Assembly: GCA_016781485.1 (NCBI GenBank)
Contig: JADDQH010000019.1
Coordinates: forward strand, 1-40,553
Reading direction: 5' to 3'
From: Chloroflexota bacterium
GTDB taxonomy: Bacteria; Chloroflexota; Limnocylindria; Limnocylindrales; CSP1-4
Length of the DNA stretch: 40,553 nucleotides
Shown: piece after piece, positions 1 to 40,553 of the stretch
Layout: every line of letters begins with the position of its first letter
How positions within the stretch are numbered: the stretch's first letter is position 1
Position numbers and translations under genes: made by a program
Notes under the pieces: model-generated
Databases searched by the model: none
What the model saw: only the letters and a program-made list of their open reading frames with translations
Told to the model about the DNA's origin: nothing

Positions 1-103
1 CTGAACCCGCGCCCTGTGGCGCGCATCCCGCTCCCGCGATCGCCACCGCCGTGATCAGGACCGTGAGCCGCAGGAACGGCATCAAGCTCTTCGACATCCC
101 CAT
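1..103 (-). CDS. N-terminus of a lipoprotein, probably sugar ABC transporter substrate-binding protein (truncated by window edge)
   Basis: Minus-strand reading from ATG at 103 gives MGMSKSLMPFLRLTVLITAVAIAGAGCAPQGAGS, a lipoprotein signal peptide with lipobox AGAGC; adjacent to an ABC permease gene on the same strand. Confidence 0.6.
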   Translation of the reverse strand, partial: MGMSKSLMPFLRLTVLITAVAIAGAGCAPQGAGS

Positions 104-194
104 CGCTCTCTCCTCTGTTGCGATTGCCCTCACCACGTCGCGCTCCGTCACCTCACCAGTCAGGCTCCGTCACCTCATCCTCTGGGTCCCGTCT

Positions 195-1178
195 TCACCC
201 GGCGCGTTCCCGTCGCCCGACCGTCTGCAGGGCCACGGCGGCGATCAGGACGAGCCCCTTCGCCGCGAACTGCCAGTGGATCGGCAGCCCATTGAGGACG
301 ATCAGATTGAAGAGGGCGACGATGAGCAGCGCCCCCGCAGCGGCGCGAACGAACGACCCCTCGCCGCCGGAGAACAACGTCCCGCCGATCAGTGCAGCAG
401 CGATCGAGTCAAGGTCGGCGCCTCTGCCGACGAACCGGTCCACGTACCCGACGAACGCGGCAAAGAAGACCCCCGTCAGGACGGCGAGCAGAGAGCAGAC
501 CACGTACGCCATCGTCTTGACCCTTGCGACCGCGATACCCGACAGCGATGCCATACGCTCGTTCGCCCCACTGAACACGAGCGCGCGCCCCGGAATCGTC
601 CGGTGCGTGAAGACCGTGAGCGCGACGACGAGCAGGAGCAGGACCACGGTGGGCCACGGGAGCCCGAGCAGCGTCCCACGCCCGATCTCCCGGAATCCCT
701 CCGGGACGTTGCCACTGGCCGTCCCGCCGGTGTACGCGAGCCGCACGCCCTCCAGGACGACGAACATCCCGAACGTCGCGACGAACGGAGGGACGCCGCG
801 CTTCGTGACGAGCAGTCCGTTCGTGAGGCCGACGGCGATCGCGATGAGCACCATGGCGCCGAGCCCGACGACGAGCCCGCCCCCACCCGGGCGGTCGGAT
901 TCGGCGACGAGGACCGCGGTGAGCCCGATGACGGCGGCGACGGAGAGGTCGAGGCCGGCCGTCATCAGGACGAGGACCTGACCCATAGTCACGATCCCGA
1001 GGATCGACGCGCGCCGCAGCACGTCCTGGAGGTTCGCGACGCCGAAGAACTCCGGCGCGGTGACGAGCGCGACGAGACCGAGGGCGACGAGCGCGACCCA
1101 CACCCCCGAGGCTGCGAGCCGCGCACCCGCCGGGAACCGCGGGACGGGGCGAACCGTCGACGTCGGGGCGTGGGCCAT
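195..1178 (-). CDS. ABC transporter permease, RbsC/sugar-type (BPD_transp_2 family)
   Basis: In-frame start MAHAPTSTVRPVPRFPAGARL... inside ORF 195..1703; multiple hydrophobic segments and sugar permease-like stretch VLVLMTAGLDLSVAAVIGLTAVL / LIGGTLFSGGEGSFVRAAAGALLI. Confidence 0.88.
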   Translation of the reverse strand: MAHAPTSTVRPVPRFPAGARLAASGVWVALVALGLVALVTAPEFFGVANLQDVLRRASILGIVTMGQVLVLMTAGLDLSVAAVIGLTAVLVAESDRPGGGGLVVGLGAMVLIAIAVGLTNGLLVTKRGVPPFVATFGMFVVLEGVRLAYTGGTASGNVPEGFREIGRGTLLGLPWPTVVLLLLVVALTVFTHRTIPGRALVFSGANERMASLSGIAVARVKTMAYVVCSLLAVLTGVFFAAFVGYVDRFVGRGADLDSIAAALIGGTLFSGGEGSFVRAAAGALLIVALFNLIVLNGLPIHWQFAAKGLVLIAAVALQTVGRRERAG

Positions 1179-1200
1179 CAGGCGATGACGATCGCGTCGG

Positions 1201-1920
1201 TCACGACGCGTCCGCCGCGGCAAGCGGGATGAAGGCGTTCGCGAGGATCTCCCGCGCCCCCTGCAGATGCTCGCGCACTGCAGCTTCGGCGCCCGCCGCA
1301 TCGCGCGCCGCGATCGCCGTGACGATGTCGTTGTGCTGGAACATGAACTTCCGGTCGGCACCGAGCTCGCGGTAGAGCAGATGCCAGAGGCGGGCGCTGA
1401 GGGGCAGGATCCGCGTGAGCGAATCCTCGAGATAGTGGTTGCGGGCAGCATTGGCGATCGCGAGGTGGAGTGCGACGTCGCGGGCGACGAAGCTCCCAGC
1501 ATCCTCGTCGCTCCCGGGGCGATGGTCCGAGAGCGCGCGCAATCGCTCGGCCTGCTCCCTTGTCGCCCGCTGGGCCGCGAGGCGAGCGAGGGCGGTCTCG
1601 ATCGCCATGCGCGCGTCGTAGACAGCGGAGATGTCGAGCACGTCCAGGGGAGCGACGACAAGTCCCTTGCGCGCGAGCGGGGTGATGAGTCCGAGCTCCG
1701 CAAGCCGCGCGACCACCGAACGCAGGACCGCCCTGCTCGCGCCGGTGCGCTCCATCAGCTCTCGCTCGGTCAGCATCTCGTTAGGGGAAAGCTCCAGTGA
1801 GACGGTCGCGTGCAGTAGCGTCTGGAACGCCCCACTGCTGCCTCCCAGGCCGTCGTCGTCCGCGCGTGAAAGCGCATCACGAAGGAGTCGCAACGTCGTC
1901 GTCCCCGCCACGCTGGCCAT
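1201..1920 (-). CDS. GntR family transcriptional regulator (FCD domain)
   Basis: wHTH LTERELMERTGASRAVLRSVVARLAELGLITPLARKGLVV followed by FCD-like helical domain (YDARMAIETALARLAA...; HLAIANAARNHYL). Confidence 0.85.
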   Translation of the reverse strand: MASVAGTTTLRLLRDALSRADDDGLGGSSGAFQTLLHATVSLELSPNEMLTERELMERTGASRAVLRSVVARLAELGLITPLARKGLVVAPLDVLDISAVYDARMAIETALARLAAQRATREQAERLRALSDHRPGSDEDAGSFVARDVALHLAIANAARNHYLEDSLTRILPLSARLWHLLYRELGADRKFMFQHNDIVTAIAARDAAGAEAAVREHLQGAREILANAFIPLAAADAS

Positions 1921-2289
1921 CCTACTGGAATGTAGACTGGGTAATCAACTGGGCGCCCAGTGATCGTGTCAGTGCCCGCTCGCTGCTCTCGGGGAACCGC
2001 GAGGCCGCGCGACGGCGTCCGAAGCGATGCCGTCCTATTTACCGAGCTACAGCCGACCAGCTCGAGGTCGTCGACGGCGACGTGACGCACATCCGGACGC
2101 GCCCCTCTCGCGAGGAATCGTGGAGCGAGTGGGGTACGCTCCCGTTCGCGGTCGCGGCCACCGAGGAGGATCTGGCCCAGGCGATCTCGCGGTTCGACCC
2201 GACGATCCGTGTCACGGAGGAGCAGGCGGACGCGCTCGCACGAGGCGAGACGATCAAGCGGACCGATCGCTGCGCAGGTCGCGGGGATG

Positions 2290-2716
2290 CGGCTCGGTGC
2301 GTCGCTCCTGTACGCACTGCGTCGTCTGGCCGAATCGGAGGTGCCCCAGCCCGACAGCGCCGCTCTCCGTCGGCGTCAGCTCGAGCGTGAGATCGCACAG
2401 CGCGCCGTGGCCCACGCCGCGCGTCGTCTGTCGACGGAGGCGTACCTCGCCGAGCACGCCCGCCTATCTGCAGAGATCGACGCTCTAACGACGGGTGTCC
2501 ATAGCGCTCAGATAGAGCCCGACGAGGCAATCGCGAGGCTGCGCGACCTGCGCGAGACGTGGAGGAAGGCGGACGATCGCGCCCGCGCGGAGCTGGTCGC
2601 CGCGCTGTACGACCGGATCGTCGTGAAGGGGCGCGAGTTCGTCGGCGTGGAGCTCACGCCCGCCGCCCAGAAGTGGGGAGCGGCGCTCGCGATGCCCGAG
2701 TCCGTGGTGTTAGGAG
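2290..2716 (+). pseudogene. C-terminal remnant of a large serine recombinase
   Basis: Frame of ORF 2209..2748 encodes a coiled-coil plus recombinase C-terminal-like sequence (LREIAQRAVAHAARRLSTEAYLAEHARLSAEIDAL...LRETWRKADDRARAELVAALYDRIVVKGREFVGVELTPAAQKWG); no catalytic N-terminal domain upstream. Last residues run into the tRNA antisense. Confidence 0.6.
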
Positions 2717-2789
2717 CGCGCCCGGCAGGATTCGAACCCGCGACCTGATGGTCCGAAGCCATCCGCTCTATCCACTGAGCTACGGGCGC
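2717..2789 (-). tRNA. tRNA-Arg (anticodon TCG)
   Basis: Minus strand gcgcccgtagctcagtggatagagcggatggcttcggaccatcaggtcgcgggttcgaatcctgccgggcgc: 7-bp acceptor gcgcccg/cgggcgc, anticodon stem gatgg/ccatc with loop cttcgga (TCG), T-arm ggttcgaatcc. Confidence 0.95.
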
Positions 2790-2899
2790 TCGTTTCACGC
2801 TCAAACAGAGCGGGATCTTCGTGGCCGGCTTATGCGCAGCGCTCCTAGAGCTGACGATCGGGAGGTCTTCGGAACCGCCCGACAGCACGAGGAAGCGCC

Positions 2900-3283
2900 T
2901 TGCGAGCAGCCGCTGCCACTCCCGGAATCGTCACACGGGGGGACCTGGGCGTCAACGCAGCCTCGTTCGCGCGGCACGTCCGCGCGTCGAACCTCTCGCC
3001 GGCCACGATCCGCTCTTACCTCGACTCGATCGGCCGCTTCGCGGCGTTCCTCGAGGAGCGCGAGGCGCGGGATCGGCGCCGCGACGGAGGCGCACCCGGA
3101 CTGGCTGGCGTTCCTGTCCAGGTTCTACGCCGAGCTTCGCAACTACGCGGCGCACGAGGAGAGCCGCCGCTGCCGATCGACATGACCGTCGCGGCGACCC
3201 TTCTCTACCAAGCGCACGACTACTTCGCGGCTCTGTACCGCCTCCCGGGCGCGGTCGGATGGAAGCCACCGGCACCCGGGTGA
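2900..3283 (+). pseudogene. Degenerate tyrosine recombinase (N-terminal core-binding-like) remnant
   Basis: SFARHVRASNLSPATIRSYLDSIGRFAAFLEER resembles XerC/D-type SAM-like N-terminal domain; similarity is lost afterwards and no catalytic R-H-R-Y domain follows. Confidence 0.45.
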
Positions 3284-3754
3284 CCGGGACGCAGGTCTCG
3301 ACGCAGGTGTTTCAACCCCCCGGAGAACCCTCCCGACGCTCGGCGACCGCACTCGCACCGCGGGGCGCGCCGGGTGTAGCGCGTACAGAGGTCACGAGAT
3401 GGCGCAGGTCGAGTTCCTCCCCTTCGACGGTACCGACCGTGCGGTAGCCGCGCGGCTGGATCGCTCTGTCTGTAGGCCCGACGCGGCGACGCGGACTGCG
3501 ACGCCTCTGCCGTACGCGCCGTACTCAGCTACGGAGCTGGGAGCACCGGATGAGGGCTGGAAGAAAAGACGAGGGCGCGGCTGGAACCAATGGGTCAAGA
3601 AGAGGATCGGCGACGTAGTTGGACGGCATTCGCCTCGAGCTCGAGGCGAACGGAGCTATCACCGGCTCGAGCCGCGGTGCCCGGTTTGGGAGTCGGTGCC
3701 GCTCGCTCCCGGGTCGACGTGTCGAGGCGAGGTAGTCGCCGCGGAGATCGGGGC

Positions 3755-3785
3755 TTGACCTTACAGCCGCTGTAGCGTCTAGCCT
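3755..3785 (+). promoter_or_regulatory. MerR-type promoter/operator: TTGACC-19 bp-TAGCCT
   Basis: TTGACC (3755-3760), 19-bp spacer, TAGCCT (3780-3785), spanning dyad GACCTTACAGC-C-GCTGTAGCGTC (9/11 matching arms); ATG of merR at 3792. Confidence 0.75.
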
Positions 3786-3791
3786 GCCGCC

Positions 3792-4190
3792 ATGAAGATC
3801 GGTGAAGTTGCTCGGCGCCTCGGCGTTACTCCTCAAGCGATCCGCTTCTATGAGGAGCGCGGGCTGCTGCCGGCACCGGACCGGGCCGACAACGACTACC
3901 GCGAGTACGGGCCCGAGGACTTCGAACGGCTCCGGCTCCTCGTCGGCCTGCGACAACTCGACGTGCCCCTCGACGCCGCGGCGCCGCTTGCGGTGCTGTG
4001 CGTCGAAGGTCGCTGCGAAGACGTGTCCGTCGGACTCCGCGAGGTCATTCGCGACCGCCGCGCCGAGATCGCGCGACGTCGAGCGGAGTTGGACCACCTC
4101 GATCGGAAGCTCCAGGTCCTCGACGAGAACCTCCTCGCCGGGAGCAAGCCGGAGGATGCCATCGCACTCGGTGAAGGAGAACGCAAGTGA
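3792..4190 (+). CDS. MerR family transcriptional regulator (metal/redox type)
   Basis: MKIGEVARRLGVTPQAIRFYEERGLLPAPDR... canonical MerR wHTH; CVEGRC pair; upstream MerR-type promoter. Confidence 0.92.
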   Translation: MKIGEVARRLGVTPQAIRFYEERGLLPAPDRADNDYREYGPEDFERLRLLVGLRQLDVPLDAAAPLAVLCVEGRCEDVSVGLREVIRDRRAEIARRRAELDHLDRKLQVLDENLLAGSKPEDAIALGEGERK

Positions 4191-5860
4191 TCGCGGAGGC
4201 CTTCGACGCGATCGTGATCGGTGCGGGCGAAGCCGGGGCGGTGGCGGCGAGCCGTGCCGTCGAGGCAGGCCACCGCGTCGCGATGATCTATCGCGAGCCG
4301 TACGGGAGCACCTGCGTCAACACCGGCTGCGTCCCGAGCAAGTTCCTGATCCACCGCGCCCGAGTCGCGCACGTCGTGCGCACAGCCGGACGGTTCCACG
4401 TCAAGACGAGTGGTCCGCAGGTCGACGTGGCAGGGATCATCGACGAAAAGAACGCGATGATCGACGCGCATCGCGACGAGGCGATGACGGGCGCACGTGC
4501 CGCTGCTGACCTCCTGACACTCATCGACGGCGAGGCCGCGTTCGTCGGCTCACACGAGGTCGAGGTCGCGGGGCGCCGACTGCGAGCCGAGAGGATCTTC
4601 ATCGCAACCGGGATGCGACCGACGCTCCCGCCGATCGAAGGGCTCGATGCGGTCCCGGCCCTCACCAACGAGACCGCGATGGAGCTCCGTGAAGTCCCCG
4701 AGCATCTCGTTGTCGTCGGGGGCGGATACATCGCGTGCGAGCTGGGCCAGGCATTCAAGCGCTTCGGCTCGGACGTCACGATCGTCCAGAGCGGGCAACA
4801 CCTCTGCCCGCGGGAAGAGCCCGACGTCAGCACTCTGCTCGAGCGCGCGTTCGCGCGGGAAGGGATCGAGGTGCACGTTGCCCACCGAGCTGCGCGCGTC
4901 GAACCCTCGGACGCCGGCGTCCGCCTGTTCGCGCGATCGAAGGACGGGCACCACCTCGTCGTCGAGGGTTCTCACCTGCTCGTCGCGACGGGGCGGACGC
5001 CGAACACGGAAGGGCTGAACCTCCCGCGCGCGGGCCTGGACGTCCGAGCCGACGGCGCGATCCCGGTGAACGACTACATGGAGACGAACGTGCCCGGGAT
5101 CTGGGCCATCGGCGACGTCAACGGCGAGCAACCGTTCACTCGGGTATGCCAGGAAGAGGCGAAGGTCGCCTACGCCAATGGCTTCGAAGGGCGACGGCAT
5201 CGGATCGACCGGTCCGCTCTCGGTCATGCGATCTTCACCGATCCCGAGATCGCAAGCGTCGGGCTGACCGAGCAGGAGGCTCGCGCGCAGGGCCGCGACG
5301 TGGCCGTCGGGCTGGTGACCTTCGACCAGATCGAGAAGGCCGAGATCATGGGCGAGACGACCGGACTCATCAAGTACGTCGTGGAACGGGAGAGCCGAAC
5401 GCTCCTCGGCGCCCATGTCATCGGTCCCGACGCCGCGAACCTCATCTACGACGCCTCGATCGTCATCGGCCAGCGAGGCCGGCTCGACGACATCGCCAAG
5501 ACGGTCGGGATCTTCCCGACGCTCCAGGAGGGCATGGAGGGGACGGCTCGCGGACTCCTGCGGCGACTTGCGCCCGACGAGGCCAAGCGACCGCTCGCCA
5601 CCACTCCAATCCACGCCGACGAAGCCGAAAGGAGGGACCTCGAAACGATGCACCAGAGCTTCCAGTGCCCGGCGTGTGCCGCGGACCTCGAGGTCAGCGA
5701 ACGACTTGGCGAGGTAGACGCGTCCGAGACCGGCGAGCCCGAGGTGGCGGACGCGAGTAACCGCGAAGAGCCCCTGACCAGCAGCCACTTCCAGTGTCCG
5801 GCCTGCGCGGCCGATCTCGATGTCAAGGAGGGGCTGGAGGTCCCGGCACGGACTTCGTAG
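4187..5860 (+). CDS. MerA-like FAD-dependent pyridine nucleotide-disulfide oxidoreductase with C-terminal duplicated CPAC motif
   Basis: FAD site VIGAGEAGAVAASRAVEAGH, redox-active STCVNTGCVPSKFLIHRA, NAD site VVGGGYIACELGQAFKRFG, dimerisation domain; unusual C-terminal FQCPACAADLEV...HFQCPACAADLDV. GTG start overlaps merR stop (GTGA). Confidence 0.9.
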   Translation: MIAEAFDAIVIGAGEAGAVAASRAVEAGHRVAMIYREPYGSTCVNTGCVPSKFLIHRARVAHVVRTAGRFHVKTSGPQVDVAGIIDEKNAMIDAHRDEAMTGARAAADLLTLIDGEAAFVGSHEVEVAGRRLRAERIFIATGMRPTLPPIEGLDAVPALTNETAMELREVPEHLVVVGGGYIACELGQAFKRFGSDVTIVQSGQHLCPREEPDVSTLLERAFAREGIEVHVAHRAARVEPSDAGVRLFARSKDGHHLVVEGSHLLVATGRTPNTEGLNLPRAGLDVRADGAIPVNDYMETNVPGIWAIGDVNGEQPFTRVCQEEAKVAYANGFEGRRHRIDRSALGHAIFTDPEIASVGLTEQEARAQGRDVAVGLVTFDQIEKAEIMGETTGLIKYVVERESRTLLGAHVIGPDAANLIYDASIVIGQRGRLDDIAKTVGIFPTLQEGMEGTARGLLRRLAPDEAKRPLATTPIHADEAERRDLETMHQSFQCPACAADLEVSERLGEVDASETGEPEVADASNREEPLTSSHFQCPACAADLDVKEGLEVPARTS

Positions 5861-5871
5861 TCGCGGCGGCC

Positions 5872-5897
5872 GTTCGCCGTCCCACCAGACGGCGGAC
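5872..5897. other. Intergenic inverted repeat (hairpin)
   Basis: gttcgccgtc-ccacca-gacggcggac, 10-bp stem with one G.U, in the 63-nt gap between reductase and YHS-like gene; no U-tract. Confidence 0.5.
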
Positions 5898-5923
5898 GAT
5901 CCCGATTCGGGGAGGATCTGCTT

Positions 5924-6322
5924 GTGGGCAATGACGTCACGCCCATCTGCCCTGGCTGCGGATGCTCGCTCGTACGGCTAGGAATCGACCCGGCGGCAGC
6001 GGTCGTCTACTCGCACAACGGGACGACCTATCGGTTCTGCTGCGACGGGTGTGTAGAGCGGTTCCTCGAAGAGCCAGACCTCTACGAGGCGCGCGTGAAC
6101 GACCTCGTGGTCTGCGCCACGTGCCTCGCCGAGAAACATCGAAGCGAGGCCGTCGTCGTGGAAGTCGCTCGGATCGACGTTGCGTTCTGCGGCTGTCCGC
6201 ATTGCCGCGAGGCCGTCGTCGTGGAAGTCGCTCTGATCGACGTTGCGTTCTGCGGCTGTCCGCATTGCCGCGAGGCCGACCGACGTGACCCCGAGCGGCT
6301 GGCGAGACGCCTGGCGGCGTAG
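5924..6322 (+). CDS. YHS/TRASH-like metal-binding protein with duplicated Cys-rich C-terminal segment
   Basis: CPGCGCSL ... YSHNGTTYRFCCDGCVERFLEEPDLY (YHS-like), then two copies of EAVVVEVA(R/L)IDVAFCGCPHCR. GTG start with GGAGG upstream. Confidence 0.75.
   Translation: MGNDVTPICPGCGCSLVRLGIDPAAAVVYSHNGTTYRFCCDGCVERFLEEPDLYEARVNDLVVCATCLAEKHRSEAVVVEVARIDVAFCGCPHCREAVVVEVALIDVAFCGCPHCREADRRDPERLARRLAA
6146..6271 (+). repeat. 63-bp in-frame tandem duplication (two copies, one mismatch)
   Basis: gaggccgtcgtcgtggaagtcgctc(g/t)gatcgacgttgcgttctgcggctgtccgcattgccgc at 6146-6208 and 6209-6271. Confidence 0.97.
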
Positions 6323-6426
6323 GCGAACAGCCGGCGAGAAGGGGGGCGACCGCCGCTTGGGCGGCGGCAAGGCGCGTTCCAGCTGCTCGTCGCCGAAGCA
6401 GCTCGGGACGGCGTTAGCAGACTCGC

Positions 6427-7682
6427 CTACTGGTCGCGGGCGCGGAGGTAATCGCCAGCGAACGAGGCGAGCGGGAAGCGGTTCTCGGTGGCTCGGACAC
6501 CACTCCATTGGCTGATGAGGTCGCGGAACGCCTCGCCCACGGGTCGGATGCGGCGGTCGAGATCGTAGAGCCCGAGGGGATTGACGTGACCCGCGTCCTC
6601 TCGTAGTGCGGAGTCCCAATCCACCTGGTCGAGCAGGCTGTACCACGTGAAGCCGACCACTGGCAGCCCGTCCTGCTTCAGTCGGTGGACGTTCGCCCAT
6701 TCCTTCCGGAGCCAACGCGGCGCCTCGGCAGCATCCATCAGGTTCGTCTCGGTGTGCATCACCGGGAGCAGGTAGCGCGCGTAGTACTGGTGCGTGATCA
6801 CGTAGTAGCCGAACACCTCGCCCGACGCCGTGATGCTCCCATCGGGATGGACCAGGTGCTCGTTGGTCACGTAGTAGTCGGTCCCCATGATGCAGCGTGC
6901 CTTGACGCGGTTGCGCATGAACCGGGCGAACTCGTCACGGGTCATGCCGTTGTCCAGCAAGTATTGATACATCACAGCGTTCAGCGGATGCCCGTAGCTC
7001 AGGTCGAGCGCGAGGAAGCGCTTGTGGTTGTAGAAAGCGGCGATGGGGACGCAGCCCGGTTGCTCGGCGTGGAAGTATTCCGACGATTCGCTCTGGATGA
7101 AGATCGCGTCGGGACGAACCGAGAGGATCGCCTCCATCGCCAGCACGTTCGCCTGGCAGAGGTGCTTGAGCGCCCTGACAAAATGGCGGTCGCCCGAGCA
7201 GCGCTCGTTCCACCACCCGTACTGACCCGAGAAGGTCGCGGCGACGAAGATCTCGTTGACCGGGGTATAGAGACGGACCCAGGGGTAGCGCTCGGCGAAG
7301 GCGCGCGCGTACTCGGCGAAGAGGCGCGACCACCCCTCGTCCTGGAAGCCCCCGATCCAGTCTGGCACCCCGAAGTGGCAGAGATCGGCGATGGGAGTGA
7401 TCTCGAGTCTCCGAAGCTCCTCGAACGTCTCGTCCGCGAAACTCCAGTCGTACCTCCCCGGTCCCCGATGCGTCCGGTAGTACGGCGGCCCGTAGCGCAG
7501 ATGGTCGATGCCCAGTTCTTTGACGAGCCGAGATCCTCGCGCCAGCGCTCGTAGTGTCCTGACTTCTGCATCTCGTCGACGCGTCGCACTGTCCCGTCCG
7601 GGAGCGCGATCGTCGGGTAGCTGTTCTCGATACCGGTCGCGAACAGGAAGGGGTCGTGACCGAGATCGGCGGATCCGATCAC
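6427..7682 (-). CDS. Glycoside hydrolase family 1-like protein, frameshifted near 7535
   Basis: ELGIDHLRYGPPYYRTHRGPGRYDWSFADETFEELRRLEITPIADLCHFGVPDWIGG...LYTPVNEIF...; N-terminus (GTG at 7682, MIGSADLGHDPFLFATGIENSYPTIALPDGTVRRVDEMQKSGHYERWREDL) lies in another frame and joins by a 1-nt shift; GTGA overlap with SDR stop. Confidence 0.75.
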
Positions 7683-8428
7683 AGGATGTCGAGTCGGCCG
7701 CCATCGGCGACGAGCGTGGTTCCGTTGATGAAGCGTGCTTCGTCGGAGGCGAGGAAGAGGATGGCCGCCGCGATGTCCTCCGGCTTCCCGATCGCCCCCT
7801 CGACCTTCTCCTTGCCACTCTTCACGTTCGGGTTCTCCCACAGCATCGGGGTGTCCACCGAACCGGGAGCGATGCTGTTGACCCTGATCCCGTGATCGAC
7901 CAGCTCGCGACTGAGCGCCCTCGTGAGTGCCTCGAGCCCCGCTTTGGACGCGGCGTACGGCGCTACGCCGACCGTCGTCTCGTGCGCGTGGACGGAGCTG
8001 ACGTTGACTATCGACGAGCCGGGCGACATGCGTGGGACCGCGAACTTCGAGAACAGGAACGCGCCGCGGAGGTTGACCGCGAGAACGCGGTCCCAATCGG
8101 CGGTCGGCAAGTCGACCACCGGGGCGAAGGTCATCATCGCGGCATTGTTCACGAGTACGTCGATCCGGCCCCACTCGTCGAGAGTGCGGACGATCGCGGC
8201 CTGCGCCTCGTGCTCGTCGGCGACATCGGCGTTCGCGTAGATCGCCTCGATCCCCTGGCTGCGCAGGTCGTCGAGGGCGTGGCGCCCGTCCTCCTCGTCG
8301 TGCCCGACGACGGACACCCGAGCGCCCTCTAGCCCGAATAGCGTAGCGGTAGCCTTGCCGATTCCCGACGTGCCCCCTGTGACCAAGCACACCCTTTCCT
8401 CGAACCGCCGCCGCGCTCGCTCCATCAC
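7679..8428 (-). CDS. SDR family NAD(P)-dependent oxidoreductase
   Basis: VCLVTGGTSGIGKATATLFGLEGARVSVVGHDEEDG...VNNAAMM...YAASKAGLEALTRALSRELVDHGIRVNSIAPGSVDTPM. Confidence 0.93.
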   Translation of the reverse strand: MMERARRRFEERVCLVTGGTSGIGKATATLFGLEGARVSVVGHDEEDGRHALDDLRSQGIEAIYANADVADEHEAQAAIVRTLDEWGRIDVLVNNAAMMTFAPVVDLPTADWDRVLAVNLRGAFLFSKFAVPRMSPGSSIVNVSSVHAHETTVGVAPYAASKAGLEALTRALSRELVDHGIRVNSIAPGSVDTPMLWENPNVKSGKEKVEGAIGKPEDIAAAILFLASDEARFINGTTLVADGGRLDIL

Positions 8429-8429
8429 T

Positions 8430-8447
8430 CGTTACCCAGCGGTAACG
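8430..8447. promoter_or_regulatory. Perfect dyad, candidate operator upstream of SDR/GH1 operon
   Basis: cgttacc-cagc-ggtaacg immediately upstream of the SDR start. Confidence 0.45.
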
Positions 8448-8653
8448 GCGAAGTCGTTTGGCGCGACGATCGGGCTCGGGCCAGCAATCGGCGGCGCGTC
8501 ACCGGAGACTCGAGCGGCTGGTCCATCGGTCACCTCCTGGCAAGCAGAGGGGGTTGCAAGGCTCCAGCCTTCGCGAGCGTCCGGCTCCCCCCGCTGTGGC
8601 GCAGCACGCAGACCGAAGAGGGTGACGCCGAGTCGCGGGAACACTGGAAAAGA

Positions 8654-8684
8654 GGCCGGCCGGGTGAGGGGAACCCGGCCGGCC
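8654..8684. terminator. Strong GC hairpin, candidate terminator downstream of the 8708-9313 gene
   Basis: ggccggccgggt-gagggga-acccggccggcc: perfect 12-bp stem, 7-nt loop, intergenic. Confidence 0.6.
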
Positions 8685-8707
8685 GACGAGGGGAGGAGGA
8701 GAAGGAG

Positions 8708-9313
8708 CTAGCGGAGTCGAGACACGGCGATCCGCTCATGGAGCGGCGCGCCGGCGTTGGAAGCTCGGCGGCCGACGTACGCCCCGAGCAGCGTCCCGTA
8801 GAAGAACGCGTGCGCGACGAACTGGACGAGATGATCGGTGCCGTCAGGGAACCAGCGCCAACCGGCGATCGGGGCGATGACGAAGAAATTCACGACCCAG
8901 AGGAGCACACCGAAGAGGGTCGCCGCGACGAGAAGCACGGACCTCTGCCTCGCTGCAGCGGGAAGGAATGCGACGACGGCGCCGAAGGCCGCGCCGTAGA
9001 CCGCCGAGTTCATCATGTGGATCGCCATGCCGGCGGCGGCAGCCGGAAGCAGCGGGTATGTCGGCTCGAGCGCGGCGGGTCCGAGGCCGATGGCACCGAT
9101 CATCCGCAACGGCATGAAGAAGGCTGACGGCCCCATCAGGACCGCGGCGGCGATCATCTCGAACATCGCGAAGATGACGCCTGCGACGAGCCCCCCGACG
9201 AACCCTCGTCGAGCCCAATGGACCACGTCCCCTCGCTCCCCGGCCTCGATACTCATGACCTGCGTCCTCCGTGCTGGCGTGGCTCGACGACCCGTCGCCC
9301 GCTTCGCGTCCAT
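8708..9313 (-). CDS. Hypothetical multi-TM membrane protein
   Basis: GFVGGLVAGVIFAMFEMIAAAVLMG...GMAIHMMNSAVYGAAFGAVVAF...LLVAATLFGVLLWVVNFFVIAPIAG...FVAHAFFYGTLLGAYVG. Confidence 0.75.
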   Translation of the reverse strand: MDAKRATGRRATPARRTQVMSIEAGERGDVVHWARRGFVGGLVAGVIFAMFEMIAAAVLMGPSAFFMPLRMIGAIGLGPAALEPTYPLLPAAAAGMAIHMMNSAVYGAAFGAVVAFLPAAARQRSVLLVAATLFGVLLWVVNFFVIAPIAGWRWFPDGTDHLVQFVAHAFFYGTLLGAYVGRRASNAGAPLHERIAVSRLR

Positions 9314-9319
9314 CGCCCC

Positions 9320-9595
9320 TCATCCGACATAGCGCCGCTCCTCGTAGCACCAAGTGAAGCTCCCCGCGCTCAACGGGAGCGAGCGAATGACCGAGTGTCC
9401 CTCGCGGAGCGCGTGGGCGCGCGCGTGTCCGGCCTGCGATTCGCAGCACCCGACATGGCCGCACGTCGCGCAGAGGCGGAGATTGAAGCGGCTCCCGCAG
9501 CCCTCACACCGATCTGCCACGGGGCGAGCCGTCTCGGCCGGAACGTGAGGACATGTGGAGGCCTGCGAGCCGAACAGGTTGTCGAGAAACTTCAT
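9320..9595 (-). CDS. UBP-type zinc finger protein
   Basis: CPHV...CEGCGSRFNLRLCATCGHVGCCESQAGHARAHALREGHSVIRSLPLSAGSFTWCYEERRYV matches the UBP-ZnF Cys/His spacing. Confidence 0.88.
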   Translation of the reverse strand: MKFLDNLFGSQASTCPHVPAETARPVADRCEGCGSRFNLRLCATCGHVGCCESQAGHARAHALREGHSVIRSLPLSAGSFTWCYEERRYVG

Positions 9596-9670
9596 GCCTC
9601 GACCCTACGAACCGCTGACGCCCGCGCGCTGTGCGCCGGATCACACTCGGTGCTTTCGCGCGGGGAGATC

Positions 9671-10345
9671 TCAAGCGGCGAAGGCGGACGAGAGAGCGCG
9701 TGCGTTCAGGGCGACGTCGTACACGGCGGCCGCGACGAGCACGACGCCGGCCACCCGCAGGATCAGCTCGTGACGTTCCACGAGCAGCCGCGCGATGGCC
9801 TGCGCGCGCGCCGCGGCGACGAACGAGAGCACGAGCAGCGGGAGCCCGAAACCGAGTCCGTAGACGACGAACGTGCCGACGCGCACCAACGCGTCGGTCA
9901 AGCCGAGCGAGATGGCCAGCAGCGCGATCATGAACGGGCCGGCGCAGGGAAGTGCGACCGGGCCGAGCATCACGCCGTACACATACGCCTGGGCCAAGGG
10001 GTGCGCGACGAACGGCACCGAACGACCCGCCAGTCGCGCGAAGGGGTTTCGGCCGGCGATCAGCAGCAGTCCGAGGATGACCAGGAGCCCGTCCACGGCC
10101 GGGACGAGCAGCGTGAGCACCTGCGAGAGTGGTACGGCGAGGGCGGAGAGGACGACGGCGAGGGCGATCATCGTCGTCAGCACGCCGGCGAGCACCGAGG
10201 CGCCGAGGAGCGGGCGACTGTGCGGGTGCTCCGCTACACCTCGGTCTCCTGCGAGGTAGGCGATGAACCCGGGGTAGAGCGGAAGCAGACACGGGCTCGC
10301 CGCGCTGCCGACGCCGAGGAGGAACGTCGGGATGAGGGTCTCCAT
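9671..10345 (-). CDS. CcdA-like cytochrome c biogenesis/thiol-redox transmembrane protein
   Basis: TFLLGVGSAASPCLLPLYPGFIAYLAG ... LGPVALPCAGPFMIALL: two Pro-flanked Cys in TM segments, CcdA pattern. Confidence 0.85.
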   Translation of the reverse strand: METLIPTFLLGVGSAASPCLLPLYPGFIAYLAGDRGVAEHPHSRPLLGASVLAGVLTTMIALAVVLSALAVPLSQVLTLLVPAVDGLLVILGLLLIAGRNPFARLAGRSVPFVAHPLAQAYVYGVMLGPVALPCAGPFMIALLAISLGLTDALVRVGTFVVYGLGFGLPLLVLSFVAAARAQAIARLLVERHELILRVAGVVLVAAAVYDVALNARALSSAFAA

Positions 10346-10352
10346 CTGACGG

Positions 10353-11074
10353 TCAGTCGAGGTCGCCCTCGGCCACGTGCGCGAGCTGCTCTGCGTCGCG
10401 GATGACGACCTGGTGCTTGACCGTTTCGAGGAGTCCGCGCCGCCTGAAGTCGGCGAGCGTATGCGCCAACGTCTCCCGCGTGGTCCCGACCATGTCTGCG
10501 AGCTCCTGTTGGGTCAGCCGGCCTGGATCAGGGTGCCGCGGATCGTCTGGACGCCGAAGCGTTGGGCAAGGTCGATGAGGCGACGCGCCAGGCGCTGCCC
10601 GACCCGCTGGTACGCCATCGCCTCCAGCTCGCGCTCGGCTTCCCGAAGCCGTCGGGAAAGGTGGTTGATGACGTTCACGCCGATCGCCGGGTACCGCTCG
10701 ATCAGCTTCCGTAGCTCAGCCGGGGTGATCGTGCATATCACCGCCTCGTCGAGCGTCTCCGCGTACGCGCCCGGGATCCGGTCCTGTCCCAGCAGGGACA
10801 TGTCACCGACGATCGTGCCGCGGTCGTAGATGTCCAGCGTCAGCTGCTTCCCGTCCGGCGTGACGCGGTAGACGCGTACCTTGCCCTTCTTCAGGATGTG
10901 GATGCGTTCGGGCGGATCGTCGGGCGAGAGGATGACCTGCCCGCGAGAACAGTGGGTCATCGTGGTCGCGTGACCGATCGCCTCGATATCCGCAGCCGAC
11001 AGTCCCGCGAACAACTCCAGCTCGCGAAGCAGGCCGAGTTTCTCCGACCAGGACCGTCGCTGTTCGACGTTCAC
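10353..11074 (-). CDS. Crp/Fnr family regulator, frameshifted near 10530-10560
   Basis: ORF 10514..11074 gives cyclic-nucleotide-binding domain (LFAGLSAADIEAIGHATTM...ILKKGKVRVYRVTPDGKQLTL); its HTH continues in another frame (LTQQELADMVGTTRETLAHTLADFRRRGLLETVKHQVVIRDAEQLAHVAEGDLD*) ending at 10353. Confidence 0.82.
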
Positions 11075-11850
11075 GCCTCGGACTCTATCCGCACGATCCG
11101 TGCGGCGGAGAACACGGGATCGACGTCGATCCCGACGCGTCGGTACAGCTCGGCCGGGAGTCCGATGTCGGCGACGTAGAGCCGACCCGATCGATCACGT
11201 CCGTCCTTCAGGAGCAATCCGAGCTTGGGAAGCGCGACGGTCACGGTCGCATCAGCGGCCAGCGCGAGTCCCGGCGTTTCACCCGTATCCGGATCGACCC
11301 CCGACGGCACATCGAGACTGAGGACCCGCGACCCGGACCGGCGGATCGACGCGATCTGCCGCGCGACCTCGCCCCGCGGAGCCCCGGCAACGCCGTAACC
11401 GAGGAGCGCGTCGACGACGAGGTCCGCCTTCGCCAGCATCGCCTCGAGTTCTTCGTCGGTCACGTCGTACGCCGGGACGCAGCAACTGACTGCCATCGCC
11501 AGCAATGTCGCCACCTGCTCGCGTGCGGGAGCGCCGAGCCGGGCGACCGGCCGCGCCAGGATCACGCGGACGAGCGCGCCCCGGTTCCTGAGATGCCGCG
11601 CCGCAACCAGTCCGCCGGCGCCGTTGTTCCCCGGGCCTGCGGCGACGACGACGAGCTTGTCGGTGAGGTCACCGCCGAGTTCGAGACGTGCGACCTCGGC
11701 CAGGTGTGAACCGGCCTGCTCGAGCATCTGTGGCAAAGAGATCCCGAATTCGTCGACGGCGAGGCGGTCGATCTCAGCCATCTCGGGGGCGCTGACGGCC
11801 GGGACGGCACCGACGCAGACCGACGGAAGAGACGAAGCTTCCGCGGTCAT
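11071..11850 (-). CDS. nnrE: NAD(P)H-hydrate epimerase (YjeF_N domain)
   Basis: MAEIDRLAVDEFGISLPQMLEQAGSHLAEVAR...VVAAGPGNNGAGGLVAARHLRNRGA...LDVPSGVDPDTGE. Confidence 0.9.
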   Translation of the reverse strand: MTAEASSLPSVCVGAVPAVSAPEMAEIDRLAVDEFGISLPQMLEQAGSHLAEVARLELGGDLTDKLVVVAAGPGNNGAGGLVAARHLRNRGALVRVILARPVARLGAPAREQVATLLAMAVSCCVPAYDVTDEELEAMLAKADLVVDALLGYGVAGAPRGEVARQIASIRRSGSRVLSLDVPSGVDPDTGETPGLALAADATVTVALPKLGLLLKDGRDRSGRLYVADIGLPAELYRRVGIDVDPVFSAARIVRIESEA

Positions 11851-12413
11851 CGTACGTATTGCTCGAGGGTCGCGACCAGGTCGGCCGACCCCTTGTGCCC
11901 GAAGCCCGTGGACACGACGCGCCCTTCCCTGTCAAGGACGATCAGGGGCGTCGAAGGCGGCGAGAGGACGAGATCGCCGAACTCGGCTGCGAGGGAGCGC
12001 GAGACCTCCGGCGGCGCGATCGCGAACGTCCAATCGAAGCCTTCGCGTTGGGAATAACGAGCCAGATCCGATGCCTGCTCCGCGGGGTCGATGTCGAGAC
12101 TGATGTACACGACCTGGTCGCTGCCGAGTTCTCGGAGTGCCTCCCTGGCCTCCCGCTGCTGGATCACGCAGCTGGAGCACCAGATCGCCATCGGCTCGAT
12201 CGCCACCACCTTGCCCGACAGGTCGGCGACGCGGAACGACGTACCGCTGCGGACGTCGGTCAGCGTGGCGGTCCGCCAGATCGCCGCGGTCTGGGGCGCG
12301 GCGGGCGCGCCCCGCTCGCCGGCACCCGCCGTACACGCGGCGAGCGACAGCGTGAAGACAGCGAGGAAGACGACGCGTCCTCGCGTCACAGCAAGGATCG
12401 GCGAGAGTCTCAC
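11847..12413 (-). CDS. TlpA-like redoxin lipoprotein
   Basis: LSLAAC lipobox; VAIEPMAIWCSSCVIQQREAREALRELG thioredoxin-fold CxxC; GTG start overlaps upstream stop. Confidence 0.82.
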   Translation of the reverse strand: MRLSPILAVTRGRVVFLAVFTLSLAACTAGAGERGAPAAPQTAAIWRTATLTDVRSGTSFRVADLSGKVVAIEPMAIWCSSCVIQQREAREALRELGSDQVVYISLDIDPAEQASDLARYSQREGFDWTFAIAPPEVSRSLAAEFGDLVLSPPSTPLIVLDREGRVVSTGFGHKGSADLVATLEQYVR

Positions 12414-13627
12414 GGCGCGGTCCACACTCGCGTGTCGGGGGTGAACGCCGCCCACGCGAACCAGAAATGATCGCCGTGCACCACCGGCTCGAGCTGCTTC
12501 CCGGCGAGCGGACCATCCGTCGCGCGTCCGGTGACCGACCACGTCGAGCCCGTCTCCTGGTCGGCGATCGGTGCGCCGGCGTCGCCGCGTCGCGCGAACG
12601 TTAGGCGGCGCCCATCGACCTGCGGCCGAAATACCCCGGTCGCGCCCGCGTCGCGCCCGCGGTCGAGCGCGTCGCTATCGAGCGCGGAGGCAGTCCCGGG
12701 TGTCCAGAAGACGACGACGGGCTGGCCACCGACGGTCTCACTCGCGACGCCTGTCTTCGCGAGCTCTGGGTACGGGAAGGCAACGGCGTCGTCACCCTGC
12801 ATGACCGTCACCACGCGCTCCTTGGGGGCCACTCGGTCGTCGATCACGCCCTCGTACAGGAACGGCTGTTCGCCTGCCGCGTCGTACCCCGGGTACGGGT
12901 TGCGGCCGTAGTCGCGCCTGTGCCCAGTGTCGCGGCTGAGGACGTCGCCGTCGGGATGAGCGGCGGCGAAGTCGGCGAGCGAGACGATCTGCGCGGGCAG
13001 GAAGGTCAGCCGCTTCCCCGTCAGTTCCCCGACGACCGCCTCGCCGGTCGCCTGCTGCCACCAGCTCTCGGTCTGCCGGTCGTACATCACGAGGTCACTG
13101 AACCGGAGATTCCCCGTCGTCCCGAAGTCATGGACGGTGCCGGCGAGCGTTCGCTCGAACACGAGCGCCGTATTGCACAGCGGGCAGAACGTGACGACCA
13201 CTGGCTCGTCGCCGAGGACGTCGTTCACGATCTCGTGCCAGATGAGGATCGCCAGGGGGTACGCCCGTGCGCGGCCGTTGAGGACGAGCGCGATGACCGG
13301 TGAGCGCTCGCTCAGCCAACCTCTTGCCGCCTCGATCGACTCGTATCGGGGTTCGTCGATCGGTGGGATCCCGTCCTTCGGCGGACCGCCGCCGGCGAAC
13401 TCCGCCAGATCGACGCTCGCCTTGTTGAAGTCGGTCTTCCACCCCCGCGTGGAGACGCGGAGCCGGCTGATGTCGGCGGTGACGGAAGCGTCAGCGCTGG
13501 CAGGACCCATTGGTCGTGGGGGTGACGACGGCTCGGATGTCGGTATCGCCGCACCGGCAAGCGGCTGGCACGCCGCCGCGACGGCGACCACGAAGACGAC
13601 CACTGCCATCAGCCGCGAGCGGTTCAT
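12410..13627 (-). CDS. DUF3179 domain-containing lipoprotein
   Basis: AAACQP lipobox; DGIPPIDEPRYESIEAARGWLSERSPVIALVLNGRARAYPLAILIWHEIVNDVLGDEPVVVTFCPLCNTALVFERTLAGTVHDFGTTGNLRFSDLVMYDRQTESWWQQ is characteristic. Confidence 0.9.
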   Translation of the reverse strand: MNRSRLMAVVVFVVAVAAACQPLAGAAIPTSEPSSPPRPMGPASADASVTADISRLRVSTRGWKTDFNKASVDLAEFAGGGPPKDGIPPIDEPRYESIEAARGWLSERSPVIALVLNGRARAYPLAILIWHEIVNDVLGDEPVVVTFCPLCNTALVFERTLAGTVHDFGTTGNLRFSDLVMYDRQTESWWQQATGEAVVGELTGKRLTFLPAQIVSLADFAAAHPDGDVLSRDTGHRRDYGRNPYPGYDAAGEQPFLYEGVIDDRVAPKERVVTVMQGDDAVAFPYPELAKTGVASETVGGQPVVVFWTPGTASALDSDALDRGRDAGATGVFRPQVDGRRLTFARRGDAGAPIADQETGSTWSVTGRATDGPLAGKQLEPVVHGDHFWFAWAAFTPDTRVWTAP

Positions 13628-13807
13628 GCGCCGAACGTAGGCGTCCGCGCGACAGCTCCGCTGTGAGCTTCGTTACGGACAGGGCTGCGTTTTCGAAGGG
13701 ACAGTCTCGCCGATGCCGTCCTAGGTGCGGTCGATCCCTGACGACGGCCGGCGGGAGGCACGGCCTGATCGGGCGGTGCCATCGGCGTTCTGCTTGATTA
13801 GGAGCCA

Positions 13808-13838
13808 TTGACCTTCGAGCGGCTCTAGGGTCTAGGCT
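13808..13838 (+). promoter_or_regulatory. MerR-type promoter/operator: TTGACC-19 bp-TAGGCT
   Basis: TTGACC (13808-13813), 19-bp spacer, TAGGCT (13833-13838), dyad GACCTTCGAGC-G-GCTCTAGGGTC (9/11); ATG at 13845. Confidence 0.75.
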
Positions 13839-13844
13839 GCTCCC

Positions 13845-14243
13845 ATGTGCATCGGAGAGCTTGCCGAACGGCTCGGCACGACCCCCCATACCGTCCGCTT
13901 CTACGAACGCCTGGGCTTGGTCCCGGCGCCGGAGCGGAGCGAGAACGGTTACCGCGACTACGCCGAGCGCCATGTATCGCGGCTCCGGCTGCTGATCGGC
14001 CTGCGACAGCTCGACCTGCCGCTCGATCAGGCGGGAGAGCTGGCGTCGCTGTGTGCCGAGGGGCGTTGCGACGAGGTCTCGGAGGAGTTGCGGATCGCGC
14101 TCCGCGAGAAGCGCGCCGAGCTGGCCCGGCGGATGGACGAGATGCGCTACCTCGACGGACGGCTTGCTCATCTGGCCGGTCAGCTCGACACCGGAGAGTC
14201 GCCACGAGAACTCGTCACGCTTGGAAAGGAGGAACGCGGATGA
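13845..14243 (+). CDS. MerR family transcriptional regulator (paralogue of 3792..4190)
   Basis: MCIGELAERLGTTPHTVRFYERLGLVPAPERSENGYRDYAERHVSRLRLLIGLRQLDLPLDQAGELASLCAEGRCDEV. Confidence 0.92.
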   Translation: MCIGELAERLGTTPHTVRFYERLGLVPAPERSENGYRDYAERHVSRLRLLIGLRQLDLPLDQAGELASLCAEGRCDEVSEELRIALREKRAELARRMDEMRYLDGRLAHLAGQLDTGESPRELVTLGKEERG

Positions 14244-14305
14244 CGCCTGAGCGATGCAAGGACTGCTGCTGCGAGCATCACTGCTGCGGCTGCGGGGGCC
14301 GTTAG
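14240..14305 (+). CDS. 21-aa cysteine-rich microprotein (MTPERCKDCCCEHHCCGCGGR)
   Basis: ATG overlaps merR stop (ATGA), AAAGGAGG upstream, stop TAG followed within 10 nt by an intrinsic terminator; 7 Cys and 2 His in 21 residues. Too short for the supplied ORF track. Confidence 0.6.
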   Translation: MTPERCKDCCCEHHCCGCGGR

Positions 14306-14313
14306 GACCGAGA

Positions 14314-14347
14314 GAGGCCCGGTGGACACACCGGGCCTCCGCATTTT
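14314..14347 (+). terminator. Rho-independent terminator
   Basis: gaggcccggtg-gaca-caccgggcctc perfect 11-bp stem, 4-nt loop, followed by cgcatttt. Confidence 0.85.
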
Positions 14348-14412
14348 CGAACCGACGCAGCGCCGATGTGCGCTTGCTTACTGCGCCGCAAGAGTCGCGT
14401 CGCCCACGTTAG

Positions 14413-14433
14413 GTCCGGGCGTGACGCCCGGAC
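14413..14433. other. Intergenic perfect inverted repeat
   Basis: gtccgggcg-tga-cgcccggac, 9-bp stem, 3-nt loop. Confidence 0.6.
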
Positions 14434-14475
14434 AAGGCAGTGCAGTGGGAGTCGGCCGAACAGAGTGGGCAGGGC

Positions 14476-14802
14476 ATGAAAGAGATCGACCACAAGCCGC
14501 GCGTTGAATTCCTCTGGTTCCAGGATTGCCCGAACCACGAAGTCGCGCGACAGCTCGTCCTCGACGTGATCGCCGAGACGGGCGCCGAGGTCGAGTTCCG
14601 CGACATCGACGCGAGCGATCCGGCGACGGCACAAGCGCTTCACTTCCCCGGCTCGCCGACGGTCCGCGTCGACGGGCGAGACGTTGATCCGCACTTCACG
14701 GACCCCGGCGACTACACCCCGCGGTGTCGGCTGTACCGGCACGGTGGGCGAACGAGCGGCGTTCCGGACCGAGCGTGGATCGAGCAAGCGCTCGCCCGGT
14801 GA
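14476..14802 (+). CDS. Thioredoxin-like protein (mer-locus associated)
   Basis: VEFLWFQDCPNHEVARQLVLDVIAETGAEVEFRDIDASDPATAQALHFPGSPTVRVDGRDVDP: thioredoxin-fold small protein with GSPTV cis-Pro motif. Confidence 0.72.
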   Translation: MKEIDHKPRVEFLWFQDCPNHEVARQLVLDVIAETGAEVEFRDIDASDPATAQALHFPGSPTVRVDGRDVDPHFTDPGDYTPRCRLYRHGGRTSGVPDRAWIEQALAR

Positions 14803-14898
14803 GCAGCGACCGAAGCTCGAGCGTGCGAGCCAGGACACAGACATCTGGTCGGCGCGGGCCGACGATCGGCGAAACGCAGCACGGACGACGGAGCGGGG

Positions 14899-16257
14899 AT
14901 GGAGCAGTTTGACTTTGTGATCATCGGCGCGGGTACGGCAGGAGAGGCCGCGGCCCATCTCGCGGCGTCGCGCGGCGCGAGTGTGGCGATCATCGACCGC
15001 GAGCTCTTCGGAGGTTCCTGCCCGTTCTGGGCCTGCATGCCCTCGAAGGCCTTACTGCACGCCGCGTCCGTGCACGCCTCGGGCGGCGAGTACCCCTGGC
15101 CGAAGGCATCGGCGTTCAGGGACTACATGATCAACCGCGAGGGGATCGACTTCCCCGATGACGGCGGACACGCCCGGAGCCTCGAGGAAGCGGGGGCAAA
15201 GGTCATCCGGGGGACCGCGCACATCGCCGGACCGAGTACGGTGTCCGTGGAGTCGGACGGCCGACGCGACACGCTGCTCGCGACGAAGGCGATCGTCGTC
15301 GCCGTCGGGACGAACCCCACGATCCCCGAGATCCCGGGGCTCGACGCCATCAGACCCTGGACGAATCGGGAAGGGACAGCGACCCGCGACCTACCGCAGA
15401 GCCTCGCGATCCTCGGCGGTGGACCGACCGCTGTCGAGCTCGCGCAGGTCTATGCCCGCTACGGCGTTCCGGTGACGATCGTCGACCGGAACGAGCGACT
15501 CAATCACCGCGACCACCCGCGGAACTCCGAGGCGCTCGAGAGGGCACTCGTCAACGACGGTGTGCGGATCAGGAAGGGTGTCGAGGCTCGACTCGTCATT
15601 CCCGGCGGCGCGGGCGGGCCGCACTGCCTCGAGCTCTCGGACGGGAGCTCGCTTGAAGTGCACGAGGTCCTTCTTGCCGTGGGGAGGACGGCACCCGTCG
15701 ACGGGCTCGGGCTCGAAACCGTTGGCGCCAAGATCGAGCGCGGCCGGCCGGTCGTGGACGACAGGCTGCGAGCCGCGGACGGAGTGTTCGTCGTGGGCGA
15801 TGCCGCGGGACCCGAGATGCACACGCACCTGGCGCATTACCAGGGAGAGATAGCGGCGCGAATCGCCCTGGGCGAAGACGTCCGGCCCGATCATCGCGCG
15901 ATCCCTCGCGCCACCTACACCGATCCGGAAACGGCGGGTGTCGGTCTGCGGCTCGATCAGGCGCAACAGCAGGGGTACGACGCGTTCGAGGAGACCGCCG
16001 ATCTCGCCACATCGGCGAAGGGCTACGTGACCGAGTCGTTCGGACACGTGAGCATCGTCGTGGACAGGCGTGAGCGCGTCCTGCTCGGCGCGTTCATCGC
16101 CGGCCCCGGCGCGAGCGAGGCGATCCACGAGGCGGTCCTCGCGATCAAGACCCGCACCGCGCTCTCGGTCCTCGCCGACACCATCCATGCTTTTCCGACG
16201 ACCGCCCGCGTCATGGGCGGCCTGTTCGGCGAGGCCGCGAAGAAGTCGGAGGGATAG
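14899..16257 (+). CDS. NAD(P)/FAD-dependent disulfide oxidoreductase (MerA/mycothione reductase-like)
   Basis: FVIIGAGTAGEAAAHLAASRGASVAIIDRELFGGSCPFWACMPSKALLHAA; LAILGGGPTAVELAQVYARYGVPVTIVDR; VFVVGDAAGPEMHTHLAHYQGEIAARIA. Confidence 0.9.
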   Translation: MEQFDFVIIGAGTAGEAAAHLAASRGASVAIIDRELFGGSCPFWACMPSKALLHAASVHASGGEYPWPKASAFRDYMINREGIDFPDDGGHARSLEEAGAKVIRGTAHIAGPSTVSVESDGRRDTLLATKAIVVAVGTNPTIPEIPGLDAIRPWTNREGTATRDLPQSLAILGGGPTAVELAQVYARYGVPVTIVDRNERLNHRDHPRNSEALERALVNDGVRIRKGVEARLVIPGGAGGPHCLELSDGSSLEVHEVLLAVGRTAPVDGLGLETVGAKIERGRPVVDDRLRAADGVFVVGDAAGPEMHTHLAHYQGEIAARIALGEDVRPDHRAIPRATYTDPETAGVGLRLDQAQQQGYDAFEETADLATSAKGYVTESFGHVSIVVDRRERVLLGAFIAGPGASEAIHEAVLAIKTRTALSVLADTIHAFPTTARVMGGLFGEAAKKSEG

Positions 16258-16261
16258 CTCG

Positions 16262-16780
16262 ATGACCCGGACAGCCACCATCCCGGCGGAGGTGACTCCG
16301 GCAGCCCTCGGGCCCGGCCAGGAGTCGGTATGGGACTACCCCCGGCCGCCGCGAGTGGAGCCAACGGCGGAGCGGGCCAGGGTGGTCGTAGATGGCACGA
16401 CGATCGCCGACAGCTCCGGCGCGTTGCGCGTCCTCGAGTTCGGGGGCCCGCCCGTGTACTACTTCCCGCGTGACGACGTCCGGATGGACCTCCTCCACGA
16501 GAGCCCGCACACGACCGTCTGCGAGTGGAAAGGCAACGCCTCGTACTACTCGCTGACCATGGGCCAGCGCACGGTCCACAACGTTGCATGGACGTACCGC
16601 GACCCGTCCCCCGGTTACGAGGCCATCCGCGACCATCTCGCGTTCTACGCGGGACTCGTCGACGAGGCCTACGTCGGCGAGGAGCGTGTCCTCCCGCAGC
16701 CCGGCCGCTTCTACGGCGGCTGGATCACGAGCCGCGTCGTCGGTCCCTTCAAGGGTGGCCCTGGGAGCGCCCACTGGTGA
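16262..16780 (+). CDS. DUF427 domain-containing protein
   Basis: RVVVDGTTIADSSGALRVLEFGGPPVYYFPRDDVRMDLLHESPHTTVCEWKGNASYYSL...NVAWTYRDPSPGYEAIRDHLAFYAG. Confidence 0.9.
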   Translation: MTRTATIPAEVTPAALGPGQESVWDYPRPPRVEPTAERARVVVDGTTIADSSGALRVLEFGGPPVYYFPRDDVRMDLLHESPHTTVCEWKGNASYYSLTMGQRTVHNVAWTYRDPSPGYEAIRDHLAFYAGLVDEAYVGEERVLPQPGRFYGGWITSRVVGPFKGGPGSAHW

Positions 16781-17319
16781 GCAGCGTTCGCTCCCGCATC
16801 GACATCGTCGCCGCACCGACTCCGAAGCCCCGGCACTGGCGCTCGCTGCTCGTCCCGCTGGGAGCGTTCGAGCGCGCAGAGTGGGCCGTCGCCGTCATCG
16901 CGACGCTTGCTGCGCTCGCCCTGCTCGGCATCCCGACGGCAGTCGTCCCGACCCCGCTCTTTGGTCGGACGCTCGAAACCGACGCCGTGAATGTCGCGGT
17001 CTGGCTCGCCTCGGCGCCGCTCATCGGGATCCTGGTCGCGACGTACGCGCCGTCGCTGCGCCTTACTCCTGTCGAGCGCTCGCCCGTAGGTCGGATCTCG
17101 ACCGCCGGCGCGGCGGCGTACCTGGCGATCGGCTGTCCGGTCTGCAACAAGGTCCTGCTGGTACTCCTGGGGACGAACGGCGCCCTCCAGATCTTTGCGC
17201 CGCTCCAGCCGTTGATCGGCGTGCTTGCGGTCGGATCGCTCACGGCGATGCTCGTCTGGCGCCTCCGGCAGCTCGCGGTCCCACGCTCGGCGTGCGCGAC
17301 GCCGGTCCCGTACGGATAG
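16777..17319 (+). CDS. Hypothetical multi-TM membrane protein with GCPVCNK motif
   Basis: GTG start overlapping DUF427 stop (GTGA); WAVAVIATLAALALLGIP..., AAYLAIGCPVCNKVLLVLLGTNGALQIFAPLQPLIGVLAVGSLTAMLVW. Confidence 0.8.
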   Translation: MSSVRSRIDIVAAPTPKPRHWRSLLVPLGAFERAEWAVAVIATLAALALLGIPTAVVPTPLFGRTLETDAVNVAVWLASAPLIGILVATYAPSLRLTPVERSPVGRISTAGAAAYLAIGCPVCNKVLLVLLGTNGALQIFAPLQPLIGVLAVGSLTAMLVWRLRQLAVPRSACATPVPYG

Positions 17320-17393
17320 GACGGCGAACGCCACGAGCCGCGATGCTCTCGCGGCTTCTCCCAACCTGGGCCGCGCGCGGGAGGGGCTGACGG

Positions 17394-17752
17394 GTGGACA
17401 TCGCGTCGATCGCCGAGAGCGCGGCCGGACTCCTCGATCTTGCGGGCATCTCGGTCATCGTGCTCGGTGCGCTGGTCGTGACGCTCGCGACGCTGGCGTC
17501 GGCCGCGACGCATCGAGACTTCCCGCTGTGGTTCCGCTCGTACCGTCGAGGTCTCGGTCGGTCGATCCTGCTCGGACTCGAGCTTCTCGTCGCTGCGGAC
17601 ATCATCCGGACGGTCGCGGTAACGCCTACGCTCGAGAACGTCGCCGTCCTGGGGTTGATCGTGCTGGTCAGGACGTTCCTCAGCTTCAGCCTGGAAGTCG
17701 AGCTCGAGGGCCGGTGGCCGTGGCGACGGGACGAGCGGGCGGATGGCAGTGA
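17394..17752 (+). CDS. DUF1622 family membrane protein (3' end uncertain)
   Basis: ISVIVLGALVVTLATLASAATHRDFPLWFRSYRRGLGRSILLGLELLVAADIIRTVAVTPTLENVAVLGLIVLVRTFLSFSLEVELEGRWPWRRD; the frame stays open to 18365, overlapping the next gene. Confidence 0.8.
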
Positions 17753-18345
17753 GAGGTGGAGGGATGATCGACGGTCCGATGAAGCAGCGGTACACCGGGG
17801 GAGGTCTGGCAGGTCGAGCGCTGCGCGGTGCAGTCGCTCGCGGGAAGCGAGCCGAGGGGCGGTCCGCGGTCGCCGACGCCGCACGCGGAGCGATCGCCGG
17901 TGTCGTCGGCACGTGGCTGATGGACCTTGTCACCACCGGCCTCCTCGAGGGCCAGAAGCCGGAAACGGCACAGCGCGAGGAAGCCGCCCGCCCGAACGGC
18001 AAGGGGTCCGTCGAGAACCTCGTCGACAGGATCGAGAGCATCTCCGGTCGCGCGTTCGACGAGAGGCAGCGAACGATGCTCACCCAGGTGATTCACTTCG
18101 GGCTCGGCGCGGGTCCGGGGGCGCTCTACGCGGCGCTTCGCCCGCACGTCCCGCTGATCGGCGCCGGACGGGGCCTGCTGTACGGCTTCCTCCTCTGGGC
18201 CGTCAACGACGAGTTCCTGAACATCGAGCTCGGGCTCGCGGCGCCATTCGGGGCCTATCCGACCGAGACGCACTGGCGGGGACTAGTGGGGCACGCGGTC
18301 CTGGGGATGGCAACGGACAGCGGGGTCGACCTGCTGGGCGGGTGA
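17743..18345 (+). CDS. YagU/DUF1440-like membrane protein
   Basis: DAARGAIAGVVGTWLMDLVTTGLLEGQKP...VIHFGLGAGPGALYAALRPHVPLIGAGRGLLYGFLLWAVNDEFLNIELGLAAPFGAYP. Confidence 0.75.
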   Translation: MAVRGGGMIDGPMKQRYTGGGLAGRALRGAVARGKRAEGRSAVADAARGAIAGVVGTWLMDLVTTGLLEGQKPETAQREEAARPNGKGSVENLVDRIESISGRAFDERQRTMLTQVIHFGLGAGPGALYAALRPHVPLIGAGRGLLYGFLLWAVNDEFLNIELGLAAPFGAYPTETHWRGLVGHAVLGMATDSGVDLLGG

Positions 18346-18361
18346 ACACCGGCGAGGTTCG

Positions 18362-18853
18362 CTAGAACGTCGTCCCGAGCGCGCCGCGAGGGTGGAGGGA
18401 CGCGTACAGCACGCCGACGACGACCCCGTAGAGGAGATGACCGACCAGGAAAGCCACCACATCGGCGCGACCCAGGTTGCGGGCGAAAGCTCCAGGAGTC
18501 GCGGCCTGCTCGGGGATCTCGCGATGGACCAGCGGCACGATCGCCAGGAACACGCCGGCGGCGACCCAGAGAACGAAGCCGCCGACGAGGCCCCATAGCC
18601 AGACGGCGCTCGACACCGCAAGGATCTCGAAAGCCCACGCGAAGAGCACCGCGATCGCCGCGCTGCCCGCGAGGTGGATGACAAGCCCGAGCACGCGCGG
18701 GTCTACCGGGGTACGCGGCAGCAGACTCCCCCACATCCGCAGGACGTCGAGCCGAAGGTCGACGCCTGCGATGCGAAGCGCCATGCGCGTGAGGGTCATC
18801 AGGAAGCCGCCGACGAGGCCGACGATAGCGGCAGGGAGGATGGCGAGAGGCAT
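18362..18853 (-). CDS. Hypothetical 4-TM membrane protein
   Basis: MPLAILPAAIVGLVGGFLMTLTRMALRIAG...LVIHLAGSAAIAVLFAWAFEIL...FLVGHLLYGVVVGVLYASLHPRG. Confidence 0.75.
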   Translation of the reverse strand: MPLAILPAAIVGLVGGFLMTLTRMALRIAGVDLRLDVLRMWGSLLPRTPVDPRVLGLVIHLAGSAAIAVLFAWAFEILAVSSAVWLWGLVGGFVLWVAAGVFLAIVPLVHREIPEQAATPGAFARNLGRADVVAFLVGHLLYGVVVGVLYASLHPRGALGTTF

Positions 18854-18872
18854 CGTTCGTCGCCAGCGCCCG

Positions 18873-21086
18873 TCAGCGGAACATGGGCGACGACCCGAAC
18901 GGGAAGAACGAGCCGACGAGCGCGCGCGCCCGCTTCGTCGCCGAGGTCGACCGGGCGTCGGGCGGCGGTTGGCGGATAACCCTCAGCCCGCCCTTCAGAC
19001 GCCCGACGCGATAGCGCGTCTTCCCGTCCTCGGTCCGTCGTACGTCGAGCACGGCGCGCGCGTCAGCGACGCGGATCCCCTCGAGCCGGACGTCGGGGAG
19101 CCACGGAGGAAGCTGCGGATCCACGATCAGTGATCGAAGAGGCGCCACCGGCCTGATGCCGAGGAGGACCTGGACGAGCAGCACGATCATGCTCGCGGAC
19201 CAGCCCTGCGGTTCGTTGCTCTTCGGGTAGACGCCCGGGTGGGGATGGCGCTCGTCGCGTGGCAGGCCGCCGAGTGCCTCCGGCAGTCGGTTCTCGACGA
19301 ACAGGTCCGTCGACGCGAAGATCCCCTCGGCAAGCCGGTGGAGCTCCTCGATGCAGCCGTAGCGGGCCAGTCCGAGCGCGATCGTCGCGTTCTCGACCGG
19401 CCATACCGTCCCGAGGTGATAGCTGAAGGGGTTGTAGGCCGGATGATCCGCGGAGAGCGTCCGGATCCCCCAGCCGCTGAACATGTCGGGCTCCATCAGC
19501 CGACGGGCGACGAGTGGTCCCTTCTGCCGGGGGACGATGCCCGTGGCGAGGAGGTGGCCGGCGTTCGACGCGATCGAGCGCACCTGTCGCTTATCGGGTC
19601 CGAGCGCCAGTGCATAGAAGCCGTCGTCGGGCATCCAGAAGGCCCGGTCGAATCGGGCCTTGAGGTCACGGGCCTTCCCAAGCAGTGATGCCGCATAGCT
19701 CCGGTCGCCGGCGAGGAAGAACGCGAACGCCGCCTGCTGGAGCCCCGCGTACCAGTAGGCCTGGATCTCGCTTGCCGCGATCGGGTTCTCGACGACCTCG
19801 CCGTGTTCGTCGACGATCCCATCCTCGGAGTCCTTCCATCCCTGGTTCTTGACGCCCTTCTCCGACCTCGTCGTGTATTCGAGGAAGCCGTCGCCGTCGA
19901 GATCGCCATACCGCTCGACCCAGTCGATCGCGCGTCGGGCCGGGCCCAGCAGCTCGCGCACAGTCGAGACGTCGTTCGTCCAGGCGAGATACTGCCCGAG
20001 CATGATGAGGAAGTCGGGCACGGTCGCCCAGTCGCCGTAGTAGCGGACGAATGGATCGAGCCCGAGGACCGAGATCGGCCCGAGCCGCGCCTGGTGGATC
20101 ATCTTGCCCGGCTCCTCGTCGAGCCAGTCGTCGATGCGCTTGCCCTGCCAGGCGGCGTTCGCCCGCAGTGAGTCGCGGAGGGGCTCCGACATCGCGAGGA
20201 GCGCCTGCCAGCCGATGGTGAGGCTGTCGCGGCCGAAGAACTGCTGGTACAGGGGAAGGCCTGCGATGGGCGTCGCCGGCCCCTCCTCGAGCCCCAGTGG
20301 CAGCGACGCGAGATCGTCCACGGCGGTCCGCCACGCGCGTGAGACCGTGGCGTTGGTCGTGACGAGCTGGGGCGCCTCGTCGCGTAGTCGGCGGCGGAGG
20401 CGTTCGAGGCGATCGGTCGGGTCGGCGCGCGCGTGGCCGGGCGCTGTGCGCCTGTGCCCGTCGAACAGCGGCTCCACCGCCAACGAGATCGTGGCCGCGT
20501 CGTGCGGACCGATCTCGAGCGGGAAGGACAGCGATCGCCCCTCGCACCGCACGCCGCCCGGTGCGCGGTCGACGCGGACGACCGCCGCCCGTCGGAGCTC
20601 CGGGTGGCGGTAGACGAACGACAACTCCCTCCGCTGCTCGTCCCACTGGACGTCGACGCCGGCCTCCTGGAGGCGCTTCCCCTGGTGCGGCTCGATGATG
20701 TCCGCGAAGTCCGCGTCGAGGTCGAGCCGCAGCTCGAGCGTCGCGACGCCGCCCTTTCGGTCGTGGTTCTCGATCCGCAGCTCCTCTCGCATCCCCTCGC
20801 CGACGACGCGAGCGACCGTGACGATGACAGTCGCGTCCGCGGTCTCGCTCGGGACGTCGAGATAGGAGAGGAACCGCGCGCCCGAGACCGGACTCGCGGA
20901 GAACGCGCGAAGCGGCGTGCCGTCCGCAGCGAGGCTGTGCCGGGAGAGGATCCTGGTGTCGTCGACGTAGACGCCTTCGGTGCCCCCGCCCGGGATCGCA
21001 CCGTGGAGGTCGGTGATCACGACGCAGCGGCCGGCGTAGATGAAGTGCTGGTCGGGGCGCGCCCGGAGCTGGGTCCGGTGGGCCAC
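18873..21086 (-). CDS. Amylo-alpha-1,6-glucosidase / glycogen debranching-type protein
   Basis: N-terminal GDE_N-like (FIYAGRCVVITDLHGAIPGGGTEGVYVDDTRILSRHSL) and (alpha/alpha)6 catalytic-like region (GLPLYQQFFGRDSLTIGWQALL...VKNQGWKDSEDGI...FWMPDDGFYALAL...NPFSYHLGTVWPVENATIALGLARYG). Confidence 0.9.
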   Translation of the reverse strand: MAHRTQLRARPDQHFIYAGRCVVITDLHGAIPGGGTEGVYVDDTRILSRHSLAADGTPLRAFSASPVSGARFLSYLDVPSETADATVIVTVARVVGEGMREELRIENHDRKGGVATLELRLDLDADFADIIEPHQGKRLQEAGVDVQWDEQRRELSFVYRHPELRRAAVVRVDRAPGGVRCEGRSLSFPLEIGPHDAATISLAVEPLFDGHRRTAPGHARADPTDRLERLRRRLRDEAPQLVTTNATVSRAWRTAVDDLASLPLGLEEGPATPIAGLPLYQQFFGRDSLTIGWQALLAMSEPLRDSLRANAAWQGKRIDDWLDEEPGKMIHQARLGPISVLGLDPFVRYYGDWATVPDFLIMLGQYLAWTNDVSTVRELLGPARRAIDWVERYGDLDGDGFLEYTTRSEKGVKNQGWKDSEDGIVDEHGEVVENPIAASEIQAYWYAGLQQAAFAFFLAGDRSYAASLLGKARDLKARFDRAFWMPDDGFYALALGPDKRQVRSIASNAGHLLATGIVPRQKGPLVARRLMEPDMFSGWGIRTLSADHPAYNPFSYHLGTVWPVENATIALGLARYGCIEELHRLAEGIFASTDLFVENRLPEALGGLPRDERHPHPGVYPKSNEPQGWSASMIVLLVQVLLGIRPVAPLRSLIVDPQLPPWLPDVRLEGIRVADARAVLDVRRTEDGKTRYRVGRLKGGLRVIRQPPPDARSTSATKRARALVGSFFPFGSSPMFR

Positions 21087-21088
21087 TC

Positions 21089-22096
21089 CTAGCGACCGAT
21101 GCGCCGGACGAGCGCGAGGGTCCCGACGATCGCGGTCGCGGTCAGTGCGCGCTTCCGGTTCGGGTGCAGGGCGAGATGGCGCGTGTAGAGGCTCTCCGAC
21201 TTAGAGCCACCGCCGAAGTCACCGGTCGTCGCCCCCGTTCCCGGGAGCGGCCCGAAGAGGTTGTCGACGCCGTCGTCGGGCTGGTCGGTCCGCTGCTGCT
21301 GGAACATCCGCCCGCCCTGGACCATGTACCGATCCGCGAGGGATGGGCTCAGCCGCTCGATGAGCGTCAGGGCCTTCCCGCTGCCGCCGACGACCACCTC
21401 CCGGCGCGGGTGCTCGGCGACGAACACGATCGCCTCCGCGACGACCCGTGGTTCGTAGACGGGAGGGATCGGCTGCGGCTTGACGCCGAGCTTCGAGCGC
21501 GCGTGCGTGAAGAGCGGCGTGTTGATCGAGGAGGGAAGGATGAGGGTGACCTGGATACCGCTCCGCTCGTGCTCGAGCTCCATCCGGAGCGAGTCGGTGA
21601 ATCCCTTGATGCCGTGTTTCGCGGCCACGTACGGCGCCTGGAGCGGGACGCCGCGGCGCGCCTCCGCGGAGGCGACGTTGACGATCGTCCCTTCGCGCTG
21701 GCGGCGCATGTGCGGGAGCGCCGCCTTCATGCCGTGGATCTGCCCCATCAGGTCGACCTGGATGATCCGTGCGATCTCCTCGACGGTCGTCTGCTCGACC
21801 GACGCGTACGCGCTGACCGCCGCGTTGTTGACCCACGTGTCGATCCGACCGAACCGCTCGACGGCTTCCTGAGCGAGCCGCTCGACCTCGTCCCAGCCGG
21901 CTACATCGGTCGGGACGACGTGCGGGCGGCCGCCGCTTCGCTCGGCCTCGTTCGACACCTCCTCGAGCGCCTCTCGGTTCCGCGCCGCGAGCACGACGGC
22001 GGAGCGTCGTCGGGAGAACTCGAGGGCGGTCTCGCGGCCGATCCCGGACGACGCCCCCGTGATGACGACGACCTGTTCGTCCAGCGGCCTCGGCAT
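21089..22096 (-). CDS. SDR family oxidoreductase
   Basis: MPRPLDEQVVVITGASSGIGRETALEFSRRRSAVVLAARN...VNNAAVSAYASVEQTT...YVAAKHGIKGFTDSLRMEL; GGAGGAG upstream of ATG 22096. Confidence 0.92.
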   Translation of the reverse strand: MPRPLDEQVVVITGASSGIGRETALEFSRRRSAVVLAARNREALEEVSNEAERSGGRPHVVPTDVAGWDEVERLAQEAVERFGRIDTWVNNAAVSAYASVEQTTVEEIARIIQVDLMGQIHGMKAALPHMRRQREGTIVNVASAEARRGVPLQAPYVAAKHGIKGFTDSLRMELEHERSGIQVTLILPSSINTPLFTHARSKLGVKPQPIPPVYEPRVVAEAIVFVAEHPRREVVVGGSGKALTLIERLSPSLADRYMVQGGRMFQQQRTDQPDDGVDNLFGPLPGTGATTGDFGGGSKSESLYTRHLALHPNRKRALTATAIVGTLALVRRIGR

Positions 22097-22109
22097 GTCT
22101 CCTCCTCGC

Positions 22110-23729
22110 TCAAGCCGCTCCGGCGGCCCGTCTCGTGAATTCACCGGTTCGTGCCCGGTTCACGATGTAGTCGGCGGTTCGGGCCGCGATCGCCTGGATC
22201 GTGAGGCTCGGGTTCGAGGCCGAGCTCGTGACGAACACCGAGCCGTCGCACACGAACAGGTTCGGCACGTCCCATGTCCGGCACCACTGGTCGACGACGC
22301 TCGTCGTCGCGTCGTCGCCCATCCGGCACGCGCCCATGAGGTGGGAGGTGTCCTCCGCCTCCCAGGTGACCTCGGCGCCGGCGGCCTCGAGGATCTCGCG
22401 CTCCCGATCGGCCCCCGCCCGGAACAGCCTCCGGTCGTTCTCCCCCCACCCGAACGTGACCCGCGCGACCGCGAGCCCGTGGTCGTCCTTCTCGTCGGGG
22501 TCGAGCGTCACCGTGTTCTCGTCGTCGGGCAGGCACTCCCCGACGAGCCCGAGCGCGGCGTAGTGGTTGTAGTCGAACATCAGCTCGCGCAGCTCCCGCC
22601 CCCAGAGCCCGAGCCCGGACGCGACCTGCTTCGCGAACGCGATCGGGAACGGCCCGATCGGCTCGATCGTGAAGCCGCGCACGTAGTCGTTCCGGTCATC
22701 CGTCTCGTAGAAGTCCTGCGTCAGGGCGAGCGTCGGCGGCCCCTTGTACTGGTAGACGATCTCCGGGAACCGACCATGGACGATGTTGGCCGAGTGGACC
22801 ATCAACCCCTTCCCGACGAGCCCGCTCGAGTTCGCAAGGCCGTCGGGGTGGCCGCGCTGCGCGGAGGCCAGGAGAAGTCGCGGCGTTTCGACGGAGTAAC
22901 AGGACAAGATCACGAGCTCCGCCGCCTGCTCCTCCTCGACGACGTGCCCGTCCGCGAGACGCCGAAGGTACGTGACGCTTCGCGCTCGGCCATCGGGCCC
23001 GACGTTCACGCGCGTGGCCATGCACTCGGCGCGGATCTCCGCTCCCGCCGCGATCGCCCTCGGGATGTACGTCACAAGCGTGCTGCTCTTCGCGTTCGTG
23101 GAACAGCCGTAGATGCAGAACCCGCGGTAGACGCAGGGCGGCCGATCGCCCTTCCGTGCCGAGATCGTGGCGATCGGTGCAGGAGCCCAGCGGATGCCGA
23201 GTCGATCGCAGCCGCGTGCGAAGAGCTGGGCGACGGAGTTGAGAGGGTGTTCGCGATACGGGTAGGGGCCGCGGCGATGCGGCGACCACGGCCACCGGAC
23301 CGGCCCCGATATCCCCAGCTCCGTCTCGACCCGCTCGTAGTACGGCTCCAGGTCCTCGTACCGGATCGGCCAATCGTGCGCGACGCCACCGAGTGTGCCG
23401 ACCATGAAGTCGCTCTCGTGCATCCGCAGCGCGACCATGCTGTAGTGGACGGTGCTGCCGCCGACGCCCTTGCCGGTGACGTTCGCGCCGAGCTCGATCG
23501 GGTCCCGTCCGGTCGTCACGCGCGGGTCGGTCCAGTACAGCTGCTCCGCCCCGCGCTCGTCGGACACGAAGTCGCGTTCGGGCACCCAGTGCGGCCCGGC
23601 CTCGAGGACGACGACCGTGAAGCCGGCCTCCGCCAGTTCCTTCGCGAGCACGCCGCCGGCGGCGCCTGCGCCGATGATCAGGACGTCCGCGGGCGTGTGA
23701 CGGCGCGGAACGTTTCGTTGGCCGTCCAT
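22110..23729 (-). CDS. GMC family oxidoreductase (gluconate 2-dehydrogenase flavoprotein-like)
   Basis: ADVLIIGAGAAGGVLAKELAEAGFTVVVLEAGP...GKGVGGSTVHYSM...HLMGACRMGDDATTSVVDQWCRTWDVPNLFVCDGSVFVTSSASNPSLTIQAIAARTADYI. Confidence 0.93.
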   Translation of the reverse strand: MDGQRNVPRRHTPADVLIIGAGAAGGVLAKELAEAGFTVVVLEAGPHWVPERDFVSDERGAEQLYWTDPRVTTGRDPIELGANVTGKGVGGSTVHYSMVALRMHESDFMVGTLGGVAHDWPIRYEDLEPYYERVETELGISGPVRWPWSPHRRGPYPYREHPLNSVAQLFARGCDRLGIRWAPAPIATISARKGDRPPCVYRGFCIYGCSTNAKSSTLVTYIPRAIAAGAEIRAECMATRVNVGPDGRARSVTYLRRLADGHVVEEEQAAELVILSCYSVETPRLLLASAQRGHPDGLANSSGLVGKGLMVHSANIVHGRFPEIVYQYKGPPTLALTQDFYETDDRNDYVRGFTIEPIGPFPIAFAKQVASGLGLWGRELRELMFDYNHYAALGLVGECLPDDENTVTLDPDEKDDHGLAVARVTFGWGENDRRLFRAGADREREILEAAGAEVTWEAEDTSHLMGACRMGDDATTSVVDQWCRTWDVPNLFVCDGSVFVTSSASNPSLTIQAIAARTADYIVNRARTGEFTRRAAGAA

Positions 23730-24493
23730 CAATGGGTCGGAACGTCTCCACCGCCGGAGCCGCCCGGCGCCCGGCGGACGATCTCCACCGACGAACGAGG
23801 GATCGACTCCTCGGCTTCCCACGGGTCTCGCCTGCCGAGGTCGAGGCGCATGTGTCCTCGCGGCGACGAGGGGCCATTGAAGCCGATCTCGGCCCACGCG
23901 AGAGGGTGGGCGTAGTAGGCAGAGATGACGTCGTTCATCAGTCTTCGGACGAAGCGGTCGACCGCGAGCCCCTCCCACGCCTCCACCCGCACCCGTCCCT
24001 GGGCGATCTCGCCGAGGAGCGCGTCCCGCTGCTCGTCGGAGAGCTCGAGGAACGAAGCGTGACGGACCTCGACGGCGGTCCGGTCCAAGGCCGCGAGCCC
24101 GCGCCGGTATGCCTCGCGGTCGTCCGGCATGTCCTCGTAGCGGTACCCGTCGCCCCGGCCTTCGTGGAGACGAGCGTCGATCCAGGGCGCGATCGGGACC
24201 CGCTCCGAGGGTAGGCGGTCGTCCTGCGGCAGCAGCCGGGCGCAGATGGCCTCCAGGAGCCGTGCCTCGGACGGCGCAAAGAACCGGTACGGGGGGACGT
24301 CGTGGACACGCTGGAGGACGAGACGTCGCGTCTTCTCATCCCAGTCGTGCGCCCACTTGTCCTCCGCGGCGACGTCGAAGGACGGGTACGGGCTTCCGGG
24401 AGCACCGCCGCCGGGACGGCTCCCGACCTCGAGCCGACGCCGGTCGCTGCCGCGCCTCGGCACGCGCGGGAGCGGTGGGAGCCTGATCCTCAT
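23729..24493 (-). CDS. Gluconate 2-dehydrogenase subunit 3-like protein
   Basis: YRFFAPSEARLLEAICARLLPQDDRLPSERVPIAPWIDARLHEGRGDGYRYEDMPDDREAYRRGLAALD...FVRRLMNDVISAYYAHPLAWAEIGFNGPSSPRGHM; ATGA overlap with GMC gene. Confidence 0.88.
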   Translation of the reverse strand: MRIRLPPLPRVPRRGSDRRRLEVGSRPGGGAPGSPYPSFDVAAEDKWAHDWDEKTRRLVLQRVHDVPPYRFFAPSEARLLEAICARLLPQDDRLPSERVPIAPWIDARLHEGRGDGYRYEDMPDDREAYRRGLAALDRTAVEVRHASFLELSDEQRDALLGEIAQGRVRVEAWEGLAVDRFVRRLMNDVISAYYAHPLAWAEIGFNGPSSPRGHMRLDLGRRDPWEAEESIPRSSVEIVRRAPGGSGGGDVPTH

Positions 24494-25344
24494 CGCCGAT
24501 CGTCGAAGACGGAGGCGAGCAGACCCAGCACCCCCTGCCCGGCCAGCTGGAGCGGCGCGACCACCGGCGCGCCGTAGAAATAGTTCTGCCAGCTGATGCC
24601 CCCGGTCCGCCGGATGATGTTGCGGACGTGGAAACCGAAACCGACGAGCCCGGCGAACGTCGCCACCGCCGACGCGGCGCCCTCGACCCGCCGGGCGCCG
24701 CCGATGCGCGCGATCGCGCCGACGTGCGCCGCGCCGAGGACGGGGCTGAGCACGACCGGGACCCACATCACTCGGTTGTAGAACCCACCCATCCAGTGGC
24801 TCGCGCCCGCTTCCAGGAGCAGCAGGAGATAAGCACCGGAGTCGACGAGACGGGCTGCGAGCACGAGACGTTCGCGCTCACCCCGTGACGGTGGGCTCGA
24901 CGCGAGCGCGCCGACGAGCCCAAAGAGGGCGACCTGGACGGGCGCGGGCCATGGGGGCCCGGTCGTCGAGTTGTAGGTCCAGTTCGAGAAGCCCCCCATC
25001 TGCCGCCGGATGCCGCGGAAGTGGAATAGCGTTCCGACGGCGCCGATCGCGGTCATCGCCCAGGCCAGCGGGCGGAACAGCGCGCGAGAGCGCCGGTCGT
25101 CGCGGGTGAGCGTGCTCAGGGCACCTCCGACGAAGACGACCGGAAGGACGGTCACAGGGACCCACATCGGCCGTGACTGGAAGCTGCCGCGGAAATGGAG
25201 CACGGCGATCTCGAGCCACGTCGGCGGCACTGCTCCTGCGACAGCGAGCCGGAGCAGTCGCGGGAGCCCCACCTGCTCGAGGACGCGCTCGAGCGCGCGC
25301 GGTGGTCGCTCGCGGGCCGGCCCGAGTCGGCGGAAGACGGTCAC
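24490..25344 (-). CDS. Hypothetical multi-TM membrane protein of the GMC operon
   Basis: GTG start at 25344 (VTVFRRLGPARERPPRALERVLEQVG...), several TM segments and repeated GG(F/I)xNW/WQNYxYG(A/P) blocks: RRQMGGFSNWTYNSTTGPPWPAPVQVALFGLVG / RRTGGISWQNYFYGAPVVAPLQLAGQGVLG. Confidence 0.75.
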   Translation of the reverse strand: MTVFRRLGPARERPPRALERVLEQVGLPRLLRLAVAGAVPPTWLEIAVLHFRGSFQSRPMWVPVTVLPVVFVGGALSTLTRDDRRSRALFRPLAWAMTAIGAVGTLFHFRGIRRQMGGFSNWTYNSTTGPPWPAPVQVALFGLVGALASSPPSRGERERLVLAARLVDSGAYLLLLLEAGASHWMGGFYNRVMWVPVVLSPVLGAAHVGAIARIGGARRVEGAASAVATFAGLVGFGFHVRNIIRRTGGISWQNYFYGAPVVAPLQLAGQGVLGLLASVFDDRR

Positions 25345-27230
25345 CGATCGACGTCCTCGCGGCCAGCGTCCACTTCGCGGGCGCGTCCGTCCCCGCCCGA
25401 CCTCGCGTCGCCGCGATCGAGGAGGTCGGAGACCGCCTCCTTCACGCGCGCAGCCGCAGCCGCAGGGCTCGCGGCGAAGCCCGCTTCGGCGACGGCGTCG
25501 CGGAACAGCGTGAGCCCGATCCGCTCTCGATTCGGCTCTCCCCGGGCGAGGGCCTGCGCCATGTGGAGCGCCTGGTCCGGCTGGATCTTCGGCGGCATCG
25601 GCGGCTCGTACGGATCGACGACGGCCTCGACGAGGACGGGCCCCTCCGCTGCGATCGCGTCCGCGAGCTGGTCCCGGCAGCGCTGGGCCTCCTCTATCCG
25701 GATCCCGCGTCCCCCGCAGGCCTCCGCGAACTTCACGAGATCGATCGGAGACAGGTCGACGCCGTACTCGGGGTTGCCGAGGAAGACCATCTGCTCCCAC
25801 TTGATCATCCCCAGCGTGTCGTTCCGGATGACGACGACTTTCACCGGCAGTCGCTCCTGGACGCACGCGGCGAACTCGGCCATGAGCATCTGGAAGCCGC
25901 CGTCGCCGACGAACGCGACGCACTGGCGGTCGGGATACGCGACCTGCGCGCCGATCGCGTACGGGAACCCGTTGGCCATCGTGGCGAGGTTCCCGCTGAG
26001 CGAGAAGCGCTGACCTCGTCGGATCTGGATGTGGCGCGCGGCCCAGGTCGCGATCGTCCCGGAGTCGGAGGTGACGATCGCCTCGTCGTCGAGCAGCTGC
26101 CCGAGCTCCCACGCCACGACCTGCGGCTTCATCGGCGAGTCGCCGCGCGTCCCCTGCGCCTCCATGAGCTCCCACCAATCGCGCATCCCCCGCTGCGCCT
26201 GCTCGAGGAACGAGCGGTCCTCGTTCTTCGGGAGGAGCGGCAGGAGCGCACGGAGCGTCGCCGGCGCGTCGCCGACGAGCCCGACGTCCACCGGGTAGCG
26301 AAGGCCGATACGGACCGGGTCCGAATCGATCTGGACGGCCTGCGCCTGGTCCGGCTTGGGGTAGTAGTCCATGTACGGGAAGGAGCTGCCGACGATGAGA
26401 AGCGCGTCACACGCCTCGAGCGCGTCGACGGACGGCCGGGTCCCGAGCAGCCCGCTCCCTCCGGTCGTATACGGACTGTCGTCCGGCACGATGTCCTTTC
26501 CGAGGAGCGGCTTGACGATCGGCGCGCCGAGTCGCTCCGCGACCTCCTCCAGCAGCTCACCCGCGCCACGCGCGCCGTTCCCGGCAAGGATGACGACCTT
26601 CTTCTTGCCGGCGAAGGTCGCGGCCGCGCGTTCCAGATCGCGCTGGACCGGGACGTGGATCGGGCGGGCGAGCTCGAGCGAGCTGTGCCCCTCGATGTTC
26701 TTCTTCGACCGCTCGCCGGACCCGGCGTCAGCCTCCTGGAGATCGAGCGGGAACGTGATGTGCGAGACGGTCCGGCGGGTGAGGGCCGTGCGCACTGCGA
26801 GGTCGACGAGGTTGACGACGTGCGCCGGCCCCATGACGCGCTGGTTGAAGGCGGCCACGTCCTCGAACAGGTAGTCCGTGTTGACGTCCTGCTGGTAGTG
26901 CGTCCCGATGAGGTCGTGGTAGGTCATCCCGGTGATCGCGAGAACGGGGGCGCCGTCGAGCTTCGCGTCGTAGAGACCGTTCAGGAGGTGGATCGCGCCC
27001 GGACCCGACGTCGCGAGACAGACGCCGAGGCGCCCGGTGAACTTCGCGTACCCGCACGCCGCGAATGCCGCCGACTCCTCGTGACGGACGTGGACGAACC
27101 GGACGCGGTCGCTCGCCTTCCGGAGCGCTTCCATGATCCCGTTGATGCCGTCGCCGGGAAGCCCGAAGACCGTGTCGACGCCCCAGTCGACGAGCCGCTC
27201 CACGAGGACATCAGCCGCCGTTCGTGCCAT
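25341..27230 (-). CDS. Thiamine pyrophosphate-dependent enzyme (PoxB/acetolactate synthase-like)
   Basis: LVDWGVDTVFGLPGDGINGIMEALRKASDRVRFVHVRHEESAAFAACGYAKFTGRLGVCLATSGPGAIHLLNGLYDAKLDGAPVLAITG; VAFVGDGGFQMLMAEFAACVQERLPVKVVVIRNDTLG. Confidence 0.93.
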   Translation of the reverse strand: MARTAADVLVERLVDWGVDTVFGLPGDGINGIMEALRKASDRVRFVHVRHEESAAFAACGYAKFTGRLGVCLATSGPGAIHLLNGLYDAKLDGAPVLAITGMTYHDLIGTHYQQDVNTDYLFEDVAAFNQRVMGPAHVVNLVDLAVRTALTRRTVSHITFPLDLQEADAGSGERSKKNIEGHSSLELARPIHVPVQRDLERAAATFAGKKKVVILAGNGARGAGELLEEVAERLGAPIVKPLLGKDIVPDDSPYTTGGSGLLGTRPSVDALEACDALLIVGSSFPYMDYYPKPDQAQAVQIDSDPVRIGLRYPVDVGLVGDAPATLRALLPLLPKNEDRSFLEQAQRGMRDWWELMEAQGTRGDSPMKPQVVAWELGQLLDDEAIVTSDSGTIATWAARHIQIRRGQRFSLSGNLATMANGFPYAIGAQVAYPDRQCVAFVGDGGFQMLMAEFAACVQERLPVKVVVIRNDTLGMIKWEQMVFLGNPEYGVDLSPIDLVKFAEACGGRGIRIEEAQRCRDQLADAIAAEGPVLVEAVVDPYEPPMPPKIQPDQALHMAQALARGEPNRERIGLTLFRDAVAEAGFAASPAAAAARVKEAVSDLLDRGDARSGGDGRAREVDAGREDVDR

Positions 27231-27290
27231 CTACCTCACCTCCTGCGGTCGTCTTTCGTGCCTTCGGCAATGTCGTCGCGTCGGGGGCTG

Positions 27291-28367
27291 TCAGCACACG
27301 TGGGCTCGCGTGATGTCCGCCGGCCGCGAGATGCCCAGGAGCGCCATCGCCGTCGAGACCTCGGCCCCGAGTAGACCGAGAGCCCGCGCGACGCCCTCCT
27401 CGCCCGCGACACTGACCGCAAACAGGTACGGTCGGCCGATGAACACCGCGCGGGCCCCGAGGGCCAGTGCGATCAGGACGTCCACACCCCTTCGGACACC
27501 TCCGTCGAGGTAGACCTCGGCTCGGCCCGCCACTGCTGCCGCGACCTCCTCGAGGACATCGATGGTCGCCGGGACCCGGTCGAGCTGCCGCCCGCCGTGA
27601 TTCGAGACGACCACCGCGGCCGCGCCATGCTCGACGGCGAGGTGCGCGTCCTCGCCGGTCAGCACGCCCTTCACGACGATCGGGAGGTCGGTGAGGCTTG
27701 CGAGCCAGGAGAGGTCGTCCCAGCTCAGGCGCTGCTCGTTGAGCTCCCTCACGAACGCGTCCCGCTCCTGGCCGTGTGCCTCACTGCCCGGGAGGTTCGC
27801 GAAGTGGTCCGGCGCCGGAAGCTCGTTCCGGACGTCGCGCTCCCGTGTCCCGGGGACCGGGATATCCACGGTCAGGACGATCGCCCGATATCCGGCGGCT
27901 GCCGCACGCTCGACCAGATCGCGGGTGATCGAGCGATCCTTCTGGATATAGAGCTGGAACCACCGGTCGCCGGCGCCCGTCGACGCGACCTCCTCCAGAG
28001 TGCAGACCGAGAACGTCGAGATGCAGAAAGGGATGCCGGCACGGGCGGCAGCGCGGGCGACGGGTACCTCCGCACCACCGCACGTCCCGCCGGGGAGCGC
28101 CGCTGGTGCGAGGCCGACCGGCATCGCAGCCTTCCGCCCCAGGACGTGGGTCGCGAGGTCGATGGAAGAGACGTCGAGCATCACCCGCGGCCGCAACCGC
28201 CGGCGCCGAAGCGCCGTCTCGTTCTCGGCACGCGTGATCTCGTCCCACGACCCGCCGATGAGGTAGTCGAACGTCGCTCGCTCCATCCGCTCACGCGCGA
28301 GCGCCTCGAAGTCCGCCAACTTGACGACGCGAGCGAGATCGACGTTCGGCGGACCTGCTTCGATCAC
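27291..28367 (-). CDS. FMN-dependent alpha-hydroxy-acid dehydrogenase/oxidase (L-lactate dehydrogenase-like)
   Basis: YLIGGSWDEITRAENETALRRRRLRPRVMLDVSSIDLATHVLGRKAAMPVGLAPAALPG; VVVSNHGGRQLDRVPATIDVLEEVAAAVAGRAEVYLDGGVRRGVDVLIALALGARAVFIGRP. Confidence 0.93.
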   Translation of the reverse strand: MIEAGPPNVDLARVVKLADFEALARERMERATFDYLIGGSWDEITRAENETALRRRRLRPRVMLDVSSIDLATHVLGRKAAMPVGLAPAALPGGTCGGAEVPVARAAARAGIPFCISTFSVCTLEEVASTGAGDRWFQLYIQKDRSITRDLVERAAAAGYRAIVLTVDIPVPGTRERDVRNELPAPDHFANLPGSEAHGQERDAFVRELNEQRLSWDDLSWLASLTDLPIVVKGVLTGEDAHLAVEHGAAAVVVSNHGGRQLDRVPATIDVLEEVAAAVAGRAEVYLDGGVRRGVDVLIALALGARAVFIGRPYLFAVSVAGEEGVARALGLLGAEVSTAMALLGISRPADITRAHVC

Positions 28368-28809
28368 CCGTCCAGTGCCTCGTACGCGACGCTCGTCACG
28401 GCCGCGTACACGAGATGATGGAGCGCGTCCACGCCGAGCTCGGTGGGCCCCCACTCCGTAGGTGGCGGTGCGACCCGGAGCGCAGGGAGCATAACGAGCG
28501 CGGCTCCCCAGACGGCGACGGGTGGGCCACGGCGGCGGGAGGGCCGTGGAGGCCCGCGAAACCGACGAGGCCTCGGAACGCGCCCCAGGCGGTCCCGTAG
28601 CCCCAGTGGACGAGGTTCGAGAACCGCTGCTCGGCCTGCTCGCTCCGCGGCTCCCGTTCCAGGACGGTCTCGACCGCCTTCGCGGGCGTCGTGCTCGGCG
28701 GACGCCCCCTGAGCTTCATCTCGACGATGCTCGACACCGTCATCGCCGCGGTCCCGGCGGCGCCCGCGAAAAGCCCCTTCCCCACCGCCGCGGCGAGTCC
28801 TCGGATCAT
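28364..28809 (-). CDS. Hypothetical membrane protein, frameshifted near 28520
   Basis: MIRGLAAAVGKGLFAGAAGTAAMTVSSIVEMKLRGRPPSTTPAKAVETVL...LVHWGYGTAWGAFRGLVGFAGLHGPPAAVAH then, one frame over, VAVWGAALVMLPALRVAPPPTEWGPTELGVDALHHLVYAAVTSVAYEALDG*. Confidence 0.7.
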
Positions 28810-29250
28810 CGTCTCCCTCGAGCTAGAACGCCGCCGCGATGCCGCTCGAATCCTGACGAGCATCCGGCGACCGCCGAACGGATGGCTTTCCTATGAGCCC
28901 CGCGGACGATCTGCGTCGTCGTCGGCGCGCTCCGACGCCGACCTGTTGGACGGAGCTCGATGCGAGTGGAGCATCCGGCGCCGATCGCGTCTGTGAGGAA
29001 TGACACGAAGGGGACCTCGCGTGCGTGGAGAAGAGTGTGCTGCCCGTTACAGCGCGGGCCCTTTTTCGCCCCTATCCTCCGGGAGTGAGGATCGGGAGCT
29101 CGCGGCGTGCGTGCTCGAGATGCGTCGCCGCGCGCCCGGCGAAGGCCGCGGGCGGGAGGACGGGAGGATCGCCACCGCCCGTCCCAGCGCGCGGCTCTCC
29201 GCGACCTGCGGCCCCTTCCTGCCCATCGAGAGACTGAGGAGGCACCGAGG

Positions 29251-30057
29251 ATGAGGCTGGGTGTGACCGGCAAGGGCGGGTCGGGAAAGACCACGATCGC
29301 GGCAGCGCTCGCACGGCTGTATGCGCGTCGGGGGTACCACGTGAACGCCCTCGACGGCGACCCGAACCCGAATCTCGCGGTCGCCCTCGGTCTCTCCCAC
29401 CCGGAGGTCGCGGGGCTTCGTCGCGTCCCGAGGGAGGCTGTGCTCGAGGAACGGGTCAACGGCGACGGGACTCGCTCACTCGATCTCGCGCGCCCCTTCG
29501 AGGACGTGCTCGCGCGATACGGCGCTACCGCTCCTGACGACGTGCGCGTGCTGAATATGACCGGCCTCCTCGGCGCGGGAAAGGGCTGCATCTGTGGGCA
29601 GCATGCCGCCGTACGCGACGTCATGGCGGAGTTGGGGACCCAGCGGCCAACGGAGGTGACGATCCTGGATACCGAGGCGTCGATCGAGCATCTTTCGCGC
29701 GGGACGGTCCGGAACGTCGACGCCCTGCTCGTCGTCGCGGAGCCCTACTACCGCTCCCTCGAAACCGCCGGGCGGATCGTACCGCTCGCGAAGGAGCTCG
29801 GCATCGACCACATCTGGATGACGGGGAACAAGGTTCGCGACGCGCGCGACGAGGCCGCGATCGGCGAGTACGCCGCGCGGCACGGGTTCGAGCTGCTCGG
29901 GACGGTCCCGTTCGACGACCTCGCGCTGGAGGCGGAACGGCTCGGCGTCGCGCTCGTCGATCACACGCCGACGGCGCCCGCGATCGTCGCCGTGAACGAA
30001 CTCGCCGACCGGCTCGCCGACCGGCTTGCCCCGATCTTCGCTCGCACCCACGGCTGA
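29251..30057 (+). CDS. CooC-like P-loop ATPase (nickel-enzyme maturation)
   Basis: MRLGVTGKGGSGKTTIAAALARLYARRGYHVNALDGDPNPNLAVALG; GCICGQHAAVRDVM; EVTILDTEASIEHLSRGTVRNVDALLVVAEPYYRSLETAGRIVPLAKELGI. Confidence 0.85.
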   Translation: MRLGVTGKGGSGKTTIAAALARLYARRGYHVNALDGDPNPNLAVALGLSHPEVAGLRRVPREAVLEERVNGDGTRSLDLARPFEDVLARYGATAPDDVRVLNMTGLLGAGKGCICGQHAAVRDVMAELGTQRPTEVTILDTEASIEHLSRGTVRNVDALLVVAEPYYRSLETAGRIVPLAKELGIDHIWMTGNKVRDARDEAAIGEYAARHGFELLGTVPFDDLALEAERLGVALVDHTPTAPAIVAVNELADRLADRLAPIFARTHG

Positions 30058-30074
30058 CCGGGTGCGACGGCGAG

Positions 30075-30467
30075 GTGACTGCGGGCCCGGGCCCGGAAGC
30101 GCTCGATGAGCTCTACTGGCGCGCCGAGATCCTCCAGGCGCTCTACTGGATGCACGGTGAGAGGCTCGCCACCGAGGCAACGGCGGCGAACCTCGCGTCG
30201 TTCCTCGGTGTGGACCCTGTCGTCGTCGGCGAGTACATGAAGCGCCTTGCCGGCGAGGGCTACCTCGATCCGGCGGGGAGTGATGGCGGCGTCCGGTACC
30301 GGCTTACGGCGCTCGGCCTGACGGAGGGAGGCCGAAGCTTCAGCGACGAGTTCGCCGAGCTGACGAAGCCCGCCCATGGTGAGTGCGGTCCAGGCTGCTG
30401 GTGCCGCGACCCGCGCCACGTCGGGGAAGAGTGCCCGAGCCGGTCGGCGGTGTTCGATGGCGGCTGA
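30075..30467 (+). CDS. Small winged-helix-like protein with C-terminal Cys cluster (hydrogenase locus)
   Basis: LYWRAEILQALYWMHGERLATEATAANLASFLGVDPVVVGEYMKRLAGEGYLDPAGSDGGVRYRLTALGLTEGGRSFSDEFAELTKPAHGECGPGCWCRDPRHVGEECPS. Confidence 0.75.
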   Translation: MTAGPGPEALDELYWRAEILQALYWMHGERLATEATAANLASFLGVDPVVVGEYMKRLAGEGYLDPAGSDGGVRYRLTALGLTEGGRSFSDEFAELTKPAHGECGPGCWCRDPRHVGEECPSRSAVFDGG

Positions 30468-31335
30468 CAGGGAGCTGCCCCAGGCGGTTGCGGCGGCCGC
30501 CGACCGCCTCACCGAGCTCGTCGACGCCTTCGAGGCGCACCCCGACGTCGCCGTGGTCGAGCGCGTCTTCGAGCTCCTCCGCTGCGTCGACGTCGTTCAT
30601 CGGAGAGGATTCCAGCGGCTCGCCGAGCTCCTCAACGTGGCCGGCCTGGAGCAGCGGGCCCTCGACGATCCGGAGGTAGAGCTCCTCTTCGAGCTCTACG
30701 GCTTGGGTGAAGGGCGCGAGCGGACGAGGGCCGAGGAGGTCCTCGCCGGCGTCCGTCCGTACATCGAGTCGCACGGAGGACGCCTGGAGGTCGTGGAGGC
30801 GGAGGCGGGCGTCGTGACCGTCCGCCTCTCCGGCGCCTGCCAGGGTTGCCGCGGCTCGACCGCGACGCTGCGCCACGTGATCGAGGAGTCGCTTCGCGAC
30901 GGGCTACCCGGGTTCGCCCGTCTCGAGGTCCAGGAGCCGCCGGAGGGCGTGGATCGACACGACCCGGTGCCCGGCTTCGTCCCGCTCTCGGCCCTCACCG
31001 CGCCTCCGCCGCGCGTCCTCGTCTGGCACAACGTCCTCTCGCTCGACGAGGTCCTTCCGGACGCCGTGCGCGGAGTGCAGGTCGAGGGGGAGCACGTGCT
31101 GCTGGCGAACCTTGGCGGAGATCTGTACGCGTACGCGAACGTCTGTCCCGGAAGCCCACTGCCCGTGCACGCAGGGGAGGTGGACGACGGTGTCCTCCGC
31201 TGCCCATGGCACGGCTGTCGCTTCGATCTCCGCTCCGGGCGGCGAGTCGATGGGGCAGGTCGACCACTTCATGTCGTGCCGGTCGCGGTGGAGGGGCGCG
31301 ACGTTCGGATCGGACAGCTGAGGGCAGCGTCGTGA
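30457..31335 (+). CDS. NifU-domain / Rieske-like fusion protein (hydrogenase accessory)
   Basis: NifU C-terminal motif VEAEAGVVTVRLSGACQGCRGSTATLRHVIEESLR followed by Rieske-like LGGDLYAYANVCPGSPLPVHAGEVDDGVLRCPWHGCRFDLRSGRRV. Confidence 0.87.
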   Translation: MAADRELPQAVAAAADRLTELVDAFEAHPDVAVVERVFELLRCVDVVHRRGFQRLAELLNVAGLEQRALDDPEVELLFELYGLGEGRERTRAEEVLAGVRPYIESHGGRLEVVEAEAGVVTVRLSGACQGCRGSTATLRHVIEESLRDGLPGFARLEVQEPPEGVDRHDPVPGFVPLSALTAPPPRVLVWHNVLSLDEVLPDAVRGVQVEGEHVLLANLGGDLYAYANVCPGSPLPVHAGEVDDGVLRCPWHGCRFDLRSGRRVDGAGRPLHVVPVAVEGRDVRIGQLRAAS

Positions 31336-31865
31336 GCGGGCGAGTGCTGGTCGTGGGGGTGGGGAACGTCCTTCGTGGCGACGACGGGTTCGGCGTTGCG
31401 GTCGCCCGCCGGCTCGCCGAGCGTGAGCGCCTGCCTCCCGGGGTCGACCTCATCGAGACGGGCATCGGCGGCCTGGGCGTGGTCCACGAGTTGATGCGGG
31501 GATACGAGATGCTCATCGTCGTTGACGCGGTGGACCAGGACGCACCCCCCGGCACCGTCTTCGTCCTCCAGCCGGAGGTGCCCGACCCGGCCGCCATCCC
31601 GGCCGCCGAATGGCAGCGGCTGTTCTCGAACCTCCACCTCGCCGAGCCGTACCGCGTCTTCCTTCTCGCGAAGCTCGTCGGCGCCCTTCCCGACCGCGTC
31701 TTCATCGTAGGCTGCCAGCCTGGGGACGGGGAGACGGTGAGCGAGCGGCTCAGCGGGCCGGTCGAGGCGGCCCTCCCGGTCGCGATCGAGCGCGTACGCG
31801 GGCTTCTCGAGATGGTCTCGCCCTCCGGGGCCGCCGAGCGGACGATCCAGCGATGTGCCAGGTAG
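31332..31865 (+). CDS. [NiFe] hydrogenase maturation endopeptidase (HyaD/HybD/HupD family)
   Basis: VLVVGVGNVLRGDDGFGVAVARRLAER ... MLIVVDAVDQDAPPGTVFVL ... SNLHLAEPYRVFLLAKLVGALPDRVFIVGCQPG: canonical acidic/His ligands present. Confidence 0.92.
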   Translation: MSGRVLVVGVGNVLRGDDGFGVAVARRLAERERLPPGVDLIETGIGGLGVVHELMRGYEMLIVVDAVDQDAPPGTVFVLQPEVPDPAAIPAAEWQRLFSNLHLAEPYRVFLLAKLVGALPDRVFIVGCQPGDGETVSERLSGPVEAALPVAIERVRGLLEMVSPSGAAERTIQRCAR

Positions 31866-32086
31866 TGCCGCGCCGCATCCTGCAGCTGGCTCCCGGACGG
31901 GCGCAGGTCGACGGAGACCGCGATCCCATCTGGGTCGACGCGACCTTCCTGCCCGGCCTCGCCATCGGCGACTACGTCGTGGTGTACGCGGGCCAGGCGA
32001 TCGAGCGGATGACCATCGAAGAAGCAGAGAACGTGCTGGCGTTCTACACCGAGTTGAACGAGTTGCTCCAGGAGGCGAGCGGGTGA
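31853..32086 (+). CDS. hypC: HypC/HybG/HupF family hydrogenase assembly chaperone
   Basis: MCQVVPRRILQLAPGRAQVDGDRDPIWVDATFLPGLAIGDYVVVYAGQAIERMTIEEAENVLAFYTELNEL: conserved N-terminal Met-Cys and HypC fold pattern. Confidence 0.9.
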   Translation: MCQVVPRRILQLAPGRAQVDGDRDPIWVDATFLPGLAIGDYVVVYAGQAIERMTIEEAENVLAFYTELNELLQEASG

Positions 32087-32823
32087 CCGCTCCGCTGGCG
32101 CAGATGCAAGGGACCCTCCGCTTCGTCCGCTATGCGTTCATGCCGAACCGCCTCCGCTATTGCGGTGGTGACGACGACCGGACGCTCTTCGACTACGCGG
32201 TCGAGGCGTCGGCCGACCGGGGGCTCACGCCACTCGTCCAGAGGTTCACGGGAGCCTTGCCCTACCTCCAGCTGATCGCGAGAGCGAACGGGATCCCCGA
32301 CCCGTTCCACGAGCGCGTCGTGGAGGCCTACTGGATCGGGAACGAGCTGCTCGACGGTGTCGAGGTCAGGCAGCTCTACGACGCGCTGCTCGAGCGTTTC
32401 GGGAAGCAGCTCCAGGGCCGGACCCGGGAGATCGTGCTGGGGAAGGCCCCGGCTGGAGCGCGGCCGCATCACAGCTTCCATGTCCTAGACGTCCACCGGC
32501 GACTCGGCGAGCTCGAGTCGACCCTCGAAACGCTCGATCGCTGCCGGGTGAGCTGGGGCCGTGTCACGGCCATCGAGGGAAGCGAGCTCGTGGTCGACCG
32601 GCAGCCGATCGTCCTCGATGAGGGGAAGCTCGCGCTGGGAGAGGCTCGCTTGGAACGCGTGGTTCGGCAGCTGGACGGAAAGGGATTCGTAGAGGCGGTG
32701 GCGCCCGGCGACTGGGTGTCGCTCCACTGGGGCTGGGTCTGCGAGGTCCTCGAGGCGCGCCAACGACGGAACATCGAGCGCTACACCCGCAGGCACCTGG
32801 CGGTCGCGAACGAGACGCTGTAG
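32083..32823 (+). CDS. Hydrogenase-locus associated protein of unknown function (DUF6390-like, tentative)
   Basis: GTG start overlapping hypC stop; RFVRYAFMPNRLRYCGGDDDRTLFDYA...LPYLQLIARANGIPDPFHERVVEAYWIGNELLDGV...HSFHVLDV...DWVSLHWGWVCEVL. Confidence 0.75.
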   Translation: MTAPLAQMQGTLRFVRYAFMPNRLRYCGGDDDRTLFDYAVEASADRGLTPLVQRFTGALPYLQLIARANGIPDPFHERVVEAYWIGNELLDGVEVRQLYDALLERFGKQLQGRTREIVLGKAPAGARPHHSFHVLDVHRRLGELESTLETLDRCRVSWGRVTAIEGSELVVDRQPIVLDEGKLALGEARLERVVRQLDGKGFVEAVAPGDWVSLHWGWVCEVLEARQRRNIERYTRRHLAVANETL

Positions 32824-32843
32824 GGGCGAGCAGGAAGGAGCCG

Positions 32844-33836
32844 GTGATGGGGCCGACGAGGAGAGCCAGGAGCTCGGCTGTGACGGGGATCCCGCGAACC
32901 TTGGCGTGGGGCGTGGCGCTTGCCTTCGGTACCGCCCTGATCAGCGGGCTTTCTGTCTACCTCAACGCGTTCGCGGTCCGGCAGGTGCCCGATCCGGCCG
33001 TGTTCACGACCCTCAAGAACGCCGTCGCCGCTGGCCTGCTGGTGGCGCTCGTGCTCGCCAGCGGCGGCGGTACGGTGCCGCGCCTGCGCCCGAGGCAGTG
33101 GACGGGCCTCGTGGCAGTCGGTCTCGTGGGCGGCAGCGTCCCCTTCGTCCTGTTCTTTACCGGCCTCGCGCAGGCGAGCGCCTCGAGCGCGGCGTTCATC
33201 CACAAGACGCTCTTCATCTGGGTCGCGATCCTGGCCGTGCCTCTGCTCCGGGAACGGCTGGGTTCGCTGCAGTTCGCCGCGCTCGCCGTCCTGCTCGCGG
33301 GCCAGGCGATCGTCCAGCCGCCTGTCGGGGTGGCCTGGGGCCCCGGCGAGACGCTGATCGCCCTGGCGACCCTGCTCTGGTCGGTCGAGGTGATCCTGGC
33401 GAAGCGCCTCCTCGCGAGCTCGATCGGACCGTCCGTGCTCGGCGCCGGCCGGCTGGGCTTTGGACTGGTGTTCCTCGCGGGGTACCTCGCGGTCACCGGG
33501 AAGCTCGGCGACATCCTCGCGCTCGGCCTCATCCAGTGGGCGTGGGTCCTCGTCACGGGCGCGCTGCTTTTCGGCTATGTAGCCACCTGGTTCGCGGCGC
33601 TCCAGCGGGCGCCGGCGACCGTCGTCACGAGCGTCCTCGTGGTCAGCGTCGTGATCACCTCTGCTCTCCAGTCCGCGACCGCAGGAACGATCCCGGACCC
33701 CGTCGTCATCGGCGGTTACCTGCTGATCGTCGCGGCGGTCGTGGCCCTCAGCTGGGTCGCTCTCCGCCGGTCGGACCTGCCACTCATCGAGGGCAGGTAC
33801 GCGGCGCGAGGAAGAACGTCTTCCGCCGCTCCTTGA
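32844..33836 (+). CDS. EamA/DMT family transporter
   Basis: ~10 TM protein: TLAWGVALAFGTALISGLSVYLNAFAVRQVPDPAVFTTLKNAVAAGLLVALVLAS ... VTSVLVVSVVITSALQS. Confidence 0.88.
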   Translation: MMGPTRRARSSAVTGIPRTLAWGVALAFGTALISGLSVYLNAFAVRQVPDPAVFTTLKNAVAAGLLVALVLASGGGTVPRLRPRQWTGLVAVGLVGGSVPFVLFFTGLAQASASSAAFIHKTLFIWVAILAVPLLRERLGSLQFAALAVLLAGQAIVQPPVGVAWGPGETLIALATLLWSVEVILAKRLLASSIGPSVLGAGRLGFGLVFLAGYLAVTGKLGDILALGLIQWAWVLVTGALLFGYVATWFAALQRAPATVVTSVLVVSVVITSALQSATAGTIPDPVVIGGYLLIVAAVVALSWVALRRSDLPLIEGRYAARGRTSSAAP

Positions 33837-33954
33837 CCTGCCCGGGCTTGACCCGCAGTTCGAGGGCCGGGCCGACGCGCCGGTCGTCGTTGCCGACTGC
33901 AGCAGCTGTCCGAACCAGTTTTGCGATCATCGTGTCCGACCGCGAAGGCACGCG

Positions 33955-34416
33955 CTAAGCCGACTCGCCCATCTTTCTGAAGTCGAGGCTGCGGCGACGC
34001 TGTGGCCGCACGTGGATGTTGACCCGCTTGCCGGACGACACGAGCTGGCGGGCATAGTCGATGGCCGCTTCACGCCCACCGACGTACCGCTCGTACAGCC
34101 GACCGATCTCCTCCGGAGAAGCCGCCTCGTCGGCCACCTCCGCCTCGCCGTTGAAGTGCACCGACCGGTAGGGCTGGTCGCAGGAGTCGATCAGCAATCC
34201 GACCCGTGCATCACGCTTGATATTGCGAACATGCACGTTGTCCTCGTGCGTGTTCAGCGTGATCGTCCCGTCTTCCTCTGGCCGGTACCACATCGCAGTG
34301 ACCCTTGGCGTGCCGTCCTCGTTGATCGTGCTCACCCGGGCGATGTTCGCCTCGGCCAACCACTCCTGGATCTCTGCCTCCGTCAGTCCCGGAAGTCTCA
34401 CGCTGTCGTCCTCCAT
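33955..34416 (-). CDS. Pyridoxamine 5'-phosphate oxidase-like (PPOX class) protein
   Basis: EIQEWLAEANIARVSTINEDGTPRVTAMWYRPEEDGTITLNTHEDNVHVRNIKRDARVGLLIDSCDQPYRSVHFNGEAEV. Confidence 0.9.
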   Translation of the reverse strand: MEDDSVRLPGLTEAEIQEWLAEANIARVSTINEDGTPRVTAMWYRPEEDGTITLNTHEDNVHVRNIKRDARVGLLIDSCDQPYRSVHFNGEAEVADEAASPEEIGRLYERYVGGREAAIDYARQLVSSGKRVNIHVRPQRRRSLDFRKMGESA

Positions 34417-34473
34417 TCGTCCAGTGGATCTTCGTGCTGAAGCGCGCGCGAGATCCGACGTCGGACCCCGACC

Positions 34474-35040
34474 TCATGGGCTCTCGCCGGTCCCGTGGGA
34501 GGTCCACATCCAACCGAGCAGGTCGAACGGGGCCAGGCCGTGAGGCATGGCGGCGAAGAGCGCCACCGTCAACCCATAGAGCAGGTGCCCCACGAGCAGC
34601 TCCACGCCGCCGAGGATCCCGAGGCCGAGCCCGAAGAAGCCCGGATCCGGCGGCGCCTCATCGCCCAGGCGGCCGAACGCTCCCAAGGCCGGGAGCAGCA
34701 GCCCGGAGCCGACGGACAGGATGAGCCCCCAGAGCGACCCCTTCACCAGAGCGCCGCGGAAGCTCCTCCGGTCACCGGGGAGGGCCCGCCAGGCGAACTT
34801 CAGCAGGGGGGCGAACACGAGGACGTTCGCGCCGAAGAAGAAGACCCAGTAGCCGATCCGGAAGGCGGTGGCCGGATCGTCGGCGAAGACACCGCCGGTG
34901 AGAAGCGGGAGGTCGATGAGGGGCAGGCCGACGAGCGGCGCCAGGTACATGAGCGCGGTCAGCAGGATCGTGGCCACGAGGCCGCCGAGGATCATCAGGA
35001 GGATGGGCGGGCTCGTCGTGTTGATGGCCGGCGTGTCCAT
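34474..35040 (-). CDS. Hypothetical 4-TM membrane protein (hydrogenase operon)
   Basis: MDTPAINTTSPPILLMILGGLVATILLTALMYLAPLVGLPLIDLPLLTGGVFADDPATAFRIGYWVFFFGANVLVFAPLLKFAWRA...GVELLVGHLLYGLTVALFAAMPHG. Confidence 0.75.
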   Translation of the reverse strand: MDTPAINTTSPPILLMILGGLVATILLTALMYLAPLVGLPLIDLPLLTGGVFADDPATAFRIGYWVFFFGANVLVFAPLLKFAWRALPGDRRSFRGALVKGSLWGLILSVGSGLLLPALGAFGRLGDEAPPDPGFFGLGLGILGGVELLVGHLLYGLTVALFAAMPHGLAPFDLLGWMWTSHGTGESP

Positions 35041-35059
35041 GCTGCCCAGTCCTCGCGGC

Positions 35060-35602
35060 TCAGGTCCTCTGGGCAATGCCGCCTCCCGGCGAGAGCGCCT
35101 CGCGCCGCACCATCTCGAGCACCTCGGGGAGCAGCTCTGCCGCCGGTCCGCTCAGCCGCTCGCCGCCGCCCGCGTCCACCGGCTCCAGCTCGATCGTGAC
35201 CACATCGTCGGGCAACGCCCCGAAGTGCGCGGCGATGACCAGCAGGTGGTCGAGGTCGATGACGCCCGCGGCGGCCTCCCGGATGCGCTCCTGGAGCTCG
35301 CTGGAGGACGCCCGGTCTCCCTGCCATCGGCCGAGGTAGATCCGTCCCGCCGGGCGACCGCGAGGTACGGCGGCGAGCAGGATCAGACGGTCGTAGGGCG
35401 GTTGTGCCGCGGCGATGTCCTGCGCCGCGAGGATAGCGCCGTAACCGAGGTCGACGACGTCGACCCCGGCCGGCCACTCCATCGCCGCCAGCTCGTCCGT
35501 CGCGACAAGCCCGAAAGACGCGTCGCCGAACCATCGGTAGCCCACCCCGCCGATCAGCACGCGGGAGGGTTCACTGGATGCCACAGGCACAGGTGTTGAC
35601 AT
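35060..35602 (-). CDS. Degenerate HyaD/HybD-like maturation protease homologue lacking canonical metal ligands
   Basis: VLIGGVGYRWFGDASFGLVATDELAAMEWPAGVDVVDLGYGAILAAQDIAAAQPPYDRLILLAAVPRGRPAGRIYLGR ... LDHLLVIAAHFGALPDDVVTIELEP. Confidence 0.75.
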   Translation of the reverse strand: MSTPVPVASSEPSRVLIGGVGYRWFGDASFGLVATDELAAMEWPAGVDVVDLGYGAILAAQDIAAAQPPYDRLILLAAVPRGRPAGRIYLGRWQGDRASSSELQERIREAAAGVIDLDHLLVIAAHFGALPDDVVTIELEPVDAGGGERLSGPAAELLPEVLEMVRREALSPGGGIAQRT

Positions 35603-37445
35603 CCTGGGTGATCACCCGGTCGCCACGGCCGTCATAGACGTGGGTGGTGCACGGCATGCACGGGTCGAACGAGCGGATCGCCCGGAAGATGTCGATCCCC
35701 GTGAAGTCCTCGGGGCGGTCGAACTCCTCGAGGATCGGGGTGTTCACGACCGCCTCCTCGTACGGCCCCCCGTTCCCCCACGGGTCCCTCGGAGAGGCAT
35801 TGAACGTGGAAGGGGTGAGCACCTGGTAGTTGACGAGGATCCCCTTGTCGATCACGAGATGGTGCGTCAGATACCCCCGCCCAGCGCCCCAGAACCCGAC
35901 GCCGACGCGCTCGTCCCGGGGTATCTCGTAGGGTGAGGCGACCTTCGTGTCACCGCGCTTGATGAGGTCGAAGGCCAGGAGCAGGTTCTCGTATCCGACG
36001 AGCATCGAGTAGAGGATGTGGTAGGCGCGGGCGCGGTTACGCTCGAACGCGTTCCAGACCTCCGGGATCTTCCACTCGAACTCCATCGCCGGCAGCTTCG
36101 TCTTCGGCGCATGGAGCTTGAGGCTCGTCCCGGTCGATTCCACGAACCGCGTGTGCGGGAGCTTCCCGGCAGCCGCCGTCGTCCACATCCGGGCGTAGCA
36201 GCCGCCTTCCACGACCTGGCGGTCCCAGCGGGGTGCCGTGTCCCATGTGTACCGCTCGCGCCAGCTCCGCTTGTGCACCGGCTTCGGCTTCGTCTCCTTG
36301 TTCCACGGGTGGTTGGGCGAGATGGGGTTCCCGGCCGGGTCGGTGCGGTACCGGACGCCCTCGTCCTCCCAGCCCTCGTAGTAGGAGTGCTCGACGAACT
36401 CCTCCAGCCCCATGTTCAAGTGGTGGAGGTTCGTCGTGACGAGGTCGCCGTCGATGACCACGCCGGGGGTCGCCCAGCGACGCTCGCCCCACTGCGGCGC
36501 GTTCGCGTAGGTGCCGTCGTAGGCGAAGGGGTCGTCCCAGACGCCCGTGTCGATGAGGTTCTTCGGCCGCGTGCCCACCTGCTTGTATCGCGCGTCGGCC
36601 TCGTAGAAGAACCCCGTCAGGTCTTCCCACAGCAAGATCCCGCGCTTCGCGTAGTCGATGAGCCGGCTCATCCGGTTGTGCGTCTCGTTCAGGACGCTCA
36701 GGTCGACCGTCGTCGACAGGCCTCCCGGGACGACCGTCTGCGGATGGGGGTACTTGCCGTAGAGGATGGAATACGCCTCCTTCGCAGGCCTCGTCATGTG
36801 CAGGCCCTCGATGTAGAGCTTGCCGGTCAGGGGATTGAGCGCGGTCATGATGTCCGCGACGGTGCGGAACCCGTGGACGTTCGCGTGCGCGGCCTCGGCC
36901 TTCTGCGCCCGCTCCCAGAGCGACGGGTTGGTGCGTTCGACGACGACCTGCGAGAAGTCGGGGCCCGCCAGCAGATAGAGGTGCAGCGGGTTGTCGACCA
37001 TGAAGTCGAGCGCGAGCTGCACGTTCCGGAGCGCGAGCCCCATGGGCGGCGGCGCGATCCCGAACGCCATCTCGATGGCCAGCGAAGAGGCGACCGAGTG
37101 GACGCCGCCACACACCCCGCAGACCCGGCTCGAGATGTACATCGCATCCCGTGGGTCGCGGCCCTTCAGGATCACTTCGTAGCCGCGGAAGAGCGTCGCG
37201 ATCGAGTGCGCCTCGTGCACCTTCCGCTGTTCGAGGTCGACCACCGCGTGGAACGCGAGGGCCCCTGCTACCCGCGTGACCGGGTCGAGGTTCACGTCCT
37301 TGATGTGGCCGTTGCGTCGGAGGAGCTCCTCGATCCCCGAGCGGTCGATCTCGCGTGGCCGGTAGGCGTAGGGGTCCGCCGCACCCTCCCTGAGGCGCGC
37401 CCGACCCTCCCGGTCGAACTCGACGGGAAGGTTCTGGAAGCACAT
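35571..37445 (-). CDS. [NiFe] hydrogenase large subunit (group 1h/1l-like, subgroup to be confirmed)
   Basis: L1 motif SSRVCGVCGGVHSVASSLAIEMAFG, L2 motif SFDPCMPCTTHVYDG; start abuts the small-subunit stop. Confidence 0.95.
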   Translation of the reverse strand: MCFQNLPVEFDREGRARLREGAADPYAYRPREIDRSGIEELLRRNGHIKDVNLDPVTRVAGALAFHAVVDLEQRKVHEAHSIATLFRGYEVILKGRDPRDAMYISSRVCGVCGGVHSVASSLAIEMAFGIAPPPMGLALRNVQLALDFMVDNPLHLYLLAGPDFSQVVVERTNPSLWERAQKAEAAHANVHGFRTVADIMTALNPLTGKLYIEGLHMTRPAKEAYSILYGKYPHPQTVVPGGLSTTVDLSVLNETHNRMSRLIDYAKRGILLWEDLTGFFYEADARYKQVGTRPKNLIDTGVWDDPFAYDGTYANAPQWGERRWATPGVVIDGDLVTTNLHHLNMGLEEFVEHSYYEGWEDEGVRYRTDPAGNPISPNHPWNKETKPKPVHKRSWRERYTWDTAPRWDRQVVEGGCYARMWTTAAAGKLPHTRFVESTGTSLKLHAPKTKLPAMEFEWKIPEVWNAFERNRARAYHILYSMLVGYENLLLAFDLIKRGDTKVASPYEIPRDERVGVGFWGAGRGYLTHHLVIDKGILVNYQVLTPSTFNASPRDPWGNGGPYEEAVVNTPILEEFDRPEDFTGIDIFRAIRSFDPCMPCTTHVYDGRGDRVITQDVNTCACGIQ

Positions 37446-38900
37446 CTACTCCTCCTCCTCCAGGGGCGTGTCGAACCCGTCCGCCTGCGGCGACAGCCCA
37501 CGCCGCTGCGGCACGCCGCGCCGGCGCGCCTCCGTTGCCCGCTCGTTCGGCAGCATCTTGAAGTAGTCCTCGCCGTACGCAGCCTCCGCGGGGGTGAGGT
37601 AGCCGCTGCGGTACTTCTCGACTGCCTTACGGCGACCCGGCATCTCGCTGCGCAGATACTCGAGCTTGTGATAGAAGTACTCGTAGACGTTGTGACTGAC
37701 GGTGGTGGTGTCGAACCCGATCGCCCAGCCGCTCGGGGTCTCGCGGCGCCACCGCGGTTCACGGTTCCGCTCCAGCTGACTCGTTCGGCGCGGGGCGCGG
37801 ACGAACATGCCGTGCAGACGCGACAGGAGGGTGGCCGGGGTCGTGACGGGCGGTCGCTTGTAGAAGGGCGTGAACTTGTCCGGGAAGCCGGGCATCGTGC
37901 AGCCGATGCAGACCCCGCCGGCGACCATGCACCCGCCCATGTGGCCGACGGCGCCGCGCTCCGTGATGTTGCAGTTCACGACCGGGCCCCAGCAGCCTAT
38001 CTCGGCCAGGCACTCCTTCTCGCCGTACTCATGGGCGAATGTGCCTTCCTCGTACCAGGCGCCGCGCGGGCAGCGGGTGTGGACGGTCTCCGAGAAGAGC
38101 CAGGCGGGACGCCCGAGCTCGTCGAAGTCGGGCAGCGGCACCTGACCGTTGAGGAAGAGCAGGAGCAGGGCGACCGTCTCGGTGAAGTTGTCGCCGACCG
38201 GGGCGCAGCCGGGGACGTTGACGACGGGCAACCCGCAGGCGCTCCGGTAGTCCTTGCCCAGGAAGTCCATGAGGCTCATGGCACCGGTGGGGTTGCCGTC
38301 CGATGCAGGGATGCCGCCCCAGGTGGCACACGTGCCGATGGCGACGGAAACGGCCGCGCCCGACGCGAGGCGCCGCACCCACTCCGGCGTCGAGATCCGC
38401 CTGCGCTGGTCGGCCGGCGCCCAGGTCGGCAGCGAGCCCTCCGCCGCCCACGGCTCACCCTCGAGCGTCAGGTTCTCGTCCGTGATCGAGCCCTCGTAGA
38501 CGATGATGTACGGGCCGTCGAGCTCGCCCCGCTCCGCCTTCTCCATGGCATGCGTGAAGTGGTCTCCCGACTCCATCGCCAGCGCGTAGTGGTGGAGCAC
38601 GACCGTCGGGATGCCGGGCAGCGCCCCGTTGAGCAGCTCCTCGAGCGACGGCTCTTCGGCGCCGAGCGTCGAGATCGTGCAGCCGTCGCAGCTCATCCCG
38701 CTGAGCCAGAAGATGTATGCCTTCTTGACGGGTCCCTCGGTGGCGTCTCGGCCGCTCGTCCGGTCGAGGCGCTCGGCCAGTTCCTCGCTGTTCGCGCCAG
38801 CGACGTTCCCAAGCTGGTCGGGCATGCTCCGGCTCGTCTCGCCCTCCACCGGCTGGTCGACGCGGGCGGTCGTGGGGATGGTCACCATCTGCTCGCTCAC
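37446..38900 (-). CDS. [NiFe] hydrogenase small subunit
   Basis: FWLSGMSCDGCTISTLGAEEPSLEELLNGALPGIP; IGTCATWGGIPASDGNPTGAM; VNVPGCAPVGDN; EIGCWGPVVNC; MVAGGVCIGCTMPGFPDKF. No Tat RRxFLK signal at the N-terminus. Confidence 0.95.
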   Translation of the reverse strand: MSEQMVTIPTTARVDQPVEGETSRSMPDQLGNVAGANSEELAERLDRTSGRDATEGPVKKAYIFWLSGMSCDGCTISTLGAEEPSLEELLNGALPGIPTVVLHHYALAMESGDHFTHAMEKAERGELDGPYIIVYEGSITDENLTLEGEPWAAEGSLPTWAPADQRRRISTPEWVRRLASGAAVSVAIGTCATWGGIPASDGNPTGAMSLMDFLGKDYRSACGLPVVNVPGCAPVGDNFTETVALLLLFLNGQVPLPDFDELGRPAWLFSETVHTRCPRGAWYEEGTFAHEYGEKECLAEIGCWGPVVNCNITERGAVGHMGGCMVAGGVCIGCTMPGFPDKFTPFYKRPPVTTPATLLSRLHGMFVRAPRRTSQLERNREPRWRRETPSGWAIGFDTTTVSHNVYEYFYHKLEYLRSEMPGRRKAVEKYRSGYLTPAEAAYGEDYFKMLPNERATEARRRGVPQRRGLSPQADGFDTPLEEEE

Positions 38901-39232
38901 GGTGTTCTCCCTGCATCGAGCTCGCGGGCGAGTCGCTCTACGCGTCGACTGGCAGCGAGGACGGCGGTCGCGGCCTCATCGAGTGAGGCGACCAGGGCGT
39001 CGGCGTGCTCGTCCAGTGGCGCCATCTGGTGCTCGATCGCCCGCACGCCCATCGTAACCTTCTCGACCCAGCCCCGCGTGCTCTGGAGCGCCTTGAAGAT
39101 GAGGAGGAGCCCGATGAGCAGCACGCCGAGCAGCGCCCAGACCGCAAGTACCGACAGGGTCATGAGCAGCAGCGCGAGGTCGATGGGCAGCATCTCTTCA
39201 ACGTCCTCGTCGGAGGGCTTGAGGAAGCGCAT
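38897..39232 (-). CDS. Small single-TM protein with helical tail (P4), translationally coupled to hydrogenase small subunit
   Basis: MRFLKPSDEDVEEMLPIDLALLLMTLSVLAVWALLGVLLIGLLLIFKALQSTRGWVEKVTMGVRAIEHQMAPLDEHADALVASLDEAATAVLAASRRVERLARELDAGRTP; alternative start 39193; GTGA overlap with small subunit. Confidence 0.75.
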   Translation of the reverse strand: MRFLKPSDEDVEEMLPIDLALLLMTLSVLAVWALLGVLLIGLLLIFKALQSTRGWVEKVTMGVRAIEHQMAPLDEHADALVASLDEAATAVLAASRRVERLARELDAGRTP

Positions 39233-39512
39233 CGAGCGCTGCGTCGAGCGCGCCGGCGGCGGAGGCGAGGGCAACATTGGCCTCCCGGAGCTCGTCGGCT
39301 GGGTCTTCGGCCGCAGCGAGCCTGGAGACGGCGGCAGCGTTCGCGGCGAGTCGCTGCGCGGCGTCGCGCGTCGACTCGGCCCCGATACGGATGTGTCCGA
39401 GCACGCGCAGCAGCAGCGCGACCTCCTTCAGGAGCAGGAGCGTGGCCACGAGCGCGCCGATGAGGCCGATGGACCAGACCGCTTGGACTCCTGCCTCCAG
39501 CGGCGAGGTCAT
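39198..39512 (-). CDS. Small single-TM protein with helical tail (P3)
   Basis: MTSPLEAGVQAVWSIGLIGALVATLLLLKEVALLLRVLGHIRIGAESTRDAAQRLAANAAAVSRLAAAEDPADELREANVALASAAGALDAALDALPQALRRGR; ATGA overlap with P2. Confidence 0.75.
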   Translation of the reverse strand: MTSPLEAGVQAVWSIGLIGALVATLLLLKEVALLLRVLGHIRIGAESTRDAAQRLAANAAAVSRLAAAEDPADELREANVALASAAGALDAALDALPQALRRGR

Positions 39513-39733
39513 CAGCCGCCCACCTCGTGCGCGCTTCGTGTTCCGGCGTGCAGACGGTGGAGATACCTCTCGAGCGGCGCTGTCTCGTTCGCCGCCGTCG
39601 CGAGTGCGGCCTCGACCTGCGCGAGGACTTTCGCGACCCGCCGGAGCGAGAGCCAGATCACGAGGAGGCTTGCGACGAGCGCCACAGGGAAGACCAGGGC
39701 GTAGACCAGGCTGAGCGTGATGAGGAGCTCCAC
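39512..39733 (-). CDS. Small single-TM protein with helical tail (P2)
   Basis: MELLITLSLVYALVFPVALVASLLVIWLSLRRVAKVLAQVEAALATAANETAPLERYLHRLHAGTRSAHEVGG (GTG start). Confidence 0.72.
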   Translation of the reverse strand: MELLITLSLVYALVFPVALVASLLVIWLSLRRVAKVLAQVEAALATAANETAPLERYLHRLHAGTRSAHEVGG

Positions 39734-39736
39734 CGC

Positions 39737-40045
39737 CTACGGCTCCCGTCCGACTCGCGGTTCCGCCGTGCCCCGGCTCTCCTCGATCGAGATGACCCTT
39801 CGCTCGAGCGTCCGGGCGGCTTCGGCGAGTCCTGCGAGTTCCCTGTTCGTCCTCTCGAGCAGCCAGATCGAGACGGTATTGCCTGCGATCTCCCTCCCAG
39901 TCAACCAGATCTCGTGGAGGCGGCGGTCGATGCTCTTGGTGGCCGCGATCACGAGGCCGAGCAGGACGGTGACCACGATGACGACGACGGAGAAGATCGC
40001 CAGCGCCAGCCACCAGAGCTCGGTCGGCGTCATCGAGATCGTCAC
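39737..40045 (-). CDS. Small single-TM protein with helical tail (P1)
   Basis: MTISMTPTELWWLALAIFSVVVIVVTVLLGLVIAATKSIDRRLHEIWLTGREIAGNTVSIWLLERTNRELAGLAEAARTLERRVISIEESRGTAEPRVGREP; GTG start overlaps the beta-ketoacyl synthase stop (GTGA). Confidence 0.75.
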   Translation of the reverse strand: MTISMTPTELWWLALAIFSVVVIVVTVLLGLVIAATKSIDRRLHEIWLTGREIAGNTVSIWLLERTNRELAGLAEAARTLERRVISIEESRGTAEPRVGREP

Positions 40046-40553
40046 TGCCGCACTCCGTCGTCGACGTGCGAGAACGCGAGCGCCGCGTTCAGACCACCGA
40101 ACCCGAACGAGGTGGACAGGACGCCCCGGATCTCGCCTTCGAGCGGCGACCGGAGCAGCCCGGGAAGCAGCTGCATGATCCCCGGGTCGGCGCACTCCAG
40201 GTTCAGCGTCCCCGGCGCCCAGCCCCGCTCGATCGCGAGCGACGAGATGGCCGCCTCGATCGCGCCCGACGCTCCGAGCGGGTGCCCGTAGTACGCCTTG
40301 GTCCCGCTGACCGGCACCGACTCTCCCCGCTTCCCGAGCGCCCGCCGCAGTGCCTTCGCCTCCGCGAGGTCCCCGAGCGGCGTCGACGAGGCGTGCGCGT
40401 TGACGTAGTCCACCTCGTCGGCCGGCATAGTCCCGTCGGCGAGTGCGAGCCAGGCCGCGCGCGCGGCCTGGAGGCCGTCCGGGCGCGGCTGGACCATGTG
40501 GTGGGCGTCGCTCGTCGCCGCGTAGCCGCGGATCTCCGCGTAGGGACGCGCGC
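40042..40553 (-). CDS. Beta-ketoacyl-ACP synthase (KAS II/FabF-like), C-terminal part, truncated by window edge
   Basis: VDYVNAHASSTPLGDLAEAKALRRALGKRGESVPVSGTKAYYGHPLGASGAIEAAISSLAIERGWAPGTLNLECADPGIMQLLP...STSFGFGGLNAALAF: both catalytic His contexts of KAS. Confidence 0.92.
   Translation of the reverse strand, partial: ARPYAEIRGYAATSDAHHMVQPRPDGLQAARAAWLALADGTMPADEVDYVNAHASSTPLGDLAEAKALRRALGKRGESVPVSGTKAYYGHPLGASGAIEAAISSLAIERGWAPGTLNLECADPGIMQLLPGLLRSPLEGEIRGVLSTSFGFGGLNAALAFSHVDDGVRQ

Follow-up and report, generated by a model that had tools for sequence, protein, structure and literature searches.

Metallothioneins are little known beyond a few bacterial groups, and proteins as short as the one described here are commonly missed by gene callers. 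MymT, the copper metallothionein of mycobacteria, has about 53 residues, and no characterised bacterial metallothionein is known to be as short as 21 residues. Nearest in logic to the present locus is SmtA/SmtB, which combines a small cysteine-rich protein with a dedicated metal sensor and an operator, with SmtB being divergently encoded and acting as a repressor (PMC7387436). The metallothionein operon of Pseudomonas carries no metal-responsive regulator (PMC7387436). The uORFs of CruR and CutF (DUF2946), small cysteine-containing ORFs within metal operons, are longer than the ORF described here, stand first in their operons, harbor a stall motif and are followed by a conserved regulated gene (PMC9426467, PMC9973294).

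The locus reported here lies in a 40,553-nucleotide stretch of DNA, referred to as the window, which is an entire contig (C105) of a 2.8-Mb Chloroflexota genome of 87.6% completeness. As in SmtA/SmtB, a small cysteine-rich protein goes with a metalloregulator and an operator, and in one relative (L071) the peptide is paired with a regulator of the ArsR/SmtB family itself. In contrast to SmtA/SmtB, the regulator is mainly of the MerR family, the two genes share one operon with a stop/start overlap, and the peptide, of 17-21 residues in what we call type A, is unrelated in sequence. MymT and the Pseudomonas metallothioneins are likewise short bacterial cysteine-rich proteins, with no sequence match to the microprotein. 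The likeness to mer operons comprises an activatable MerR-type promoter with its regulator and, in one relative, a true merA beside a type B ORF; however, the MerR of the window falls under the curated MerR cut-off and lacks the C-terminal cysteine pair, and the neighbouring reductase is not MerA. As for CruR and CutF, a CxxC is present here, but no type A peptide has a Pro-rich or RAPP end and there is no conserved downstream gene. By analogy, the microprotein would behave as part of a metallothionein-regulator pair in logic, outside the named metallothionein families. Our literature search found nothing joining metallothionein, Chloroflexota and the MerR family.

Results

The regulator gene and the ORF coupled to it comprise the following features of the window:

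13845 to 14243, + strand: merR, 132 residues, with a MerR helix-turn-helix (PF13411 at 67.5 bits and PF00376 at 64.7 bits, both above cut-off)
14225 to 14232, + strand: Shine-Dalgarno sequence AAAGGAGG, within the 3' end of merR and kept in related loci
14240 to 14305, + strand: micro-ORF of type A, MTPERCKDCCCEHHCCGCGGR, from ORF reading, family conservation and a shuffle test

The initial annotation had described a 21-residue, seven-cysteine ORF with an ATGA overlap, an upstream Shine-Dalgarno sequence and a TAG stop, all of which we found in place. MTPERCKDCCCEHHCCGCGGR contains 7 cysteines, 2 histidines and no Phe, Trp or Tyr; its ATG overlaps the TGA stop of merR and lies 7 nt past AAAGGAGG. 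This is the only ORF of up to 45 residues with at least 7 cysteines in the window, as compared to a mean of 0.025 in dinucleotide shuffles, and 0 of 40 shuffled windows yielded such an ORF that also had a Shine-Dalgarno sequence and at least 30% cysteine. The peptide and its relatives (17-43 residues, 6-11 cysteines) are small, cysteine-rich and poor in aromatic residues, as bacterial metallothioneins are. Type A gave no match in Pfam, NCBIfam, PHROGs or PDB, including the curated metallothionein models; type B gave none in NCBIfam, and PHROGs and PDB held none for the family. The micro-ORF is a real conserved gene and belongs to a family of very small Chloroflexota proteins, not described before, that probably sequester toxic heavy metals.

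Two main types were defined, type A with 7 cysteines (CxxCCC[DE]xHCCG[CN], also written CxxCCC[DE]xHCCGC) and type B with 10 (CDCxCGxCCGCxxCxCxCxC). Across 177 class genomes, 11 further MerRs share 60% identity or more with the MerR of the window (the eleventh, G165:C273, being taken as L061), and every one has a cysteine-rich micro-ORF with Shine-Dalgarno sequence and ATG at or overlapping the merR stop; this set was found via MerR similarity, the micro-ORF playing no part. Loss of the cysteine pattern or of the Shine-Dalgarno-ATG arrangement in homologous merR loci had been named at the outset as what would speak against the gene; both were retained. Among the four close MerRs of the own genome (L001, the window locus, L002, L003 and L004), L002 and L004 have cysteine-rich ORFs on the merR stop, MCDCSCGQCCGCGGCRCGCACRGHAR and MTCDCPCGTCCGCRGCGCPCPCRSHSSNPDTDTGGGK, respectively. 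The frame of the micro-ORF relative to merR differs between L001 and L002, which argues for coupling and not frameshifting; with a separate Shine-Dalgarno sequence and start at each locus, a frameshift extension of MerR was ruled out. An adjoining micro-ORF is missing from L003 and from L020, which has a type B ORF further along the operon. A third cysteine-rich form, MAMTNCECGPDCPCGPCC, overlaps the more distant merR of L075.

Scanning 85,462 species' genomes with the type A DNA motif returned 18 stretches, 15 of them in Chloroflexota, where 12 lie behind a MerR and one (L071/L054) follows a metalloregulator of the ArsR/SmtB family (85.4 bits against a cut-off of 55); the remaining two, L049 and L052, stand without an upstream regulator, L052 also lacking a Shine-Dalgarno sequence. 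The Rhodobacteraceae matches L056, L058 and L060 were counted as chance because they have neither a start with a Shine-Dalgarno sequence nor a merR. The Shine-Dalgarno sequence is strong in all related loci but one doubtful case. A stricter type A motif, sought in 400 genomes of the phylum, was found here only, and the group MerRs are almost restricted to the class. The type B motif is present in 9 of the 177 class genomes, its reversed-pattern control in none of them. In ten type A loci recovered through MerR homology, the 14-codon core has 6, 3 and 10 variable columns at the first, second and third codon positions (P = 0.019), a dN/dS of 0.35, and cysteine codons divided into 59 TGC and 10 TGT. 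This purifying pattern is supportive but not decisive, given a sample of only 14 codons.

Control of the locus centers on these elements:

13808 to 13838, + strand: MerR-type promoter/operator of merR, TTGACC, 19-bp spacer with dyad, TAGGCT (PWM 44.7)
3755 to 3781, + strand: second MerR-type operator, ahead of a paralogous merR (PWM 44.2)
3792 to 4190, + strand: paralogous merR, 53% identical, no micro-ORF, its stop overlapping a reductase start

The start of merR lies 7 nt past its operator, and the merR message is probably leaderless, to judge from this spacing. Every group merR is preceded by TTGACA/C, 19 bp and TAGGNT, with a spacer dyad and the ATG a few bases on. The PWM recognized two MerR-type operators in the window, each at a merR (best shuffle 4.5), and five genome-wide, all ahead of group merRs, a count bounded by the 87.6% completeness of the genome and by sites diverged beyond the pattern. 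The micro-ORF is followed at L002 by a gene on the opposite strand and at L001 by a hairpin, leaving no other clear output there; the microprotein thus appears as the sole clear co-regulated output at both loci. The MerR at 13845-14243 has Cys70 and Cys75, common to all group MerRs; Cys75 aligns with Cys82 of Tn501 MerR and is the only equivalent in the Cys82/117/126 set of that protein. A dimer-helix cysteine in MerRs is a mark of divalent-metal sensors, which points to Hg, Cd, Pb or Zn rather than Cu(I) as the likely inducer. A mercury-specific system was ruled out, the MerR (67.6 bits against 150.85 for the NCBIfam MerR equivalog) and the window reductase both being below curated cut-offs. 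Plasmid transfer was also rejected; similarity to actinobacterial regulators is at the helix-turn-helix level only.

Beyond the micro-ORF, and beside the paralogous merR, the following were noted:

14314 to 14339, + strand: GC-rich hairpin, 11-bp stem, weak T tract CGCATTTT, beginning 9 nt past the micro-ORF stop
14479 to 14802, + strand: DF-family (seleno)protein relative
14899 to 16257, + strand: MerA-like pyridine nucleotide-disulphide reductase, 280.7 bits against the TIGR02053 MerA cut-off of 454.45
4187 to 5860, + strand: MerA-like reductase coupled to the paralogous merR, 412.6 bits, under the MerA cut-off

The strong rho-independent terminator of the initial annotation is an overstatement in that, strong as the hairpin is, its T tract is weak and a consensus terminator scan did not list it. 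The hairpin is probably the operon end, and the DF-family gene and the reductase could be reached by read-through. A riboswitch or other known RNA was ruled out, the Rfam match being sub-threshold (18 vs. 46.6 bits) and on the other strand. MerA-like remains a fair description of the reductase at 14899-16257 but nothing beyond that, as evidenced by its score and by its C-terminus, ...GEAAKKSEG, which lacks the CC of MerA. The reductase at 4187-5860 carries a C-terminal extension with two FQCPACAADL zinc-ribbon-like repeats. DF-family genes lie behind type B ORFs in four other genomes and behind type A in the window; the copies behind the microprotein (L083, L084, L085, L088) are 55-62% identical to that at 14479-14802. 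Gene order in L042 is merR, true merA (521.6 bits, cut-off 454.45), type B ORF and membrane protein, and in L004 the type B ORF is located behind merR and ahead of a MerA-like reductase. The membrane protein, with a GCPVCNK motif and no Pfam match, is found both at 16745-17319, near the redox gene of the window, and in L042 (853-1407), behind merA and type B.

Types A and B intermix on the MerR tree, type B falling inside the type A MerR clade, and L053 has a type A ORF on a distant MerR grouped with L075 (support 100/97); the module has moved between regulators. L041 and L044, which pair together on this tree, encode MerR and type B as one in-frame fusion, with the internal Shine-Dalgarno sequence and ATG retained. 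A sister MerR clade (L021, L023-L036, L074) has no microprotein and in most members a CC-x11-C-x-CC C-terminal tail. The own genome has a fifth group-related MerR, L005 (C102:474-842, - strand; 189 residues), with the operator of the group and a long cysteine-rich tail in cis, EMLSCDCGCVGSGCTCGCTCC...ACDCGCCG.

Discussion

We consider it reasonably probable that the microprotein is the metal-induced effector of an autoregulated two-gene merR operon, acting as a minimal metallothionein-like peptide for soft metals. The gene, its conservation and coupling, the operator, the closed operator set and the exchange of regulators were observed in this analysis; translation, induction by metal, metal binding and the identity of the metal are what we infer. 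We surmise that a soft, divalent heavy-metal ion (Hg, Cd, Pb or Zn type) would bind MerR at Cys70/Cys75, and that metal-loaded MerR would then activate its own 19-bp-spaced promoter. As the message would begin at or near the merR ATG, merR itself is probably weakly translated, and the strong Shine-Dalgarno sequence at its 3' end would drive a high output of the coupled 21-residue peptide. The seven cysteines and two histidines may enclose the metal in a small thiolate cluster, and by reducing free metal the peptide would turn MerR off again. In favor of this effector role are: 1) the micro-ORF at 11 of 11 MerRs and the 15 Chloroflexota loci; 2) the codon pattern; 3) the five operators, since L001 and L002 would be regulons with no clear output if there were no effector peptide; 4) the regulator swaps, the merA of L042 and Cys75. 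Counted against it are the shortness of the peptide relative to known bacterial metallothioneins, L049 and L052 without a regulator, L003 and L020 without an adjoining micro-ORF, a dN/dS drawn from 14 codons, and the potential read-through into the DF-family and reductase genes. A co-transcribed, translationally coupled and probably metal-induced thiolate peptide, proposed in part in the initial annotation, is favored by conservation, Shine-Dalgarno sequence, operator and swapped regulators.

The fusions and the cysteine content of the regulators also bear on a different role, in which the peptide is a detached metal-binding domain that docks on MerR, supplies the missing thiolates of the C-terminal loop and tunes the response, with no part in detoxification. 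The group MerRs do have Cys70/Cys75 and no C-terminal cysteines, the sister clade carries such residues in cis, L041 and L044 have type B as a MerR fusion, and L005 has a different fused cysteine-rich tail. However, a regulator of the ArsR family can also precede type A, types A and B swap within one MerR clade, some group MerRs operate with no micro-ORF beside them, the internal Shine-Dalgarno sequence and ATG persist in the fused genes, and a pure co-sensor with its own operator as sole target would lack an output. We regard a split sensor as rather unlikely, and weaker than the effector role because the peptides follow ArsR, exchange between MerRs and as co-sensors would lack an output. That MerR and the coupled peptide form a sensor in trans, the fused (L041, L044, L005), detached (types A and B) and in-cis (sister clade) states being those of one evolving module, seems to us unlikely.

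If the peptide served other proteins, it might act in the manner of the NmerA domain and deliver Hg(II) or a comparable ion to MerA or a MerA-like reductase in the cytosol. This would suit type B directly behind the true merA of L042, type B between merR and the MerA-like reductase of L004, and the MerA-like reductase 0.6 kb downstream in the window. Type A merR-micro-ORF pairs mostly stand alone, however, with no reductase nearby at most loci, and that of the window lacks the C-terminal CC and is far under the MerA cut-off; with a true merA in L042 only, the partnership with the adjacent reductase first proposed is not supported, and we deem a chaperone quite unlikely. The hairpin directly past the stop, and the co-oriented DF-family and reductase genes that lie downstream in the window, invite a reading of the ORF as a leader peptide, with cysteine supply or metal binding by the nascent chain setting read-through into these two genes (cf. 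CruR, CutF), the more so as metal-sensing uORFs are known (PMC9426467, PMC9973294). However, type A pairs are followed by unrelated genes (DUF4032 kinase-like, alpha/beta hydrolase, FAA hydrolase, solute-binding protein), frequently in the opposite orientation, the micro-ORF is second and not first in the operon, a RAPP or Pro-rich stall motif is absent, and conserved His, Gly and acidic residues together with the MerR fusions indicate a protein product. With no conserved downstream gene, attenuation, including the Cys-codon version initially suggested, is disfavored and appears very improbable. TGC repeats in high-GC DNA can yield cysteine-rich frames, and a purine run may resemble a Shine-Dalgarno sequence by accident; yet the conservation across species with synonymous variation, the shuffles with none and the reversed-pattern control of 0 make a non-coding origin scarcely credible.

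With the peptide taken as a metal-induced effector, the conserved Chloroflexota family, with peptides of 17-40 residues linked to MerR and, once, ArsR regulators, would extend the known metallothionein-regulator pairs to MerR control, and would offer a very small natural heavy-metal chelator for study. More members may be sought by the combination of a regulator stop, a Shine-Dalgarno sequence and the cysteine pattern.

Further arrangements around these regulators were recorded. In L073/L085 (G006:C46), an internal deletion, possibly an assembly error, leaves no more than the first codons of merR, with promoter, Shine-Dalgarno sequence and type B ORF intact; directly upstream lies an ABC-transporter ATPase that carries a fused YHS domain. 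L076 (G064:C101:1158-1523, - strand) and other frames of 270-300 residues run from a MerR N-terminus into a domain resembling low-molecular-weight phosphatase/arsenate reductase, IRVLFVCTGNSG, and are possible MerR-ArsC fusions. In L061, a second, different MerR of 150 residues (6350-6802) is located beside the type A merR-micro-ORF pair; further on lies a fragment of a MerA-like reductase.
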